DNA from: Tabrizicola sp.
Lineage (GTDB): Bacteria > Pseudomonadota > Alphaproteobacteria > Rhodobacterales > Rhodobacteraceae
Direction: 5' to 3'
Length of the DNA: 64,000 bases
Assembly (NCBI RefSeq): GCF_022842145.1
Contig: NZ_JALHQD010000001.1
Location: 901,701 to 965,700 of the forward strand
The notes under the pieces are model-generated. The model was not told the DNA's origin. It saw nothing but the letters and a program-made list of their open reading frames with translations, and did no database searches. Below, in pieces: positions 1 through 64,000 of the stretch. The translations under genes and the position numbers were made by a program. Numbering within the stretch: the stretch's first letter is position 1; the number at the start of each line of letters is the position of its first letter.

Positions 1-768
1 CTGTTCATCGAGACCTCGGGCTGCCTGCCGATGTGCGGGCATGGGCTGATCGGGACGGTGACGATGGGGATCGAGAACGGGCTGATTTCCCCGCGCGCGC
101 CGGGGCGGTTGGCGGTGGATGCTCCAGCTGGGAAGGTCGAGGTTTCGTATATACAGGACGGGCGGTTTGTTGAGGAAGTGCGGCTGACCAATGTGCCGGG
201 TTTCCTTTATGCAGAAGGACTTACGGCGGAGGTGGAGGGTTTGGGCGAGGTCGTTGTGGACGTGGCCTATGGCGGCAACTTCTATGCGATTGTCGAGCCG
301 CAGAAGGCGTTCCGCGACATGGCCGACCATACGGCGGGGGAGCTGGTGGGGTGGTCGCCGAAGCTGCGGGCAGCGCTGAATGCGAAGTATGAGTTCGTGC
401 ATCCGGAGCATCCGGCGATCCAAGGGCTGAGCCATATCCTGTGGACCGGCAAGCCGACGGTGCCGGGGGCGCATGCGCGTAACGCCGTGTTTTATGGGGA
501 AAAAGCGATTGATCGCAGCCCCTGCGGGACGGGGACCTCGGCCCGGATGGCGCAGCTGGTGGCGAAGGGGAAGCTGGCCGTGGGCGACGAGTTCCACCAT
601 GAGAGCATCATCGGGTCGATCTTCAAGGGGCGGGTCGAGGCGGCGGCCACGGTGGCAGGGCGGGAGGCGATTGTACCCTCCATCGCCGGGTGGGCGCGGC
701 AGACGGGGATCAACACGATCTTCATCGACGACCGCGATCCGTTTGCGCATGGGTTCGTGGTGAAGTAG
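1..768 (+). CDS. Proline racemase family protein (probable 4-hydroxyproline 2-epimerase), 5' truncated
   Basis: Cofactor-independent epimerase of the proline racemase family, expected to invert the alpha carbon of hydroxyproline (or proline) by a two-cysteine mechanism in the cytoplasm. The frame is open from base 1 with no start in the window, so the N-terminus lies to the left. About 255 residues remain of a family length near 330. The first catalytic cysteine lies in MCGHG at the left edge, and the second in SPCGTGTSAR about 180 codons in. Cysteine at both positions argues for a racemase/epimerase rather than the related trans-3-hydroxyproline dehydratase, which has threonine at the second site. 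Substrate choice between proline and 4-hydroxyproline is inferred. The listed ATG at base 31 is internal. Confidence 0.85.
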   Translation: MFIETSGCLPMCGHGLIGTVTMGIENGLISPRAPGRLAVDAPAGKVEVSYIQDGRFVEEVRLTNVPGFLYAEGLTAEVEGLGEVVVDVAYGGNFYAIVEPQKAFRDMADHTAGELVGWSPKLRAALNAKYEFVHPEHPAIQGLSHILWTGKPTVPGAHARNAVFYGEKAIDRSPCGTGTSARMAQLVAKGKLAVGDEFHHESIIGSIFKGRVEAAATVAGREAIVPSIAGWARQTGINTIFIDDRDPFAHGFVVK

Positions 769-855
769 CCTCTGGTCCGGCGTTCGCCGTGTTAGATCAA
801 GGGGTTGGCTGTAGATACGGCGTCTTCTTTCCGTCTACATCGCGTCTACACCCCA

Positions 856-873
856 TGCATACGCGCGTATGCA
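856..873. repeat. Perfect 18-base palindrome
   Basis: TGCATACGCGCGTATGCA reads the same on both strands. It lies 88 bases after the epimerase stop codon. No function is evident; it could be a protein-binding site or part of a repeat element. Confidence 0.6.
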
Positions 874-1013
874 CGGGGGGCCGTTAACCATCCGTCGCGA
901 ATCGGGGTTGGGCGGGTGCCCCCCACCCCCGGCCCCTCCCCGCGGATGGGAAGGGGAGGCGCTTGGGGTGTCTGGTGCGCTGAGGGGTTGGGGGAGCGCC
1001 TGGGGTGGGCGGC

Positions 1014-1050
1014 GGATGCCTCCGGCGGGGATATTTGGGGCAAGGTGAAT
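1014..1050 (+). repeat. Intergenic repeat family 1, copy A
   Basis: Contains GATGCCTCCGGCGGGG followed by ATATTTG and ending in a GTGAAT segment. The same block recurs at 17857-17891 (opposite strand) and 29557-29594, and a variant with a different arm occurs at 26831-26890. The order of the elements is the same in all four, so they are one family of short interspersed repeats. Confidence 0.8.
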
Positions 1051-1126
1051 GGGCAGGGGGTCGGAGGGGGCCGCCGGGCGTTGGTGTGGTAGGGTGAGGC
1101 GGTGCGGTTGAGGTTGGGTGATTGGG

Positions 1127-1828
1127 ATGAAGAGGGTTCTGGTTGTTGCTGCGGTGCTGGTTGCGTTGGGCTGGGTGGTCTTCTCGCAGGGACGGTACAG
1201 CTGGCATCAGAAACTGACCATCACCGTCGAGAGCCCGTCGGGCGAGGTCTCGGCCTCCGCGGTCAGCGCGGTCAGGTGGCGCAAGCAGTGGTTCGATTGG
1301 GATGGCATGGGCTGGAGTTATGGCCTGACCGGCGAGGCGGTGGTGGTCGAGGTCACGCCGGGGCGATATCTGTTTGCACTGCTCAAAGGGGCGGGGACGA
1401 CGGAATACATGGGCTCGGTCGCAGCCGCCTCGATCGCCGGGCGCGAGGGGCGGGTGATCGACGGAGCGCTGTTCGCCGAGGTCCAGGGCAAGCGCGACCG
1501 CGCGGCGGGTGTGATCACGCTGCCGGACTATCAGTATCCGATACTGGTGACGTTTGGCGACATCGCCGATCCCGCAAGCGTGATGCTGGTCGACCCGGAG
1601 GACCTTGCGGCCGTGTTTGGGGAGGGGGTGCGGTTGCAGGCGGTGACGCTGGAGATCACGCGGGAGGCGGTGACGGAGGGGCTGGTTGAGGGGGTTTTGG
1701 GGTGGATTGGAGACTACCAAAAAAACCAGTGGCGCCTGGACGGAAAGAGTTGTGTTGCTTGTCCGATCTCGAGCGAAAACTTGGCCGATCTTATGTCAGC
1801 AGGCGTCTTTATCGTCAGAAGAAACTGA
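1127..1828 (+). CDS. Hypothetical exported or membrane-anchored protein
   Basis: Function unknown. The product is about 233 residues with a single N-terminal hydrophobic segment (roughly residues 4-20, VLVVAAVLVALGWVVFS) after MKR, typical of an uncleaved anchor or signal peptide. The rest is predicted to lie outside the membrane and shows no domain I recognise. I chose ATG at 1127; the track starts at a GTG three codons upstream. The last 35 codons have distinctly lower GC than the rest and begin at a run of seven A. That run forms an A-AAA-AAC slippery heptamer in the reading frame, and the alternative frame runs on to a similar length. It could have been altered recently at its 3' end. Confidence 0.6.
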   Translation: MKRVLVVAAVLVALGWVVFSQGRYSWHQKLTITVESPSGEVSASAVSAVRWRKQWFDWDGMGWSYGLTGEAVVVEVTPGRYLFALLKGAGTTEYMGSVAAASIAGREGRVIDGALFAEVQGKRDRAAGVITLPDYQYPILVTFGDIADPASVMLVDPEDLAAVFGEGVRLQAVTLEITREAVTEGLVEGVLGWIGDYQKNQWRLDGKSCVACPISSENLADLMSAGVFIVRRN

Positions 1829-1847
1829 GATAGCGACACGTTCCACT

Positions 1848-1869
1848 GGTGCGCTGAAGCACACCCTAC
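1848..1869. repeat. Intergenic repeat family 3 (GGTGCGCT-type hairpin), copy 1
   Basis: GGTGCGCTGAAGCACACC followed by CTAC forms an imperfect hairpin between two convergent genes (the exported hypothetical and uvrC). A second copy with a perfect stem lies at 62203-62224, again between convergent genes. The position suggests a shared bidirectional terminator or mobile REP-like element. Confidence 0.6.
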
Positions 1870-1882
1870 TCTGTAGGTGCCA

Positions 1883-3739
1883 TCACCCCTTCGCCGAGAA
1901 GTAGTCCGCGATGGTCTTGGCCATTGCCTCGGAAATCCCGTCCACCGCCTGCAAGTCCGACAGCCCCGCCCGCGCCACCGCCTTGGCGCTGCCGAAGTGT
2001 TGCAGGAGGGCGCGTTTGCGGGTGGCTCCGATGCCGGGGATGTCGTCGAGGGGGGTCAGGCTGACGGCCTTGGCACGTTTGGCGCGGTGGGCGCCGATGG
2101 CCCAGCGGTGGGCCTCGTCCCGCAGGCGCTGGATGAAGTAGAGGACGGGGTCGTTGCGTTGCAGGGCGAAGGGGCGCTCACCCGGGCGGTGGAATTCTTC
2201 TTTCCCGGCGTCGCGGTCGATGCCTTTGGCGACGCCGACCATCGGGATGTCTTCGACGCCGAGTTCCGACATGATCCCGGCCACGGCCGAGACCTGACCT
2301 TGGCCGCCGTCGATCAGCAGAAGGTCGGGCCACATGTCGGACTTCCGCTCCGGGTCTTCCTTCAGCAGGCGTTCGAAGCGGCGGGTCAGGACTTCCTTCA
2401 TCATGCCGAAGTCGTCGGAATTGGCCCCGGCCTCGGACTTGATGTTGAACTTGCGGTATTGCGATTTCAGGAAGCCATCCGCCCCGGCCACGATCATGCC
2501 ACCCACGGCATTGGTGCCCTGGATGTGGGAGTTGTCGTAGACCTCGATCCGCTGCGGCGGGGCGTCGAGGTCGAAGGCTTCGGCGAGGCCGGTGAGGAGC
2601 TTGTTCTGCGTCGTGGACTCGGCCATCCGGCGGGCAAGGCTTTCGCGGGCGTTGCGGGCGGCGTTTTCCACCAGCTCGGCCTTCTCGCCGCGTTGGGGAA
2701 TGGCAAGCTCGACCTTGTGGCCGGCGCGGATGCACAGCGCCTCGGCCACGAGGTCGGGGTTGTCGACGGGGTGCGACAGAAGGATCAACCGGGGCGGTTC
2801 CTTATCGTCGTAGAACTGGGTGAGGAAGGCCTCCATGATCTCGGGCGCTTCGGCCCCCGCGCCAGTCTTGGGGTAGAAGTCGCGGTTGCCCCAGGACTGG
2901 TTGGCGCGGATGAAGAAGACCTGGACGCAGGCCTGCCCGTGTTCGAGGTGGAGGGCGACGACGTCGGCTTCGGAGACGCCCTGCGGGTTGATGCCCTGGG
3001 TCTGCTGGACCTGGGTCAGCGCCTTGATCCGGTCGCGCAGGGCGGCGGCGCGTTCGAACTCCATCTGGGCCGAGGCCTCGGTCATGGCGCGGGCCAGGTC
3101 GGCCTGGACCGAGGTGGTCTTGCCTTCGAGGAAGCGTTTGGCGTCGTCGACGAGGGTAGCGTAACCCTCGGGGGAAATCTTGCCGACGCAGGGCGCGCTG
3201 CAGCGCTTGATCTGGAATTGCAGGCAGGGGCGGGTGCGGCTGTCGAAGATGGAGTCGGAACAGTTGCGGAGAAGGAAGACCTTCTGCAGCTGGTTCAGGG
3301 TGCGGTTGACGGCGCCCGCGCTGGCGAAGGGGCCGAAGTAGGCGCCCTTTTCGGACTTCTTGCCGCGATGCTTCTTGATCTGCGGATAGGGGTGTTCGGC
3401 CGAGATCAGGATGTTCGGGAATGACTTGTCGTCGCGCAGAAGCACGTTGTAGCGCGGCTTCAGCTGCTTGATCAGGTTCTGTTCAAGAAGCAGCGCCTCA
3501 AGTTCCGTCCGGGTGGTCAGGAACATCATCGAGACGGTCTCGAAGATCATCCGGGCGATGCGGCCGGAGTGGCCCGAGGGGCGGGCGTAGTTCGATACGC
3601 GGGCCTTCAGGTTGCGGGCCTTGCCGACGTACAGCACCTCGGACGCGGCATTCAGCATCCGGTAGACCCCAGGGCTACCGTCGAGAGTCTTCAGGTAATC
3701 CTGGATCACCTCATGTCCGCTGCGGGGTTTTTCGTCCAT
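1883..3739 (-). CDS. uvrC: UvrABC system protein C (excinuclease subunit)
   Basis: Makes both incisions around DNA lesions in nucleotide excision repair, acting with UvrA and UvrB. The 618-residue product has the normal length and all domains. A GIY-YIG nuclease lies at about residues 20-95 (SPGVYRM and [18 protein letters not shown]). A cysteine-rich segment follows ([13 protein letters not shown]), then a UVR motif near 200-235. The RNase H-like endonuclease domain carries [10 protein letters not shown] and [12 protein letters not shown]-terminal helix-hairpin-helix pair contains [10 protein letters not shown] and VDGISEAMA. The start ATG at 3739 precedes MDEKPRSG. In many alphaproteobacteria uvrC lies beside pgsA-moaD-moaE; here those genes are 33 kb away at 36 kb. 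Confidence 0.97.
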
Positions 3740-4039
3740 GATTTACACTATGTCGATTCTTGGTCCGGGCTGCCACCGAACCGGGGTCTAAGCAAGAGCA
3801 AAGCTGTCCACGGAATCTGGGGATAACTCTGCGGAGAAGATTTCGGGAGCGTCGAATTTCCCTTGTTTTAAGGCCTCTTCACCGGGATGCCTATATTTTA
3901 GGCACATAGGGAACCCTTTGAAAACGTTATAAAGATTTTCGCGAGTTTTGCAAATCCCTGAATTTCCACGTGAATTATGACGGACACGTGAACCCGCCTT
4001 AAGAAGTGGACAAGTTGCCGCGGGTGACCGATGGAAGGG
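3740..4039. other. AT-rich intergenic region upstream of uvrC
   Basis: About 300 bases without a convincing gene, noticeably richer in A+T than the flanks. It must hold the uvrC promoter on the minus strand. It contains a small inverted repeat GCCTA-TATTT-TAGGC (3889-3903), two CACGTG hexamers near 3970-3990, and a single DnaA-box-like TTATCCCCA on the minus strand (3818-3826). One near-match box is not enough to call an origin. Confidence 0.5.
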
Positions 4040-4813
4040 CTATTCCACGCCTAGAACGTCAGGCGTTTTCCAGCCGAGGTGCTGGCCACCGTCGACGGCG
4101 ATGAACTGGCCGGTGACGCCTGGACTATCCAGGAAAAACCCCAGCGCCGCGGTGATGTCCTGCGGGTTCGCGCCACGGCCAAGGACGGTGGCGGCGCGCT
4201 GGCGGTCGAAGTGGTCCTGGCTTTGCCGGGCACCCTTCAGCGTCGGGCCGGGCCCGATGCCGTTGACACGGACATGCGGGGCGAGGCCCTGCGCGGCGGT
4301 CTGGGTCAGCGCCCAGAGGCCCATCTTGGCGAGGGTGTAGGTGCTGAACTCGGGCGTCAGTTTCAGGATGCGCTGGTCGATCATGTTGACGACCAGGCCT
4401 TGGGCCAAGGGCTCGCCGTTGTCGTCCATGGTGGCTGGGGGGCATTGCTTGGCAAAGGCCTGGATCAGGACGTAGGGCGCGCGCAGGTTGGATTCGATGT
4501 GGCGGTCCCAGCTTTGGCGCGTCGCGGTGTCGATCCGGTCGTATTCGAAGATCGAGGCGTTGTTCACCAGCACGGTCAGCGGTCCCAATGCGGCGGTGAC
4601 GGCGGGGACAAGCGCCTGGACCTGCGCCTCGTCCAGAAGGTCCGCATGGAAGGACTGCGCTTTGCGGCCCATCGCGCGGATCTCGGCGACGACGGTTTCG
4701 GCTTCGTCGGCGGAGGACGCGTAGTGCACGGCAACATCGTGCCCGCGCTGCGCGAGATAAAGCGCCATCGCGCGGCCAAGCCGCTTGCCTGCGCCCGTTA
4801 CCAGTGCCGTCAT
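4040..4813 (-). CDS. SDR oxidoreductase, pteridine reductase (FolM/PTR1)-like
   Basis: NAD(P)H-dependent short-chain dehydrogenase of about 257 residues. The N-terminal Rossmann motif is TGAGKRLG, followed by NNAS where most SDRs have NNAG. The catalytic segment has YTLAK, and an Asp (NMIDQR) occupies the place of the usual Ser. TGxxxRLG, NNAS and Asp-Tyr-Lys are hallmarks of pteridine reductases and FolM-type dihydromonapterin/dihydrofolate reductases, so a role in pterin or folate reduction is likely but inferred. The ORF track extends too far upstream. The true start is ATG at 4813, overlapping the TGA of the small zinc-ribbon gene by ATGA. It is the last gene of a three-gene minus-strand unit. 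Confidence 0.8.
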   Translation of the reverse strand: MTALVTGAGKRLGRAMALYLAQRGHDVAVHYASSADEAETVVAEIRAMGRKAQSFHADLLDEAQVQALVPAVTAALGPLTVLVNNASIFEYDRIDTATRQSWDRHIESNLRAPYVLIQAFAKQCPPATMDDNGEPLAQGLVVNMIDQRILKLTPEFSTYTLAKMGLWALTQTAAQGLAPHVRVNGIGPGPTLKGARQSQDHFDRQRAATVLGRGANPQDITAALGFFLDSPGVTGQFIAVDGGQHLGWKTPDVLGVE

Positions 4814-4995
4814 TTCGCCTTGCCCCCGCAATCGCACGTCTTCGTGCCGATCAGGTAGCGCCCGCATTTGCCGCAGACAGGGGCGACTTTGCGTTTCCGC
4901 ATCACTCGGGGCAGCGCGCCGGGGAAAAGCGCTCGGCCGATCAGGGCGACGAGGACCATTGCCAGAAGGAAGAAGAGGATGACCTTGAACAGCAT
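4810..4995 (-). CDS. Small membrane protein with C-terminal zinc ribbon
   Basis: A 61-residue protein with one N-terminal transmembrane helix (LFKVILFFLLAMVLVALIG), a basic linker (RVMRKRK) and a C-terminal Cys-rich knuckle (CGKCG...CDC) likely to bind one zinc ion. No named family recognised. Its ATG directly abuts the TAG of the S49 peptidase upstream, and its TGA overlaps the SDR start. All three should therefore be co-translated. The overlapping arrangement supports it as a real gene despite its size. Confidence 0.75.
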   Translation of the reverse strand: MLFKVILFFLLAMVLVALIGRALFPGALPRVMRKRKVAPVCGKCGRYLIGTKTCDCGGKAK

Positions 4996-5787
4996 CTAGA
5001 GGCCGTACCTTGCCCAAAGCGCCCGGTCCTCGACCGCACCCAGGGTCTCATCCACCAGCGACAGGCCAAAACGCTGGAAGAGGCTGCGCTTGCGGCCAAG
5101 GGGAACGAGTTTCACCTTGTCGCCGTAAAGCTCTTTCAGCTTCGGGGTCATGTGGGCGACTCCGTCGGTTAGGCCCAGGTCCACCGACTGCTGGCCGGTC
5201 CAGATGTCGGCGTTGAAGAGGTCCGCGCTGTCGTCCAGTCGGATTCCCCGACTGCGGCGGACGTGGTCGATGAAGGCCTGATGGATCGGGGTCTGCAGGG
5301 CCTTGAGGCGATCGATGTCCTCGGGCTTCTGCGGCAGGAAGGGGTCGGCAAAGCTTTTGGACCGTCCCGCGGTGATGACCCGGCGTTCGACACCTTGGCG
5401 CGCCATCAACTCGGGGAAGCCGAAGCTGGCGAAGATCACGCCGATGGAGCCGACGAGGCTGCTTTCGTCCACCCAGATGTCATCGGCCGCGCAGGCCAGC
5501 CAGTAGCCGCCCGAGGCCGCGACATCCTCGACGAAGGCGTGGACCGGGACCTTCTTTTCCTCGGCCAAACGCCGGATGCGCGCCGCGATCAGCGAGGACT
5601 GGACCGCCGATCCGCCCGGCGAGTTCACCAGAAGCGCCACGGCGGCGGGCTTCAACTTGAACGCCTTCTCGATCAGCGGGGTCAATGCCTCGTCGTTCAG
5701 GCTGCGGGTGCCGGTGCCAATGGTGCCGCCAAGGCGGATCACGGGGACAAGCGTGGGTTTGGGCAGGAAGGGGATGAAGCGGCGCAT
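4996..5787 (-). CDS. S49 family peptidase (SppA/SohB-like signal peptide peptidase)
   Basis: Serine-lysine protease of 263 residues, the size of short SppA/SohB relatives, expected to cleave residual signal peptides or membrane proteins. The Ser nucleophile is in AASGGYWLA (about residue 110) and the general-base Lys in GRSKSFADPF about 50 residues later. The oligomer-forming GSIGVIFA segment is also present. No strong N-terminal membrane helix is seen. The track ORF begins 164 codons earlier in a region antisense to the LysR gene. MRRFIPFL at 5787 is the natural start and leaves a 61-base divergent gap to the LysR gene. First gene of the S49-zinc ribbon-SDR unit. Confidence 0.88.
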   Translation of the reverse strand: MRRFIPFLPKPTLVPVIRLGGTIGTGTRSLNDEALTPLIEKAFKLKPAAVALLVNSPGGSAVQSSLIAARIRRLAEEKKVPVHAFVEDVAASGGYWLACAADDIWVDESSLVGSIGVIFASFGFPELMARQGVERRVITAGRSKSFADPFLPQKPEDIDRLKALQTPIHQAFIDHVRRSRGIRLDDSADLFNADIWTGQQSVDLGLTDGVAHMTPKLKELYGDKVKLVPLGRKRSLFQRFGLSLVDETLGAVEDRALWARYGL

Positions 5788-5848
5788 GGCGCCAGAGGTA
5801 AGGCGTCTGGGGCTTGCGGGCAAGGGCAGGGCGCGGCAGGGTTCGGCA

Positions 5849-6730
5849 ATGATCGACAAGCTGGAAATGTTCATCGCATTGGCCAAGGAGCGGCACTTCG
5901 GTCGCGCGGCCGAGGTGTGCGGGGTGACGCAGCCCTCGCTGTCCAGTGCGATCCGGCAGCTGGAGGACCAGCTGGGCGTGCAGCTGGTCTTCCGGGGCAG
6001 CCGGTTCCAGGGCCTGACGCCCGAAGGCCAGCGGGTGCTGGATCGCGCGCTGGGCATCGTCGGCGATGTGCGGGCACTCAAGGATGAGATGCGTGTGGTG
6101 CGGTCGGGCCTATCGGGCAATCTGCGGATCGGGGTCATCCCGACGGCGCTGCCGATGGTGGCGGACCTGACCGGACCTTTCACGCAAAAGCACCCTAACG
6201 TCCGGGTGTCGATCCTGTCGCGGACCAGCGTCGAGATCCTGACCGGGATCGAGGCCTTGGATCTTGAGGCCGGGATCACCTACCTGGACAACGAGCCCCT
6301 GGGCCGGGTGTCGCAGGTGCCTTTGTATACGGAGTTCTACCGGTTGCTGATTGCACCGGGGTCAGAAATGGCCTCGCGTCGGCATGTCACCTGGAACGAG
6401 TTGTCGACGGTGCCCTTGTGCCTTCTGACCTCGGACATGCAGAACCGGCGGATCGTGAACCAGCACCTGGGCGAGGCCGGCGTGGATGCGGCGCCGATGA
6501 TCGAGTCGAACTCCACGATGGCGCTGGTAGCGCATGTGCTGACCGGGCGCTGGGCAAGCGTGGTGCCGAAGAAACTGGCCGACATGTTCGTGGCGGATGG
6601 GCGGTTGCATTCGATCCCTATCGTCGAGCCGGAGGCCGAGCACACCGTCGGCCTGATCGCGGCCCGTCGGGACCCGCAGACACCGGTCTTGCAGGCGCTG
6701 GTCGATGAAGCGGTCAGACTGTTTCGATAG
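5849..6730 (+). CDS. LysR-family transcriptional regulator, likely regulator of the fds operon
   Basis: A 293-residue LysR protein. The N-terminal winged helix-turn-helix (FGRAAEVCGVTQPSLSSAIRQLE, within residues 15-45) is followed by a substrate-binding domain beginning near residue 90 (LRIGVIPTALP). The ORF-track start lies inside the divergent peptidase gene; ATG at 5849 (MIDKLEMF) is the standard LysR start. It sits directly upstream of, and in the same direction as, the formate dehydrogenase operon. This is the place occupied by FdsR-type regulators known for soluble formate dehydrogenases in other bacteria. Its stop codon lies within an inverted repeat that could be an operator. Control of fds by formate is inferred from position. 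Confidence 0.85.
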   Translation: MIDKLEMFIALAKERHFGRAAEVCGVTQPSLSSAIRQLEDQLGVQLVFRGSRFQGLTPEGQRVLDRALGIVGDVRALKDEMRVVRSGLSGNLRIGVIPTALPMVADLTGPFTQKHPNVRVSILSRTSVEILTGIEALDLEAGITYLDNEPLGRVSQVPLYTEFYRLLIAPGSEMASRRHVTWNELSTVPLCLLTSDMQNRRIVNQHLGEAGVDAAPMIESNSTMALVAHVLTGRWASVVPKKLADMFVADGRLHSIPIVEPEAEHTVGLIAARRDPQTPVLQALVDEAVRLFR

Positions 6731-6778
6731 GCTACGTCTATCGACTGACGGTATATCGACATTGATTAGCCTATCAAT
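6724..6778. promoter_or_regulatory. Putative operator/promoter region of the formate dehydrogenase operon
   Basis: Two dyads sit side by side between the LysR gene and fdsG. The first is TCGATAG-N7-CTATCGA (6724-6744), which contains the LysR stop codon. The second is ATTGAT-N6-ATCAAT (6761-6778). A direct repeat of TATCGAC lies at 6740 and 6754. Dyads of this kind next to a LysR gene are typical binding sites. The fdsG start is 42 bases beyond. Confidence 0.55.
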
Positions 6779-6819
6779 CCGGGGGTATACATTTGCATGC
6801 TAGCCAGAGGTTTGCCCGC

Positions 6820-7278
6820 ATGCTTGATTCCCACGTCCACTCCGACCGGATCGCCGAGATCCTGAACGCGCATCAGGGGCTGGAGGGGCCGCTCCTTCCC
6901 ATCCTGCACGCGATTCAGGCGGCGTTCGGCTATGTGCCGGATAGCGCCATTCCGCAGATCGCGGCGGCCTTGATGCTGTCGAAGGCGGAAGTGCACGGAG
7001 TGATCAGCTTCTACCACGATTTCCGCGCGGCACCTGTCGGGCGGCATGTGCTGAAGCTGTGCCGGGCCGAGGCGTGTCAGACCGTGGGCGGGGACGCGGT
7101 GGCGGACCGGATCAAAGCGGCGCTGGGCATCGACTGGCACGAGACGACCCCCGACGGACGCGTGACGCTGGAGCCGGTGTTCTGCCTGGGCCTGTGCGCC
7201 TGCGGACCGGCGGCGATGGTCGACGGGCGGCTGGTCGGTCGCTGTGACGAAAGCGTGCTGGCAGAGGTGGCGAAATGA
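6820..7278 (+). CDS. fdsG: NAD-dependent formate dehydrogenase, gamma subunit
   Basis: NuoE-like thioredoxin-fold subunit (152 residues) carrying one [2Fe-2S] cluster and passing electrons within the soluble molybdenum formate dehydrogenase. Cluster ligands are visible as LCRAEAC and FCLGLCACGP. The track starts at a TTG at 6793. I prefer ATG at 6820, which has AGAGG nine bases upstream. First gene of the fds operon; its TGA overlaps the fdsB ATG (ATGA). Confidence 0.93.
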   Translation: MLDSHVHSDRIAEILNAHQGLEGPLLPILHAIQAAFGYVPDSAIPQIAAALMLSKAEVHGVISFYHDFRAAPVGRHVLKLCRAEACQTVGGDAVADRIKAALGIDWHETTPDGRVTLEPVFCLGLCACGPAAMVDGRLVGRCDESVLAEVAK

Positions 7279-8780
7279 AGCTTTACGTTCCGCTGGATAG
7301 TGCTGCCGTCGCTTTGGGGGCCGACAAGCTGGCTGCGGCGATTGCGGCCGAGGCTGCGTCGCGTGGGGTTGAGGTCGAGATCGTCCGCAACGGCTCGCGC
7401 GGGATGGTCTGGCTGGAGCCGCTGGTCGAAGTGGTGACCGATGCTGGCCGCCTGGGTTTCGGCCCGATGACCGTGGCGGATGTGCCGGGGCTGTTCGGCG
7501 ATCTGGCGTCACATCCGAAGGCCCACGGACTGGTCGATGAACTGCCTTGGATGAAGGGTCAGACCCGTCTGACCTTTGCCCGGGTGGGTGTGATCGATCC
7601 GCTGTCGCTGAAGGATTACGTCGCGCATGGCGGCCTTGTCGGGCTGGAACGCGCCGCCAAGATGACCAAGGCCGAAATCGTGGCCGAGGTGACGGAGTCC
7701 GGCCTGCGCGGGCGCGGGGGCGCGGGCTTCCCGACGGGGATCAAGTGGAAGACGGTGTCCGAGGCGCCGGGCGAGCTGAAGTACATCGTCTGCAACGCGG
7801 ACGAGGGCGACAGCGCCACTTTTGCCGACCGGATGCTGATGGAGGGTGACCCCTTCACGCTGATCGAGGGCATGGCGATTGCCGGTTTGGCCTGCGGGGC
7901 GACCAAGGGCTACGTCTACATCCGCAGCGAATACCCGGTGGCGATCCGGGTGATGGAAGCCGCGGTGAAGATCGCCCAGGACGCCAAGGTGCTGGGCCCG
8001 GCCTTCGACATGGAGGTTCGCGTCGGCGCCGGGGCCTATGTCTGCGGCGAGGAGACCTCGCTGCTGAACAGCCTGGAGGGCAAGCGGGGCGTGGTCCGGG
8101 CCAAGCCGCCGTTGCCGGCGCTGCAGGGGTTCATGGGTCGCCCGACCGTGGTCAACAACGTGATCTCGCTGGCCTCGGTGCCGGTGATCATGGCCAAGGG
8201 GGCTGCGTTCTACAAGGACTTCGGGCTGGGCCGCAGCCGTGGGACGATCCCGCTGCAGATCGCCGGGAACGTGAAACGCGGTGGGCTTTATGAGGTGGCG
8301 TTCGGCCTGACCCTCGGCCAGATCGTCAATGCGATCGGCGGCGGTACGGCCTCGGGTCGTCCGGTCAAGGCGGTGCAGGTGGGTGGCCCCTTGGGCGCCT
8401 GGTTCCCGCCGTCGCTGTTCGATACGCCGTTCGGGTACGAGGAGTTCGGCGCAAAGGACGGGTTGATCGGCCACGCCGGTCTGACCATCGCCGACGACAC
8501 GACCGACATGCTGCACATGGCCCGCTTCGCGATGGAGTTCTGCACCATCGAATCCTGCGGCAAATGCACCCCCTGCCGCATCGGCGCGGTGCGGGGGGTC
8601 GAGACGCTGGACCGTCTGGCCGCCGGTGACGTCAGCGCGATTCCGCTGCTGACCGACCTCTGCAGCACGATGAAATCCGGTTCGCTTTGCGCTTTGGGCG
8701 GCTTCACCCCATATCCGGTGATGAGCGCACTGACGCACTTCCCCGACGACTTCGCCCGCGCGAAGGAGGCAGCCGAATGA
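7275..8780 (+). CDS. fdsB: NAD-dependent formate dehydrogenase, beta subunit
   Basis: NuoF-like diaphorase subunit (501 residues) that binds FMN, NAD+ and a [4Fe-4S] cluster and reduces NAD+ with electrons from FdsA. The N-terminal ~110 residues form a thioredoxin-like extension. Next come the FMN/NADH-binding glycine motifs GLRGRGGAGFPTG and GAGAYVCGEETSLL. The [4Fe-4S] ligands lie near residue 430 in ESCGKCTPCRIG, with a further Cys downstream. Its ATG overlaps the fdsG stop and its TGA overlaps the start of the DUF4287 gene, so expression is translationally coupled. Confidence 0.95.
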   Translation: MKLYVPLDSAAVALGADKLAAAIAAEAASRGVEVEIVRNGSRGMVWLEPLVEVVTDAGRLGFGPMTVADVPGLFGDLASHPKAHGLVDELPWMKGQTRLTFARVGVIDPLSLKDYVAHGGLVGLERAAKMTKAEIVAEVTESGLRGRGGAGFPTGIKWKTVSEAPGELKYIVCNADEGDSATFADRMLMEGDPFTLIEGMAIAGLACGATKGYVYIRSEYPVAIRVMEAAVKIAQDAKVLGPAFDMEVRVGAGAYVCGEETSLLNSLEGKRGVVRAKPPLPALQGFMGRPTVVNNVISLASVPVIMAKGAAFYKDFGLGRSRGTIPLQIAGNVKRGGLYEVAFGLTLGQIVNAIGGGTASGRPVKAVQVGGPLGAWFPPSLFDTPFGYEEFGAKDGLIGHAGLTIADDTTDMLHMARFAMEFCTIESCGKCTPCRIGAVRGVETLDRLAAGDVSAIPLLTDLCSTMKSGSLCALGGFTPYPVMSALTHFPDDFARAKEAAE

Positions 8781-8986
8781 CCGATGCCGTCAAAGGCCCG
8801 GCGTCGTATTTCCCCTCGATCGAGAAGAAATACGGCCAGCCCGTGGGTCATTGGTTCGACCAGATCCAGGACAAGCTCGACCAGCCGCACATGGCGATCG
8901 TCGCTTTCCTGAAAGACACCCACGCGATGGGCCACGGCCACGCCAACGCCATTGTCGCCCACCAGCTTGCCGCACGGAAAGGCTAA
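8777..8986 (+). CDS. DUF4287-type small protein embedded in the fds operon
   Basis: A 69-residue soluble protein. GPASYFPSIEKKYG near the N-terminus and the C-terminal MGHGHANAIVAH are the recognisable signature of DUF4287 proteins, whose function is unknown. The start ATG overlaps the fdsB stop (ATGA), and fdsA begins four bases after its TAA. It is therefore a coupled member of the operon lying between two catalytic subunits. The ORF track gives a longer frame from 8687, rejected because it runs inside fdsB. A helper or regulatory role for the formate dehydrogenase is only inferred from position. Confidence 0.8.
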   Translation: MTDAVKGPASYFPSIEKKYGQPVGHWFDQIQDKLDQPHMAIVAFLKDTHAMGHGHANAIVAHQLAARKG

Positions 8987-8990
8987 TAAG

Positions 8991-11882
8991 ATGAAAGACT
9001 TCATCATCCCCGACCGCGACTTCGGCACCCCTGCCTCGAAGTCCAAGACGATGGTCACGCTGACGATCGACGGCTTTGACGTGACCGTGCCGGAAGGCAC
9101 CAGCATCATGCGCGCGGCGGCCGAGATCGGGATTTCCGTCCCGAAGCTGTGCGCCAGCGACAACATGGAGGCTTTCGGGTCCTGCCGGTTGTGCCTGGTC
9201 GAGATCGAGGGCCGGAACGGCACCCCGGCGTCCTGCACCACTCCCGTAGCACCCGGCCTGAAGGTCAAGACCCAGACCGGCAAGCTGAAGGACCTGCGCC
9301 GCGGGGTGATGGAGCTTTACATCTCGGACCACCCGCTGGACTGCCTTACCTGTGCCGCCAACGGCGACTGCGAGTTGCAGGACATGGCCGGGGCCGTCGG
9401 CCTGCGTGATGTGCGGTATGAGGCAGCGCCGAAAGGCGAATTCGCCAACCACTTCACGGTGAAGAACACCAGCGGCGAGGCCAACCCGCAGTGGCTGCCG
9501 AAGGACAACTCGAACCCCTACTTTGCCTATGACCCGGCGAAATGCATCGTCTGCTCGCGCTGCGTCCGGGCATGCGAGGAAGTGCAGGGCACCTTCGCGC
9601 TGACCATCGAGGGCCGGGGCTTTGACAGCCGCGTGTCGTTCGGCGCCAAGACCGATGACGCGCTGGCCTCGGATTGCGTCTCCTGTGGCGCCTGCGTGCA
9701 GGCCTGCCCGACCGCGACGCTGACCGAAAAGTCGGTCATCGACATCGGCACGCCCGACCGCAGCATCATCACCACCTGCGCCTATTGCGGCGTGGGTTGC
9801 AGCTTCAAGGCCGAGATGCGGGGCGACGAGCTTGTCCGCATGACCCCCTACAAGCACGGCAAGGCCAACCGGGGCCACTCCTGCGTCAAGGGCCGCTTCG
9901 CCTATGGCTACGCCACGCACCAGGACCGCATCCTGAAGCCGATGATCCGCGACAGCATCGACCAGCCCTGGCAGGAAGTGTCCTGGGCTGAGGCGATGGA
10001 ATTTGCCGCCGCCAAGATGAAGGGCATCCAGGCGAAGTATGGCCGCAACTCGGTGGGCGTGATCACCTCCAGCCGCTGCACGAACGAGGAGACCTACCTT
10101 GTTCAGAAGCTGACCCGCGCGGTGTTCATGAACAACAACACCGACACCTGCGCCCGCGTCTGCCATTCGCCCACCGGCTATGGGTTGGGCCAGACCTTTG
10201 GCACCAGCGCCGGGACGCAGGACTTCGACTCCGTCGAGGAATCGGACGTGATCATGGTGATCGGTGCGAACCCTTCGGCCGCGCACCCGGTGTTCGCCAG
10301 CCGGATGAAGAAGCGGCTGCGCGCAGGTGCGAAGCTGATCGTCGTCGACCCGCGCCGGACGGAAACCGTGGAAGGCCCGCATTACAAGGCGGCGCATCAC
10401 CTTGCGCTGACGCCGGGGACCAACGTGGCCGTCGTCTCGGCCATCGCCCACGTGATCGTCACCGAAAAGCTGTACGACGAAGAGTTCATCCGCACCCGCT
10501 GCGACTGGGATGAATTCCAGGACTATGCCGAGTTCATCTCGACCCCGAACCACTCGCCCGAGGCGACGGAAATCCTGACCGGTGTCCCGGCAGAGGAGCT
10601 TCGCAAGGCGGCGCGGCTGTATGCCGGCGGCGGCAACGGGGCGATCTACTACGGGCTGGGCGTGACCGAACATTCGCAGGGGTCAACCACCGTGATCGGT
10701 ATCGCCAACCTGGCCATGCTGACCGGCAACATCGGTCGCAAGGGCGTGGGCGTGAACCCGCTGCGCGGTCAGAACAACGTGCAGGGCTCTTGCGACATGG
10801 GCTCCTTCCCGCACGAACTGCCGGGCTACCGCCATGTGAAGAACCCCGAGGTTCGCGCGATCTACGAGGCGGCCTGGGGCGTGACCATCGACCCGGAACC
10901 CGGCCTGCGCATCCCGAACATGCTGGACGCCGCGGTGGAAGGCACGTTCAAGGGCTTGTACTGCCAGGGTGAGGACATCCTGCAATCCGACCCCGACACC
11001 CACCACGTCGCGGCGGGTCTGGCGGCGATGGAATGCGTGATCGTCCACGACCTGTTCCTGAACGAAACCGCGAACTACGCGCATGTTTTCTTCCCCGGCT
11101 CGTCCTTCCTGGAAAAGGACGGCACCTTCACCAACGCCGAGCGTCGGATCAACATGGTCCGCAAGGTGATGGCGCCGAAGCAGGGCTATGCCGACTGGGA
11201 AGTGACCCAACTCTTCGCCAATGCGATGGGGGCGGGCTGGAACTACACCCACCCGAGCCAGATCATGGAAGAGATCGCCATGACGACGCCGTCGTTTGCC
11301 GGGGTCAACTACGAGAAGCTGGAGACGATGGGCTCGGTCCAGTGGCCCTGCAACGAGAAGGCGCCCGAGGGCACGCCGCTGATGCACATCGACGGGTTTG
11401 TCCGCGGCAAGGGCAAGTTCATCCGGACTGAATACGTGGCGACGGACGAAAAGACCGGCCCGCGCTTCCCGCTGCTGCTGACCACGGGGCGTATCCTGTC
11501 GCAGTACAACGTGGGCGCGCAGACCCGGCGGACGGCGAACGTGGTCTGGCATGACGAGGACGTGCTGGAGATCCACCCGCACGACGCCGAGAACCGGGGC
11601 GTCCACGAGGGCGACTTCGTGCGCCTGGCCTCGCGGTCGGGGGAAACCACGCTGCGGGCGACGATCACCGACAAGGTGTCGCCGGGGGTTGTGTATACGA
11701 CCTTCCACCACCCGGACACGCAGGCCAACGTCATCACCACCGACTTCAGTGACTGGGCGACCAACTGCCCGGAATACAAGGTGACGGCGGTTCAGGTGTC
11801 TCCGTCCAACGGCCCGTCCGAGTGGCAAGAGGAATACGCAGCACAGGCGGCGCTGTCGCGGCGGATTCTGGCAGCGGAATGA
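8991..11882 (+). CDS. fdsA: NAD-dependent formate dehydrogenase, catalytic alpha subunit
   Basis: Molybdenum bis-MGD enzyme oxidising formate to CO2 (reversibly), 963 residues. From the N-terminus it shows a [2Fe-2S] domain (SCRLCLVEIEG) and a His-coordinated [4Fe-4S] site (HPLDCLTCAANGDC). Two ferredoxin-type clusters follow (CIVCSRCVRAC and CVSCGACVQACPT), then the [4Fe-4S] site of the molybdopterin domain (CAYCGVGC). The molybdenum ligand is Cys391 followed by His392 (RVCHSPTGYG), so this is the cysteine, not selenocysteine, form. A molydopterin dinucleotide-binding domain ends the protein. ATG at 8991 is chosen; the track extends into the DUF4287 gene. The TGA overlaps the fdhD start. Confidence 0.97.
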   Translation: MKDFIIPDRDFGTPASKSKTMVTLTIDGFDVTVPEGTSIMRAAAEIGISVPKLCASDNMEAFGSCRLCLVEIEGRNGTPASCTTPVAPGLKVKTQTGKLKDLRRGVMELYISDHPLDCLTCAANGDCELQDMAGAVGLRDVRYEAAPKGEFANHFTVKNTSGEANPQWLPKDNSNPYFAYDPAKCIVCSRCVRACEEVQGTFALTIEGRGFDSRVSFGAKTDDALASDCVSCGACVQACPTATLTEKSVIDIGTPDRSIITTCAYCGVGCSFKAEMRGDELVRMTPYKHGKANRGHSCVKGRFAYGYATHQDRILKPMIRDSIDQPWQEVSWAEAMEFAAAKMKGIQAKYGRNSVGVITSSRCTNEETYLVQKLTRAVFMNNNTDTCARVCHSPTGYGLGQTFGTSAGTQDFDSVEESDVIMVIGANPSAAHPVFASRMKKRLRAGAKLIVVDPRRTETVEGPHYKAAHHLALTPGTNVAVVSAIAHVIVTEKLYDEEFIRTRCDWDEFQDYAEFISTPNHSPEATEILTGVPAEELRKAARLYAGGGNGAIYYGLGVTEHSQGSTTVIGIANLAMLTGNIGRKGVGVNPLRGQNNVQGSCDMGSFPHELPGYRHVKNPEVRAIYEAAWGVTIDPEPGLRIPNMLDAAVEGTFKGLYCQGEDILQSDPDTHHVAAGLAAMECVIVHDLFLNETANYAHVFFPGSSFLEKDGTFTNAERRINMVRKVMAPKQGYADWEVTQLFANAMGAGWNYTHPSQIMEEIAMTTPSFAGVNYEKLETMGSVQWPCNEKAPEGTPLMHIDGFVRGKGKFIRTEYVATDEKTGPRFPLLLTTGRILSQYNVGAQTRRTANVVWHDEDVLEIHPHDAENRGVHEGDFVRLASRSGETTLRATITDKVSPGVVYTTFHHPDTQANVITTDFSDWATNCPEYKVTAVQVSPSNGPSEWQEEYAAQAALSRRILAAE

Positions 11883-12679
11883 AGGGCACGCGGGCCACTC
11901 CCCGGCTGGTCTTCGGTTCGTCGGTTGCGGCCGGGGAACGGGTCTTGCCCGAAGAAGTGGCCGTCGCGCTGTCGTTCAACGGGACGACGCAGGCGGTGAT
12001 GATGGCGACGCCGGCGGACCTGGAGGATTTCGGGGTCGGGTTTGCTGTCACGGAAGGCATCGCCTCGCCGCAGGAGATCCTGTCGGTCGAGGTGGAGCCG
12101 GTTCCGCGCGGGTTGGACGTGCAGATCTGGCTGCATCCGGAAGCCGAGGCGCGGCTGTCGTCCCGCCGCCGGACGATGTCCGGCCCGGTGGGCTGCGGGC
12201 TGTGCGGGATCGACAGCATCGAGCAGGCCTTGCGCGAGGTTCCGGTGGTCGCGCCGTCGGCCTTCCGGATGTCGCCGTCTCAGGTACTGGCGGCGGTGGC
12301 GGCCTTGCCGGGCGAACAGCGGCTCCACGACGCCACGCGGGCGGTGCATGGCGCGGCGTTCTGGAACGGGCGGGTGCAGCTGGCGCGTGAGGACGTGGGG
12401 CGGCACAACGCGCTGGACAAGCTGGTCGGCGGAATGGCCAGCCAGGGTATCGCGCCGCAGGGCGCGGTGGTGCTGACCAGCCGCGTGTCCACCGACATGG
12501 TCCAGAAAGTCGCCATGCTGGGCGCGCCGATGATCATCGCGGTCTCGGCCCCGACGGCCGAGGCGGTGGAATTGGCTGAACGGGCGGGGATCACCCTTAT
12601 CGCCCTGGCACGGGGGGACCGGTTCGAGGTCTTCTCGCATACCGATCGTTTGAAGATGGAGCAGGCCCATGTCGGCTGA
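11879..12679 (+). CDS. fdhD: Formate dehydrogenase accessory sulfurtransferase FdhD (FdsC)
   Basis: Transfers sulfur from a cysteine desulfurase to the molybdenum cofactor before insertion into FdsA, which is required for formate dehydrogenase activity. The 266-residue product carries the cysteine loop motif GCGLCG near residue 105 and the conserved REDVGRHNALDKL segment. It starts at ATG 11879 by ATGA overlap with fdsA; the longer track ORF is inside fdsA. In several alphaproteobacteria the gene at this place is called fdsC. It overlaps fdsD by 11 bases. Confidence 0.93.
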   Translation: MKGTRATPRLVFGSSVAAGERVLPEEVAVALSFNGTTQAVMMATPADLEDFGVGFAVTEGIASPQEILSVEVEPVPRGLDVQIWLHPEAEARLSSRRRTMSGPVGCGLCGIDSIEQALREVPVVAPSAFRMSPSQVLAAVAALPGEQRLHDATRAVHGAAFWNGRVQLAREDVGRHNALDKLVGGMASQGIAPQGAVVLTSRVSTDMVQKVAMLGAPMIIAVSAPTAEAVELAERAGITLIALARGDRFEVFSHTDRLKMEQAHVG

Positions 12680-12899
12680 GAAGATCACGCGGATGGCGAA
12701 CCAGATCGCGCAGTTCATGGAGACGAAGCCGCACGCCGAGGGCGTGGCCCTGCTGGCGTCCCACATCAACGACTTCTGGGACCCCCGGATGCGCCGGCAG
12801 TTGTTCGAGCTGCTGGATGCGGGTGGTGCGGAGTTCCGCCCTCTGGTCCGTGATGCGGCGTCGGCGATCCGGCGGCCGGTGGTCGAACAGGCCGCCTGA
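12669..12899 (+). CDS. fdsD: Formate dehydrogenase delta subunit
   Basis: Small subunit of 76 residues of the FdsD family, found with soluble NAD-dependent formate dehydrogenases and thought to help assembly or stability of the complex. It shows the family pattern of an N-terminal helix (KITRMANQIAQFM) and the conserved HINDFWDPRMRRQL segment. The start lies within the end of fdhD (11-base overlap). It is the last gene of the operon and is followed by two hairpins. Confidence 0.93.
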   Translation: MSAEKITRMANQIAQFMETKPHAEGVALLASHINDFWDPRMRRQLFELLDAGGAEFRPLVRDAASAIRRPVVEQAA

Positions 12900-12920
12900 C
12901 CTGTCGACGCTGGGCGGATA

Positions 12921-12958
12921 CCACTGACCTTTCTTTCAGTGGGTCCGTCTGTTCGGAC
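12921..12958. terminator. Two adjacent hairpins after the fds operon
   Basis: CCACTGA-N8-TCAGTGG (12921-12942) is directly followed by GTCCG-N6-CGGAC (12943-12958), 22 bases after the fdsD stop. Neither has a clear T tract. They probably mark the end of the fds transcript or protect its 3' end. A regulatory role for the proC leader 47 bases further on cannot be excluded. Confidence 0.45.
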
Positions 12959-13004
12959 GTTAACCCAGAGCCTGCACCACACCGCCAGCACTTGAGGAGT
13001 CGCA

Positions 13005-13769
13005 ATGCGCCTGGGTTTCATCGGGGCTGGGACCATGACTGCGGCGATGGTCGAGGGTCTGTGTGCGGGGGGGCAGTCTGGCTTCGAGGTGCTGCTGTCT
13101 CCGCGTGGGGCGGTGGTGGCGGCAGACCTTGCACGGCGGTTTCCCGAGGTGACGGTGGCTGCCAGCAACCAGATGGTTGTGGATGGTTGCGACCTCGTCG
13201 TTCTGGCGATCCGCCCCCAGGTGGCCGAAGAGGTGGTGCGGGACCTTGCCTTTCGGCCCGACCAGAAGGTCCTGAGCCTGATCGCTGCAACCCGGATCGA
13301 GTGGGTCCGAGACTGGATCGGGCTTGACCTGCCGATAACAAGGGCGATCCCCTTACCCTTCGTCGCCAACCGCAAGGGCGTCACGCCAATCTATCCGCCA
13401 GACCGTGAAATTGCCGGGCTTTTCGCCACCCTTGGGTCGGCGGTGGAGTGCCAGACGATCCAAGAATTCGACCTGCTGGCCGTCGGCTCGGCGCTGATGG
13501 GGAGCTACTTCGGCATTCTCGAGACGGCGCAGGACTGGCTGGTGGAGCAGGGTCTGCCCGAACCGGCCGCGCGCGCCTATCTTGCGGGACTGTTCGCCAA
13601 CCTTGGTGGCGTGGCCGAGTCCGGTGGCACGGCGTTTGCCGATCTGCGCCAGGAGTATTCGACGAAGGGCGGGTTGAACGAGCAGATATTCCGCGTCTTC
13701 GGCGAGGAGGGCGGGGCGCGTGCCCTTCAGACGGCGCTGGCCCAAGTGCTGGCGCGGGTGCGCGGTTAA
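13005..13769 (+). CDS. proC: Pyrroline-5-carboxylate reductase family protein
   Basis: NAD(P)H-dependent reductase of 254 residues expected to convert pyrroline-5-carboxylate to proline. The N-terminal nucleotide-binding motif is GFIGAGTMTAAMVEGL. VVLAIRPQ occupies the usual dinucleotide-domain end, and AIPLPFVANRKGVT lies at the active-site entry. The C-terminal helical dimerisation domain is present (GGVAESGGTAFADLR, STKGGLNEQ). It is shorter and more divergent than typical ProC, so a related substrate is possible. A GAGG ribosome binding site precedes the ATG. Confidence 0.8.
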   Translation: MRLGFIGAGTMTAAMVEGLCAGGQSGFEVLLSPRGAVVAADLARRFPEVTVAASNQMVVDGCDLVVLAIRPQVAEEVVRDLAFRPDQKVLSLIAATRIEWVRDWIGLDLPITRAIPLPFVANRKGVTPIYPPDREIAGLFATLGSAVECQTIQEFDLLAVGSALMGSYFGILETAQDWLVEQGLPEPAARAYLAGLFANLGGVAESGGTAFADLRQEYSTKGGLNEQIFRVFGEEGGARALQTALAQVLARVRG

Positions 13770-13869
13770 GCCGCCTTCAGTCATTGTCCGAAGGCTTTCC
13801 TGCCAGAAATCGTCCCTTTGCAGCCGTCGCGCGCGCAGATATGACGGCGCGGAAGCACCGGGGGCGACG

Positions 13870-15135
13870 ATGGACCACTTCCAGTACAAGAACGGCACCC
13901 TCTATGCCGAGGACGTCGCGATTGCCGATATCGCGGCCGAGGTTGGCACGCCGTTCTATGTCTATTCCACCGCCACCCTGACCCGGCACTACAAGCTTTT
14001 CACCGAGGCTCTGTCCCCCCTGCCCCACCTCGTCTGCTTCGCCATCAAGTCGCTGTCGAACGTCGCGGTGCTGAAGACGCTGGGCAACCTGGGTGCCGGG
14101 ATGGACGTGGTCTCGGGCGGGGAATACCTGCGTGCGAAGGCGGCGGGCGTGCCGGGCGACCGGATCGTCTTTTCCGGCGTCGGCAAGACGCGGGACGAGA
14201 TGCGGCTGGCGCTGACCGGCGGCATCCGGCAGTTCAACGTGGAATCCGAACCGGAGATGCGGGCCCTGTCCGAGGTGGCGACCTCCCTTGGTGTCACCGC
14301 CCCGATCACCATCCGCATCAACCCCGACGTCGACGCCAAGACCCACGAGAAGATCGCGACGGGGAAAAAGGAAAACAAGTTCGGCATCCCGATCGCCCGC
14401 GCGTCCGAGGTCTATGCCGAAGCCGCCCGCCTGCCCGGCCTGCAGGTCATCGGGATCGACGTCCACATCGGGTCGCAGCTGACCGAGTTGGAACCCTTCG
14501 AACAGGCCTACCTCAAGGTCGCCGACCTGACCCGCCGTCTGCGGTCCGAGGGTCACACGATCACCCGCCTTGATCTGGGCGGAGGGCTTGGCATCCCCTA
14601 CACCCGGTCGAACGAGGCCCCGCCGCTACCCACCGACTACGGCGCGCTCATCAAGCGCACGGTGGGCGATCTTGGCTGCGAAATCGAGATCGAACCCGGC
14701 CGCCTGATCAGTGGCAATGCCGGTATCCTGGTGTCGAAGGTCATCTACGTGAAGAACGGCGAGGGCCGCGACTTCCTGATCCTCGATGCCGCGATGAACG
14801 ACCTTGTCCGCCCCTCGATGTACGGCGCGCACCACGACATCGTGCCCGTCGCCGAGCCGCCCGTCGCTGCCCCGACGCAGGAGTTCGACGTGGTCGGCCC
14901 GGTCTGCGAGACCGGCGACACCTTTGCCAAGGGCCGCGACCTGCCGTTGGTGGCCGAGGGCGACCTTGTGGCCTTCCGCAGCGCGGGGGCCTACGGCGCC
15001 GTGATGGCCTCGGAATACAACACGCGGCCCCTGATCCCCGAGGTGCTGGTCAACGGGGATCACTTCGCTGTCATACGGGCACGACCAACCTTTGACGAAA
15101 TCCTCAACCGCGATACCATCCCTCCGTGGCTATAA
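13870..15135 (+). CDS. lysA: Diaminopimelate decarboxylase
   Basis: PLP enzyme catalysing the last step of lysine synthesis (meso-diaminopimelate to L-lysine), 421 residues. The PLP lysine is in CFAIKSLSN near residue 58. The alanine-racemase-like barrel shows HIGSQ and LDLGGGLGIPY, and the C-terminal domain carries EPGRLISGNAG and GPVCETGDTFA. The track ORF starts in the preceding frame; ATG 13870 (MDHFQYKNG) is the family start. In related genomes lysA often follows argH and a small lipoprotein gene; here argH is about 35 kb away. Confidence 0.96.
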   Translation: MDHFQYKNGTLYAEDVAIADIAAEVGTPFYVYSTATLTRHYKLFTEALSPLPHLVCFAIKSLSNVAVLKTLGNLGAGMDVVSGGEYLRAKAAGVPGDRIVFSGVGKTRDEMRLALTGGIRQFNVESEPEMRALSEVATSLGVTAPITIRINPDVDAKTHEKIATGKKENKFGIPIARASEVYAEAARLPGLQVIGIDVHIGSQLTELEPFEQAYLKVADLTRRLRSEGHTITRLDLGGGLGIPYTRSNEAPPLPTDYGALIKRTVGDLGCEIEIEPGRLISGNAGILVSKVIYVKNGEGRDFLILDAAMNDLVRPSMYGAHHDIVPVAEPPVAAPTQEFDVVGPVCETGDTFAKGRDLPLVAEGDLVAFRSAGAYGAVMASEYNTRPLIPEVLVNGDHFAVIRARPTFDEILNRDTIPPWL

Positions 15136-15186
15136 CCGCGGCTGTGACACCCGGCGTCTCCGGTTGGCCGGTCCTTGGCAGGTGAG

Positions 15187-17784
15187 ATGACCGGACAGAC
15201 GCCCCAACCCCCGCTGAAATCGCTCGTCTGGCCGATGCGGCTGACGCTGGCGGGGCTGTGGGCGGAACGTCTGGCGCGGGCGTTCTGGCCGCTGTGGTCG
15301 CTGGCCCTGATCACCCTTGCCGCATTGGCATTCGGATTGCAGGACCTGGGGCCGCTCTTTTGGGCGCAGATCGGCGGGCTTGTCGTCGGACTGGTCGCCC
15401 TTGTCCTCTTCGCCATGGGCTTGAAGCGGTTTCGCAAGCCAACCCCGATGGACGCGCTGGACCGGCTGGACAGCACCATGCCCGGTCGCCCCATCGCGGC
15501 CTTGCGCGATACCCAGGCCATCGGGACCGCCGACCCGGCCTCGCTGGCAGTCTGGCGGGTCCACCAGGAGCGGATGGCCGCCCGTGCGGCAGGGGCGCGG
15601 CCCGTCCAGCCCGACCTGCGCCTGTCGTCCCGCGACCGCTTTTCCTTGCGCTACGTGGCGCTGACCGCCTTCGTCATGGCCGCGCTTTTCGGGTCGTTCT
15701 GGAAGGCGGGAACCGTCGCCGGCCTGACCCCCGGCGCTGCCGTCGCCATGCCCGGTGGCCCAAGCTGGGAGGCCTGGGCCCAGCCCCCGGCCTATACCGG
15801 CAAGCCGTCCCTGTACCTCAACGACATCACCGACCCCGCGCTGGAAGTCCCCACCGGCACCCGGCTGCAGATCCGGCTTTATGGCCCAGAAGGCGGGCTG
15901 ACCGTCACGCAGACTGTGGCCGACGTTCCACAACCCCCCGCGCCGGAACCCGGCACCGAAGCCACCCCCGCCGCTGCGGTCCCGAACCCCAACTCGGGCG
16001 TGCATGACCTGACGATCACCCGGTCGGGCGATCTGGCCATCGAAGGCAACGGCGGGCGCGAATGGCAGATCACCGCCACGCCCGACACCGCCCCGACCGT
16101 CGAGATCACCGGCGAGATGGTGCGCGAGGCGGACGGCCGCTTCAAACAGGACTTCAAGGCCACTGACGACTACGGCGTCGTTGCGGGCCGGGTGACGATC
16201 AGCCTCGACCTGGCCAAAGTTGACCGCCGCCACGGCCTGCTGGTCGAGCCCGAAACGGTCGAGCCGGTCACCCTGGACCTGCCGATGCCGCGCAAGGGCA
16301 AGCGGACCGACATGGCCTCGACCTTGGTCGACGACCTGTCGAAACATGTCTTCGCCAACATGCCGGTGACGATGGTCTTTGCCGTTGTCGATGCGGCAGG
16401 CAACGAAGGGACTTCGGTCCCCTACGAGGTCACCCTTCACGGCAAGCGCTTCTTCGACCCGCTGGCCGCCGCGCTGATCGAGATGCGCCGCGACATCCTG
16501 TGGAACCGGATCAACGCGCCCCGCGCCGGCGAGATCCTGAAGGCGGTGACCAACCGGCCTGAAGGCTTTGTCCGCCACGACCGCGCCTTCCTGCACCTGC
16601 GCGTGCTGATGCGCGATCTTGAGGCGAAGGAAGCCAGCCTGTCGGTCGAGGACCGCGATACCATCGCCGAAAAGCTGTGGACCATCGCGCTGATGGTCGA
16701 AGAGGGGAACCTGCAATCCGCTCTGGACCGGTTGCAGCGGGCGCAGGACCGGCTGCAGGAGGCGATCGAGAACGGCGCCTCGCCCGAGGAAATCGACCAG
16801 CTGATGAAGGAAATGCAGCAGGCGCTGGACGAATACATGCGCGAGCTGGCCGAAGAGGCGCAGCGCAATCCGGGCGACCAGCAGCAGCAAGAGATGATGC
16901 AGGGCCAGATGATGTCCGGCGACCAGCTGCAAGAGATGTTGGACAAGCTTCAGCAGCTGATGGAGGAAGGCAAGACCGCCGAGGCCGCCGAGCTGATGGA
17001 GCAGCTCCGTCAGATGATGGAGAACATGCAGGTCGTCCAGGGCCAGGGACAAGGCCAGGGCCAGGGTCAGGATGGCCCGATGGGCGAGATGGGCGAGACG
17101 CTGCGCGATCAGCAGGAACTGTCAGACGATGCTTTCCGCGACCTGCAGGGCGTCCCGCGTGACGGTGAGCAGGAAGGCCAGCAGCCGGGCCAGGAGCAAG
17201 GCCAAGAGCAGGGCGAGGGCCAGCAACCCGGGGAACAGGACGGCCAGGGCAGCGACCAGGCCGACAATCAGGGAGAGGGTCAGGGCGGCTCGCTGACCGA
17301 CCGCCAGCGTGACCTGCGCGAACGGTTGAACGAGCTGCAACAGGGCCAGTTGCCTGGCGATGGCACCGAAGCGGGAGAAGAAGGCCGCCAGAACCTCGAC
17401 CGCGCCGGCCGCGCGATGGAAGAAGCCGAAGATGCGCTGCGCGGCGGCGACCTTGACGGCGCTCTCGACCGCCAGGCCGAGGCGATGGAAGCGCTGCGCG
17501 ACGGGATGCGCGACTTTGGCGAAGCCTTGGCCGATGAACAGCGCCAGAACAGCGACGGTCAGGGCGGCGAACGTGACATGGGCTCGGCCGATCCGCAGGG
17601 CACCGATCCGCTGGGCCGGCGCCCGGGCGAAACCGCCCGCATCGGCTCGGACGAGAACATGGTGCAGAACGACCCCGATGTGCGGGCGCAGGAACTCTTG
17701 GACGAGATCCGCCGCCGCTCGGGCGAGATGGCCCGCCCGCTGGAGGAACTGGATTACCTCAAGCGCCTGTTGCAGATGTTCTAG
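15187..17784 (+). CDS. TIGR02302-type (DUF4175) low-complexity membrane protein
   Basis: An 865-residue protein of unknown function, conserved after lysA in many alphaproteobacteria. Two hydrophobic helices lie near residues 35-80 and a third near 160. A long region of predicted beta structure follows (about 200-430), then an acidic helical region. A Gln/Gly/Glu-rich low-complexity tract occupies roughly residues 560-740 (repeats of GQGQ and EQGQ). A final helical segment ends in EELDYLKRLLQMF. I prefer ATG 15187 over the upstream TTG at 15175. The composition fits a periplasmic or cell-envelope protein. Confidence 0.85.
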   Translation: MTGQTPQPPLKSLVWPMRLTLAGLWAERLARAFWPLWSLALITLAALAFGLQDLGPLFWAQIGGLVVGLVALVLFAMGLKRFRKPTPMDALDRLDSTMPGRPIAALRDTQAIGTADPASLAVWRVHQERMAARAAGARPVQPDLRLSSRDRFSLRYVALTAFVMAALFGSFWKAGTVAGLTPGAAVAMPGGPSWEAWAQPPAYTGKPSLYLNDITDPALEVPTGTRLQIRLYGPEGGLTVTQTVADVPQPPAPEPGTEATPAAAVPNPNSGVHDLTITRSGDLAIEGNGGREWQITATPDTAPTVEITGEMVREADGRFKQDFKATDDYGVVAGRVTISLDLAKVDRRHGLLVEPETVEPVTLDLPMPRKGKRTDMASTLVDDLSKHVFANMPVTMVFAVVDAAGNEGTSVPYEVTLHGKRFFDPLAAALIEMRRDILWNRINAPRAGEILKAVTNRPEGFVRHDRAFLHLRVLMRDLEAKEASLSVEDRDTIAEKLWTIALMVEEGNLQSALDRLQRAQDRLQEAIENGASPEEIDQLMKEMQQALDEYMRELAEEAQRNPGDQQQQEMMQGQMMSGDQLQEMLDKLQQLMEEGKTAEAAELMEQLRQMMENMQVVQGQGQGQGQGQDGPMGEMGETLRDQQELSDDAFRDLQGVPRDGEQEGQQPGQEQGQEQGEGQQPGEQDGQGSDQADNQGEGQGGSLTDRQRDLRERLNELQQGQLPGDGTEAGEEGRQNLDRAGRAMEEAEDALRGGDLDGALDRQAEAMEALRDGMRDFGEALADEQRQNSDGQGGERDMGSADPQGTDPLGRRPGETARIGSDENMVQNDPDVRAQELLDEIRRRSGEMARPLEELDYLKRLLQMF

Positions 17785-17856
17785 GCGCAGCGGCCCGGAA
17801 ACTCACGCTCGGTCACGCCGAACCCGCGCATTGGTCAGCAGTCAGATCTAAACCCT

Positions 17857-17891
17857 TTCACCTGGCACCAAATATCCCCGCCGGAGGCATC
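17857..17891 (-). repeat. Intergenic repeat family 1, copy B
   Basis: On the minus strand this reads GATGCCTCCGGCGGGG then ATATTTGG, then CAGGTGAAAGGG. The order matches copies A and C. It lies in the 254-base gap after the TIGR02302 gene, where I see no gene. Confidence 0.8.
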
Positions 17892-18038
17892 TCCCGAGGA
17901 CCTGTGCGTTCTCCACGCGCAGGTCCGAGACAAAAGACTTGCGCGTCAGCGCTCCTTTTGAAAACCGCCCGAACCCGGTACGCCGCTTGAGACTGCGCCC
18001 CGCTTGCGGCCCCCACCAAACCGCGCCACTCTGCTTTC

Positions 18039-18749
18039 ATGACCAAAAACCGCCTCCCCGCGCTCGACATCGCCCGCACTCTGGCGCTGGTCTGCATGGT
18101 GATCTTCCACTTCACCTTCGACCTTGCTCTCTTCGGTTTCATCGATCCGGGCACGATGTCCCAGCCGTTCTGGTACTACTTTGCCCGGATGATCGCCGGC
18201 AGTTTCCTGTTCCTGTCGGGAGTCAGCCTGTGGATGGCCCACGGCCAGGGAATTCGCTGGCCCGCCTTCTGGACCCGCTTCGCCAAGGTTGCCGCAGCCG
18301 CTGCTCTGGTCACCCTCGCCAGCATCTGGCTGGTGCCGGGTGGGCCGATCTGGTTCGGCATCCTCCACGCCATAGCCGCCGCGAGCCTTCTGGGCCTGGT
18401 CGCCCTGCGGCTGCCCTGGCAGGTCACGCTTGCCCTCGCCGCCGTGATCTTCGCCGCCGCCTGGGGGCCCCGGTTTGCGGTCTTCGACCCGATCTGGCTG
18501 GTCTGGACCGGCCTTGCCGAAAGCCGCCCGATGATGGGCGATTACGTCCCGCTCGTCCCCTGGGCTGCGCCCGCCCTGGCCGGGATCGCCGCCGCAAAGG
18601 CGCTCCGCCTTGACCAGTGGCGTGGCACCCGGCCCTCGCCCCTTCTGCACCGCCTGACCTTTCCCGGCCGCCATTCGCTGATCATCTACCTTGTCCACCA
18701 GCCGATCCTGATCGGCCTTTTCAACGTCTATCTCTGGGCCAACTCCTGA
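18039..18749 (+). CDS. DUF1624 (heparan-alpha-glucosaminide acetyltransferase-like) membrane protein
   Basis: An integral membrane protein of 236 residues with about seven predicted helices. The N-terminal RLPALDIARTLALVCMVIFHFTFDL and the C-terminal HSLIIYLVHQPILIG match the DUF1624/HGSNAT-like acyltransferase family. RxxxLDxxRGLA-type starts and the C-terminal YxxHQP are shared with membrane acyltransferases. The substrate is unknown; the family may acylate surface sugars. It stands alone before pheT, with a 57-base gap. Confidence 0.8.
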   Translation: MTKNRLPALDIARTLALVCMVIFHFTFDLALFGFIDPGTMSQPFWYYFARMIAGSFLFLSGVSLWMAHGQGIRWPAFWTRFAKVAAAAALVTLASIWLVPGGPIWFGILHAIAAASLLGLVALRLPWQVTLALAAVIFAAAWGPRFAVFDPIWLVWTGLAESRPMMGDYVPLVPWAAPALAGIAAAKALRLDQWRGTRPSPLLHRLTFPGRHSLIIYLVHQPILIGLFNVYLWANS

Positions 18750-18806
18750 CGCTTCCCCTCGCCTCCGCTTTCCGCTAATCCGGGCGCGACGTTTGGAGGC
18801 CTGCCG

Positions 18807-21224
18807 ATGAAGTTCACCCTGTCCTGGCTGAAAGATCACCTCGACACCGAGGCCACGGTTGACGCGCTGGCCGAGGCGCTGACCGACCTTGGCCTTGAAG
18901 TCGAAGGCATCGAGGACCCCACCGCACAGCTGGGCGCCTTCCGCATTTGCCGTGTGATCGAAGCCGTGCAGCACCCCAACGCCGACCGCCTCCGCGTCTG
19001 CCGGGTGGAGACCTGGCCCGAGGGGCCGCAAGGCCGGTCCGAGGAAATCCAGGTCGTCTGCGGCGCGCCCAATGCCAAGACCGGCCTCGTCGGCGTCTTC
19101 GCCCCGCCCGGCACCCATGTGCCCGGCACCGGCGTCGATCTGAAACCCGGCAACATCCGCGGTGTGGATTCCAACGGGATGCTCTGCTCCGAACGCGAGC
19201 TGATGCTGTCGGACAATCACGACGGCATCATCGAATTGCCGGCTGACGCGCCCTTGGGTGTCCGCTACATCGACTGGAAGGGCCTGAACGACCCGGTGGT
19301 CGAGATCAAGGTCACCCCCAACCGTCCCGACGCGCTGGGCATCCACGGCATCGCCCGCGACTTGGCGGCTCGTGGCATGGGCACCTTGAAACCCATCTCC
19401 GCCACGCCGATCACCGGCAGCTTCCCCACCCCCATCGGCATCCACATCGCCCCCGAACTGAAAGCCAAAGGCTGCCCCCATTTCGCCGGTCGCCTGATCC
19501 GCGGCGTGAAGAACGGCGCCTCGCCCGACTGGATGCAGGCGCGGCTGAAGGCCATCGGGCTGCGGCCGATCTCGGCCTTGGTGGACATCACCAACTACTT
19601 CACCTTTGGGTTGAACCGTCCGCTGCACGTCTTCGACGCCGCAAAGGTGAAGGGCGACCTGCAGATCCGCCCCGCGAAGGACGGAGAGACCCTGCTGGCG
19701 CTGGACGGCAAGACCTATACCCTGACCCCCGGCCAGATGGTCATCAGTGACGACCACGGCCCGGAATCCCTCGCCGGGATCATGGGCGGCGAGGCGTCGG
19801 GCTGCACGCCCGAGACGACCGACGTCTTCCTGGAAAGCGCCTACTGGGACCCGATCACCATCGCCGCTACTGGGCGCGCGCTGAAGATCAACTCCGACGC
19901 CCGCTACCGGTTCGAGCGTGGCGTGGACCCTGCCTTCACCCTGCCCGGCCTGGAACTCGCAACGCAGATGATCCTCGATCTTTGCGGCGGCGAGGCGGGG
20001 ACCGTCGTTCAGGACGGCGCGCCCATCGACCCGACCCGGACCTACCAGTTGAACCCCGCCCGGGTGATCAGCCTGGTCGGCATGGATATCCCCGAGGCCA
20101 GCCAGCGCGCCACGCTGGAGGCGCTCGGCTTCACCCTGAACGGCAACGATGTGACCCCGCCCACCTGGCGTCCCGACATCCTGGGCGACGCCGACCTGAT
20201 CGAGGAAGTCGCCCGCATCGCCAGCCTGACCAAGCTGCAAGGCGCGCCGATGGCCCGGCAGCTTCCCGGAGTGCCGCGCCCGATCCTGACGGCGCTGCAG
20301 GTTCGCGAACGCACCGCCCGCCGCACCATCGCGGCCTTGGGCTACAACGAAGCCGTCACCTACAGCTTCATCGACGCCAAATCCGCAGCCCTGTTCGGCG
20401 GCGGCTCCGATGCGGTCCGCGTCGAAAACCCGATCTCGTCCGAGATGACGCACCTGCGTCCCGACCTCCTGCCCGGCCTGCTGGCGGCTGCGGCACGAAA
20501 TCAGGCGCGCGGCTTCATGGACCTGTCGCTCTTCGAAATCGGCCCCGCCTTCCAGGGGGGCGAACCCGGCGACCAGCACCTGCAAGCCGCGGGCCTTCTG
20601 GTGGGGGCCGCCGCCCAGCGCGACCCGCATGGCAGCCGCCGGATGGTCGACGTCTTCGACGCCAAGGCGGATGCCGAGGCGGTGCTCGCGGCGTTGGGCG
20701 CACCGGCCAGAAACCAGATCACCCGCAAGGTTGCGGACTGGTGGCACCCCGGCCGCTCGGGCGTGATCGGACTTGGGCCGAACACCCTTGCGACCTTCGG
20801 CGAGGTTCACCCGCGCATCCTGCAGGCGATGGACGTCAAGGGCCCCGCCGTGGCCTTCACCATCCTGATCGCCAACGTCCCGGCGCCGAAAGTGAAGACC
20901 CCCACCCGCCCGGCGCTGGCCATCAGCGACCTGCAAGCGGTGGACCGCGACTTTGCCTTCGTGGTGGACGCCAAGGTCGAAGCCCTGACCGCCGTCAACG
21001 CCGCCATTGGTGCCGACAAGGCGCTGATCGAAAGCGTCCGCGTCTTCGACCAGTTCACCGGCGACAAGGCCGAGGCACAAATGGGCACGGCCAAGAAGTC
21101 CATCGCGCTCACCGTTCGCCTGCAACCGCAGGACAAGACGCTGACCGAAGCCGAAATCGAAGCCGTGTCGGCAAAGATCATCGAGAAGGTCACGAAGGCG
21201 ACAGGCGGCGGCCTGCGGACTTGA
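18807..21224 (+). CDS. pheT: Phenylalanine--tRNA ligase beta subunit
   Basis: Beta chain (805 residues) of the alpha2-beta2 synthetase that charges tRNA-Phe. The N-terminal MKFTLSWLKDHLDTEAT and the tRNA-binding (OB-fold) domain at about residues 40-150 (VIEAVQHPNADRLRVCRV) are clear. B3/B4 editing and B5 domains follow (VEIKVTPNRPDALGIHGIARD; FLESAYWDP). The C-terminal anticodon-binding FDX domain ends the protein (PALAISDLQAVDRDFAFVVD). Length is normal. The alpha-subunit gene pheS is not adjacent; the upstream neighbour is the DUF1624 gene. Confidence 0.97.
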   Translation: MKFTLSWLKDHLDTEATVDALAEALTDLGLEVEGIEDPTAQLGAFRICRVIEAVQHPNADRLRVCRVETWPEGPQGRSEEIQVVCGAPNAKTGLVGVFAPPGTHVPGTGVDLKPGNIRGVDSNGMLCSERELMLSDNHDGIIELPADAPLGVRYIDWKGLNDPVVEIKVTPNRPDALGIHGIARDLAARGMGTLKPISATPITGSFPTPIGIHIAPELKAKGCPHFAGRLIRGVKNGASPDWMQARLKAIGLRPISALVDITNYFTFGLNRPLHVFDAAKVKGDLQIRPAKDGETLLALDGKTYTLTPGQMVISDDHGPESLAGIMGGEASGCTPETTDVFLESAYWDPITIAATGRALKINSDARYRFERGVDPAFTLPGLELATQMILDLCGGEAGTVVQDGAPIDPTRTYQLNPARVISLVGMDIPEASQRATLEALGFTLNGNDVTPPTWRPDILGDADLIEEVARIASLTKLQGAPMARQLPGVPRPILTALQVRERTARRTIAALGYNEAVTYSFIDAKSAALFGGGSDAVRVENPISSEMTHLRPDLLPGLLAAAARNQARGFMDLSLFEIGPAFQGGEPGDQHLQAAGLLVGAAAQRDPHGSRRMVDVFDAKADAEAVLAALGAPARNQITRKVADWWHPGRSGVIGLGPNTLATFGEVHPRILQAMDVKGPAVAFTILIANVPAPKVKTPTRPALAISDLQAVDRDFAFVVDAKVEALTAVNAAIGADKALIESVRVFDQFTGDKAEAQMGTAKKSIALTVRLQPQDKTLTEAEIEAVSAKIIEKVTKATGGGLRT

Positions 21225-21225
21225 G

Positions 21226-21297
21226 ACCGCTTACCGCGTGCCTTCGGCGCTCTTCGCTACCCTAGCGAGGAGCGCACGAAGTGCGACGACGAGCGGT
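21226..21297. terminator. Long interrupted hairpin between convergent pheT and DUF1523 genes
   Basis: The inner stem pairs TTCG-GCGCTC-tt-CGCTA with TAGCG-ag-GAGCGC-a-CGAA around a CCC loop (21243-21280). Outer ACCGCT (21226) and AGCGGT (21292) can also pair. It fills the gap between two convergent transcripts. It is a plausible bidirectional transcription barrier, although there is no T tract on either strand. Confidence 0.5.
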
Positions 21298-21300
21298 ATG

Positions 21301-21981
21301 TCATCTCTTCGACCGCCACGTTCCGAACCAGGCCCCGATCCGTCCGAAGAAACCGCGCGCTTCCTTGCGGGCGTTCTCGACCCGTTGGCCTGCGGCGTCG
21401 AACGTGTCGCCCACATCGGCCAAGGCCGGGTCGACCATCCGCTCGCGGAATTGCAGCCACATCTTGCGGATCATGACGGCGACGAACAGCAGGACGACCA
21501 GCAGGATGATGTTGACCCAAGGGATCAGCGTCACGTCCGGCCCTTCGACCGGGGTGATGTTCACGGCGTTGGGGAAGATCGAGAAGATCGGCAGCCGCCA
21601 ACCATAGTGCGTGATCGCCACCCATTGCGGGTTGGCCTTCTCGGACTTCAGGTTCTGCGCCTCGGCCTGCAGGGTGCTGCTGTCCCACTTGAAGTAGGGC
21701 GGCCAGAACCAGCCGGTATCCTCGTTGCGGTAGACCATCACGTGCTGGCCATCGGGGAAGACCGCGTCGATGAAGCGGATGTCGCGGATCGTGGCCGTCG
21801 TCTCGACCCCGGTCCCGGTGTCCTCGATCGAATAGAACATCCAGTTCCCGCCGATGGGCGTGTTCTTGTTGTAGGTGTTGATGATCTGCACCACATCACG
21901 CTGCGGCAGGGTGTAGTGCAGGAACAACCCGACGATCACCACCGCCAGAACCGCCAGGCCCCATTTGATCTTGGTCCACAT
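21301..21981 (-). CDS. DUF1523 family membrane protein
   Basis: A 226-residue protein recognised from memory as DUF1523, function unknown. One N-terminal helix (IKWGLAVLAVVIVGLFLHYTLP) is followed by a globular domain of about 115 residues with IINTYNKN and WFWPPYFKWDSS. A second helix lies near residue 160 (IPWVNIILLVVLLFVAVMI), and a charged C-terminal tail ends in RIGAWFGTWRSKR. Last gene of the nine-gene AAA+ operon, 12 bases after the previous gene with a GGAG-type site in the gap. Confidence 0.8.
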   Translation of the reverse strand: MWTKIKWGLAVLAVVIVGLFLHYTLPQRDVVQIINTYNKNTPIGGNWMFYSIEDTGTGVETTATIRDIRFIDAVFPDGQHVMVYRNEDTGWFWPPYFKWDSSTLQAEAQNLKSEKANPQWVAITHYGWRLPIFSIFPNAVNITPVEGPDVTLIPWVNIILLVVLLFVAVMIRKMWLQFRERMVDPALADVGDTFDAAGQRVENARKEARGFFGRIGAWFGTWRSKR

Positions 21982-21993
21982 GGGTCAGCTCCT

Positions 21994-22272
21994 TCAGTAC
22001 CAGTTGATGTAGTAGATCGTCAGCGCAAACCCGATGGTCGGCAGGATATAGATAAGCCACAACAGGCGCTTTTTCAGCCCCTTGTCGTAATGAACCATCC
22101 CCGCTTCGATGAAGGCCCGGCGTTCTTCCGCCGTTTGCCCCTCACGTGCGGGGTCGGTGTCCCATTCCTTCTCCAGCTTTTCGCGCCGGACAGAACGCGA
22201 GTAGATGCCGGCGACGAAGTAGATGATCGTCAGCCCGATATACATGAAGAATGCTAGGCGCAGCCAACCCAT
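21994..22272 (-). CDS. Small two-helix membrane protein of the AAA+ operon
   Basis: A 92-residue protein with helices at the N-terminus (LRLAFFMYIGLTIIYFVAGIY) and C-terminus (LLWLIYILPTIGFALTIYY). They are separated by a charged segment of about 40 residues (RREKLEKEW and GQTAEERRAF). No family recognised. Its ATG directly follows the stop of the DUF6638-like gene, so it is co-translated. It probably anchors or partners the neighbouring soluble proteins. Confidence 0.75.
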   Translation of the reverse strand: MGWLRLAFFMYIGLTIIYFVAGIYSRSVRREKLEKEWDTDPAREGQTAEERRAFIEAGMVHYDKGLKKRLLWLIYILPTIGFALTIYYINWY

Positions 22273-23625
22273 CTACCGTCTCCCACCCCAAGGACCCACG
22301 ACCGGGCGCGAGGGGCGGGGGCCCTCGGCCATCTGCGGGCGGTGCAACTCGTCCATGCTTGGCTCTGGCCCGAACAGCGCCGTCCGCGCGCCCTCACGGT
22401 CCACCTGATACTCCCGCGCCAGGAAGTCCGCCACGTAGGTCTTCTTCCGGTCGCTCCACGCCGCATACTGCGCGTAGAACAGCTCCTTGTGGACGATGAA
22501 CATCTGCCGGACGTCCATCGGCGAAAGTTCGGACAGCAGCATGTTCACCAAGTCGCGGTCCGCGCCTGCCTTGCCGCGCAGTGTATAGAAATACGCCGGA
22601 TGCTCTGACGTGATCTTTGGCCAGGGTCCCCCGGCCTCGACCCAGCGCAGCAGGGCCGCCAGCCCAAGGAACTCCTCCGGCAATGAGGAGCCCAGCTTGT
22701 AGGCCACCTTCCGAAGTTCCGTCCGCCGCGCATCGCCGATCTCGATCCCCAGCCGGTCGGCGGCATCGACAAGGATGAAGTCCATCTTCTGCCGCAGGAT
22801 CGCCGCCGCATCGGTACCCCGCGCCTGGACGATCGGTTCGGTCAGGTTGTTGCGGTCCAGCCAATCCGCGATCTGGTTGCGATGCGTCAGGTCCATCACC
22901 TGCGCTACCGGCACCTCGCCCAGCGACTTCCAGTCCAGCGTCGAGATCGCCGCCGGAAACCGCACGTCGCGGAAGATGTAGACCCCGCCGAAATGGCTGG
23001 TCCAGTAGTTCTGCTGCGCGAAGGTCATCGCCGGCAGGCTGATCGGCACCCGCGTCACGTCGCCGGTCTTCTTCGCCAGCCCGATCATCTCTGCCACCAG
23101 CACATCATCGCGCCAGCCGTCGGGTTCCTGCCGGAAGCGCTCGATCAGCTTCGCGAGCTTCCCCGCATCCGCCACATGCCCGCCAATCGTATCCGCCTCG
23201 ACCGTCACCTGCCGGATGTCGAACAGCTTGGCGGGCGTGTCGAACGCGTAGACCGAGTTCTGCAGCTCCCCCGCCACCGCATCCCGTGCCGTCAGCGCAA
23301 AGAGCTGCGCCTCGTTCTTCTCGATGAACTGCGTCAGGATCCCCCGGCTGGTGGAGAACTTGATGTTCAGCAAAGGCGCATCCTTCTGCGCCGTGGTCAG
23401 CAAGATGAACTGCCGGTTCGCCCCGTTGGGGTTGAGGTAGAGGTCATCCTTCAGCTCATCCCCGATCTCCGGCGAATAGCCCGACAGGTCGATGTGGAAA
23501 TCGTCGAGCTTCGTGGTCTTGCCCGTCAGATGCTTGAGCGCCCGGTTGTAGCGTTCGACAAGGGCGGGCGAGGAGACCTCGATCAGGTTCCCGAACATCA
23601 GGCCGCGTTGGATGAGGCGTTTCAT
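22273..23625 (-). CDS. Conserved protein of the AAA+ operon (DUF6638-like)
   Basis: A soluble protein of 450 residues, function unknown. It resembles a Rhodobacterales family that I recall as DUF6638 (unverified). The N-terminus MKRLIQRGLMFGNLIEV precedes a mixed alpha/beta region. No catalytic motif stands out. A C-terminal tail is rich in Pro and Arg (GPRPSRPVVGPWGGRR). The ORF track starts at 23688, but the ATG at 23625 forms an ATGA overlap with the preceding gene and has the natural start sequence. It lies between the accessory low-GC membrane gene and the 92-residue membrane gene. Confidence 0.8.
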   Translation of the reverse strand: MKRLIQRGLMFGNLIEVSSPALVERYNRALKHLTGKTTKLDDFHIDLSGYSPEIGDELKDDLYLNPNGANRQFILLTTAQKDAPLLNIKFSTSRGILTQFIEKNEAQLFALTARDAVAGELQNSVYAFDTPAKLFDIRQVTVEADTIGGHVADAGKLAKLIERFRQEPDGWRDDVLVAEMIGLAKKTGDVTRVPISLPAMTFAQQNYWTSHFGGVYIFRDVRFPAAISTLDWKSLGEVPVAQVMDLTHRNQIADWLDRNNLTEPIVQARGTDAAAILRQKMDFILVDAADRLGIEIGDARRTELRKVAYKLGSSLPEEFLGLAALLRWVEAGGPWPKITSEHPAYFYTLRGKAGADRDLVNMLLSELSPMDVRQMFIVHKELFYAQYAAWSDRKKTYVADFLAREYQVDREGARTALFGPEPSMDELHRPQMAEGPRPSRPVVGPWGGRR

Positions 23626-24518
23626 TTTGATCTTCGCCCACTTCTTTTCTTGAAGACAGTCAGCAACATCGTCACAGACTGAAGACATTCTCGAACGCGG
23701 AGTTCTTCAAGCTTGATCTCGTCCGCCTTCGATAAGTCATCTGATATTGCAACAATCTCTGCAAGCACGTCCCTAATTTCTTCGAGTTCGCTCGATCCCA
23801 CACACTTAATTGATGAAAGATTCTCTTTGCCCACAGTAGAAAAGAAGCCAAGAGCCATCGACGCATTCTTGCCGATTATTATGGGCAATTTTCCAATTTC
23901 GGCCTCGGAACGACTCATAAAGGGACAGTAGATGAGATACGATCCGTCAATGCTGTCATCTGAGCGTATCTTGTGGGCTGAAAGATTCTCAAAGTTCCGC
24001 CCACGTGGCCCAGCTATTCCAATTGTCTTCTTGTGCTCTTGAAAGCGTGCAATCAGAAGATCAAAGTATCTATGAAGTGTATTTGAAGCCTCAACATGTC
24101 TGCGAGTCCGCTGTTCATCCAAGAAGATCTCTCCTTGTAGCTGGAGAGCGTTCACTTGCGCAGCCTGCGCCTGGGCCATCTGTTCTGAGGCCTTGCGTTG
24201 TGCACTCAATTCTCGCCTAGTCATAGCAAGCTCACGACGCTGCAGGCGCAGCTCATTGCCTTGCATCAAGACCGTCACAATGATCCACAGGAAGGCTAAC
24301 GTTCCCGCAATTCCCGCAATCGTGTCCCCAATTTCGTTTGGCGACGCATTCCAGAAGGCTCGCCACCTTGGCAACTTGCTTTCGGCAACTTCTCCGAACG
24401 ACAACAGGATGACTAGGCCGAAGATTCCAATCGTCGCAAAGGTTCCAAATCGCAGGTATCCGTTCGTCGCTCGCCAGCGGGCGAGCAGGCGGAGGCCAGG
24501 TTTTGGTTTTCGGCTCAC
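23622..24518 (-). CDS. Low-GC membrane/coiled-coil protein inserted in the AAA+ operon
   Basis: A 298-residue protein, function unknown. Two transmembrane helices are visible, near residues 22-41 (LRFGTFATIGIFGLVILLSF) and 65-86 (DTIAGIAGTLAFLWIIVTVL). A predicted coiled coil of about 55 residues follows (ELRLQRRELAMTRREL), then a C-terminal cytoplasmic domain. The helix-plus-ELRLQRREL pattern occurs in accessory membrane proteins of mobile or defence regions. GC is visibly lower than in all neighbours, especially in the C-terminal half, with codons rarely used nearby. Yet both ends overlap neighbours by ATGA, so it is integrated into the operon. A recent acquisition or a rapidly changing module is likely. 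Confidence 0.75.
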   Translation of the reverse strand: MSRKPKPGLRLLARWRATNGYLRFGTFATIGIFGLVILLSFGEVAESKLPRWRAFWNASPNEIGDTIAGIAGTLAFLWIIVTVLMQGNELRLQRRELAMTRRELSAQRKASEQMAQAQAAQVNALQLQGEIFLDEQRTRRHVEASNTLHRYFDLLIARFQEHKKTIGIAGPRGRNFENLSAHKIRSDDSIDGSYLIYCPFMSRSEAEIGKLPIIIGKNASMALGFFSTVGKENLSSIKCVGSSELEEIRDVLAEIVAISDDLSKADEIKLEELRVRECLQSVTMLLTVFKKRSGRRSK

Positions 24519-24898
24519 CCCTTCCCCCCCTCATCCACCATCCGCATCCCGATCCGCCGGTTCATCTCCTGCGCCTTCACCAGCCAGACGAACCCCAGCA
24601 CCGGCCCCCACAACAGCGCGAACAAGGCCGAGCGGCCCAGGAAGAACCCCGCCCGCTCGACCGGAGCCGCCAGAATCCCCGCCATCACCCCGTCATTGAT
24701 CGCCGCATACAGCCCCACCGCCAGCACGGCCCCCACGACCAGAGCCACCACAGCCGTCTTCACCACCGCCCAGGCCAGCACCCGCTGCGACAGGCTCCCG
24801 CGCCCCGCGAACCACCCCGGCAGCAGCGCCACCAGCGCGCTCAGCCCCGCCAGTGGCAGGATGGAGTTCCACAGGGTCAGGCGAAGCGCCTCACTCAA
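24515..24898 (-). CDS. Small three-helix membrane protein of the AAA+ operon
   Basis: A 127-residue protein with three or four hydrophobic segments (ILPLAGLSALVALLPGWFAG; VLAWAVVKTAVVALVVGAVLAVGLY; SALFALLWGPVLGFVWLVKA) and a charged tail MNRRIGMRMVDEGGKG. No family recognised. The start overlaps the stop of the AAA+ gene (ATGA), and its stop overlaps the start of the low-GC gene. It is a plausible membrane anchor for the AAA+ protein. Confidence 0.75.
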   Translation of the reverse strand: MSEALRLTLWNSILPLAGLSALVALLPGWFAGRGSLSQRVLAWAVVKTAVVALVVGAVLAVGLYAAINDGVMAGILAAPVERAGFFLGRSALFALLWGPVLGFVWLVKAQEMNRRIGMRMVDEGGKG

Positions 24899-26823
24899 CC
24901 CTTCCCCTCCAGATACCGCCGCTTCGCCTCTTCCGTCCGGCCAAAGTCACGCACCATCCCCTGAATGGCCACCTCGTCCGACTTGTCGGCATAGCGGAAC
25001 TCGCTGTCGGCGTAGCGGTTGATCTCCTGGATCACCATCTCGACCGAGATCGGCGTCATCAGCCCCCGGATCATCGCCAGCTTTTCGTCATAGGGCTTGA
25101 AGAGGAACAGGTCCGGCTGTTCCATCCACTCATCCGGCAGTTCAAAGTCCATCGCGCGGACCTTGACCGCATCGGTGATGTTCTTGATCGCCCGCCCGGT
25201 GAACCGCTCATCCGCCGTCTGGATCGCCTTCAGGTAGGCGCCGATCTTGGCGATGGTATCCAAGGGGCCGATGTCCTTGGCGACCTTCTCCCACACCGTC
25301 AGCAGCCCCGCCTCATGGGGCCGGGAGTGGCCTTCGAAGCTGGCGGCGACGGCCTTCTTGATCTCCTGCGCAGCGAACAGCTCATGGTCCCCGACCGGGA
25401 TCGCGTGGTTCTTGCCCAGAAGCAGCGAGAGGATGTCGATGTAATCCTCCTTCGACTGCGGCCCGTCGACCAGAAACCGCGCCCCGGCCCGCTGGCGCAA
25501 GGCGTCGTCTACGTTCTCGGGGTAGTTACTGAACATCCCGAAGGTGCAGTTCCCCCGCACCACCGTCCCCGCGCCGGCGAAGGCCTGCATGAAGACCGCC
25601 GTTACCTCTTGCTGGCCCGCGCTGGACTGCCGGTCCCCCCGCTTGCCCGCCACCTGGTCGATGTCGTCGATGGTGCCAAAGCCGATCACCGAGGGGTCCA
25701 GCACCGCGTCGATGAAGGCCTTCGCGTTCTGGCCGGACTTGCCCTGATAGCTGTCGATCTGGTCGATGCTGAAGTTCTGGTAGCGGAACGGATACCCCGC
25801 CACCTTGCAGTAATCATTGAGCAATCCCGCCATCATCTGGATCAGCGTGGTCTTCCCCGTCCCAGGCTTGCCATCCCCCATGAAGGTGAAGATGAACCCG
25901 CCCAGTTCCGCAAACGGGTTCAGCCGCCGTTCGAAATCATAGGCCATCAGCATCTTCGACAGTCGCAGCGACTGGTACTTGGCGATGTGGTTGCCCACCA
26001 CCTCATGCGGCTTCTTGAAGGCCATGGCGATCATGCCGCCCTTCGCCGCCTTGGCCGGCTTGAAGCCCGCAATGGTCAGCCCATCCGCCTCCACCTTCCA
26101 CGAGGCCCCCGTGAACACGGACACCCGCGCGCCATTCTCCGCCCGGATCTGCACCTTCTTCATCAGCGCCTCGGCAAAGGCCGACACCACCGCCACCAGC
26201 TTCACATCATCCGTCGCCAGCGCCCCGATGTCCTGATCCAGCTCCCACAAGACGCCCTGCAACGCCAGCGGGGCATTGTCGGTCAGAACCTCCTCCACCT
26301 CGCCCAGCTCGACGGTCGCGGTCCCGACATGCGGCGCGATCAGATAGGCCAGCGCATTGCCGAAGGTGAACAGCACCACCAGAGCTTCACCCGCCAGAAG
26401 CTCCCCGAACTCCCCGCGCCGCGGTTCCGGCACCCGCCCCTCCAGGTTCGCCCGCTTCAACTCCGCGAGCCCCGACTGGGCGGCGAACGTCTCCCCCATC
26501 GCCAGCGCAATCGCCAGCGACCGCCGCAAAGCATTCAGCACCGCCGCCTGCACCGGCGAGACCAGCCCGTCGCCAAGCCCCTCGACCCGCTCGGACAGCC
26601 GCACCCCACCCGGCCGCGCCGTCGACCGCGTCGCCATCCCCGGCACCGTCGACCGGAACGTCGGCCGTGTTCCCACGCCGGGAGACCGCTCCACTTGCGC
26701 CGCCACGACCAAAGGCTTCGCCAACCGCGGCGCATGATCGAAGCCCAGGACCATCCCCAGCGCCGCCTCGTACTGCGCCCGGATCGTCTCTTCCTTCAGC
26801 TCCATCGTGTCGCGCGTGCTCAT
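24895..26823 (-). CDS. AAA+ family ATPase, core of an uncharacterised operon
   Basis: A 642-residue cytoplasmic ATPase of unknown role. The N-terminal ~300 residues are unique, with an Arg/Pro/Thr-rich linker near 45-75 and a helical region. The AAA+ module follows: Walker A GKPGTGKTT near residue 318, Walker B FGTIDDID near 385, and a sensor/arginine-finger block FSNYPENVDDALRQRAGARF near 440. The C-terminal part carries a lid domain. The architecture suggests a ring-forming remodelling ATPase. Start chosen at ATG 26823 with AAAGGG eight to nine bases upstream; an in-frame ATG at 26841 lies inside an intergenic repeat. The stop overlaps the next gene by ATGA. Confidence 0.88.
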   Translation of the reverse strand: MSTRDTMELKEETIRAQYEAALGMVLGFDHAPRLAKPLVVAAQVERSPGVGTRPTFRSTVPGMATRSTARPGGVRLSERVEGLGDGLVSPVQAAVLNALRRSLAIALAMGETFAAQSGLAELKRANLEGRVPEPRRGEFGELLAGEALVVLFTFGNALAYLIAPHVGTATVELGEVEEVLTDNAPLALQGVLWELDQDIGALATDDVKLVAVVSAFAEALMKKVQIRAENGARVSVFTGASWKVEADGLTIAGFKPAKAAKGGMIAMAFKKPHEVVGNHIAKYQSLRLSKMLMAYDFERRLNPFAELGGFIFTFMGDGKPGTGKTTLIQMMAGLLNDYCKVAGYPFRYQNFSIDQIDSYQGKSGQNAKAFIDAVLDPSVIGFGTIDDIDQVAGKRGDRQSSAGQQEVTAVFMQAFAGAGTVVRGNCTFGMFSNYPENVDDALRQRAGARFLVDGPQSKEDYIDILSLLLGKNHAIPVGDHELFAAQEIKKAVAASFEGHSRPHEAGLLTVWEKVAKDIGPLDTIAKIGAYLKAIQTADERFTGRAIKNITDAVKVRAMDFELPDEWMEQPDLFLFKPYDEKLAMIRGLMTPISVEMVIQEINRYADSEFRYADKSDEVAIQGMVRDFGRTEEAKRRYLEGKG

Positions 26824-26830
26824 CGGCAAA

Positions 26831-26890
26831 AACCCTTTCATCTGTCCACAAATATCCCGGGGGTCCGGGGGCTGGCCCCCGGGGGGTCCG
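26831..26890 (-). repeat. Intergenic repeat family 1, variant copy D with GC-rich hairpin
   Basis: On the minus strand one half reads GGGATATTTGTGGACAGATG then AAAGGG, matching the other copies. The other half is replaced by a perfect hairpin CCGGGGGC-TG-GCCCCCGG (26865-26882). It occupies nearly all of the 71-base gap between two genes of the AAA+ operon. It supplies the AAAGGG ribosome binding site of the AAA+ gene. Confidence 0.75.
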
Positions 26891-26894
26891 CAAA

Positions 26895-28022
26895 TCACAA
26901 CGTCGGAATAAGCCGCCCCCCGGCCCCGACGACAAACTTCCGCAACCCCTGCAACCCCTTGGGGTCCTGCTCGACCAGAACCTGATAGGGCTTCTCCGGC
27001 AGGATGATCATCCGGTCCTGCCGCGTAGCCCCCAGTTCCGCCCCGGCCACCGCGTCCAGCTTGTAGACCTGCCGCCCGACAGTGGAGAACCAGCCGTCCT
27101 TCACCTCTTCCTCGCGGTCGCTGATCAGATCCTCGACCGTCCAGACCAGCGCCCAATCCTCGCCTTCGGGGGCCTTCGCGCCCTCCAGCACCTTGGAAAT
27201 CGGCCCCGATTGCAGCGTGAAGCTGGCAGAATACATCGGCCCCAGGATGATCCGCCGCAGCCGTTTCGGGTGCAGGTCGGCGAAGTCCTTGTCGAACCCC
27301 GTCGCGATGGTCAAAAGCTTCAACCCGCCCACCGACTGCGCCATCAGCGCGGCCTGCGCTTGCGGCCAGCGGTAGGCGTCATTCAGGATCGGCCGTTTGC
27401 CGCTGTCCTCCAGGTCCATGAGGTACACCACCGGCAGGTTGACCTGAGTGTCCCAGACCGCCCAATGCACCAGGAAATGCCGCCGCTCGCCCAGATCCTC
27501 GATCCACTGCGCATCGGGGTCGTTCCTGGCCCAGAACATGCCCCCCGCGGCCAAGGCCTCATAGTAGTACCGCTGCGACAGCGCGAACTGCAGCGCCGTT
27601 GGGATCGTCTGGTCGCCGACGATCTGCCGCACCATCCGGTCCTTCAGCTCGGCTTCCGAGGGCATCCCGGCCAGATGCTTCTCGGCCTGCTGGGCATCGA
27701 CCGCCATGGTCATCAGTTCCTGCGCGACCGGAAACCCGCTTTCATGCCGGTCGATGGTCAGCCGAGGCGCCGTCTCTCCCCGCCCGGTCATCAGGTACTT
27801 GTGCGACAGCGCCCGGAAGGTCCCAGCGACGGCGGTCAGATACCGCCCCAGCACCCGAGCCTCGGTCCGGCTCAGCCGCCCCTCCGCCTCCATCTCCGCC
27901 GCTACCCGGCCCAGATGCCCGGTGATCCGGACGAACTTGGCAAAGTAGCGCCGCGCGACGAGCGTGTCGTAAAGCTCGTGATGGTCCGAGGTGAGGACGT
28001 CTTTGACGGTGGGGTCAGCCAT
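26895..28022 (-). CDS. Conserved hypothetical protein of the AAA+ operon
   Basis: A 375-residue protein predicted to be soluble, function unknown. It begins MADPTVKDVLTSDHHELYD. An N-terminal helical region (about 1-110) is followed by mixed structure with no catalytic motif I recognise. WVRN-type or nucleotide-binding signatures are absent. The C-terminus contains RQDRMIILPEKPYQVLVEQ. It overlaps the upstream 106-residue membrane gene by eight bases. It is followed by repeat copy D before the AAA+ gene, the largest gap inside the operon. Confidence 0.75.
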   Translation of the reverse strand: MADPTVKDVLTSDHHELYDTLVARRYFAKFVRITGHLGRVAAEMEAEGRLSRTEARVLGRYLTAVAGTFRALSHKYLMTGRGETAPRLTIDRHESGFPVAQELMTMAVDAQQAEKHLAGMPSEAELKDRMVRQIVGDQTIPTALQFALSQRYYYEALAAGGMFWARNDPDAQWIEDLGERRHFLVHWAVWDTQVNLPVVYLMDLEDSGKRPILNDAYRWPQAQAALMAQSVGGLKLLTIATGFDKDFADLHPKRLRRIILGPMYSASFTLQSGPISKVLEGAKAPEGEDWALVWTVEDLISDREEEVKDGWFSTVGRQVYKLDAVAGAELGATRQDRMIILPEKPYQVLVEQDPKGLQGLRKFVVGAGGRLIPTL

Positions 28023-28335
28023 CGCGGTTGCGACCTTCGGGGTCTAGCCAGAGAAAAAGTGACATCGGACCTAGGGCCATTTGCCTCCGGTATCGGTCGT
28101 TGCCTTCAAGGAGACGATGATAGAACGCCTTTTGCACGGGTCGCATGAGCCCACCAAACAGCAGCAGAACACACCCAAAGAAGGCAAGCGCGATGCAGAT
28201 GTTTGCTGCAATCATGCCCAAGTCTTTCCTGCCGTTCTCGGTCAACAGATAGATGGCTCCAAACATGAGACCCGCAAGGAGCAACAAGATTGCTCCCCAC
28301 TTCCTGCTCCACCGAGTTTGATCGCTAAAGGTCAC
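28015..28335 (-). CDS. Small two-helix membrane protein, low GC
   Basis: A 106-residue protein with two transmembrane helices (WGAILLLLAGLMFGAIYLL, about 13-31; and IAANICIALAFFGCVLLLFGGLM, about 42-64). A basic/aromatic C-terminal tail follows (RPVQKAFYHRLLEGNDRYRR). No family recognised. Its GC is lower than that of the two flanking genes, as for the 298-residue membrane gene further down. The ATG overlaps the stop of the coiled-coil gene (ATGA), and its end overlaps the next gene by eight bases. Confidence 0.7.
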   Translation of the reverse strand: MTFSDQTRWSRKWGAILLLLAGLMFGAIYLLTENGRKDLGMIAANICIALAFFGCVLLLFGGLMRPVQKAFYHRLLEGNDRYRRQMALGPMSLFLWLDPEGRNRDG

Positions 28336-29402
28336 TCGCCATACGCGTTCTTGTCGTGCTTCTCGACAATCGAGGCAAACCGGCGCGCGAACCGCTCATC
28401 CGCCTTCGCCTTCTGCTCAAGGATCGCCCTTGCGAACACCATGTGCCCCTCATGCGCTTCCAGCATGTCGGCCATCTTGTCGTTGGTCGCCGCCCCGATC
28501 GCCGCCATCGCGGTCTGGGCTTCCTGGTCGGTCTTCACCCCGATCTCGTTGATCCGGTGCGCCACGTCCTGCTGCTGGGCCGTCTTCAACGAAGACGTCA
28601 AAGCATCGTACAGCACCACCCGCTGCTTGGTGTCCGTCTGCAGCTTGTTGATCAGCACCAGCTGCGTCGCCGCCTGGTTCTGCAGGGAGTCGACCCAGGT
28701 CTTGCCCTTCTCGATATAGCGCTCCAGCGTCTGCGACTTCGCCAGCTTCACTTGCTCGTCCTGAACCAGCGCGTTGTACTGCGCGTTCAGGTTGGCAAGT
28801 TCCGTCTCCAGCTTGGTCCGCGCGGCGGCGTCCTGCTCGACGCTGATCCGGTTCTCCAGCTCGATGATCCTCGGGTCCAGTGAGGCGACTTCCTTTCGCA
28901 CCGCCTCCAGGGCACCCACGGTTTCTTCCCGTTCGGTCAGGGTCGAGGCGAGGTTCCCCTCCACCCGCGTCTTCTGCACGTTCAGAAGGTCAAGCTGGCC
29001 CTGCAGCAGCTTCACGATCACATCGGATTTCGCGATGAGGTCCTGCAGCTTGTCGTCGATGGTGGCCGCACGCATCCGTTCCTGACGCATCGATTCCGCC
29101 TTGGCGGACGAGAAGATGCCGATGAAGGTCTCCATCCCCGTCTTTGACCGCATCTCGGCAAACTCGGCCGAGAAGCCGGCGGTCACGTCGTCCAGCCCCA
29201 TGATCAGCTCGGCGATATTGGCGTTCATCAGGTCGGTGTGCTTGCTGACGTCCTCCAGCGTGGCGTTTTCCACGTCCAGCTGGACGCCCTGGTCAAGCTT
29301 GGTGCGCGCGGCTTCTATCCGGCTGGTGATGGCGGAAATCTTCGCCTGCGCCTGCGCGACCTGAGCCTGGCTTTCCTTGATCTGCGTTTCGAAATCGGCC
29401 AT
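28332..29402 (-). CDS. Long coiled-coil protein, first gene of the AAA+ operon
   Basis: A 356-residue, almost wholly helical protein, rich in Ala, Gln, Glu and Lys. Heptad-like stretches lie at about residues 1-45 and 125-240, and a C-terminal helical bundle contains QLVLINKLQTDTKQRVVL. No membrane helix or signal peptide. A distant likeness to TelA-type toxic-anion proteins was considered, but the conserved TelA segments are not visible. It probably acts as a scaffold or substrate for the AAA+ partner. The start has a strong GGAGGG site four bases before ATG. A double dyad lies just upstream. Confidence 0.8.
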   Translation of the reverse strand: MADFETQIKESQAQVAQAQAKISAITSRIEAARTKLDQGVQLDVENATLEDVSKHTDLMNANIAELIMGLDDVTAGFSAEFAEMRSKTGMETFIGIFSSAKAESMRQERMRAATIDDKLQDLIAKSDVIVKLLQGQLDLLNVQKTRVEGNLASTLTEREETVGALEAVRKEVASLDPRIIELENRISVEQDAAARTKLETELANLNAQYNALVQDEQVKLAKSQTLERYIEKGKTWVDSLQNQAATQLVLINKLQTDTKQRVVLYDALTSSLKTAQQQDVAHRINEIGVKTDQEAQTAMAAIGAATNDKMADMLEAHEGHMVFARAILEQKAKADERFARRFASIVEKHDKNAYGE

Positions 29403-29427
29403 CCGACCCTCCGTTGAACTTCGTTTG

Positions 29428-29460
29428 CATCACATAGTGATGTAACAGAGAATTACATCA
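29428..29460. promoter_or_regulatory. Double-dyad operator upstream of the AAA+ operon
   Basis: TGATGTAA-N7-TTACATCA (29438-29460) is a perfect 8-base-arm dyad. It overlaps a second perfect dyad, CATCAC-ATA-GTGATG (29428-29442). It lies 26-58 bases before the start codon of the first operon gene, where a repressor or activator would act. The regulator is not identifiable from the window. Confidence 0.6.
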
Positions 29461-29556
29461 TTCCGGCGCCGGTTTTTCGGACTGCCAACGGCCTAAGTCT
29501 TGCAGCAACTTGCGGCCCCCGCCAAGTGCGGAATGGCGGTCCCGGCCCGACTGGCA

Positions 29557-29594
29557 GGATGCCTCCGGCGGGGATATTTGTACCAGTATGAAAG
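29557..29594 (+). repeat. Intergenic repeat family 1, copy C
   Basis: GATGCCTCCGGCGGGG, then ATATTTGTACCAG and TATGAAAGG. It matches copies A and B. It lies immediately before the panC stop codon position, between panC and the AAA+ operon promoter. Confidence 0.8.
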
Positions 29595-29596
29595 GC

Positions 29597-30436
29597 CTAG
29601 ACCGGAATGTTGTCGATCAGGCGCACGCCATCGACCCAGGCGGCGGCGAGCATCCGGCGCGGGCGGCGGGGGTCGTCCGAGGGCATCAGCGTTTCGGCGT
29701 CGCGCAGCTCGATGTATTCCACCCGCTCGAACCCTGCCTCCCGCATGGTCTCGGCCGCCTCGCGGATCGCCATGCGGTCGGCGTGACCGACGCGGATGTC
29801 CTGCGCGGCGCGGGTGATGGCGGCGTAAAGGACCGGGGCCTTGGCGCGGCCTTCGGGGGTCAGGCGGACGTTGCGCGAGGACATGGCCAGACCGTCAGCC
29901 TCACGGATCGTTTCGCAGCCGACGACCTGAACGGGCAGGTTCAGGTCGCGCACGAGGCGGAGGACGACCTGCAGCTGCTGCCAGTCCTTCTGTCCGAAGT
30001 AGCCGTTGTCGGCGAGCGTCATGCCGAACAGCTTGGTCACCACCGTCGCCACGCCGTCGAAATGGCCGGGGCGCATGTAGCCTTCCAGCGGCTGGGCCAC
30101 GCCCTGCATCGTGACGTTGGTGATGAAGCCGTCGGGGTAGACCTCTTCGACCGGGGGGGCGAAGATCGCGTCGACCGGGACCGTGGCCAGGAGGGCGGCG
30201 TCGGCCTCTTCGCTGCGGGGGTATTTCTTCAGGTCGTCGGGGTTGTTGAACTGCTTGGGGTTCACGAAGATCGTGGTGATGACCCGGTCGCATTCGGCCC
30301 GCGCCCGCTGCGCCAAGGAGAGATGCCCGTCATGCAGCGCGCCCATCGTCGGGACCACGCCCACGGTTTCGCCCTGCGCCTTCCAGCCGCGCGCCAAAGC
30401 CCGCAGGTCGGATACCGTCCGGATGATCGGGGTCAT
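29597..30436 (-). CDS. panC: Pantothenate synthetase
   Basis: Condenses pantoate with beta-alanine using ATP, the last step of pantothenate synthesis, in the cytoplasm. The 279-residue product has the nucleotidyltransferase HIGH-like motif ([12 protein letters not shown]), [18 protein letters not shown], the dimer/active-site [18 protein letters not shown] and the KMSKS-like SSRNVRL. The ATG overlaps the panB stop by ATGA, so the two are coupled. Confidence 0.96.
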
Positions 30437-31269
30437 GTCTTGTCTTTCGCGGGCAGGACGTCGGGGAAGGAATGTTCGGCTGCCGGGAAGCTGCGCGACC
30501 TGACCTCGGCGGCATAGGCGGCGATGGCCGCGTCGGCGGTTTTGCCTAGCTCGGCATAACGCTTGACGAATTTGGGGCGGAAGTCGGTGAAAAGCCCCAG
30601 CATGTCATCGACCACCAGCACCTGCCCGTCGCAATCCACGCCCGCGCCGATCCCGATGGTCGGGATTGCCAGCGCCTTGGTGATGCGCCCGGCCAGACCC
30701 TCGGGCACCTTCTCCAGCACCACGGAAAAGGCCCCTGCGGCCTCGACCGCCTTGGCGTCGGCCATCACCTTGTCGGCCTCATCCGCGCGGCCCACGACCT
30801 TGTAGCCGCCCAGCGTGTTCACCGACTGCGGGGTCAGGCCGATATGCGCCATCACCGGGACGCCGCGCTGGGTCAGGAAGGCGATGGTTTCGGCCATGTG
30901 CTGCCCGCCCTCCAATTTGACCGCCGGGGCGCCGGTTTCGGCCATCAGGCGGCTGGCGTTGCGGAAAGCCTGCTGCGGGCTTTCCTCGTAGGACCCGAAG
31001 GGCATGTCGATCACCGGCATCGACTTCTGACAGCCGCGGACCACGGCGCGGCCGTGGAGGATCATCATCTCCATCGTCACGCCCAGGGTGGAGGGCATCC
31101 CGTGGATCACCATGCCCACCGAGTCACCCACCAGAGCGATGTCGCAATGCGCGTCGACCAGCCGGGCCACGGGGGTGGAATAGGCCGTCAGCACCACCAG
31201 CGGCGCACTGCCCTTGCGGGCGCGGATATCGGGGGGAAGCACGGGCCGGACGGGGGAAGTGGCGCTCAT
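30433..31269 (-). CDS. panB: 3-methyl-2-oxobutanoate hydroxymethyltransferase
   Basis: First committed enzyme of pantothenate synthesis; it adds a hydroxymethyl group from methylene-THF to ketoisovalerate. The 278-residue TIM-barrel protein shows [13 protein letters not shown], the metal-binding [13 protein letters not shown] and the family segment [15 protein letters not shown], with [20 protein letters not shown] in the C-terminal half. The ORF track extends to 31383. [13 protein letters not shown] at 31269 is the more natural start. Upstream of panC in a two-gene operon. Confidence 0.95.
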
Positions 31270-31439
31270 CTTCGGGCCTCGCAGCGTGGGGCGCTTTCGC
31301 AATCTGCCTTGCATATGGGCACAACCCCACCCTCTCCGCAACATAATTGCGCCGCAGCGCAGCACCGCCGACCGCAGCGTCACGGGGTTGACCCGACCGG
31401 CGGCTAAGTCCTGAATGCGGCCGTCAAAGGGAGAGCACC

Positions 31440-31781
31440 ATGACCCTCATCCAGCGCGTCAGCCGCGACGGGACGGCACCAGAGATCGGCGGCCCTGATC
31501 CGGAGCGGCTGATTTCCGGCAACCCGGTCCACAGCACCTGGAACCTTGAGGAGCGCGACGGGCTTTACTGCGGACTCTGGCAGTCCACTCCGGGCAAGTG
31601 GCGGGTGAAGTACAGCGAGTGGGAGTACTTCCGCATCCTGTCGGGCTATTCGCTGCTGACGAGCGCAGACGGCACTGTCACCCAGTTGCACCCGGGCGAC
31701 AGCATGATCATCCGCCCGGGTTTCGAGGGCACCTGGGAGGTCGTGCAGACCACCCTGAAGGATTATGTCATCCGGCTGTAG
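31440..31781 (+). CDS. Cupin-domain protein (DUF861/EutQ-like)
   Basis: A 113-residue single-domain cupin of the type that binds small ligands or metals in the cytoplasm. Recognisable features are [20 protein letters not shown], the first cupin motif with Glu, and the second motif [20 protein letters not shown]. These are characteristic of the cupin_3 group. The role is unknown. It reads divergently from panB with a GGGAGAG ribosome site. Its last 14 bases overlap the 3' end of the convergent L,D-transpeptidase gene. Confidence 0.82.
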
Positions 31782-32664
31782 AACTGTCCGAGGTCCCGAC
31801 CGTCACGACGGCGGCGGGTGCCTCCGGGCGCGGGCATTCCTCGGCCGCGATGCCGCGACGTTCGCAGGCAGCAAGGCGCTTCCTTTCAGCCTTTTCCGCG
31901 GCGGCCTTGTCTCGCGCGTCCTTCTTGGCAAGGGCGGCGGCTTCCTTTTCCTTGCGGGCGATGTTCTCGGGCGTCTCGGGGACCAGACGGCCATAGGCGT
32001 CGATCATCTGCGGGCCTTCCAGCGCCAGACTTTCCATCTCGTCCCGCACTTTGACCCGGGTGCCATTCGGCACCTTGTTGTACAGGTCGATGGCGTCCTG
32101 GTTGAACAGGCGGATGCAGCCCGCGCTGGTCGCATGGCCGATCGAGGCCGCGTCCGCCGTGCCGTGGATGCGGAACATCGTGTCCCGGTTGCCGCGATAA
32201 AGGTACAGCGCCCGGGCACCCAGGGGGTTCGTCAGCCCGCCCGGCAGACCACCGGCATAGGCCGCGTAAAGGTCGGGCCGGGTGCGGATCATGTTCGCCG
32301 TAGGCGTCCACGACGGCCACTCCGCCTTCCTCCCGATGACACCCGTGCCACGGAACGACATCCCCTCACGCCCGACGGCGATGGGATAGCGCGTCGCGGT
32401 CCCGCCTTCGTTCACCAGGTAGAGCTTGCGCGCGAAGGTATCGACGACCACCGTGCCCGGAGCCTCGGGGCCGGTATAGGCCACTTCCACCCGCCGGTTG
32501 CCATCGTACAGGTACTGCGCCGGCACCGGTTCGATGAAGAACTCACCGTCCTGGATGCCCTCGTAGCCAGGCACGACATCGGGTTGCTTCTGGGTGGTCC
32601 CTGCGCAGGCGGCAAGCATGGGCAGGGCGAGGATCGCGAGGATCCGTGCGAAAGACTGGGTCAA
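31768..32664 (-). CDS. L,D-transpeptidase (YkuD) lipoprotein
   Basis: Predicted outer- or inner-membrane lipoprotein of 298 residues that would form L,D cross-links in peptidoglycan or attach proteins to it. It has a lipoprotein signal ending at the lipobox LAAC (about residue 20). The YkuD domain carries HGTADAASIGHATSAGCIRL: an active-site Cys with an upstream His, here SAGC instead of the common SHGC. A Lys/Ala-rich helical tail lies near 235-270. The start is a TTG at 32664. No ATG gives a full signal peptide, and an upstream five-codon ATG frame overlaps this start. Confidence 0.88.
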   Translation of the reverse strand: MTQSFARILAILALPMLAACAGTTQKQPDVVPGYEGIQDGEFFIEPVPAQYLYDGNRRVEVAYTGPEAPGTVVVDTFARKLYLVNEGGTATRYPIAVGREGMSFRGTGVIGRKAEWPSWTPTANMIRTRPDLYAAYAGGLPGGLTNPLGARALYLYRGNRDTMFRIHGTADAASIGHATSAGCIRLFNQDAIDLYNKVPNGTRVKVRDEMESLALEGPQMIDAYGRLVPETPENIARKEKEAAALAKKDARDKAAAEKAERKRLAACERRGIAAEECPRPEAPAAVVTVGTSDSSTAG

Positions 32665-32768
32665 TTTGGCAGACTCATCTAAGGGCAGCTATGGTCACCT
32701 TGCGCCACGTCAACCCGCATCCGTCAAGGAAAAAGCGCAAGTTTTTCCGAATCTTCGCTGGCAAGGCT

Positions 32769-32801
32769 GGAACGGAAACGGCGTTGCGCCGATTCCGTTC
32801 C
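32769..32801. terminator. Strong hairpin downstream of the creatinase gene
   Basis: GGAACGGAA-a-CGGCG pairs with CGCCG-a-TTCCGTTCC around a three-base loop, 25 bases after the creatinase stop on the minus strand. No T tract follows. A second hairpin GGAAAAA-N7-TTTTTCC lies at 32728-32748. Together they probably end the creatinase transcript. Confidence 0.55.
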
Positions 32802-32825
32802 CTGTCCTAATCGAACCTTCCGCTT

Positions 32826-34040
32826 TTAGCCGACGACGTTGAAGGCCGGCCCGTAGGGGTAGTGCGTGATGTCCTCGGGCTCGTCCTCGGTCACGACGAA
32901 GATGTCGTGCTCGCGGTAGCCACCGGCACCCGGCATCCCTTCCGGAATCGTCAGCATCGGCTCCATGCTGATGACCATCCCCGGCTCCAGCACCGTGTCG
33001 ATGTCCTCGCGCAGTTCCAGCGCCGCCTCGCGGCCATAGTAGTGCGACAGGATGCCGAACGAGTGGCCATAACCGAAGGTCCGGTATTGCAGCATCTGCC
33101 GCTCGGCCAGGAACTCGTTGATCTTCATGGTGATCTCGGCACACGAGGCGCCGGGCTTCAGAAGCTTCATCCCGAATTCATGGCTGTCGATGTTGGTCTG
33201 CCAGACCCGCATCGAGGCATCGTCCACCTCGCCCACGAACAGCGTCCGCTCCAGCGCGGTGTAGTAGCCGCTGATCATCGGGAAGCAGTTCAGCGACAGG
33301 ATATCGCCATGCTGCAGCTTGCGGTTCGTGACCGGGTTGTGCGCGCCGTCGGTGTTGATCCCGGACTGGAACCAGACCCAGGTATCCCGGTATTCGGCAT
33401 CGGGGAAACGCTTGGCAATCTCCCGCTCCATCGCATCCCGACCCGCAATCGAAATCTCCAGCTCCGTCGCCCCCACCGCAATCGCCTCGCGGATGGCATA
33501 GCCGCCCACGTCGGCCACGTTCGACCCATGCTTGATCAGTGCGATCTCGGCCGCGGATTTCGTCATCCGCTGGTGCATCGTCGCCGGCGCGATATCCATC
33601 CCGCGCTTCGGCTTCAGGAAGGTGTTGAACTTCTCGGCCCGCTCCATCGTCAGATGGTCGGCCTCGCAACCCACCGCCTTGCCGACGCCCGTGACCGAGG
33701 CCACCGCCCGCCACATGTTGTCACGCGCCCAGTCGGTGTAGGTGATGTTGTCCCCGATCGACCGGCGCCAGGGCTGGCCCGCATCGATGCCCGCGCTGAT
33801 CGTCACGCATTCGGTCTTGGTGACGACACAGGCGTAGGGCCGCCCGAACGAGCAGTACAGGAAGCCCGAATAGTAGGCGACGTTGTGCATCGAGGTCAGG
33901 ACGACGGCGTCCAACTCGTGCATTTCCATGATGTCGCGCAGGCCCGCCAAGCGGTCATGGTATTCCTGATCGGCGAAGGGCAGCGTGTCTTTCTTCCCGC
34001 CATTGTGGAAGCGGTACATCTCGGGACGGTTCAACGACAT
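32826..34040 (-). CDS. Creatinase (creatine amidinohydrolase)
   Basis: Hydrolyses creatine to sarcosine and urea in the cytoplasm. The 404-residue length matches characterised Pseudomonas creatinase, and long stretches match it closely from memory. Examples are SMHNVAYYSGFLYCSFGRPY near the N-terminus, the catalytic histidine in INTDGAHNPVT (about residue 234), NCFPMISGYYTALERTLF, QYRTFGYGHSFG and EPGMVISMEP. The pita-bread fold is shared with M24 aminopeptidases. Those normally need metal ligands that creatinase lacks, so the peptidase alternative is unlikely. No creatininase, urease or sarcosine oxidase gene is adjacent. Confidence 0.9.
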   Translation of the reverse strand: MSLNRPEMYRFHNGGKKDTLPFADQEYHDRLAGLRDIMEMHELDAVVLTSMHNVAYYSGFLYCSFGRPYACVVTKTECVTISAGIDAGQPWRRSIGDNITYTDWARDNMWRAVASVTGVGKAVGCEADHLTMERAEKFNTFLKPKRGMDIAPATMHQRMTKSAAEIALIKHGSNVADVGGYAIREAIAVGATELEISIAGRDAMEREIAKRFPDAEYRDTWVWFQSGINTDGAHNPVTNRKLQHGDILSLNCFPMISGYYTALERTLFVGEVDDASMRVWQTNIDSHEFGMKLLKPGASCAEITMKINEFLAERQMLQYRTFGYGHSFGILSHYYGREAALELREDIDTVLEPGMVISMEPMLTIPEGMPGAGGYREHDIFVVTEDEPEDITHYPYGPAFNVVG

Positions 34041-34267
34041 TTCCAGACCTCATTTCCAAGGGTCCGGACATATGTCCAAGGGACCCCGAAAGGTCCCGGC
34101 GTACAGGACGGAAGCGGGATCATCCCCACAAGCGTCGGGGTCAAAGAACCCCTGCGGCGACGCCATCGCCACGGCTCGCTTCCTAAATGCGCCTTCGCAA
34201 CAAATCGCGCAAGTGTCTTTCCGACCCTTGCTTGGCCGGTTTGCGACCCCATCTAAAGCCGGTGAAC

Positions 34268-34651
34268 ATGGCAATGGAGATGATGATGCGCTGTCCGGTC
34301 GACAATGAAACCCTGGTGATGTCAGATCGCGGCGGCGTCGAGATCGACTATTGCCCGAAATGCCGCGGCGTCTGGCTGGACCGGGGCGAGCTGGACAAGA
34401 TCATCGAGCGTTCGCTTGGTGGTCCGGCGGCTGCGCCTGCACCCACGCCGCAGCAGGCCATCCAGCAGCACGCGCCTGCACCCGTGCACGCGCCCGCGCC
34501 TGCGCCAGTGTACCAGCCCGAACCGCGCGCTCCGCAAGGTTACCGCGACGACGACCGCCGCGGTCACCGGGACTATGACGATGACGACCACAAGTACGGC
34601 TACAAGAAGAAGCGCAAGGAAAGCTTCCTGAAGGATATCTTCGACTTCTAG
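34268..34651 (+). CDS. zf-TFIIB domain protein
   Basis: A 127-residue protein with an N-terminal zinc ribbon (MRCPVDNETLVM and DYCPKCRGVWLDRGELDKII, about residues 8-45). A Pro/Ala/Gln-rich linker (about 50-85) and a His/Asp/Arg then Lys-rich tail follow, ending in KRKESFLKDIFDF. The same architecture occurs in many proteobacteria; its function is unknown. Several in-frame ATGs lie close together at 34268-34286, and the first after the nearest GGTGAAC was taken. The track start at 34187 is unsupported. Confidence 0.82.
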   Translation: MAMEMMMRCPVDNETLVMSDRGGVEIDYCPKCRGVWLDRGELDKIIERSLGGPAAAPAPTPQQAIQQHAPAPVHAPAPAPVYQPEPRAPQGYRDDDRRGHRDYDDDDHKYGYKKKRKESFLKDIFDF

Positions 34652-34671
34652 GCCGGACTTTTTCGAACGCC

Positions 34672-34732
34672 CCTCGTCGACTTCGTCGCTCGTCGCTGTC
34701 CCCTCGCGAAGAGAAGACGAAGTTGGGCGAGG
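34672..34732. terminator. Interrupted hairpin after the zf-TFIIB gene
   Basis: CCTCG and ACTTCGTC (34672-34687) can pair with GACGAAGT and CGAGG (34716-34732), leaving a large loop. It lies between two same-strand genes and may separate their transcripts. Weak evidence only. Confidence 0.3.
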
Positions 34733-34775
34733 AGCAATTGCTTGCGCCCGCGCCGGACTGCGCTAGCCTGATCCG

Positions 34776-35780
34776 ATGCGTCCCGGCCCCCGCAACCTCA
34801 TCACCGATGTCACCGGCCTGCGGGTCGGCAACGCGGACGACGCCGCCCTCCGCTCCGGCACCACCGTGCTGACCGCCGACCAGCCCTTCGTGGCCGCCGT
34901 GCATCTCATGGGCGGCTCTCCCGGCACGCGTGAGACTGACCTTCTGGCCCCGGACCGCATGGTGCAGGAGGTGGACGCGATTTTCCTGTCGGGTGGCTCT
35001 GCCTTCGGTCTGGACGCAGGCCAGGGCATCATGCAGGGCCTGCGCGATGCCGGGCGTGGCTTTGCCGTCGGGCCGGTCCGCGTGCCCATCGTGCCGGGGG
35101 CCATCGTCTTCGACCTCCTGAACGGCGGCGACAAGGACTGGGCTCACAGCCCCTATCCCGCGCTTGGTCGCCACGCCTTCGACGCCGCCACCGACGACTT
35201 TGCCCTTGGCACCGCCGGGGCCGGATATGGCGCGATGACCGGCACCCTGAAGGGCGGCCTTGGCTCGGCCTCCTGTGTCCTGCCCTCCGGCCTGACAGTC
35301 GGGGCGCTTGTCGTGGTTAACGCGCTGGGTCAGGGGAACGTGGGCGAGACGCCGCACTTCTGGGCCGCACCTTGGGAGGAAGGCACCGAATTCGGCGGTC
35401 TTGGTCCTGCGCCGTTTCTGCCGCAGGACGCGCCCCTGCCGCGCAAGCGGTTGGGCGAGGCCACGACTATCGCCATCGTCGCCACGGATGCGACCCTGAC
35501 CAAGGCGCAAGCGCATCGCATGGCCGTGGCAGCGCACGACGGAATGGCGCGGGCGCTGGTCCCCTCGCACACGCCGCTGGACGGTGACCTGGTGTTCAGC
35601 GTCGCAACGGGCGGCAAGCCGTTGCAAGACCCCCTGACCGACAGCTTCCAGCTTGGCCATGCCGCCGCCACCTGCCTGGCCCGCGCCATCGCCCGGGCGG
35701 TCTATCTGGCGCGGTCCGAACCCCTGGACCTGCAACCGACATGGCACTCACGCTTTGGGGAGAGGGGCGCTGCCCGCTGA
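34776..35780 (+). CDS. P1 (S58/DmpA) family peptidase
   Basis: Self-processing N-terminal-nucleophile hydrolase of about 334 residues, related to L-aminopeptidase D-Ala-esterase/amidase (DmpA). The N-terminus GPRNLITDVTGLRVGNA and LSGGSAFGLDAGQGIM are family hallmarks. The autocleavage and nucleophile region is GGLGSASCVLPSGLTVGALVVVN near residue 165-185. No signal peptide, so likely cytoplasmic. Its natural substrate is unknown. It stands alone, convergent to moaE. Confidence 0.88.
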   Translation: MRPGPRNLITDVTGLRVGNADDAALRSGTTVLTADQPFVAAVHLMGGSPGTRETDLLAPDRMVQEVDAIFLSGGSAFGLDAGQGIMQGLRDAGRGFAVGPVRVPIVPGAIVFDLLNGGDKDWAHSPYPALGRHAFDAATDDFALGTAGAGYGAMTGTLKGGLGSASCVLPSGLTVGALVVVNALGQGNVGETPHFWAAPWEEGTEFGGLGPAPFLPQDAPLPRKRLGEATTIAIVATDATLTKAQAHRMAVAAHDGMARALVPSHTPLDGDLVFSVATGGKPLQDPLTDSFQLGHAAATCLARAIARAVYLARSEPLDLQPTWHSRFGERGAAR

Positions 35781-35813
35781 GCCAGGCGTCCCGTCTCTCC
35801 GCCCGGGAGAAAT

Positions 35814-35885
35814 GCTTAACAAAGGCTGAACGCCCGCAGCCAAGCCCCTGATTTCATTGATCTCGAAAGCCGCCCACGCGTGGGC
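35814..35885 (-). repeat. Intergenic repeat family 2, copy 1
   Basis: On the minus strand it reads GCCCACGCGTGGGC, a gap of about 20, TGAAATCAGGGGCTTG, TGCGGGCGTTCAG, then GTTAAGC. The same ordered blocks occur at 62115-62187. It lies between the convergent P1 peptidase and moaE genes. Confidence 0.75.
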
Positions 35886-35886
35886 G

Positions 35887-36327
35887 CTACCACCGCTTCA
35901 GCGCATCCTCGTCGGCATCCTTCGCCGCGACCCAGGCCTCTCCACCGGCCCCCAGTTCCTTCTTCCAGAACGGAGCCCGCGACTTCAGGTAGTCCATCAG
36001 ATACTCGGCCGCCGCGAACGCATCCCCCCGGTGCGGCGCGGCCGTCGCCACCATCATGATCGCCTCGCCCGGCCCCAGCTTGCCGAACCGATGGATCACC
36101 AGCGCGTCGGCCAGCGACCAGCGCCCGACGGCTTCCTCTGCGATGGCGGAAATCGCCTTCTCGGTCATGCCGGGGTAATGCTCGATCTCCATCGCCGAAA
36201 GCGTGCCACCCTCGTCCCGCACCAGCCCGGTGAAGCTGACCACCGCCCCCGCCCCGCGAACGCCGGACGTGAAAGCGGAAACCTCGGCTCCGACATCGAA
36301 GGGCTGGGACTGGACCGCGACCCGCAT
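35887..36327 (-). CDS. moaE: Molybdopterin synthase catalytic subunit
   Basis: Large subunit (146 residues) of molybdopterin synthase, which inserts sulfur from MoaD thiocarboxylate into cyclic pyranopterin. The family segments TGLVRDEG, EHYPGM, HRFGKLGPGE and the catalytic-lysine region LKSRAPFWKKE are visible. ATG at 36327 lies one base after the moaD stop and is preferred to the GTG at 36336. The cofactor is needed by FdsA in this window. Confidence 0.95.
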   Translation of the reverse strand: MRVAVQSQPFDVGAEVSAFTSGVRGAGAVVSFTGLVRDEGGTLSAMEIEHYPGMTEKAISAIAEEAVGRWSLADALVIHRFGKLGPGEAIMMVATAAPHRGDAFAAAEYLMDYLKSRAPFWKKELGAGGEAWVAAKDADEDALKRW

Positions 36328-36328
36328 C

Positions 36329-36577
36329 TCAGCCACCGGTCATGGGCGGGAAGAAGGCGACCTCCCGGACCCCGGCCAAGGGGGCATCGAAGGACGACAG
36401 TTCCTGGTCCAGCGCGACCCGCAGCGAGGCAAGGTCCGCGAAAGCCGCCGCATAGCGTTCTTCCCGGGCACGCAATTCCTCGACCAGTTCGGCCACCGTG
36501 GCGGCCCCGGTCTCCAGCCGCTCCCGCGGCAGCCCGATCCGTTCCCGGACCCAGGCGAAGTACAAGACGTCGATCAC
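36329..36577 (-). CDS. moaD: Molybdopterin synthase sulfur carrier subunit
   Basis: Ubiquitin-fold sulfur carrier of 82 residues ending in the required Gly-Gly (FFPPMTGG), whose C-terminus is thiocarboxylated by MoeB-type enzymes. The start is GTG at 36577, overlapping the pgsA stop as GTGA. The longer track ORF runs back into pgsA. It sits between pgsA and moaE, an order common in alphaproteobacteria. Confidence 0.93.
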   Translation of the reverse strand: MIDVLYFAWVRERIGLPRERLETGAATVAELVEELRAREERYAAAFADLASLRVALDQELSSFDAPLAGVREVAFFPPMTGG

Positions 36578-37239
36578 TTGTCTTCCCGCAAGAAAGGTAA
36601 CGACTTCGAGAAATACTCCCACCCCGTGACGACGGTCAGCAGGGCTGCAATCCACAACAGCCAGATGCCCGCAAGGTTCGCATAGGAGGCGCAGTCGCGG
36701 GTGCCGCAGGTGCGGATCGCCTCGGCCGTGCCTGCGGCGACGGCAGCCATGTGCTGCTCAGGGGTCATCCCTTCCAGCGCGAGGACGTTCTGGTAGTCGA
36801 GCCCCGTGCCAAGAAACAGCACGGCAATCGCAGTCATCTGCGCCGTGGTCTTCCATTTGGCCAGTTTGGTGACCTTCAGAAGCCCGCTTTTGTGACCGAG
36901 ATATTCCCGCAGACCGCCGACGAAGACCTCGCGGAAGAGGATCAGCGTGGCGGGCAGGATCAGCCAGGGGTTCATCCCGTTATAGCCGGTGAGGATCATG
37001 ATCGCGATCACCACCATCGCCTTGTCGGCGATCGGGTCCATCATCGCGCCGAACTTCGATTCCTGCTTCCAGAGCCGAGCGAGGTAGCCATCAAACCAGT
37101 CGGTCAGCGCAGCGGTGACGAACAGCGCCAGGGCGAACCAGTCTGCCCACGGGCGCTGGAAATACAGGAACATGACAGCCACACCGGGCGCGGCGAACAG
37201 CCGAAGGACGGTAAGCGTGTTTGGGATCGTCCACTTCAT
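36574..37239 (-). CDS. pgsA: CDP-diacylglycerol--glycerol-3-phosphate 3-phosphatidyltransferase
   Basis: Inner-membrane enzyme of phosphatidylglycerol synthesis, 221 residues with several transmembrane helices. The CDP-alcohol phosphotransferase signature DG-x2-AR-x8-G-x3-D-x3-D is present (DWFDGYLAR and FGAMMDPIADK). MKWTIPNTLTVLRL at 37239 is the natural start. An extra loop of about 30 residues with two Cys (RTCGTRDCASYAN) lies before the last helix, slightly longer than in many homologues. Leads the pgsA-moaD-moaE unit. Confidence 0.93.
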   Translation of the reverse strand: MKWTIPNTLTVLRLFAAPGVAVMFLYFQRPWADWFALALFVTAALTDWFDGYLARLWKQESKFGAMMDPIADKAMVVIAIMILTGYNGMNPWLILPATLILFREVFVGGLREYLGHKSGLLKVTKLAKWKTTAQMTAIAVLFLGTGLDYQNVLALEGMTPEQHMAAVAAGTAEAIRTCGTRDCASYANLAGIWLLWIAALLTVVTGWEYFSKSLPFLREDK

Positions 37240-37311
37240 GCGAAATTGGTAGACCAAGGGTCCATCAGGGGGAAGGGGATAGTTTTACCCCCTCCGTCCT
37301 GCCCTGGCGCG

Positions 37312-38607
37312 TCAAAGGGCTTCAGGCTGGCCTACCACGACGAAGTGCAGATCCGCAGCCTTGAAGAGCCGCGCTGCGACGCGCTTGATGTCGTCCATCG
37401 TCACGGCCTCGACCTTGGAGTTGCGGGTGGTGACATAGTCCATGGGCATCCCGTCCATCTGCATGCCCACAAGGATGCTGGCGATGGGCCCGTTGCCATC
37501 GAAGCGCAGCGGGTACGAGCCGGTCAGATAGGTCTTGGTCGCCTCCAGTTCTTCCGGAGTGACGCCTTCGCTGACGATGCGGTCCCATTCGGCCTTCACC
37601 ACCTTGATCGCTTCGGCGACCTTGTCGTTCGAGGCCGAGAACTGGCCCAGCAGCATGTCGGCGTGGTCCCGGTTCACGATGTAGGTGCCGATACCATAGG
37701 TCAGACCGCGCTTTTCGCGGACCTCGGTCATCAGCCGTGCGGTAAAGCGGCCGCCGCCCAGCATCTCGTTCAGGATGAAGGCCGGGAAGAAATCGGGGTC
37801 ATCGCGCGGGATGCCCTTCTGGCCGAAGAAGACCGTCGACTGCGGCGAGGGGAAATCCTGCACCGTGACGCCGGGGGCCAGCAGCCACGGCGCGGCGCCG
37901 GGCAGTGGGGAGCCGGTGGCGGGCAGGTCGCCCAGCAACTTGTCGAGCAGATGGCCCAGTTCTTCGGCGGTAATGTCGCCAGCTGCCGCGACGAAGACCC
38001 GGTCGCGGGCCAGCGCGGACTTGTGCGCGGCCACCACGTCGTCGCGGGTCAGCGCCGTCACCGTATCGACAGTGCCATCTCCCGAGGAGGCATAGGGATG
38101 GTCGCCGAAGGCGAGAAGATCGAAGCGTTCCGAGGCGATGGTCCCGGGGTCCTTCTCGTTGGAACGGAGATTGGACAGCACCTGTTCGCGCACCCGATCG
38201 ACTGCGGCCTGGTCGAAGCGAGGCTCGATCAGGGCCTTGCGCAGAAGGTCGATCGCCTGGTCGCGGTTTTCGGTGAGGAACTGGGCCGATACGCCAACCG
38301 AGTCTGTTCCGGCATCGAAGCTGAAGCTGGCGGCCAGGGCATCGCGGGCCTCGGCAAAGCCGCGGCTGTCCAGCTCGCCCGCGCCTTCTTCCAAGGTGGC
38401 GGTCATCAGGTTGACCACGCCGCGCTTGTCCGGAGCCTCCAACGAGGTGCCGCCGCGGAACTGGATTTCCAGCGCGGTGAAGGGGATGTTGTGATCCTCG
38501 ACCAGCCAGGCGGTGATGCCACCGGGCGAGGTGACTTCCTTGATCGGGATCTCGGCCTGAGCGGGGAGGGTGAGGGCCAGGACGGCGGCGAAGACGGCGC
38601 GGATCAT
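37312..38607 (-). CDS. M16 family peptidase-like protein, inactive subunit
   Basis: A 431-residue exported protein (signal peptide MIRAVFAAVLALTLPAQA) with the M16 (pitrilysin/processing peptidase) fold. It lacks the zinc-binding HxxEH. KRGVVNLMTATLEEGAGELDS stands at the equivalent place. The C-terminal M16 domain keeps RGLTYGIGTY, typical of the substrate-binding partner. It pairs with the active subunit encoded just upstream (ATGA overlap), resembling the two-chain periplasmic M16 proteases. Confidence 0.9.
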   Translation of the reverse strand: MIRAVFAAVLALTLPAQAEIPIKEVTSPGGITAWLVEDHNIPFTALEIQFRGGTSLEAPDKRGVVNLMTATLEEGAGELDSRGFAEARDALAASFSFDAGTDSVGVSAQFLTENRDQAIDLLRKALIEPRFDQAAVDRVREQVLSNLRSNEKDPGTIASERFDLLAFGDHPYASSGDGTVDTVTALTRDDVVAAHKSALARDRVFVAAAGDITAEELGHLLDKLLGDLPATGSPLPGAAPWLLAPGVTVQDFPSPQSTVFFGQKGIPRDDPDFFPAFILNEMLGGGRFTARLMTEVREKRGLTYGIGTYIVNRDHADMLLGQFSASNDKVAEAIKVVKAEWDRIVSEGVTPEELEATKTYLTGSYPLRFDGNGPIASILVGMQMDGMPMDYVTTRNSKVEAVTMDDIKRVAARLFKAADLHFVVVGQPEAL

Positions 38608-39980
38608 TCCTGGACCTCCGGGGCTGCGGCGGCGGCCGGAGTAACCTCGGCCGGGGCGGCTTCTGCCTGGGTCAGCCAGCCGGTGACGGCGTTACGGCGA
38701 TCCAGCACCTTGCGGGCTGCGGCCAGGATATCGGCTTCGGTCACGGCCGAAAGCGCCTCGTCCCAACCTTCGATCTCCGCCAGTGTCAGCCCGACGCTGA
38801 AGCCTTCGCCATAGCGCCGCGCGAGCGCTTCGACATCGTCGCGGGCATAGATCTCTCCAGCGCGGACCTGAGTGCGAATACGCTCAAGCGCGGCCAAGTC
38901 GGGGCCGTTTTCCAGAAACTCGGCAAGCACACGGTCAAGCTCGGCCTCTGCCGCCTCGAGCGTGACGCCGGGGGCGGGGATCACGGCCAGGCCGAAGGTC
39001 GCGTCGTCGATCGAGGTGCCGCTGTAGAAGGCGCTGGTGTAGACCGCCACCTGGGCGTCGAACTGCAGCGCCCGCGCCAGGACCGAGGTCTGGCCATTGC
39101 CGCCCAGAAGCTCGGCCAGCACGGTCAGGGCCGCAGCCTCGGCCTGGTTGCCGGGGTCGCGTTCGGGGGCGATGTAGGTGCGGAAGACGTAAGGGTCCGA
39201 GACCCGCTCGTCCGCCAGCACCAGCCGACGCTCGGCCAGTTGCGGCGGTTCCTGCGCCCGGTCACGCGGCACGATTGCGTCCGACGGCTTGAGCGGACCG
39301 TAATGCTGTTCGGCAAGCGCCCTGACCGCCTCGGGTTCCACGTCGCCGGCGATGACCAGCGTGGCGTTGTTCGGGGCGTAGAACCGCTGGTAATAGTCCA
39401 GCGCGTCCTGGCGGCTAAGCTCTTCCATCTCGTGCCGCCAGCCGATGATCGGAATGCCGTAGGGATGGTTCAGGAATTGGGCGGCGCGCATCTGTTCCAT
39501 CAGGAGCGCGCCCGGATCGCTGTCGGTGCGCTGGGCGCGTTCTTCCAGGATCACCTGACGTTCGGTGTCCACGTCCTCTTCGGTCAGGCGCAAGTTGCGC
39601 ATGCGGTCGGCTTCCATCTCCATCACCAGGTCCAGCCGGTCGGCGGCGATGCGCTGGAAATAGGCGGTGTAGTCCCAGGAGGTGAAGGCGTTGTCGTCGC
39701 CGCCCTGCGCCTCGACGATGCCGGAAAAGGCGTTGGGGGCGACCTTCTCGGTGCCCTTGAACATCAGGTGTTCCAGGAAATGCGCGATGCCGGAATGGCC
39801 GCGCGGTTCGTCGGCGGCACCGACGCGATACCAGATCATCTGCACCACCACGGGGGCGCGGTGATCCTCGATCACCACGACATTCAGCCCGTTGTCGAGG
39901 GTGAAGGTGGTGACCGGCTCTTCGGCAAGGGCGGGAAGCGTCAGTGTCAGCAGTACGGCAGCGCCAAGTCGTCCGAGCAT
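38604..39980 (-). CDS. M16 family zinc peptidase, catalytic subunit
   Basis: Exported metallopeptidase of about 458 residues. After a signal peptide (AAVLLTLTLPALA), the zinc site HFLEHLMFKGT lies about 75 residues in, with the downstream Glu in NAFTSWDYTAYFQ. It would degrade peptides in the periplasm together with the inactive partner downstream. Start at ATG 39980 has a GAGGA site five bases upstream; the track uses a GTG four codons earlier (MRKPM), which would add basic residues to the signal peptide and remains possible. Confidence 0.92.
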   Translation of the reverse strand: MLGRLGAAVLLTLTLPALAEEPVTTFTLDNGLNVVVIEDHRAPVVVQMIWYRVGAADEPRGHSGIAHFLEHLMFKGTEKVAPNAFSGIVEAQGGDDNAFTSWDYTAYFQRIAADRLDLVMEMEADRMRNLRLTEEDVDTERQVILEERAQRTDSDPGALLMEQMRAAQFLNHPYGIPIIGWRHEMEELSRQDALDYYQRFYAPNNATLVIAGDVEPEAVRALAEQHYGPLKPSDAIVPRDRAQEPPQLAERRLVLADERVSDPYVFRTYIAPERDPGNQAEAAALTVLAELLGGNGQTSVLARALQFDAQVAVYTSAFYSGTSIDDATFGLAVIPAPGVTLEAAEAELDRVLAEFLENGPDLAALERIRTQVRAGEIYARDDVEALARRYGEGFSVGLTLAEIEGWDEALSAVTEADILAAARKVLDRRNAVTGWLTQAEAAPAEVTPAAAAAPEVQE

Positions 39981-40020
39981 GGGCTTCCTCACCCTAGGTT
40001 TTCAGGGAAACTGCGGTGCG

Positions 40021-40057
40021 GTGGCCCGACATTCAACCCCGGCCAGGCCGGGGCCAC
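40021..40057. terminator. GC-rich hairpin between DUF3035 and M16 genes
   Basis: CCCCGGCC and GGCCGGGG (40037-40053) form a tight inner palindrome, with outer GTGGCC and GGCCAC arms. It lies 12 bases after the DUF3035 stop on the minus strand. Likely transcript end, although without a T tract. Confidence 0.5.
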
Positions 40058-40064
40058 GCGCTTG

Positions 40065-40595
40065 TTACTCTTCGTCAGGCTTCCGTGGCGGAGCGGAAGA
40101 GGTCCGCACGCCCGCCGCACGCCAGCGAGCCAGTTCCGCCTGCTGGTCCAGCCGCTGCTTGCGGTAGGCCTTGTAATAGACGTTCACGTTGAACAGCCGT
40201 TCCAGGATGCGACCGTTGTTGTCGCGCCGCCAGTCCAGATCTTCCGAAGCAAGCGTTCCGCGGATGCCGCCTTCGACCCCGAAGCGGGCTGCATGGGCAT
40301 AAAGCGCCGAGTCACCCGACGGAATGCCACCCGCAGCGCCTGGCGTTCCACCAAGCGCGATGACGGCGTCGGCTTCGGGGTTCTGGTCGGTGCGGTTGAA
40401 GCCGCCCGGCGAGGGTTCGGGCAGTTCGGCCAGATTTTCCGGCAATTCCAACGGCTTTGGCGGAACGATGGCGAACTCATCCGGCCCCTGGCCCGAACGC
40501 AAATTCATCAGCTGCGGGTCGCGGTCCCCGGCGCAGGCCGCAAGCGTGACCATCGCCGCAATCGCGATGACCGCCCTGCCGTATCCTGCCTGCAT
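40065..40595 (-). CDS. DUF3035 family lipoprotein
   Basis: A 176-residue predicted lipoprotein. The signal peptide ends at LAAC (about residue 21), and the mature part carries the conserved [14 protein letters not shown] and a C-terminal helical region ([23 protein letters not shown]). This matches the DUF3035 family found next to lspA in Rhodobacterales. Function unknown. It is downstream of lspA, whose product would process its signal peptide. Confidence 0.88.
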
Positions 40596-40656
40596 GAATG
40601 CCTCCGAACCGTCTTTGTGCCGTCTTAGCCTAAAGCAACGCGGGCGTCACGGGTGT

Positions 40657-41166
40657 TTAGCGAGATCGGCGGGGGGGTTTTCCGCCGGTCGGTTTGTCGC
40701 CGTCGGTGCCCTTGGCAAAGATCACCAGGCCAAACGCGCCGACGAAGATCGCGATGTCGGCGACGTTGAAGGCATAGGGGTTCTCGATCCCGCAGCAGGA
40801 CATGTTCAGAAAGTCCGCCACCGCGCCATAAGCGATTCGGTCGATGATGTTGCCCAGCGCCCCGCCGACGAGGAAGCCGCCGGCCAGTTCGGCCTTCCAG
40901 TTTCCCTTTTCGTTGCGCATCCACCAGACGACCCAGGCCGAAATCACCAGCGCCAGCACCACCAGTCCCCAGCGCGCCCAGTCCGAGCCGTTCGACAGAA
41001 GGCCGAAGTTGATCCCGTAGTTCCAGGCCATGCGGAACGTGAGATAGGGCGGGAAGACGTCGATCTCGCCGCGGTTGATCAGGTCCAGGCCATGCACGAC
41101 GGCCAGCTTGGTCAGCTGGTCAAGGATGAAGATGACGGCGGCGGTGATCCAGAAACGGCGCATCAT
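40657..41166 (-). CDS. lspA: Lipoprotein signal peptidase (signal peptidase II)
   Basis: Inner-membrane aspartyl protease that removes signal peptides from diacylglyceryl-modified prolipoproteins. The 169-residue protein has four helices. The two catalytic Asp motifs are [10 protein letters not shown] and FNVADIAIF, and the [14 protein letters not shown] region is conserved. Start codon ATG at 41166 overlaps the purH TGA by one base; a second in-frame ATG follows directly. The track ORF wrongly fuses this gene to an antisense-phase frame within purH. Confidence 0.95.
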
Positions 41167-42752
41167 CAATGCCGGAAATGCCGCTGGCCGGTGAAGACCA
41201 TCGCCAGGCCGCGTTCGTCTGCGGCCGCGATGACTTCGTCGTCGCGCATGGAGCCTCCGGGCTGGATGATCGCCGTCGCGCCCGCTTCGGCTGCGGTGAT
41301 CAATCCGTCGGCGAAGGGGAAGAAGGCGTCCGAGGCCACGACCGAGCCTTGGGTCAGCGGACCGGGAAGGCCCAGCGCTTCCGCCATGTCGTCGGCCTTG
41401 CGGGCGGCAATCCGGGTCGAATCGACGCGGCTCATCTGCCCGGCGCCGACACCGACGGTGGCGCCGTCCTTCACATAGATGATCGCGTTCGACTTGACGT
41501 GCTTGGCCACGGTCCAGGCGAACATGAGGTCGGCCAGCTCCTTGTCTGACGGCGCGCGCTTCGTCACCACCTTCAGGTCCGAGACGGTGACATGCCCCGC
41601 ATCGCGGTCCTGAACCAGAAAGCCGCCCGCCACCTGCTTGAACGCCAGACCCTTGGCCTTCGGGTCCGGCAAGGCTCCGGTGGTCAGCAGGCGCAGGTTC
41701 TTCTTGGTCGCGAAGACCGCTCGAGCCGCGTCCGTCGCGTCGGGGGCGATGACGACCTCGGTGAAGATCTTCACGATCTCTTCCGCGGTTGCTGCGTCCA
41801 GCACCTGGTTCAGCGCGACAATCCCGCCGAAGGCCGAAGTCTGGTCGCACTGGTAGGCGCGCTGGTAGGCCTCGGTCAGTGAGGACGCGGTTGCCACGCC
41901 GCAGGGGTTGGCGTGCTTGATGATCGCGCAGGCGGGGGCTCCGCCAGCGAATTCCGCCACCAGCTCGAAAGCCGCGTCGGTGTCGTTGATGTTGTTGTAC
42001 GAAAGTTCCTTGCCCTGCCACTGGCGCGCTGTCGCCACGCCGGGGCGGCGCGAGCCGTCGACATAGAACGCCGCCGCCTGGTGCGGGTTCTCGCCGTAGC
42101 GCAGGGTCTGGGCGAGCTTGCCCGCAAAGCTGCGGTAGCGCGGGGCGGGTTCCTTGATCGCGCCAGCCAGCCAAGTGGAGACGGCTGTGTCGTAGGCCGC
42201 TGTCTTGGCATAGGCCGTCAGCGCCAGCTTCTGCCGGTAGGCCATCGTTGTCGCGCCGTCATTGGTCTTCAGCTGGGCCAGAAGGCAGTCGTAATCCATC
42301 GGGTCGGTGACAACAGTGACGAAACGATGGTTCTTCGCCGCCGCGCGGATCATAGCCGGGCCGCCGATGTCGATATTCTCGATGCAGGTCGCGTGGTCCG
42401 CACCTTTGGCCACCGTTTCCTCGAACGGGTAGAGGTTCACGATCAGAAGGTCGATCGGCTCGATCCCGTGCGCGGCCATCGCAACCAGATGCTCGTCATC
42501 GTCGCGCAGCGCCAGCAGGCCCCCATGCACGTTGGGGTGCAGCGTCTTGACGCGGCCGTCCATCATCTCGGGGAAACCCGTGACGTCGGACACGTCCCGC
42601 ACCGCCAACCCTGCCGCCCGCAGCATCCCGCTTGTCCCGCCGGTCGAGATCAGCTCCACCCCGTATCCTGCAAGCGCGCGGGCCAACTCCAGAAGCCCGG
42701 TCTTGTCGGACACCGAAATCAGCGCGCGGCCGATGGGGACGAGGTTGGTCAT
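41166..42752 (-). CDS. purH: Bifunctional AICAR transformylase/IMP cyclohydrolase
   Basis: Last two steps of IMP synthesis in one cytoplasmic protein of 528 residues. The N-terminal MGS-like cyclohydrolase domain has [14 protein letters not shown] and STGGTSGML. The C-terminal transformylase domain shows [24 protein letters not shown] and [11 protein letters not shown]. Full length. Located between the heparinase-like gene and lspA, all on the minus strand. Confidence 0.97.
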
Positions 42753-42778
42753 CGCTGGAACCCTTCACTTGCCCGACG

Positions 42779-44509
42779 TCACTTTGTCGACGGGACATGA
42801 GGGTCCACCCCCTCCAGGTCCCGGATGGCCAGCGGAGTATCCTTTGCCTTCGCCAAGGTCCAGCCTATCCGTGTCTCGAACCCCCGCGCTTCGCCGCGAA
42901 GCACAATCTGCAGGCAGGGCCGCGGGTTCAACCGCCCATTTTCCAGGTAGGCCGAGGGTTCAAGGGCCAGTTCAAGCGGGCCGGTGAAGCGGAAGATCCA
43001 GATCTCGCCGCTTTTCAGGACCATCGAGACGGCCGCCCCGCCCATGTCCACAGTGGCGTCGACTTCGGGATGCAGATGGAAACGGATCGCGAAGCGCGCG
43101 CCCGCCATCGCGGTCTGCGTCATCGCATCCTCGAACCGCCTGCGCGCCTCGGCGGTCATCGCGGTCAAGGCATCGACGCCGGACAGCCGCCGCCCGTCAT
43201 GCGCCAGCGTCAGGCTGCGGCTGGTGGTCAGCCCGTGCGAAGCGAGCCAACCGTCATGCGAAAGGTAAAGATCCGTCCCCTCGGTCCCCACCGTCAGCCG
43301 TGAGGCGGTGACCTGGGCGCGTTGCTCCAGCACCTCGCCGGACCGCCCGACGCGGGAGGAGGAGACGCCCTCCATCCCCAGGACGGAATGCGAAGGTGTG
43401 GCCCGCGCGGCCTGCCGCCATGCCGCGCCGAAGGTGACGCCCGAACCGCAGTTGACCACCACCGGCCGCCGCCCCGAGGTCAACTCGAACGCCGTGGTGG
43501 AGGCGTGCGCCGTCCGCGCCGCCCGCCCGCCCGGTGGTGCCGCCGCATCGACGATGACCGAGGTCCGCCCGCCATGCAGCCGTGCATAGCCCATCGCGAT
43601 GGCCGGGGTCGCCCCCGCCCGCACCGCCGCCGAAGCCAGCGCCTGGTCCAGCCGCCCCTCCGCCGACCGCCCGCCGCCGTGGAACCGCGCCAGCTCGCCA
43701 TCCGCATGGCGCAGGGCGCGCAAGGCCGGGGCGATCCGGGTGATCGCGTGGCTGAGCGCCGGTGGCACGGCCAGGTTCGCTTCGCTCATCGCGCTGGCCG
43801 ACCAGGTCAGCAGCGTCAGCACCTCCAGCAGTTCCTCGGGGTTGCGCGTCGGGATGCCGCCTTCTGCGTCGATGTCCGTGTCGCAGGCTGCGGCGAGGGC
43901 CTGGGTTGCGGGGACCACCAGCGCCTCCATCCCGATCAGCGAGATCCCGGCGTAGACGAGGCCGGTCAGCGCCTCGAACCGGGGCAGGCCCTCTGCCGCA
44001 CTGCGCCAGCGGCGCGCGAGGTAGGTCGCCTGCCGCGACAGTGCGGCGTAATAGGCTGCTGACTGAGCCTTGTCACGCGCCTGCAGGAGGATCGTCGCGT
44101 GATGCACCCAGCGAATGATCCTGCGGCCGGTCAGGTCTGGCGTCCAACCCGGCCCCTTGCCCTTGCCGTAGCGGGCGATCCAGCCCCAGGTCCAGTCCTG
44201 CGCGCGGGCCAGCGCATCCTTCGTTCCCAAGGCCGCCAGGTCGTCCAGCCAGGCGAAACCCTGCGCCTCGGTGACGAAGGCGTCGGGCCCGGCGATGTCC
44301 CAAAGCAAGGTGCCGGGGGCTTCGGCCAGATGTCCGGCCAGGAGGATGTTGCCCGCGACGATCTGCTTGCCGCGGGTGTAAAGGCCAATGGAGCGTGGTT
44401 CCGGCTGCGACACGAACCCACCCGCCGGCCGCGCACGACGCGCTGCCAGCACCGCCAGCCTGTCGGCCAGCCGGTCCAGTCGCCTTGACGTGCTGCTGGT
44501 CTCGCCCAC
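42779..44509 (-). CDS. Heparinase II/III family protein
   Basis: A 576-residue protein with an N-terminal alpha/alpha toroid (about 60-330; TGRRIIRWVHHATILLQ) and a C-terminal beta-sandwich domain of the heparinase II/III type. Sugar-related LARFHGGGRSAEGRLD and DASTT-like segments are present. The gene commonly lies beside purH in alphaproteobacteria. Its substrate is unknown; a polysaccharide lyase or binding role is inferred. The start is GTG at 44509 with GAGGCAGGA upstream. No obvious signal peptide. Confidence 0.83.
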   Translation of the reverse strand: MGETSSTSRRLDRLADRLAVLAARRARPAGGFVSQPEPRSIGLYTRGKQIVAGNILLAGHLAEAPGTLLWDIAGPDAFVTEAQGFAWLDDLAALGTKDALARAQDWTWGWIARYGKGKGPGWTPDLTGRRIIRWVHHATILLQARDKAQSAAYYAALSRQATYLARRWRSAAEGLPRFEALTGLVYAGISLIGMEALVVPATQALAAACDTDIDAEGGIPTRNPEELLEVLTLLTWSASAMSEANLAVPPALSHAITRIAPALRALRHADGELARFHGGGRSAEGRLDQALASAAVRAGATPAIAMGYARLHGGRTSVIVDAAAPPGGRAARTAHASTTAFELTSGRRPVVVNCGSGVTFGAAWRQAARATPSHSVLGMEGVSSSRVGRSGEVLEQRAQVTASRLTVGTEGTDLYLSHDGWLASHGLTTSRSLTLAHDGRRLSGVDALTAMTAEARRRFEDAMTQTAMAGARFAIRFHLHPEVDATVDMGGAAVSMVLKSGEIWIFRFTGPLELALEPSAYLENGRLNPRPCLQIVLRGEARGFETRIGWTLAKAKDTPLAIRDLEGVDPHVPSTK

Positions 44510-44598
44510 GTCCTGCCTCGCTGCTCTTGTCCGGTTCTCCCGGATCGTTGGCGGATGATAGGCGAGGGCAGAGCTTCTGTCACCAAAAACGGGCCGCG

Positions 44599-45750
44599 TC
44601 AGGCCAGATGGTCGATCCGCTGCATCACCTGCGCCAGGTGGCTGACCTGATCCAGCCAGCGGGCCAAGAGCTTCGGATCATGCGGGGCGCCATGCACACC
44701 CGCCGGGATCTCGCGGTTCAGAACCGCTTCGATCGCCAGCGACACCGGCACTGACACCAGCCGCCCCATCGCCGTCCCGCGCACGTCGCCCCAGGCGTCC
44801 ATCGCCCAGGTCTCGTGGTAGACCGGCCTGCCGTCGCGTTCGGCCTTCAGCGACACGAACAGCACCACCCGATCCGGCTCGCCCTCGGCGTAGGAGTTGT
44901 CCTTCAGAAGTGCTGCGGCACGGGCTTCGAGGGCGGCGTTGATCTCGGCCAGGGGTTTCCCCTCCAGCCCCTCGATCTCGCGGAAGATCGGAGCCCAGGC
45001 ATCGGCCCAGCCGTTCAGCCGGATCGTGCCACGGACGAAGTCCTTGACCTTCCAATGCTTCTCGAACCGGTATTCCTCCATGAAGGGATAGCTGTCGCGG
45101 TTGGGGTAAACCTCGAAGCTTTCCGGCTGCGGCAGGGGCGCGTCATAGCGGCTGATCGCATCCCAGGGCCGGGCGACGCGCAGCTCGGTGAAATGCCGCA
45201 GACTGCGGGACGGGGACCGCAGCGCCTTAAGGACCCCCGCCGGGGCCCAGGAAAACTTGTAGCGGAAGGCGTTCGCTTGCTTCGGCACGCCACCACAGTA
45301 GGAGGTGAAGGACAGCACGTTGTCATTGTGATAGGCCTTCGAGGCCCGATAGCGCGCCACCAGGTCATGCGCCATCAGATGGTCGATGCCTGGGTCAAGG
45401 CCAACCTCGTTCACCGACACCAGCCCCTTCTCGCGGAACGCCTCATCCAGCGCCCGCATCTCGGGCGCGATGTAGCTGGAGGAGCAGAAGTTCGCCCCTT
45501 TCTCCAGGCACAACTGGGCGATCCCGACATGCTGGTCGGCGGGAAGCATTGACACCGCGATGTCGCCCGGCTTCAAGGCTGCTGCCAGCGCCTCTAGGCT
45601 GAAGGCCCGGATGTCCTGCGTCAGGTCGCCGACCTCGGCCCGGGCCTTTTCGACGGTGCGGTTCCAGACCGTGACGGGGTGCCCCGCCTCGATCAGCCGC
45701 CGCAGTCCCGGAATCGACGACAGCCCCGTGCCGCACCAATGGATCGTCAT
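44599..45750 (-). CDS. Saccharopine dehydrogenase family protein (LYS9-like, glutamate-forming type)
   Basis: NAD(P)-dependent enzyme of 383 residues. The N-terminal Rossmann region reads MTIHWCGTGLSSIPGLRRLIEAGHPVTVWNR. The middle shows VNEVGLDPGIDHLMAHDLV and FTSYCGGVPKQANAFRYKFSW, characteristic of saccharopine dehydrogenases that form glutamate and aminoadipate semialdehyde. With the LYS1-like enzyme encoded upstream it could run the saccharopine route of lysine breakdown. ATG 45750 has an AAAGGGAG site. The two genes are separated by a folded repeat. Confidence 0.85.
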   Translation of the reverse strand: MTIHWCGTGLSSIPGLRRLIEAGHPVTVWNRTVEKARAEVGDLTQDIRAFSLEALAAALKPGDIAVSMLPADQHVGIAQLCLEKGANFCSSSYIAPEMRALDEAFREKGLVSVNEVGLDPGIDHLMAHDLVARYRASKAYHNDNVLSFTSYCGGVPKQANAFRYKFSWAPAGVLKALRSPSRSLRHFTELRVARPWDAISRYDAPLPQPESFEVYPNRDSYPFMEEYRFEKHWKVKDFVRGTIRLNGWADAWAPIFREIEGLEGKPLAEINAALEARAAALLKDNSYAEGEPDRVVLFVSLKAERDGRPVYHETWAMDAWGDVRGTAMGRLVSVPVSLAIEAVLNREIPAGVHGAPHDPKLLARWLDQVSHLAQVMQRIDHLA

Positions 45751-45772
45751 TTTCTTGCTCCCTTTGCCCCCA

Positions 45773-45831
45773 GGACCCAAAAATCTTGAGTAAGATTTTT
45801 GACAAATTCCTTCCTCAAGGAATTTGGGTCC
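45773..45831. repeat. Three-way-junction (cloverleaf) repeat of 59 bases
   Basis: Outer arms GGACCC (45773) and GGGTCC (45826) enclose two perfect hairpins. They are AAAAATCTT-GAGT-AAGATTTTT (45779-45800) and AAATTCCTT-CCTC-AAGGAATTT (45804-45825), separated by GAC. The A+T-rich stems stand out from the GC-rich surroundings. It lies between the two saccharopine dehydrogenase genes, upstream of the LYS9-like gene's ribosome site. Looks like a mobile palindromic repeat or a processing site. Confidence 0.85.
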
Positions 45832-45847
45832 CCCGTTGATACCTTGC

Positions 45848-46897
45848 TCACACGCCCGCGACGTGCCTGTCGAATTCCACCTTTGCCCGCCCCCAGACGC
45901 CAGCCTGCAGATCGGTCAATGTCAGCAGCGACGGCAGCAGTTGCGCTGCGTAATCCTCTGACGATTCCACCGGCATCAGGCTGGGCAGGTTGTCGATTGC
46001 CGTCACATCCAGCGGCGGATCGTCATGGACCCTCAGCGCCGGGGCGTCCCAGTCTGTCGCCCGGTCATAGACCTTGATCGGCGAAAAGTCCGAAGTCGGG
46101 TCGCAGGCGATGTCCCCGATCACGGTCAGCTTGCGCGCGTCGGTCTTGGCGCTGGCAGGCACGAAGACCGGACATCCGGGCCGCGCGAGGATGCAATTCA
46201 GGAAGATCTCGTGCTGCAAGACCTCGGGGAATGGCCCGCCTGACGCGGTTTCCGCCATGTCCCATTTTGTGACGGCGACGCCCATCGCCTCGCAGAGGTC
46301 CGCCGCCCCGGTGCCGACGCGCCCCAGCGCCCCGATGATGATGGCCCGCGGCCGCCCCAGTCCGGACAGCTCGTCACCCAGTTGTGCCAGCAACGCATCC
46401 TTCGACGGCACCTTGCGCACCGGCCCGGCAATGCTGCCGTGCTGCTGCGCCGCCCAGCATTTCAGGCTGAGCGCCGCCCCCGCATAGCCGGCCCAATAGC
46501 CGAAGGCCGCAACCCGGCGACCGTCTTCGTTTACCAGGTATTCAAGGTCATACAGCGTCCCGCCCCCGGCCTTGAACCGCTGCAGCAGGACCCGTCCCGC
46601 AGGCTGCCCCTTGTAGGCGTGGCCAAACATGATGTGGCGATGGGACAGCGGCGTGCCATCCTCGGGCAGTTCCTTCAGGCCGAAGACGATCGCATCGGCC
46701 GGAGCCTGCGGCCAATGGTTCTCCTCGGCGATGTCGCAGCCCGCCGCGACATAACCGTCCAGCGGAATTGCCCGGACCGAGGACCGCTCGACCGTCACCC
46801 GGATGCCCGCCTTGACCAGAGCCGCAGCTCCCTCGGGCGCCAGACCAACGCGTTCCTCGTTCGGCCGCTGCTCGGCCCGCACCCACAGATGGGTCAT
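45848..46897 (-). CDS. Saccharopine dehydrogenase, LYS1-like (lysine-forming type)
   Basis: A 349-residue enzyme of the alanine-dehydrogenase/LYS1 fold. The N-terminal segment VRAEQRPNEERVGLAPEGAAALVKAG, with EKFGLKELP-like FGLKELPEDGTPL and the conserved HIMFGHAYKGQ, is typical of NAD+ saccharopine dehydrogenase (L-lysine-forming). AFGYWAGYAGAAL and a nucleotide-binding IIGALGRVGTGA follow. In a catabolic setting it would join lysine and 2-oxoglutarate. It precedes the LYS9-like gene in the same direction and is divergent from rfbC. Confidence 0.87.
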   Translation of the reverse strand: MTHLWVRAEQRPNEERVGLAPEGAAALVKAGIRVTVERSSVRAIPLDGYVAAGCDIAEENHWPQAPADAIVFGLKELPEDGTPLSHRHIMFGHAYKGQPAGRVLLQRFKAGGGTLYDLEYLVNEDGRRVAAFGYWAGYAGAALSLKCWAAQQHGSIAGPVRKVPSKDALLAQLGDELSGLGRPRAIIIGALGRVGTGAADLCEAMGVAVTKWDMAETASGGPFPEVLQHEIFLNCILARPGCPVFVPASAKTDARKLTVIGDIACDPTSDFSPIKVYDRATDWDAPALRVHDDPPLDVTAIDNLPSLMPVESSEDYAAQLLPSLLTLTDLQAGVWGRAKVEFDRHVAGV

Positions 46898-47049
46898 CTT
46901 CGTCGTCCTTCTCCCGCGTCGCAGCCCCGTGATAGCCCAAGACCGAACCCGGCAAAACCCCGCAAACAGACTGTTTCCGGGCCGTCCCGGCTTGCATTGC
47001 CAGCCAGATCATCGCAACTCTGCACCAGCGCTTCTTACGAGTTTTCCTG

Positions 47050-47613
47050 ATGCAGATTGACCCCACCGCATTGCCCGACGTCCTGATCGTCACCCCCCGC
47101 CGCTTCGGCGACGCCCGGGGCTGGTTCATGGAAACCTGGAACGCCGCGCGGATGGCTGATGCCGGGCTGGACCTGCCCTGGGTGCAGGACAATCACTCCT
47201 TCTCTGCCGCCAAGGGCACCCTGCGGGGCTTGCACTTCCAGTCCCCGCCCCGCGCGCAGGACAAGCTGGTCCGCTGTACCCGTGGCGCGATCCTTGATGT
47301 GGCGGTGGACATCCGGACTGGCTCCCCCAGCTATGGCCAATGGGTTGGCGTTGAACTGACCCCCGACAACAGCCGCCAGCTTTTCGTGCCGAAGGGGTTC
47401 CTGCACGGTTTCCTGACCCTGACCGGCGACACCGAAGTGCAGTACAAGTGCACCGACCTTTATGCACCCGAGCATGACGGGGCCGTCCGCTGGGATGACC
47501 CGGCCATCGGCATCGACTGGGGCGTCGCCGCGCCGACCCTGTCGGACAAGGACAGCAGGGCGCCGCTTCTGGCCGACATCGGCCACCCTTTCCGTTACGG
47601 GGTCCAGGAATGA
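47050..47613 (+). CDS. rfbC: dTDP-4-dehydrorhamnose 3,5-epimerase
   Basis: Cupin-type epimerase of 187 residues in dTDP-L-rhamnose synthesis. Shows the substrate-binding [34 protein letters not shown] (catalytic His region), [18 protein letters not shown] and the catalytic Tyr region [15 protein letters not shown]. First gene of a four-gene operon; its TGA overlaps the rfbB ATG. Confidence 0.96.
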
Positions 47614-48647
47614 AGCTTCTTGTCACCGGCGGGGCCGGGTTCATCGGGTCGGCAGTGGTCCGTCTGGCCGTGTCGCGGGGGCATGAGGTCGTCAACCTGG
47701 ATGCGATGACCTATGCCGCCAACGCGGCGAACGTCGCGGCGGTGGCGAACTCCAACCTCTACAGCTTCGAGAAGGCCGACATCCGCGACCGCGGGGCGCT
47801 GGACCACATCTTCGCCTTGCACAATCCCGACGCCGTGATGCACCTGGCCGCCGAAAGCCATGTCGACCGGTCGATCGACGGTCCCGCGGATTTCATCGAG
47901 ACGAACATCACCGGCACGTTCAACATGCTGGAAGCGGCCCGCGCGCATTGGGCGCGCCAAGGCAAGCCGGACAGCTTTCGCTTCCACCACATCTCGACCG
48001 ATGAGGTCTTCGGCTCCCTCGGCGCGGAAGGCCAGTTCACCGAACACACGCCCTACGACCCGCGCAGCCCCTATTCGGCGTCGAAAGCCGCGTCCGACCA
48101 CCTGGTCCGCGCCTGGGCCGAGACTTACGGGCTGCCCGTCGTCCTGACCAACTGCTCGAACAACTATGGTCCCTACCACTTCCCGGAAAAGCTGATCCCC
48201 GTCGCCATCCTGAATGCGCTCCACGGCAAGCCCATCCCGGTCTACGGCACGGGCGAGAATGTCCGCGACTGGCTTTATGTCGAAGACCACGCCGATGCCC
48301 TCCTCCTTGTCCTGGAGAAAGGGGCGCTCGGCCGCAGCTACAACATCGGCGGCGAGAACGAACGGCGGAACATCGACCTTGTCCGCACCATCTGCGCGCT
48401 CCTGGACGAAATGGCCCCCAAAGCCACTCCCTATGCCGACCAGATCACCTTCGTCACCGACCGCCCGGGACACGACGCGCGCTATGCTATCGACCCCTCG
48501 CGCATCCGCGAGGAACTGGGCTGGCGGCCCTCGGTGACGGTGGAGGAAGGCCTGAGGCGCACAGTCCGCTGGTATCTCGACAACGAGGCCTGGTGGAAGC
48601 CGCTTCTCGACCGCAAGGGCGTGGGCGAAAGGCTGGGAAAGGCATGA
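47610..48647 (+). CDS. rfbB: dTDP-glucose 4,6-dehydratase
   Basis: Extended SDR enzyme of 345 residues converting dTDP-glucose to the 4-keto-6-deoxy sugar with bound NAD+. The nucleotide motif is TGGAGFIG, and the catalytic region includes HISTDEVFG and [15 protein letters not shown] (Tyr-x3-Lys). [14 protein letters not shown] is diagnostic of RfbB/RmlB. It overlaps rfbC and rfbD by four bases each. Confidence 0.97.
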
Positions 48648-49489
48648 AGCTGCTTGTCTTCGGCAGGACCGGTCAGGTGGCGCGTGAGCTTCAGCGCCTC
48701 GCCCCCGATGCCACCTACCTCGGTCGCGACGAGGCCGACCTGATGGACACCGCTGCCTGCGCGGCGAGGATCGCTGCGGCAGATGTCGACGCGATCATCA
48801 ACGCCGCCGCCTGGACCGCCGTCGACAAGGCGGAGACCGAGGAAGCCGCCGCCACCATCGTCAACGGCGAGGCTCCAAGCGCGATGGCCCGGGCGGCCGC
48901 GGCAAAGGGCATCCCCTTCCTGCACATCTCCACCGACTACGTCTTCGACGGCACAGGCGGCCAGCCCTTCACCCCGGACCACCCGACGGCTCCATTGGGG
49001 GCCTATGGTCGGTCGAAACTTGCCGGTGAACAGGGCGTCCGCGCTGCAGGCGGCCCACACCTGATCCTCCGCACCTCCTGGGTTGTCTCAGCCCACGGCG
49101 CGAACTTCGTGAAGACGATGCTTCGGCTTGGGGCCGAGCGGGAAAGCCTGCGCGTCGTGGCCGACCAGATCGGCGGCCCCACCCCAGCATCCGCCATTGC
49201 CGAGGCGCTTTTCGACGCAGCACAGGCGATGGTGGCTGGAGCCCCGGGTGGAACGCATCACTTCTCCGGCGCACCCGATACCAGCTGGGCGGATTTTGCC
49301 CGCAGGATCATGGCCGATGCCGGACTGCCCTGCCGGATCGAGGATATCCCGACCAGCGATTACCCCACCCCGGCCAAACGACCGCTGAATTCCCGCCTTG
49401 ATTGCAGTGCATTTACCGCCGCGTTCGGCATCCCGCGCCCCGACTGGCGGGAAGGTCTGAAAGCGATCGTGAAGGAGCTTACCCCATGA
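48644..49489 (+). CDS. rfbD: dTDP-4-dehydrorhamnose reductase
   Basis: NADPH-dependent reductase of 281 residues making dTDP-L-rhamnose. [12 protein letters not shown] is the nucleotide-binding motif, with [14 protein letters not shown] and [10 protein letters not shown] (Tyr-x3-Lys). Its start at 48644 is fixed by ATGA overlap with rfbB; the track ORF begins too early. Its stop overlaps the rfbA start. Confidence 0.96.
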
Positions 49490-50364
49490 CCCGCAAAGGC
49501 ATCCTCCTGGCCGGAGGCACCGGCTCGCGCCTCTGGCCGATCACGCTGGGCGTCTCGAAGCAACTGCTCCCGATCTACGACAAGCCGATGGTCTACTACC
49601 CGCTGTCGGTCCTGATGCTGGCCGGCATCCGCGAGATTGCCATCATCACCACGCCCGACGATCAGCCGCAGTTCCGGCGCCTTCTGAAGGACGGCAGCCA
49701 GTGGGGCCTGAGCTTCACCTGGATCATCCAGGAAAAGCCGGAAGGGCTGGCGCAGGCCTACCTTCTGACCCGCGACTTTCTGAACGGCGCGCCATCGGCG
49801 ATGGTCCTTGGCGACAACATCTTCTTCGGCCACGGGCTTCCCGAGATGCTGGCACGGGCCGATGAACAGTCCTCCGGCGGCAGCGTATTCGGCTACCACG
49901 TCTCGGACCCCGAGCGGTACGGCGTGGCGGCTTTCGATGCGGATGGGCGCGTGACCCAGATCGTCGAGAAGCCGTCAAAGCCGCCCTCCAGCTTTGCGAT
50001 CACCGGGCTTTATTTCCTGGACGGCCGCGCGCCGGATATTGCTGCAGAGATCAAGCCCTCTCCGCGTGGAGAGCTGGAAATCGTAGACGTGCTGGAGCAC
50101 TACCGTGCCGAGGGTTCGCTGCAGGTCGAACGCATGGGCCGTGGCTTTGCCTGGCTGGACACCGGCACTCCGGGCAGCTTGCTGGATGCCGGGAATTTCG
50201 TGCGCACGCTGCAGGACCGGCAGGGGATGCAGGTTGGATCACCCGACGAGATTGCGTTCCACAAAGGCTGGATCGACCGCGCGGGGATGGAAAAGCAGGC
50301 GCAGGTCTTTGGCAAGTCCAGCTATGGCGCGCATCTGGCCGGCGTGCTGCGGGAAGAAACCTAG
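49486..50364 (+). CDS. rfbA: Glucose-1-phosphate thymidylyltransferase
   Basis: Makes dTDP-glucose from dTTP and glucose-1-phosphate, feeding RfbB. The 292-residue protein has the pyrophosphorylase motif LLAGGTGSRLWPITLGVSKQ, YDKPMVYYPLSVLMLAGI, VLGDNIFFGHG and the uridylyl-like FAWLDTGTPGSLL. The start at 49486 is set by overlap with rfbD. Last gene of the operon. Its final four bases overlap the convergent DUF2834 gene. No glycosyltransferase follows. Confidence 0.97.
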   Translation: MTRKGILLAGGTGSRLWPITLGVSKQLLPIYDKPMVYYPLSVLMLAGIREIAIITTPDDQPQFRRLLKDGSQWGLSFTWIIQEKPEGLAQAYLLTRDFLNGAPSAMVLGDNIFFGHGLPEMLARADEQSSGGSVFGYHVSDPERYGVAAFDADGRVTQIVEKPSKPPSSFAITGLYFLDGRAPDIAAEIKPSPRGELEIVDVLEHYRAEGSLQVERMGRGFAWLDTGTPGSLLDAGNFVRTLQDRQGMQVGSPDEIAFHKGWIDRAGMEKQAQVFGKSSYGAHLAGVLREET

Positions 50365-50678
50365 TCCTTCCGACCGGACCGCAGGAACAGGTACAGCGGC
50401 AAGCCGCAGCTGACCCCGATGCAGAAGGTGGCGGGGATCGCCACCAGGTGCCACCACGCGCGGCGGCTGATCGCCTCGGCCAGGACCCAGACCGTCAGCG
50501 CGATGGCGGCGATGGTCAGGTCCCAGGTCAGGCCGGTGGTCGAAGCGTTGACATACCAGGCGTCGATCAAGCCACTAATGCCCGTCCCCGTCTCGCGCAT
50601 GTATTTCAGGAACCAGTACATCGGATGCACCGCGCCCCAGACGGCGAGTGCGAGGAATGCCAGACGCAGCGGCGTCAC
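50361..50678 (-). CDS. DUF2834 family membrane protein
   Basis: A 105-residue protein with three predicted helices (LAFLALAVWGAVHPMYWFL; WDLTIAAIALTVWVLAEAI; LVAIPATFCIGVSCGLPLYLFL). The pattern of a GAVxP start and LTWDLTIA loop matches DUF2834; function unknown. The start is GTG at 50678, overlapping the stop of the 41-residue lipoprotein gene as GTGA. Confidence 0.78.
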   Translation of the reverse strand: MTPLRLAFLALAVWGAVHPMYWFLKYMRETGTGISGLIDAWYVNASTTGLTWDLTIAAIALTVWVLAEAISRRAWWHLVAIPATFCIGVSCGLPLYLFLRSGRKD

Positions 50679-50800
50679 TTCAGCACCACGCCGACCTGCG
50701 CCTCACCCGTCACCGCAATCCCCCTGGAGGGCGGTTCCGGAGCGCCATCGGCACCGCAGGCGGCAAGGGCAAGGCAGGCGACAAGCAGAAGTCTGGGCAT
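50675..50800 (-). CDS. Very small lipoprotein (41 residues)
   Basis: Not in the ORF track. The frame reads MPRLLLVACLALAACGADG and ends VGVVLK. This is a signal peptide with lipobox LAAC followed by a mature part of only about 27 residues. Start and stop fit an operon: TGA overlaps the GTG start of the DUF2834 gene, and the ATG lies 12 bases after the other lipoprotein gene. Function unknown. Confidence 0.65.
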   Translation of the reverse strand: MPRLLLVACLALAACGADGAPEPPSRGIAVTGEAQVGVVLK

Positions 50801-50812
50801 GGCGGGCATTCC

Positions 50813-50965
50813 TTACGGGTCGATGCTGACGGTGGCACCACCGACGTTGCCCGACAAGGTGGGGTTTGCCTGCACACCATCCGGGCCGAAGGTCAGGTTG
50901 GTGGCGACCAGCGGGTTGCTGCACCCCGTCAGGGTGAGAAGCGCCAGAAGAACCAGGGATTTCAT
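50813..50965 (-). CDS. Small lipoprotein (50 residues) after argH
   Basis: MKSLVLLALLTLTGCSNP is a clear lipoprotein signal with lipobox LTGC. The mature peptide of about 35 residues has Gly/Asn/Val-rich repeats (FGPDGVQANPTLSGNVGG). An AAAAGGAGT ribosome site precedes the ATG. The ORF track starts earlier in argH. Small lipoproteins of this kind often lie between argH and lysA in related genomes (recalled, not checked). Confidence 0.72.
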   Translation of the reverse strand: MKSLVLLALLTLTGCSNPLVATNLTFGPDGVQANPTLSGNVGGATVSIDP

Positions 50966-50993
50966 GGCAGGACTCCTTTTCCGACAGCCCGGA

Positions 50994-52397
50994 TCACGCC
51001 AGCGCGGCTTTCCAGCGGGCAATCTGGGCGCGCACCTGGTCAGGCGCCGTCCCGCCATAGGATGTGCGGCTGCGGACAGAATTTTCCACCCCGAGGACCG
51101 AGTATACGTCCTGCGTGATCCCCGGATGCACGGCGGTCATCTCGTTGATCGACAGGTCGGGAAGGTCGCAGCCCTTCTTCTCGGCCAGCGCCACCAGCGT
51201 GCCGGTGACGTGGTGCGCCTCGCGGAACGGAAGGTTCAATGCCTTCACCAGCCAGTCCGCCAGGTCGGTCGCAGTCGAAAAGCCCGAGGCTGCCGACACC
51301 GCCAGCACGTCGCGGTTGGCGGTCATGTCGCTGACCATGCCGGTCATCGCGGCCAGGCCCAGCATAAGGGAGTCCGCGGCGTCGAAGACCTGTTCCTTGT
51401 CTTCCTGCATGTCCTTGGAATAGGTCAGCGCCAGGCCCTTCATCACCGTGAAGAGCGCGACGGTCGACCCCAGAATACGACCCAGCTTCGCGCGCAGAAG
51501 CTCTGCCGCGTCCGGGTTCTTCTTCTGCGGCATGATGCTGGAGCCGGTCGTCCAGCGGTCCGACAGCCGGACAAAGCGGAACTGCGCACTGGACCAGATC
51601 ACCAGCTCTTCGGCAAAGCGCGACAGGTGCATGGCGCAGATGCTGGAGGCGCAGAGGAACTCCAGCGCGAAATCGCGGTCGGAGACCGAGTCCAGGCTGT
51701 TCGCGGTGGGCCGGTCGAAGCCCAGAGCGTTCGCCGTCATGTGGCGATCGATGGGGAACGAGGTCCCGGCCAGAGCCGCCGCGCCCAGCGGGCATTCGTT
51801 CATGCGGCGGCGGGCGTCTTTAAAGCGGCTGCGGTCGCGGGCCAGCATCTCGACATAGGCCATCATGTGATGCCCCCAGGTCACCGGCTGGGCGGTCTGC
51901 AGGTGGGTGAAGCCGGGCATGACCCAATCGGCCCCCGCCTCGGCCTGCGCCAGAAAGGCCTGCATCAACCCGGTCAGCCCGGCAATCGCCTGGTCGCACT
52001 GGTCGCGGACCCAGAGCCGGAAGTCGACGGCAACCTGGTCATTGCGGCTGCGGCCGGTGTGCAGGCGCTTGCCAGCCTCGCCGATCCGTTCGGTCAGGCG
52101 GGCTTCGATGTTCAGGTGGATGTCTTCCAACTCGGTCGTGAACGGAAATTTCCCCGCCTCGATCTCTGACAAGATCGCGAGCAGGCCTTCCCCAATCGCC
52201 TTTGCATCCATATCAGTGATGATGCCTTGTGCGGCCAGCATCGCCGCATGGGCCCGGCTGCCGGCAATGTCCTGGGCATAGAGCCGCTGGTCGAACCCGA
52301 TCGAGGCGTTGATCGCCGTCATGATCGCGTCCGGCCCGCTGGCAAAGCGCCCGCCCCACATGGTGTTGGCGGCTTTGGGATCGCGGGCGTCGGACAT
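50994..52397 (-). CDS. argH: Argininosuccinate lyase
   Basis: Last enzyme of arginine synthesis, splitting argininosuccinate to arginine and fumarate, 467 residues. Fumarase-superfamily signature [12 protein letters not shown] is present, with [11 protein letters not shown] at the start, [14 protein letters not shown] and [12 protein letters not shown]. Full length. It is divergent from the TlpA-like gene and heads the lipoprotein-DUF2834 row. Confidence 0.97.
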
Positions 52398-52421
52398 GGG
52401 GCGGCCTTTGGAGTGAGAAGC

Positions 52422-52961
52422 GTGCGGAAATTGCTGGTTGTCCTCTACACGGCCTTCCTGATCGGTGCAAACCCGGGCTGGGCCGATGTCGCCGCGCTAC
52501 GGGACGGCGACATGAAGAAACTGGCGCTGCACGACGCGCCGGTGACGATCCCCGAAGTGGTGCTGCTGGACGCCGAGGATGGTGAGCACAGCTTGGCGGA
52601 GTATCGCGGCAAATGGGTCGTGCTGAACTTCTGGGCCACCTGGTGCGCCCCGTGCCGACACGAAATGCCCTCGCTCGACCGGCTTCAGACCGCGATGCCC
52701 GACCTGGCCGTCGTCCCGGTGGCCACGGGTCGCAACGCGGTCGAGGGGATCAAGCGGTTCTTTGACGAGGCCCAGATCAAGACCCTGCCGATCCTGCGTG
52801 ACCCCAAGTCGGAACTTGCGCGCGGGATGGCGGTCATGGGTCTGCCGGTGACCGTCATCCTGAACCCCGAAGGCCAGGAGGTCGCGCGGCTGATCGGTGA
52901 CGCGGAATGGGACAGCGACAGCGCCAAGGCGGTGCTGGGTGCACTGATGGCAGGGCAGTAG
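52422..52961 (+). CDS. TlpA/DsbE-like thioredoxin-family protein
   Basis: Exported thiol-disulfide protein of 179 residues. An N-terminal signal segment ([19 protein letters not shown]) is followed by a thioredoxin fold with the active site WCAPC in [32 protein letters not shown] supplies the cis-Pro loop. A reductant role in cytochrome c or protein disulfide chemistry is likely. The start is GTG at 52422 with GGAG eight bases upstream; the track ORF extends into the divergent argH gene. Often divergent from argH in relatives. Confidence 0.85.
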
Positions 52962-52962
52962 T

Positions 52963-53409
52963 CTAGTCCAGAAGGCGCGGATCGAAGTCGAAGGGCTCGA
53001 TCCGCAGGATGATGACGCGGCCCATGTCCGGGTGGAGCGGGTTGAGGACCACGTTGGCCTCCAACGGCACGACGCTGCTGGGCACGCTGAGGCCAAGACA
53101 GTCCAGACTGTCCAGCCAGGCGTCCCCCAGCGGGCGGGTCTTCTCTTCGGGCATGGTGCCGGGAAAACCCGAGAGTTTGCACAGATCGTCCGGCACGTCG
53201 TATTCCACGGCAGACTGCACCGGGGTGTGGCCGTTCCGGCGCTTGTCGCGGGGCAGGTTCACCAGAACCTCCAGCGCCGCCAGAGCCAGGGACGAGGCAC
53301 AGTACACAGCAGGTCGCCCCGGGCTGTTCCAGCGGCCGCCATGCTGCTTTGTCCCCTCGCCAGAAAGGCCGGGAAGCTGATCCGGTTCCGCCAATTGCCA
53401 CAGCCGCAT
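52963..53409 (-). CDS. RES-domain protein (toxin-type), no antitoxin adjacent
   Basis: A 148-residue protein with the RES fold, an ADP-ribosyltransferase-like domain. In RES-Xre toxin-antitoxin pairs this domain depletes NAD+. Signatures are HGGRWNSPGRPAVYCASS, LALAALEVLVN and a C-terminal hydrophobic strand (VVLNPLHPDMGRVII). The expected Xre/DUF2384 antitoxin gene is absent on either side: xthA lies upstream and the TlpA gene convergent downstream. It may be an orphan toxin, or a housekeeping RES protein with another use. ATG 53409 was chosen; the track extends into xthA. Confidence 0.8.
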   Translation of the reverse strand: MRLWQLAEPDQLPGLSGEGTKQHGGRWNSPGRPAVYCASSLALAALEVLVNLPRDKRRNGHTPVQSAVEYDVPDDLCKLSGFPGTMPEEKTRPLGDAWLDSLDCLGLSVPSSVVPLEANVVLNPLHPDMGRVIILRIEPFDFDPRLLD

Positions 53410-53462
53410 GTCTTTCCCCCGCTCTTCCAACGGATTCAGCGGGAAAGCGCGGAATTTGTTCC

Positions 53463-54251
53463 CTACAGATCGAAACTGGCGAAGACCGGGACGTGGTCGC
53501 TGGGCTGCTCCCACCCGCGCACCGGGCGCAGGATGCGGCTGGAGTGGGCGGCATTGGCGATGTCGGACGTCGCCCAGATATGGTCCAGCCGACGGCCCTT
53601 GTCGGCGGCGTTCCAGTCCGGGGCGCGGTAGCTCCACCAGCTGTAAAGCCGGCCTTGGGGGATATCCTTGCGGGTGACGTCCTGCCAGCCTCCCGACTCC
53701 ATCACCTGGCTCAGGTGGTCGACCTCGACCGGCGTGTGGCTGACGATCTTCAAAAGCGCCTTGTGGTCCCAGACATCATCCTCGCGCGGGGCGATGTTCA
53801 GGTCGCCCACCAGGACCGCCTTTTCCGGCCTTTCGCCGTGAAAGTGGTCGCGCATGTGGGTCAGGAAGTCGAGCTTCTGACCAAACTTGAGGTTTTGCTC
53901 ACGATTTGGTATGTCTCCGCCTGCGGGAACATAGAAGTTGTGGATGGTGACGCCGTTCTCCAGCCGTCCCGCCACGTGTCGCGCATGGCCCAGCGTTGCA
54001 AAGTCATGCCCGCCCACATCTGTCATCGGCAGCTTCGACAGGATCGCCACGCCGTTGTAGCCCTTCTGCCCCCGCGCAACGACGTGAGAATACCCAAGCG
54101 CGCGAAACCCCTCCAGCGGGATCAGTTCCACCGGGCACTTGCATTCCTGCAGGCAAAGGACGTCGGGGGTTTCCTCGGTCATCAGACGAGAGACCAGCGC
54201 CTCGCGCAGGCGGACCGAATTGATGTTCCAGGTGGCGAGGGTAAAGGGCAT
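53463..54251 (-). CDS. xthA: Exodeoxyribonuclease III
   Basis: Apurinic/apyrimidinic endonuclease and 3'-5' exonuclease of base-excision repair, 262 residues. The fold motifs are ATWNINSVR (Asn metal site), CLQECKCP (Glu), YNGVAILSK, LVGDLNIAPRE (catalytic Asp/Asn) and PSDHVPVFASF (His). Start at MPFTLATWN; the track ORF is too long. 53 bases upstream of the RES gene on the same strand. Confidence 0.95.
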   Translation of the reverse strand: MPFTLATWNINSVRLREALVSRLMTEETPDVLCLQECKCPVELIPLEGFRALGYSHVVARGQKGYNGVAILSKLPMTDVGGHDFATLGHARHVAGRLENGVTIHNFYVPAGGDIPNREQNLKFGQKLDFLTHMRDHFHGERPEKAVLVGDLNIAPREDDVWDHKALLKIVSHTPVEVDHLSQVMESGGWQDVTRKDIPQGRLYSWWSYRAPDWNAADKGRRLDHIWATSDIANAAHSSRILRPVRGWEQPSDHVPVFASFDL

Positions 54252-54319
54252 GGACAGGCTCCGAAGGGTGCGGCGGACGACCGTAAGGCCCTCCGCCGCA
54301 AGTCTCAAGAGCGCAGGGG

Positions 54320-54631
54320 TCAGTCGGTAACGGTGAAGGTGCCCAGGTCGCACAGGTTCTGGGACTGTTCAACTTCGCCACCTTCGACCGAGACGAAGCG
54401 CAGGTCGTAGTCGCAGACATCCAGCCCGTCCGCGATGGTCACGTCGCCGGACACGCCGGGTTCGACCGTGGTCAGCAGGATGTTTTCGCCCCACTGGTCT
54501 TCGCCGACCGGCGAGACATACATTTCGGTCAGGGTGTGGGTGCTGTCATTGACCAGGGTGAAGATCAGGTCTTCAGCCATGACGGGAGCCGCAGCGAGGG
54601 TGAAAAGGGCAGCGGCGAAAGCGATACGCAT
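54320..54631 (-). CDS. Small exported hypothetical protein
   Basis: A 103-residue protein with a cleavable signal peptide (FAAALFTLAAAPVMA, cut near residue 19). The mature domain is acidic and beta-rich, about 84 residues, with two Cys (DVCDYD, NLCDLG) that may form a disulfide. FTLVNDSTHTLTEMYVSPVGEDQWG suggests a small extracytoplasmic beta-sandwich. No function known. Same strand as xthA but separated from it by 68 bases. Confidence 0.75.
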   Translation of the reverse strand: MRIAFAAALFTLAAAPVMAEDLIFTLVNDSTHTLTEMYVSPVGEDQWGENILLTTVEPGVSGDVTIADGLDVCDYDLRFVSVEGGEVEQSQNLCDLGTFTVTD

Positions 54632-54752
54632 GGATGTCTCCGGGTTGGAACCGCAGCCTGTCTGCGGTTGCGTATGCTTCTAGCCGGGGAATTGTGCAAA
54701 GCCCATGACTTTGGCGGGCCGTGTCCGTGGCATTTGCATCGGCCTTCGGGAT

Positions 54753-54786
54753 CAGCGCAAAAAAAGGCCGGGCAAGAAGCCCGGCC
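54753..54786 (-). terminator. Intrinsic terminator (minus strand)
   Basis: On the minus strand GGCCGGGC-TTCTT-GCCCGGCC is followed at once by seven T. This is a textbook Rho-independent terminator with a perfect 8-base stem. It ends a transcript coming from the right, either the response regulator gene or a separate small RNA in the 175-base gap. Confidence 0.93.
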
Positions 54787-54880
54787 AGGTCCAACAGGGA
54801 GGATGCCGCGCCATAACCCCGACGCGACCAGGGGAACCTTGTGCACAACCAGTGCATGCTAGAAAGGTAGCAAGTGAATC
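54756..54880 (-). ncRNA. Candidate small RNA upstream of the intrinsic terminator
   Basis: Between the response regulator stop (54961) and the strong terminator lies about 175 bases without a gene. The minus-strand sequence contains a short GCATGCAC/GTGCAC self-complementary region and an exposed ATCCTCCCTG block. The latter resembles the anti-Shine-Dalgarno CCUCCC loops of alphaproteobacterial small RNAs. No promoter is certain, so the 5' end is a guess. It could equally be the 3' untranslated region of the regulator gene. The 329-base gap 54632-54960 holds nothing else that I can identify. Confidence 0.3.
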
Positions 54881-54960
54881 CGGCAACAATAAGCCCTAAG
54901 GCGCAAGATTTCATGTTTGTTGCATGGCGGTCGCAATGTTCCCGCCAAGCAACAGTACTC

Positions 54961-55647
54961 TTACGCAACCAGTCGGTAGCCGCCGCTTTCGGTCACCAGC
55001 AGCCGTGCGTTGGAAGGATCGGGTTCGATCTTCTGGCGCAGGCGGTAGATGTGGGTCTCCAGCGTGTGCGTGGTCACGCCCGCGTTGTAGCCCCAGACTT
55101 CATGCAACAGCACATCCCGCGCCACGACCCCGGTGGTCGAACGGTAGAGGTACTTCAGGATGTTGGTTTCCTTTTCCGTCAGGCGGATCTTCTTGTCCTT
55201 CTCGTCCACCAGCATCTTCTGGGCCGGCTTGAAGGTGTAAGGCCCAAGCTGGAAAACCGCGTCCTCGGACTGTTCATGCGTCCGCAGTTGCGCGCGGATG
55301 CGGGCCAGGAGGACGGGGAACTTGAACGGCTTGGTCACATAGTCGTTCGCACCGGCGTCCAGACCCAGGATCGTATCGCTGTCGGTATCGTGGCCGGTTA
55401 GCATCAGGATCGGGCACTTCACGCCCTGCTTGCGCATCCGGCGGCACAACTCGCGGCCATCGGTATCAGGCAGGCCGACATCCAGGATCACCAGGTCGAA
55501 GAGACCTGCCTTGACCTTCTCCATCCCGTCGGCACCGGTTCCGGCCTCGAACACGTCGAAGTCTTCGGTCATCACCAACTGTTCGCTCAGCGCCTCGCGC
55601 AGGTCGTCGTCGTCGTCGACGAGCAGAATTTTCCGCAGTCCGGCCAT
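54961..55647 (-). CDS. OmpR/PhoB-family response regulator
   Basis: Two-domain transcription factor of 228 residues. The receiver has the acidic pocket VDDDDDLREAL, phosphoacceptor Asp in LVILDVGLPD (about residue 56) and YVTKPF. The C-terminal winged helix (about 130-228) shows LTEKETNILKYLYRS and VSTHT-like TTHTLETHIYRLRQKI. No histidine kinase is encoded next to it, so it is an orphan regulator. The ATG at 55647 precedes MAGLRKILL. A strong terminator follows downstream. Confidence 0.93.
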   Translation of the reverse strand: MAGLRKILLVDDDDDLREALSEQLVMTEDFDVFEAGTGADGMEKVKAGLFDLVILDVGLPDTDGRELCRRMRKQGVKCPILMLTGHDTDSDTILGLDAGANDYVTKPFKFPVLLARIRAQLRTHEQSEDAVFQLGPYTFKPAQKMLVDEKDKKIRLTEKETNILKYLYRSTTGVVARDVLLHEVWGYNAGVTTHTLETHIYRLRQKIEPDPSNARLLVTESGGYRLVA

Positions 55648-55759
55648 GATGTGCCTCCCTTGCTGATAGGGGTGACATGCGCCCCGATCACGAGTCCTGC
55701 AAGATTTGCTACCAAATGCTCACGCGGTCGTGTCGGTTCCGCTGGCTATGTTTCAAATC

Positions 55760-56932
55760 TCAGGTGGCGTTCTTCCTTTCCAGCTTTGCCAGCACGTCAT
55801 CAAGCTGCGCGTCGGTCCAGCCTTCGCGCACTGCCTCGGCCAGAAAATCCGCCATCGTCCGTGGGGCAAGGCCGCCGATGGGCGGGTTGCGGTCAAGGTT
55901 GGTCGGGAAGGGATAGCCCTCGGCCGTCGAGGCGATGACGTTGGCCACGTCAATCCCGGGACTTCCCTGACGCAGCACCGGAAAGACTGCCCGGCTCATT
56001 CGGCCCCGGTCCACCGTCTCCATCGCCCGCCCGAAGGCCGAGGAGACCTGAAGCAGATTGACCATCCGGAAGCGGTCCGCCGTCCGGTTGGTCCCCGCGC
56101 CATGCATGACCGCCGGGTTGAAGAACAGCGCGTCGCCCTTGGACAAGGGCAACTGGACGTGGTGCTTGGCAAAATGCTCCTGATATTCAGGGCGCGAGAA
56201 GGCGAGATAGCCCTCGTGGAAGGCTTGCGAGAAGGGCAGCAGCATGGTCGGCCCCGTCTCGACCGGCATGTCGCAATGCGCCACCGCCCCTTGCAGCGTC
56301 AGCAGGGGAGAGATGCCGTGGATATGCGCCGGAAACCGCGCCATCTGCTCGGCCGACATGAAGCCCAGGTGATAGTCCCGATGCGCCACCTGCGCAGCGC
56401 CACCGGGGTTCACCCGGTTGACCTGCGCGGTCATCTGGTAGGCCGGCCCAAGCCAGGCCTCGGACGCCAGCGCCAGGGCGTCGGCGCTGTAGTACGCCGC
56501 AAAGTTCGCAGGATCAGCCAGACAGTGCTTTTCCAACGAGTTCCAGATCCGGTCGTTCGCGCCCGGCTTGGCGAAGTGGTCACCCCCGCCCTGGTTCGCG
56601 GCTTTCTCCTCGGCGATGATCGTCTCGAAGATCGCGCTGGCGCGGTCGACGATGGCGGCATCGGGCAGGGCGTCCCGGATCACCAGGATCCCCGGACCAT
56701 CGGCGAAGGCCCAGGCCCATTCAGCCGTCAACGCGCGGCGGGCCTGTGGGTCCCTGGCTGCTGAGGCCACGGTCTCGCCGCTGTAGATCGGGACGTTCTG
56801 CACCACGTCGATGGCCTGGGGCACGTCCTCTGCCCTGGTCTGCTGCGAGACCTGCGCCTGGAACACGTCGAAATCTCCGCTGTCGGGACTGATCCAGACC
56901 GGGCGGCGGGCGGGGCGGGAGGGGGCGTTCAT
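55760..56932 (-). CDS. Phytanoyl-CoA dioxygenase (PhyH) family protein
   Basis: Probable Fe(II)/2-oxoglutarate-dependent oxygenase of 390 residues. The metal motif His-x-Asp is in VAHRDYHLGFM near residue 200, and the distal His with the oxoglutarate-binding Arg in AVMHGAGTNRTADRFRM. Substrate unknown. Start at MNAPSRPARRP (56932); the track extends 19 codons further. It diverges from a LacI-type regulator, which may control it. Confidence 0.85.
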   Translation of the reverse strand: MNAPSRPARRPVWISPDSGDFDVFQAQVSQQTRAEDVPQAIDVVQNVPIYSGETVASAARDPQARRALTAEWAWAFADGPGILVIRDALPDAAIVDRASAIFETIIAEEKAANQGGGDHFAKPGANDRIWNSLEKHCLADPANFAAYYSADALALASEAWLGPAYQMTAQVNRVNPGGAAQVAHRDYHLGFMSAEQMARFPAHIHGISPLLTLQGAVAHCDMPVETGPTMLLPFSQAFHEGYLAFSRPEYQEHFAKHHVQLPLSKGDALFFNPAVMHGAGTNRTADRFRMVNLLQVSSAFGRAMETVDRGRMSRAVFPVLRQGSPGIDVANVIASTAEGYPFPTNLDRNPPIGGLAPRTMADFLAEAVREGWTDAQLDDVLAKLERKNAT

Positions 56933-56995
56933 GGCAGGGTCCTTGATCGGGAATTTGGCGCAGTCTGCCCGGCGAAAGGCGGGCCGCACAGTTGC

Positions 56996-57017
56996 AAATC
57001 ACCTCAAAATCACCTCA
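56996..57017. promoter_or_regulatory. Tandem 11-base direct repeat before the LacI-type gene
   Basis: AAATCACCTCA occurs twice with no gap, ending ten bases before the regulator's ATG, in the 94-base divergent promoter region. The spacing of one helical turn fits an operator for autoregulation or for control of the PhyH gene. Confidence 0.5.
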
Positions 57018-57026
57018 ATTACCGCC

Positions 57027-58040
57027 ATGACCCGACGCTTCAGCATCAAGGAAATCGCGTTTCAGGCGGGGCTAAGCCCGGCCACGGTGGACCGCGCGCT
57101 GCATGACCGGGACAATGTCCGTCTTCTGACCCGCGAACGGGTGGCCGCCGCGCTGGAGGAACTGGAGCAGCAGCACGCCACCAGCCTGGTCCAGGGGCGC
57201 CGCTTCACCATCGACATCCTCATCCAGTCGCCGGAACGCTTCTCCTCCGCTGTCCGGGCGGCGTTCGAGGCGGAACTACCGCTGGCCCGCCCCGTCGCCT
57301 TCCGCGCCCGCTTCCACCTGGCCGAGGTGATGGAAGAGCGCGAGATCATCGCCCGGCTGACAGCCATCGCCCGGCGCGGCAGTCATGGCATCGTGCTGAA
57401 GGTCCCCGCCACCCCCGCGATCGAGGCCTGCCTTGCCAGCCTTGCCAACCGCGGCATCCCGGTCGTGACCTACGTCACCGACATCGCCGAGCCGTTGCGG
57501 CTGGCCTATGTCGGGATGGAGAACCGCCGCGCGGGGGCCACGGCGGCCTATCTGATGCAACGGATGCGACGACGGCCGGGGTCGCGGGTCCTTGTCACGC
57601 TCTCGTCGCAGATGTTCCGGGGCGAAGACGAACGGCGCATCGGCTTTCTGGATCAGCTGGCGCGCAACGGCGACACGTTGCCGACGTTGACCGTGTCGGA
57701 AGGGCTGGGAGTGGACCGGACCACGAGACACCTGGTGCATGATGCGCTCCAGAGGTATCCCGACATCGGCAGCGTCTACTCCATCGGTGGGGGCAACCGG
57801 GCGATCCTGGATGCCTTTGCCGAGGCTGGCCGCAGCATCGATGTCTTCGTGGCCCATGACCTGGACCGCACCAACCGCCAGCTTCTGGCCGAGGGGAAGC
57901 TGACCCTGGTCCTGCATCATGACTTCCGGCAGGACGCCCGTCGCGTGTCGCTGCATTTCCTGCGCTTCCACCGCCTGGTCCCTCCCGACGTGACGATCAA
58001 TCCGACCGATATCCTGATCGCCTGCCCGACGGATCTGTAA
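57027..58040 (+). CDS. LacI-family transcriptional regulator
   Basis: DNA-binding regulator of 337 residues. The N-terminal helix-turn-helix (FSIKEIAFQAGLSPATVDRALH) is followed by a hinge and a periplasmic-binding-protein-like ligand domain with GIVLKVPATP, PVVTYVTDI and YVGMENRRAGATAAYLM. The hinge is less canonical than in LacI itself. Ligand unknown, perhaps a sugar or polyol. Start at 57027; the track adds a non-coding segment. Divergent from the PhyH gene. Confidence 0.88.
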   Translation: MTRRFSIKEIAFQAGLSPATVDRALHDRDNVRLLTRERVAAALEELEQQHATSLVQGRRFTIDILIQSPERFSSAVRAAFEAELPLARPVAFRARFHLAEVMEEREIIARLTAIARRGSHGIVLKVPATPAIEACLASLANRGIPVVTYVTDIAEPLRLAYVGMENRRAGATAAYLMQRMRRRPGSRVLVTLSSQMFRGEDERRIGFLDQLARNGDTLPTLTVSEGLGVDRTTRHLVHDALQRYPDIGSVYSIGGGNRAILDAFAEAGRSIDVFVAHDLDRTNRQLLAEGKLTLVLHHDFRQDARRVSLHFLRFHRLVPPDVTINPTDILIACPTDL

Positions 58041-58094
58041 GGCCGCCGCGCGAGCAGGCTTCCGCCCTGCGCATTTGCGGCCTAGATAGGGGAC

Positions 58095-59183
58095 ATGTCG
58101 CTTGGCCTCTCGATCCCCGAACGCCTGACGCGCGCCCGTGCTGATCTGCGCATGGGGGTGCCGGTCGTGCTGTGCGGTTCGGACGGGGCGGCGCTGGTGG
58201 CGGCGGTCGAGACGCTGGACGCCGCCCGGCTGGCCGACCTGCGCGGCTTCGGGACCCCCACCCTGGCGATCACCGCACGGCGGGCAGAAACGCTGAAGGC
58301 CCGCGCCTATGACGGCGACCTTGCGCGGATCATTCCCCCTGCGGACACCGGGCTGGACTGGCTGCGAGCGGTCGCAGACCCCGCGGATGACCTGCGCACA
58401 CCGATGAAGGGGCCGCTTCAATCCCTGCGGGACGGCTCACCCGACCTGGCCCGCGCCGCGCTGGGACTGGCGAAGACGGCGCATCTTCTGCCTGCGGCGT
58501 TGCTGGTGCCGGTGCGGGATGCCGTGACCCTTGCTGGCGCGCACGGGTTGACGCTGCTGGTGCTGGACCAGATCGCCCCCGCTCTTGCCGCCTTGCCGCC
58601 AATGGAAGAAGTCGTGTCGGCCCGCGTCCCCCTAGTCGCCTCAAACGCGGGACGGGTGCATGTCTTCCGCCCCGACGGCGGCGGCGAGGAACATTACGCC
58701 ATCGAGATCGGCCGTCCCGACCGGGCCGAACCGGTGCTGGCGCGGCTTCATTCCGCCTGTTTTACCGGGGATGTGCTGGGCTCGCTCAAATGCGACTGCG
58801 GACCCCAATTGCGCGCGGCCCTGACGCAGATGGGGCAAGAGGGCGCGGGGGTGCTTTTGTACCTGAACCAGGAGGGCCGGGGGATCGGCCTTGCCAACAA
58901 GATGCGCGCCTATTCCTTGCAGGACCAGGGTTTCGACACGGTCGAAGCCAACCACCGCCTGGGGTTCGAGGATGACGAACGCGACTTCCGCCTCGGGGCC
59001 GAGATCCTGCGGAAACTTGGATTCTCGTCGGTGCGGCTTTTGACCAACAACCCGCGAAAACTGGACATGATGGAGGCTTGCGGCCTTCACGTCACCGAAC
59101 GGGTTCCCCTTCACGTAGGCGCGACGACCGAAAACCGGGCCTACCTTGCCACCAAGGCCGCGAAGTCAGGTCACCTGCTGTAG
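58095..59183 (+). CDS. ribA: GTP cyclohydrolase II with N-terminal degenerate domain
   Basis: First step of riboflavin synthesis. The C-terminal ~200 residues are complete RibA: zinc ligands in [33 protein letters not shown] with the catalytic Arg, and [13 protein letters not shown]. The N-terminal ~150 residues resemble the layout of a DHBP synthase (RibB) domain, but the acidic catalytic DDExRENEGD motif is absent. Here [20 protein letters not shown] stands in its place. RibB activity is therefore not expected. The last 18 bases overlap the convergent NTF2-like gene. Confidence 0.92.
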
Positions 59184-59555
59184 CGCGCTTTCGCAGTGCG
59201 CGTAGCAAAGCCAGCCGTCGTCCTTCCAGACCCAGGTCGAGCATTCTGCCGCGGAATAGACCTTTGTCTCGCCATCCATCGTCACGTCCTGCTGCACGAC
59301 ATATCCGATGATCGCCACATCCGGCGACGGAGAGGTGACATGGACATCGCTGAAGCTGAAGCGGTTCAGCTTCCACTTACCCTCGACCGTCATCTCGGCC
59401 ATCTTCTTGACCGACAGGCTGCTGACCCCGTTCGCATTGGTCACGATCACCGTGTCGCCACACAGCTTGGCCGCAGCCGCCCCGTCTTTGCCCTGCATCG
59501 CGTTCCAGAAAGCCGTTTCCAGGTCTAGGATTGACTGCTTCAAGTCGGGTTCCAT
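59166..59555 (-). CDS. DUF4440/SnoaL-like (NTF2-fold) protein
   Basis: Small cytoplasmic protein of 129 residues. It has the NTF2-like pattern: an N-terminal helix ([25 protein letters not shown]), central strands and C-terminal [18 protein letters not shown]. Function unknown; such proteins bind small hydrophobic molecules or act as minor enzymes. The start at 59555 has a GGAGG site five bases upstream. The 589-codon track ORF covering this gene is an artefact that runs antisense through the next two genes. Confidence 0.8.
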
Positions 59556-59660
59556 CTCTGCCTCCATGCCGAAGTCCGGCCCGCTGCAACCCGTGACATC
59601 GCTGCTTGTTCCCCCTGCCGGATGCACATGCAAAAGTGCACGGGCCGAAGTGAGGAGGAG

Positions 59661-60176
59661 ATGCCTGGAATGCACGCAGCGATGGATCTGGTCGTCACGC
59701 CGATGGGCCTGCTGTTTGCGGGCCGCCGGTTCGCCTGTTCCATCGGGCGCGGCGGGATCGTCCCGGCCAAGGCCAAGCGCGAAGGCGACGGGGCGACGCC
59801 GGCCGGAGTACATCGGCTTGTCGGGATGCTCTACCGCGCGGACCGCCTGACCCGTCCCGCCGACTGGGCGCTGCCGATCGGGCCGTCGGACCTCTGGTCG
59901 GACGACCCGCGGGACGAAGACTACAATCTGATGGTTCGCGCCCCGCACCGTTTCAACCACGAGAAACTGCGGCGGGCTGATCCGATGTACGATCTGGTCA
60001 TCATCACCGGTTGGAACTGGCCCCATGCCGAACCCGGTCGCGGCTCGGCGATCTTCCTGCATCAGTGGCGGCGACCCGGTGCGCCTACTGCCGGCTGCGT
60101 CGCCCTGTCCCGCCGTGACCTGCACTGGATCGCCCCCCGGATCACCCACCAGACGCGGTTGGTGGTGCGGGTGTAA
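59661..60176 (+). CDS. L,D-transpeptidase-like (YkuD) domain protein without signal peptide
   Basis: A 171-residue protein with the short YkuD domain. GVHRLVGMLYRADR, MYDLVIITGWN and the active-site segment AIFLHQWRRPGAPTAGCVALS carry the His and Cys. No signal peptide or lipobox is seen, unlike the enzyme at 31768. This matches a proteobacterial group annotated as L,D-transpeptidase catalytic domain proteins of unclear location. An AGGAGG site lies unusually close to ATG 59661; ATG 59670 is an alternative start. Confidence 0.8.
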   Translation: MPGMHAAMDLVVTPMGLLFAGRRFACSIGRGGIVPAKAKREGDGATPAGVHRLVGMLYRADRLTRPADWALPIGPSDLWSDDPRDEDYNLMVRAPHRFNHEKLRRADPMYDLVIITGWNWPHAEPGRGSAIFLHQWRRPGAPTAGCVALSRRDLHWIAPRITHQTRLVVRV

Positions 60177-60233
60177 TCCCCTTTCCGAAACGCTTTGGAT
60201 TGCATAATCTCCGCGCAATTTCGGGAGGATTCG

Positions 60234-62108
60234 ATGCCGGCACCACGCAGCGCGGATGACGAGGTTTTCGAGCTGCGGCTTGCCCGTTCGGCGCCCGACC
60301 TTTTCCCGATGCTGGAGGCGCTTTACGCCACCCATAGGGACTATCCGACCTTCCGCGACAAGCTGGTCAAGGCTTTGAGGAAAGGCTGGGCTGTTCGGCC
60401 CGCCGACCTGAAGCGCCTCGATCTCGCGCGCGACCTGCAACCGGACTGGTTCCAGCGGCCTGATATGGCGGGCTATGTCTTCTACATCGACCGTTTCAAC
60501 GGTTCGTTGCGGGGGGTGCTGGAGAAGCTGGACTACCTGCAGGATCTGGGGATCACCTATGTCCACCTGATGCCCTGCCTGAAGCCCCGACCCGGCGACA
60601 GCGACGGCGGCTATTCGGTGATGGACTACCGCCAGATCAACCCGGATTTCGGCTCGATGGCGGACTTCGAGGCCGTCAGCGCCGCCCTGCGCGCGCGGGG
60701 CATGTCGCTCTGCGTGGACCTGGTTCTGAACCACACGGCGAAGGAACATGCCTGGGCCAAGAAGGCTGCGAAGGGGGATGCGATCTATCAGGACTACTAC
60801 CTGATGTTCGACACGCCGGACATGCCGACCCTTTACGAACAGACCCTGGTCGAGGTCTTTCCCGACAACGCTCCGGGCAACTTCACCCATTACCCCGAGA
60901 TCGGGAAATGGGTCTGGACCACCTTCAACGAACACCAGTGGGACCTGGACTGGGCCAACCCGGCGGTGTTCCTGGAGATCGTCGAGGTCATGCTGTTCCT
61001 CGCGAACAAGGGGGTCGACGTGCTACGGCTGGACGCGGTGGCCTTCATGTGGAAGCGCCTTGGCACCCGCTGCCAGTCGGAACCCGAGGTCCACATGATC
61101 CTTCAGGCGCTCCGGGCGTGCAGCCGGATCGCCTCGGCCGCTGTGCTGCATCTGGAAGAGGCCATCGTCGCCCCGGCCGAGATGCTGCCCTATCTGGGGC
61201 GCGGGAAACACGACGGGAAAGAGGGGAACCTCGCCTACCACAACAGCCTGATGGTGCAGTTCTGGTCCTCGCTGGCCACCCGCGACACGCGACTGATGAC
61301 CCATGTTCTGGGCACGCATTTCCCCGACCGGCTGACCAACGCGACCTATGCGACCTACATCCGTTGCCACGATGACATCGGCTGGGCGGTGACGGATGAG
61401 GATGCCGCGGCGGTCGGGGTGTCGGGGCATGGGCACCGGACCTTCCTGTCGGACTTCTATGAGGGCACGTTCCCCGGCACCTTCGCGAAGGGGGCGCTGT
61501 TCCAGGTGAACGAACTGACCGGGGACAAGCGGATCTCGGGGTCGTTTGCCAGTCTCGCGGGGCTGGAGACGGCGCCGGATGCGGGGGAGGTGGACCTTGC
61601 GGTGCAGCGGATCCTGATGGGGCATGCGCTGATTGCGGCCTGGGGGGGGATACCGCTGATCTACATGGGTGATGAACTCGCCCTGACGAACGACTACGGC
61701 TACCTTCAGGACCCCCACCACGCCCATGACAGCCGCTGGATTCACCGGCCGCGGATGGACTGGGCGGCGGCGGAGGGGCGGGAGACGGGGGGCAGTCCCT
61801 CGGCGCGGGTGTTCCGGGGGGTGCGGCAGATCTTGGCGCGGCGGCGGGCGACGGGGGAGCTGCACGCGGCCCATCCGGTGCGGGTCGTGGGGTCGGGGAA
61901 CGATGCGGTGCTGGCGGTGCAGCGGGTCGCGCCGACGGGGGTTCTGCTGGGGCTCTTCAACTTCACCGAACAGTGGCAGCACCTGCCGGAGGGGTGGGTG
62001 CGGGCGCTGGGGGTCTCACGGATGTGGGATGAACTTTCCGAGTCGGAGGTCACCCCGCATGGAGGGCAGGTCGTGTTGCCGCCCTATGCGAGGGTCTGGT
62101 TGGTTTGA
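60234..62108 (+). CDS. Amylosucrase-like GH13 glucosyltransferase
   Basis: Alpha-amylase-superfamily enzyme of 624 residues, matching amylosucrase in length and motifs. It would transfer glucose from sucrose to glucan and release fructose. Visible sites are YVFYIDRFNGSLRGVLEKLDYL, the nucleophile Asp in VLRLDAVAFMWKR (about residue 267), the acid/base Glu in HLEEAIVAPAEML (about 307), and the transition-state Asp in RCHDDIGWAV (about 380). MPCLKPRPGDSDGGYSV is typical of the subfamily. GGGAGG precedes the ATG at 60234. GC is higher in the last third. No sucrose transporter or fructokinase is adjacent. Confidence 0.9.
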   Translation: MPAPRSADDEVFELRLARSAPDLFPMLEALYATHRDYPTFRDKLVKALRKGWAVRPADLKRLDLARDLQPDWFQRPDMAGYVFYIDRFNGSLRGVLEKLDYLQDLGITYVHLMPCLKPRPGDSDGGYSVMDYRQINPDFGSMADFEAVSAALRARGMSLCVDLVLNHTAKEHAWAKKAAKGDAIYQDYYLMFDTPDMPTLYEQTLVEVFPDNAPGNFTHYPEIGKWVWTTFNEHQWDLDWANPAVFLEIVEVMLFLANKGVDVLRLDAVAFMWKRLGTRCQSEPEVHMILQALRACSRIASAAVLHLEEAIVAPAEMLPYLGRGKHDGKEGNLAYHNSLMVQFWSSLATRDTRLMTHVLGTHFPDRLTNATYATYIRCHDDIGWAVTDEDAAAVGVSGHGHRTFLSDFYEGTFPGTFAKGALFQVNELTGDKRISGSFASLAGLETAPDAGEVDLAVQRILMGHALIAAWGGIPLIYMGDELALTNDYGYLQDPHHAHDSRWIHRPRMDWAAAEGRETGGSPSARVFRGVRQILARRRATGELHAAHPVRVVGSGNDAVLAVQRVAPTGVLLGLFNFTEQWQHLPEGWVRALGVSRMWDELSESEVTPHGGQVVLPPYARVWLV

Positions 62109-62114
62109 GGCTGT

Positions 62115-62187
62115 CCACGCGTGGGCAGATTCTGGTAGCCTTTGAAATCAAGGGCTTGAGTGCGGGCGTTCAGGATTGGTTAACCGT
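62115..62187 (+). repeat. Intergenic repeat family 2, copy 2
   Basis: CCACGCGTGGGC, a gap, TGAAATCAAGGGCTTG, TGCGGGCGTTCAG and GTTAACC occur in the same order as in 35814-35885. It lies between the convergent amylosucrase and yggS genes. Confidence 0.75.
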
Positions 62188-62202
62188 GATGCGCCCAAGC
62201 GC

Positions 62203-62224
62203 GGTGCGCTGTAGCGCACCCTAC
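62203..62224. repeat. Intergenic repeat family 3 (GGTGCGCT-type hairpin), copy 2
   Basis: GGTGCGC-TGTA-GCGCACC is a perfect 7-base hairpin, followed by CTAC as in copy 1 at 1848. It includes the yggS stop codon and sits between convergent genes. Confidence 0.65.
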
Positions 62225-62880
62225 GCTGCGGGATAGGTCCGCGCACCGAAGATCGCGCTGCCGACGCGGATGTGGGTTGCGCCGTGGGCCACGGCGGCCT
62301 CAAAATCGCCGCTCATTCCCATCGACAGGCCCGTCAGCCCGTGATCGGCGGCCATCCGGGCCAGCATGGCGAAATGGGGGGTGGAGTCCTGATCCTCGGG
62401 CGGGATGCACATCAGGCCGACGGGGGAGAGGTCCATCGCCCGGCAGTCCGTGAGAAAGCCCTCCAGATCGGCGGGCAGGACGCCGGCCTTCTGTGGTTCC
62501 TCTCCGGTGTTCACCTGCACGAAAAGCTGCGGCAAGCTGCCCCGCGCCTGGCCCAGGCTGGCCAGCTTCTGCGCCAGGGAGGGACGGTCCAGCGTATGGA
62601 TCGCGTCGAAAAGGTCCACCGCGACCTTCGCCTTGTTGGTCTGCAAGGGGCCGATCATGTGCAGCTCCAGCGGGCCGTAGTGGTCGCGCCAAGCGGGCCA
62701 TTTCCCGGCCGCTTCTTGCACGTAATTCTCGCCAAAGACGCGGTAGCCCTGGTCCAGAACCGCCTGAACCCGCTCGGCCGGCTGGACCTTCGAGACGGCT
62801 ATCAGCTTGACCGACCCCTCGGCCCGCCCCGCCGCCTGTTCCGCTGCGTGCAACCGTTCCGTGATGTCCGCCAGTGCCAT
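62221..62880 (-). CDS. yggS: YggS/PROSC family PLP homeostasis protein
   Basis: Pyridoxal-phosphate-binding protein of 219 residues with the alanine racemase-like barrel only; controls intracellular PLP and affects amino acid balance. PLP lysine in LIAVSKVQP (about residue 34), then GYRVFGENYVQEA, HMIGPLQTNKAK, VQVNTGEEPQKAG and LSMGMSGDFEAAVAHG. ATG 62880 with GGGGGA upstream is preferred to the TTG at 62904. Confidence 0.95.
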   Translation of the reverse strand: MALADITERLHAAEQAAGRAEGSVKLIAVSKVQPAERVQAVLDQGYRVFGENYVQEAAGKWPAWRDHYGPLELHMIGPLQTNKAKVAVDLFDAIHTLDRPSLAQKLASLGQARGSLPQLFVQVNTGEEPQKAGVLPADLEGFLTDCRAMDLSPVGLMCIPPEDQDSTPHFAMLARMAADHGLTGLSMGMSGDFEAAVAHGATHIRVGSAIFGARTYPAA

Positions 62881-62925
62881 GCTGTCCCCCGTTAAAGAGG
62901 GCAACCTAACGGCGCAGCGCCAAAA

Positions 62926-62956
62926 GGAAAGAGCGGGCGCATGGCCCGCTCTTTCC
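62926..62956 (-). terminator. Strong intrinsic terminator after the porin gene
   Basis: GGAAAGAGCGGGC and GCCCGCTCTTTCC form a perfect 13-base stem with a five-base loop. On the minus strand it is followed by TTTTG. It lies 20 bases after the porin stop codon and before yggS, so it separates the two. Confidence 0.88.
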
Positions 62957-62976
62957 GTTCGTCCGATCCGGGTGGA

Positions 62977-63915
62977 TCAGAACGAGAAGTTCAGGCCCAG
63001 ATCCACCGCGTTGGTATCGGCGGTATCGTTCTTGACGTAGCCGCCCGAAACCTTGGCACCACCGCCCAGATCGTAGGAGGCGCCAAGACCGTAGCCTTTC
63101 GCGCTTGACGAGGTGCCAAGGTCGTTGGTCAGCAGGTCTTCATCGTCCGACACGAAAGCGGTGACACTCAGCGCGTCAGCGGTATAGGTCGCCGATACGG
63201 AGTGCTGCTTCCACTCCTCGCCCTGGTTGTTGCTGCCATCGGCATAGATCGCCTTCAGCGTCACGCCACCGAAGGTTGCCGAGCCGCCGAGAACGAACTG
63301 CTCCCACTCGTATTCATCTTCGGCGTCCAGATTTTCGTAACCCAGAGATACGGTATATGCCCCGGTCGAATACTTTGCGGCAATGGACGTCGCTTCTGCA
63401 CCGTCGGCGACGCTGATCTGGGTGGACGAGAGATACAGAGAGACGCTTCCCGTCGTGTATTCGTAAAGGGCCGAGGTGTCCTGTGGGTCATCCAAGCCGA
63501 TAGCGGGCGTGCCATCGAAATCGCTGCCGCCGTTCGCAAGATAGGTAATCTCGTTCAGGTCGCTGAGGCCGGTGTATCCCACACCATCCGTCTGTCCGGT
63601 CGCGGCGTTTGCTGCCCCGTCCACGTCGCCCATCGACAGCTTGCCGAAAGCGCCCGAGATGAACACGGTGGAGTCGCCGTTGGCGGTGTTGCCCTGGCCG
63701 GACTGGTCAGCGCGGACCGACGCGCCGAAGGACAGGCCGGTGTCGGTTTCGCCCGATGCGGCAAAGTTGACCCGCACGCGGCTGGAGAAGACCGGGCCGA
63801 CAGCGCCGAAGTCGTCGATGATACCCATCCTCGCCGAGCCGGTGATGGTCACCTCGGCGGAGGCGATGCCGACAGTGGTGACAAGGATGGCGGTGGATGC
63901 AAGAAGCGTGAACAA
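62977..63915 (-). CDS. Outer-membrane porin, 5' end irregular
   Basis: Rhodobacter-type general porin of about 312 residues. A signal-peptide core (LLASTAILVTTVGIASA) leads into EVTITGSARMGI, then alternating beta strands, ending in LGLNFSF with the terminal Phe needed for outer-membrane insertion. The only possible start in this frame is a TTG at 63915, just after an in-frame TGA. An ATG at 63925 in another frame would give the expected basic MRR start if one T were removed. Either the gene is frame-disrupted at its second to fifth codon, or the sequence has a one-base error. A non-standard TTG start is a third option. Confidence 0.85.
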   Translation of the reverse strand: MFTLLASTAILVTTVGIASAEVTITGSARMGIIDDFGAVGPVFSSRVRVNFAASGETDTGLSFGASVRADQSGQGNTANGDSTVFISGAFGKLSMGDVDGAANAATGQTDGVGYTGLSDLNEITYLANGGSDFDGTPAIGLDDPQDTSALYEYTTGSVSLYLSSTQISVADGAEATSIAAKYSTGAYTVSLGYENLDAEDEYEWEQFVLGGSATFGGVTLKAIYADGSNNQGEEWKQHSVSATYTADALSVTAFVSDDEDLLTNDLGTSSSAKGYGLGASYDLGGGAKVSGGYVKNDTADTNAVDLGLNFSF

Positions 63916-64000
63916 GGCGCCTCATTCGTCGCTTGGCAATATTCCGCTTGTTGCCGCACGCCACCAATCGTGGCCCGTGTTCGCGCAACTGTCTGAAGAC
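63916..64000. promoter_or_regulatory. Porin upstream region to the window edge
   Basis: These 85 bases lie upstream of the porin on the minus strand and should include its leader and ribosome binding site. The sequence GAATGAGGCG just before the TTG could serve as a GAGG-type site. No complete promoter can be assigned because the window ends. Confidence 0.35.

Follow-up and report, generated by a model that had tools for sequence, protein, structure and literature searches.

A conflict system is recognised by effectors that are repeatedly displaced between close relatives while their operonic context is preserved (PMC7159879). In MoxR-vWA ternary systems and other NTP-dependent conflict systems of that kind (Kaur et al. 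2020, PMC7159879), such displacement surrounds a constant NTPase-centred core, the repertoire includes TIR, nucleases and PIN, and the effectors are domains joined to one of the core proteins. BREX and BREX-related loci with auxiliary or backup effectors hold varied nucleases (REase, HEPN, PIN and Schlafen) inside a conserved defence operon (PMC12839542). Abi-type genes are known as stand-alone genes.

An AAA+ operon of Tabrizicola sp. resembles each of these in part. It shares with the NTP-dependent conflict systems a constant NTPase-centred core, residents displaced even among close relatives and a repertoire containing TIR, nucleases and PIN, but its ATPase is a classical AAA (PF00004), it has no vWA, VMAP, iSTAND or FtsH component, and its putative effectors are encoded by whole genes of their own, placed at two exact slots; a MoxR-vWA ternary system was ruled out because the nine proteins gave no vWA or MoxR match in Pfam. 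Like BREX-type loci it carries varied nucleases within a conserved operon, yet it lacks PglZ, a methyltransferase, BrxC and BrxL, its core is unrelated, and most of its occupied loci hold a different resident. Abi-type residents (AbiJ_NTD4 and AbiP-like) also occur, here embedded in and coupled to the AAA+ operon. The resident CC298 belongs to a family with the two-transmembrane (2-TM) anchor common to carriers of putAbiC (PF16872), but we rejected its identification as a putAbiC protein, since it has no Pfam match at 0.001, its C-terminus differs from PF16872, and only the N-terminal anchor is common to PF16872-bearing relatives. Two core proteins are, by profile, members of DUF6638 (PF20343) and DUF1523 (PF07509).

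Layout of the operon

The window is a 64,000-nt stretch of Tabrizicola sp. DNA (NZ_JALHQD010000001.1, positions 901,701-965,700), and coordinates count from its first letter. All nine minus-strand genes listed at 21301-29402 by an earlier, sequence-only reading are present as ORFs of the lengths it gave, in one direction:

28332..29402, minus strand: CC, coiled-coil-type, cytosolic-looking protein, 356 aa (core gene 1)
28015..28335, minus strand: TM106, 2-TM protein, 106 aa (slot A resident)
26895..28022, minus strand: U375, soluble protein without known family, 375 aa (core gene 2)
24895..26823, minus strand: classical AAA+ ATPase, Pfam AAA, 642 aa (core gene 3)
24515..24898, minus strand: TM127, 3-4 TM protein, 127 aa (slot C resident 1)
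23622..24518, minus strand: CC298, 2-TM anchor, coiled region and variable C-terminus, 298 aa (slot C resident 2)
22273..23625, minus strand: DUF6638 protein, PF20343, 450 aa (core gene 4)
21994..22272, minus strand: TM92, 2-TM protein, 92 aa (core gene 5, Rhodobacteraceae form)
21301..21981, minus strand: DUF1523 protein, PF07509, 226 aa (core gene 6, Rhodobacteraceae form)
29440..29458, no strand: candidate operator palindrome ATGTAA-N7-TTACAT, ~55 bp upstream of the start codon of CC

Five of the eight junctions overlap, in line with the claim that most do: TM106/U375 by 8 bases, and CC/TM106, AAA+/TM127 (at ATGA), TM127/CC298 and CC298/DUF6638 by 4 bases each. A 71-bp gap, counted from the 642-aa ATG start of the ATPase that is common to relatives, separates U375 from AAA+; the DUF6638 and TM92 genes abut, and TM92 and DUF1523 lie 12 bp apart. 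The operon's neighbours are housekeeping genes. A profile search of the nine proteins matched PF00004 (9e-12), PF20343 (4e-207) and PF07509 (3e-65), and the remaining six (CC, TM106, U375, TM127, CC298 and TM92) gave no Pfam match above the cut-off.

A constant core inherited as a unit

In a survey of 150 Rhodobacteraceae genomes, CC, U375, AAA+ and DUF6638 behave as an all-or-nothing set, found together and co-located in the identical 89 genomes; 61 lack the AAA+ operon, and in one genome (G123) all four genes are broken together. The expectation of the sequence-only reading that the set would be inherited together and not scattered thus holds for these four genes and fails for TM106, TM127 and CC298: in place of one nine-gene set there are six constant genes with variable residents. 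The six-gene core adds TM92 and DUF1523 and keeps the same order in 87 of 87 complete loci. Its recurrence in one constant order across 43 genera means that the gene set is not chance. On the core tree the 43 genera require 42 changes, the minimum possible, and the core passes down vertically while the slots turn over. Rhizobiaceae and Vibrio carry a four-gene form, with compact, empty-slot versions in Vibrio, Rhizobium and genome G517. No extra operon copies appeared in order/family searches of the order of genome G358, and no AAA+ homologues were found in viral contigs.

The core ATPase is assigned to the classical AAA+ clade by its Walker A motif (GKPGTGKT, residues 318-325), Walker B motif (IDD) and sensor and arginine-finger region (SNYPENVDDALRQRAGARF), all near-invariant among 21 relatives. 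CC is 70-87% identical across the genomes having AAA+ and also occurs in Rhizobiaceae and Vibrio; a suggested resemblance to TelA (PF05816) was ruled out by an hhalign probability of 0.1%, and genuine TelA is encoded elsewhere in these genomes. The AF2 model of U375 (pLDDT 88.9, pTM 0.87) has no match in the PDB or among the viral models of BFVD at E<=0.001, and the moderate DUF6638 model (pLDDT 74) has none in the PDB at the same threshold. DUF6638 never occurs without the other three genes and was named in no paper found in our literature search; papers mentioning DUF1523 concern other subjects, judging by title and abstract. In 87/87 complete loci TM92 is flanked by DUF6638 and DUF1523; the Rhizobiaceae and Vibrio versions lack it. 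DUF1523 was found in 144/150 genomes, among them most of the operon-less ones, and so is also an independent gene.

In PADLOC-DB 2.0.0, which covers BREX, Zorya, Druantia and others, CC, U375, DUF6638, TM92 and DUF1523 are unmatched, and AAA+ shows weak similarity only (TRIP13, 2e-4; IetA, 1e-3). The literature search found no paper describing the gene set, and in neither source did a characterised system match it.

Exchange of whole genes at two slots

TM106, TM127 and CC298 occupy two hypervariable slots, A between CC and U375 and C between AAA+ and DUF6638, and unrelated genes replace them in close relatives. Their overlaps therefore fail to show membership of one obligatory complex, as the sequence-only reading had supposed for all nine proteins. 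The 177 slot ORFs form 112 clusters, of which 92 are singletons. Slot A is occupied in 54/87 loci by mostly unrelated residents, usually 1-4 TM proteins, and most relatives lack TM106 or carry another gene in its place; slot C is empty in 12/87. In two locus pairs (L035/L079 and L042/L077) the core DNA is 93-96% identical and the slot genes are unrelated, with exchange breakpoints 0-6 bp from the flanking stop and start codons. Among pairs with AAA+ at least 97% identical, 2/9 share any slot A family and 4/11 any slot C family, and on the core tree slot C takes 43 states in 86 loci through 56 changes. In 98/114 loci the longest slot C ORF is on the same strand as the operon, with a median coverage of 95%, and the ATGA of the AAA+ stop is the start of the first slot C gene in 62/140. 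These comparisons show that whole genes have been swapped at both slots with codon-exact boundaries, the operon orientation kept and translational coupling frequent.

Effector families among slot C residents

Profile matches place many slot C residents in effector families that act against phage or kill cells. Pfam matches include TIR_2 (1.5e-27), the nucleases Mrr_cat (1.3e-32), RNase_T (DEDDh exonuclease, 4.8e-18), DUF559 (1.2e-32) and PIN_10 (1.1e-15), and putAbiC (1.3e-19), AbiJ_NTD4 (3.7e-10), SLFN_AlbA_2 (Schlafen-AlbA, 3.8e-12) and DUF2971 (1.2e-5); GHKL, AbiP-like and HEPN-like proteins are also found. Slot C further matches the PADLOC defence-candidate models PDC-S02 (6.7e-34), PDC-S48 (1e-31), PDC-S31 (5e-20) and PDC-S66 (6e-12), whereas a control of 80 flanking genes gave 7 weak families (best 7e-9); the enrichment is clear in strength and modest in count. 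These defence-type genes are the most informative feature of the locus. No family could be recognised for most slot ORFs, and the commonest resident is a small TM protein.

The TM127 family is the largest in slot C (42 pooled ORFs, exclusively there). CC298, whose G+C is about 0.49-0.50 against 0.62-0.67 nearby, belongs to a 20-ORF slot C family with a common anchor (PNExGDTLAGxxGxLAFxWIIxTVxxQxxELxxQR) and divergent C-termini, and relatives such as L041_C3 carry putAbiC PF16872 (1.1e-10). The sequence-only reading had passed over this low G+C, the three non-conserved genes and the defence-type slot genes.

A candidate operator upstream

ATGTAA-N7-TTACAT before the operon is an exact match, with 0.02 expected per 64,000-nt window, and TGTAA-N7-TTACA with at most one mismatch lies upstream of the operon in 34/88 loci versus 0.4 in shuffles; most of these sites sit at -55 to -62. 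We regard the palindrome as a candidate operator. A genome search for its regulon gave one other site, with one mismatch, upstream of a small membrane-protein ORF, about chance by estimate; SOS, CtrA and other standard motifs were not enriched upstream of the operon.

Discussion

We consider it somewhat more probable than otherwise that the locus is a modular conflict system of alphaproteobacteria, most likely anti-phage, with an unchanging AAA+ machine that works for interchangeable effectors. The displacement of effectors within a preserved operon among close relatives, by which such systems are recognised (PMC7159879), is seen at the slots, and in slot C variable parts come from known effector families, although most residents are unrecognised. 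Chances are about even for the fuller proposal, an immune chassis not described before and passed on vertically, whose classical AAA+ complex and two codon-exact cassette slots would let a lineage retain a single sensor/activator and trade unrelated effectors. Recombination spanning the conserved genes on either side would then swap nucleases, TIR, HEPN-like and membrane-acting proteins. The AAA+ ring with CC, U375 and DUF6638 may form a sensor/remodelling complex sitting near the inner membrane with TM92 and DUF1523. The slot proteins would be effectors produced in fixed ratio to this machine, kept inactive or recruited by it, and let go when it senses infection or damage to the envelope. In this Tabrizicola operon the predicted effectors, TM106, TM127 and CC298 with its anchor and putAbiC-like character, would act on the membrane and lead to growth arrest or abortive infection.

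Several observations count against an immune function. The core is inherited vertically among housekeeping neighbours, unlike most defence systems; most slot ORFs are unrecognised and the commonest is a small TM protein; and the core has no PADLOC family match beyond the weak AAA+ similarity. Moreover, the compact four-gene versions and the loci with an empty slot C imply that the core must act without an effector.

In the main rival, which we hold to be possible but unlikely, the core would be a non-immune envelope or stress-response operon, and the two junctions tolerated, well-expressed landing pads that gain defence and other genes by recombination. The empty slots of compact versions, vertical inheritance beside housekeeping genes and the many unrecognised small TM residents fit this explanation, as would the DUF559 nucleases, which may be selfish and in both Rhizobiaceae and Tabrizicola accompany short repeats of a palindromic type. 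However, of the five core junctions just two are in use (slot B is occupied in 8/87 loci, and no gene is inserted at DUF6638-TM92 or TM92-DUF1523 in any of 87), residents show operon-strand bias and exact ATGA coupling, Rhizobiaceae and Rhodobacteraceae have filled one slot independently, and neither an integrase nor a dedicated site for integration is in evidence.

The earlier idea of a membrane-maintenance machine, with AAA+ remodelling CC at the inner membrane and slot proteins as species-specific membrane adaptors, suits the combination of AAA+, CC, TM92 and DUF1523 and the TM-rich slot A, but it is improbable, leaving the TIR, Mrr, DEDDh, PIN, AbiJ and HEPN-like residents unexplained in an operon that 61/150 genomes dispense with. 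Least probable is a device for toxin-antitoxin action or for competition between bacteria, in which the core would provide immunity or export: variable residents do adjoin a constant ATPase and one slot (L164) holds a PIN_10/DUF433 pair, but the core has no secretion signals or secretion-system genes, and most slots hold a single gene with no matching antidote.

Even if the slots are landing pads, gene-exact cassette exchange within a translationally coupled operon is unusual and calls for a mechanism. Rhodobacteraceae are a major marine bacterial family, and if the immune reading is true, about 60% of the sampled genomes would carry an immune hub that is absent from the searched catalogues. 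The slots would then offer a ready collection of candidate effectors, mostly without known family, and the operon would illustrate with unusual clarity how a stable activator can serve interchangeable effectors.

Organization of the operon

As described in the sequence-only reading, nine minus-strand ORFs lie at 21301-29402, and five of the eight junctions overlap by 4 or 8 bases, bearing out the short overlaps claimed for most of them; the junction between U375 (a 375-aa soluble protein) and AAA+ is a 71-bp gap.

Gene order of the operon, 5′ to 3′
21301-29402, minus strand: CC (coiled-coil protein, 356 aa), TM106, U375, AAA+ (642 aa), TM127, CC298 (2-TM anchor and coiled region), DUF6638 (450 aa), TM92, DUF1523; TM106, TM127 and TM92 are small TM proteins

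Pfam matches above cut-off among the nine proteins searched are limited to AAA+, DUF6638 and DUF1523, and comparison of the core proteins with NCBIfam, PADLOC and PHROGs added nothing decisive. U375 may adopt a new fold, because its confident predicted model (pLDDT 88.9) matches no solved or viral structure; a structure search with the moderate-confidence DUF6638 model gave no match. The surroundings of the operon are housekeeping genes, and CC298 is G+C-poor (~0.5 compared with 0.62-0.67 around it).

A near-perfect palindrome, ATGTAA-N7-TTACAT, is located at 29440-29458, 39-57 bp ahead of the first gene. Upstream of the operon, 34 of 88 loci (0.4 expected) have TGTAA-N7-TTACA with no more than one mismatch, its copies clustering at -55 to -62 with position and sequence conserved in many genera. 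One other near-match in the genome (contig C4, 311071) lies upstream of a small membrane-protein ORF. The palindrome is a possible operator for a regulator.

A constant core inherited together

When the same 150 Rhodobacteraceae genomes were queried with four core proteins, CC, U375, AAA+ and DUF6638 were found co-located in an identical set of 89 genomes, which span 43 of 74 genera; split or fragmentary matches aside, each is single-copy. In the neighbourhood survey proposed earlier, carried out on Rhodobacteraceae, these four genes are inherited together. Contrary to what had been supposed, the nine genes do not form one fixed set: comparison of operon loci across relatives places TM106, TM127 and CC298 outside the constant part. 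The order CC-U375-AAA+-DUF6638-TM92-DUF1523 is kept in all 87 complete loci of the 88 fetched (the 88th is interrupted by a contig end) and in 70 more complete loci from named genomes, a set that partly overlaps the first in species. DUF1523 occurs in 144/150 genomes, including most without the operon, and is therefore not a dedicated member. On the concatenated-core tree the 43 genera require 42 changes, the minimum possible, indicating vertical inheritance of the core at genus level.

One locus (genome G123, contig C52, 17000-31000) is a natural knock-out of the operon, in which all four core genes are broken into adjacent pieces while DUF1523 is intact elsewhere, as would be expected if the four decay together.

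The four-gene form CC-U375-AAA+-DUF6638, without TM92, is found in Sinorhizobium, Shinella, Rhizobium, one further alphaproteobacterial family and Vibrio, in the last on replicons of ~0.9 Mb listed as plasmid. In three Vibrio loci (L206-L208) the core is followed by mfd. The operon of one genome outside the class (G517, locus L247) is compact and Rhodobacteraceae-like, with six genes and empty slots, which suggests that it was transferred whole.

Codon-exact exchange at two junctions

Variable genes occupy the CC-U375 junction (slot A) in 54 of 87 loci, the AAA+-DUF6638 junction (slot C) in 75 and the U375-AAA+ junction (slot B) in 8; the DUF6638-TM92 and TM92-DUF1523 junctions are empty in all 87 and, with slot B, serve as internal control for slots A and C. 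The slots of 88 loci hold 177 ORFs, called mechanically and a few surely spurious, which fall into 112 sequence clusters including 92 singletons. Among locus pairs with AAA+ identity of at least 97%, a slot A family is common to 2/9 and a slot C family to 4/11.

Two locus pairs, L035/L079 and L042/L077, have unrelated slot C genes within core DNA of 93-96% identity: homology breaks off 2-5 bp short of the AAA+ stop codon and returns at the DUF6638 start codon or one base before. In close-pair comparison of slot A, it breaks off 6 bp beyond the CC stop codon and is regained at the U375 start. On the core tree, slot C takes 43 states in 86 loci and requires 56 changes. The operon strand carries the longest slot C ORF in 98/114 loci, with a median coverage of 95% compared with 47% antisense, and the first slot C gene starts at an ATGA shared with the AAA+ stop in 62/140 loci.

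Within genus g22 (L052, L094-L101), TM92 and DUF1523 show ~67-90% DNA identity among species and the upstream core 85-91%, a hint of block-wise recombination in this 3′ tail too.

Defence-type residents of slot C

Profile matches of slot C residents
TIR_2: 1.5e-27
Mrr_cat with Mrr_N: 1.3e-32
RNase_T/DEDDh with BRCT: n=2, best 4.8e-18
DUF559 nuclease: n=4
putAbiC: n=3, best 1.3e-19
AbiJ_NTD4: 3.7e-10
Schlafen AlbA_2: 3.8e-12
PIN_10 adjoining DUF433: 1.1e-15
DUF2971: n=2
DUF3825, HATPase_c_2: matched
DUF4145: weak match

Slot C residents are hit at up to 7e-34 by PADLOC models of defence proteins, known or candidate (PDC-S02, mREase_IV, PDC-S48, PDC-S31, PDC-S66 and AbiP), and the GHKL proteins of this slot give a DrmA-like match. 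Eighty flanking control genes of the same loci match seven families, in 1-2 genes each, at best at 7e-9. At least seven slot C proteins, compared with one control, have a match at E<1e-8; by quality the contrast is strong, by count moderate.

Most residents belong to no recognised family; among them are the TM127 family (42 members) and a G+C-poor family of 10. CC298 belongs to a 20-strong slot C family with a common N-terminal 2-TM anchor and divergent C-termini; one relative carries putAbiC, which a profile search did not find in CC298 itself. Most slot A residents have 60-130 aa and 1-3 TM segments; a glycolipid-binding family and DUF4279 are also represented there. The slot C of Rhizobiaceae is occupied by DUF559 in several genomes and empty in others, and slot B of one genome holds an ORF judged Fic-like by eye only. 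In both Rhizobiaceae and Tabrizicola, slot C DUF559 genes (L209, L212, L249-L255, L131) are accompanied by short repeat-like sequence that translates as PSPTRGEG. The DUF559 nucleases in the slots may be selfish elements.

A proposed immune mechanism

Systems that pair a constant NTPase core with variable effectors are already known; the gene set and cassette-slot architecture, absent from PADLOC-DB 2.0.0 and not found in the literature searched, appear to be new. Loci with empty slots show that no recognisable effector is needed for the core to persist.

The constant core, the two junctions at which coupled genes are exchanged with codon precision, and the defence-type residents, together with the published precedents of conflict systems (PMC7159879) and BREX auxiliary effectors (PMC12839542), lead us to hypothesize an immune function. 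An AAA+ ring with CC, U375 and DUF6638 would act as sensor and activator, and slot proteins, swapped most simply by recombination through the conserved flanking genes, would be effectors produced in fixed ratio with the AAA+ machine and released on infection; those of this Tabrizicola operon (TM106, TM127 and CC298) would act on membranes.
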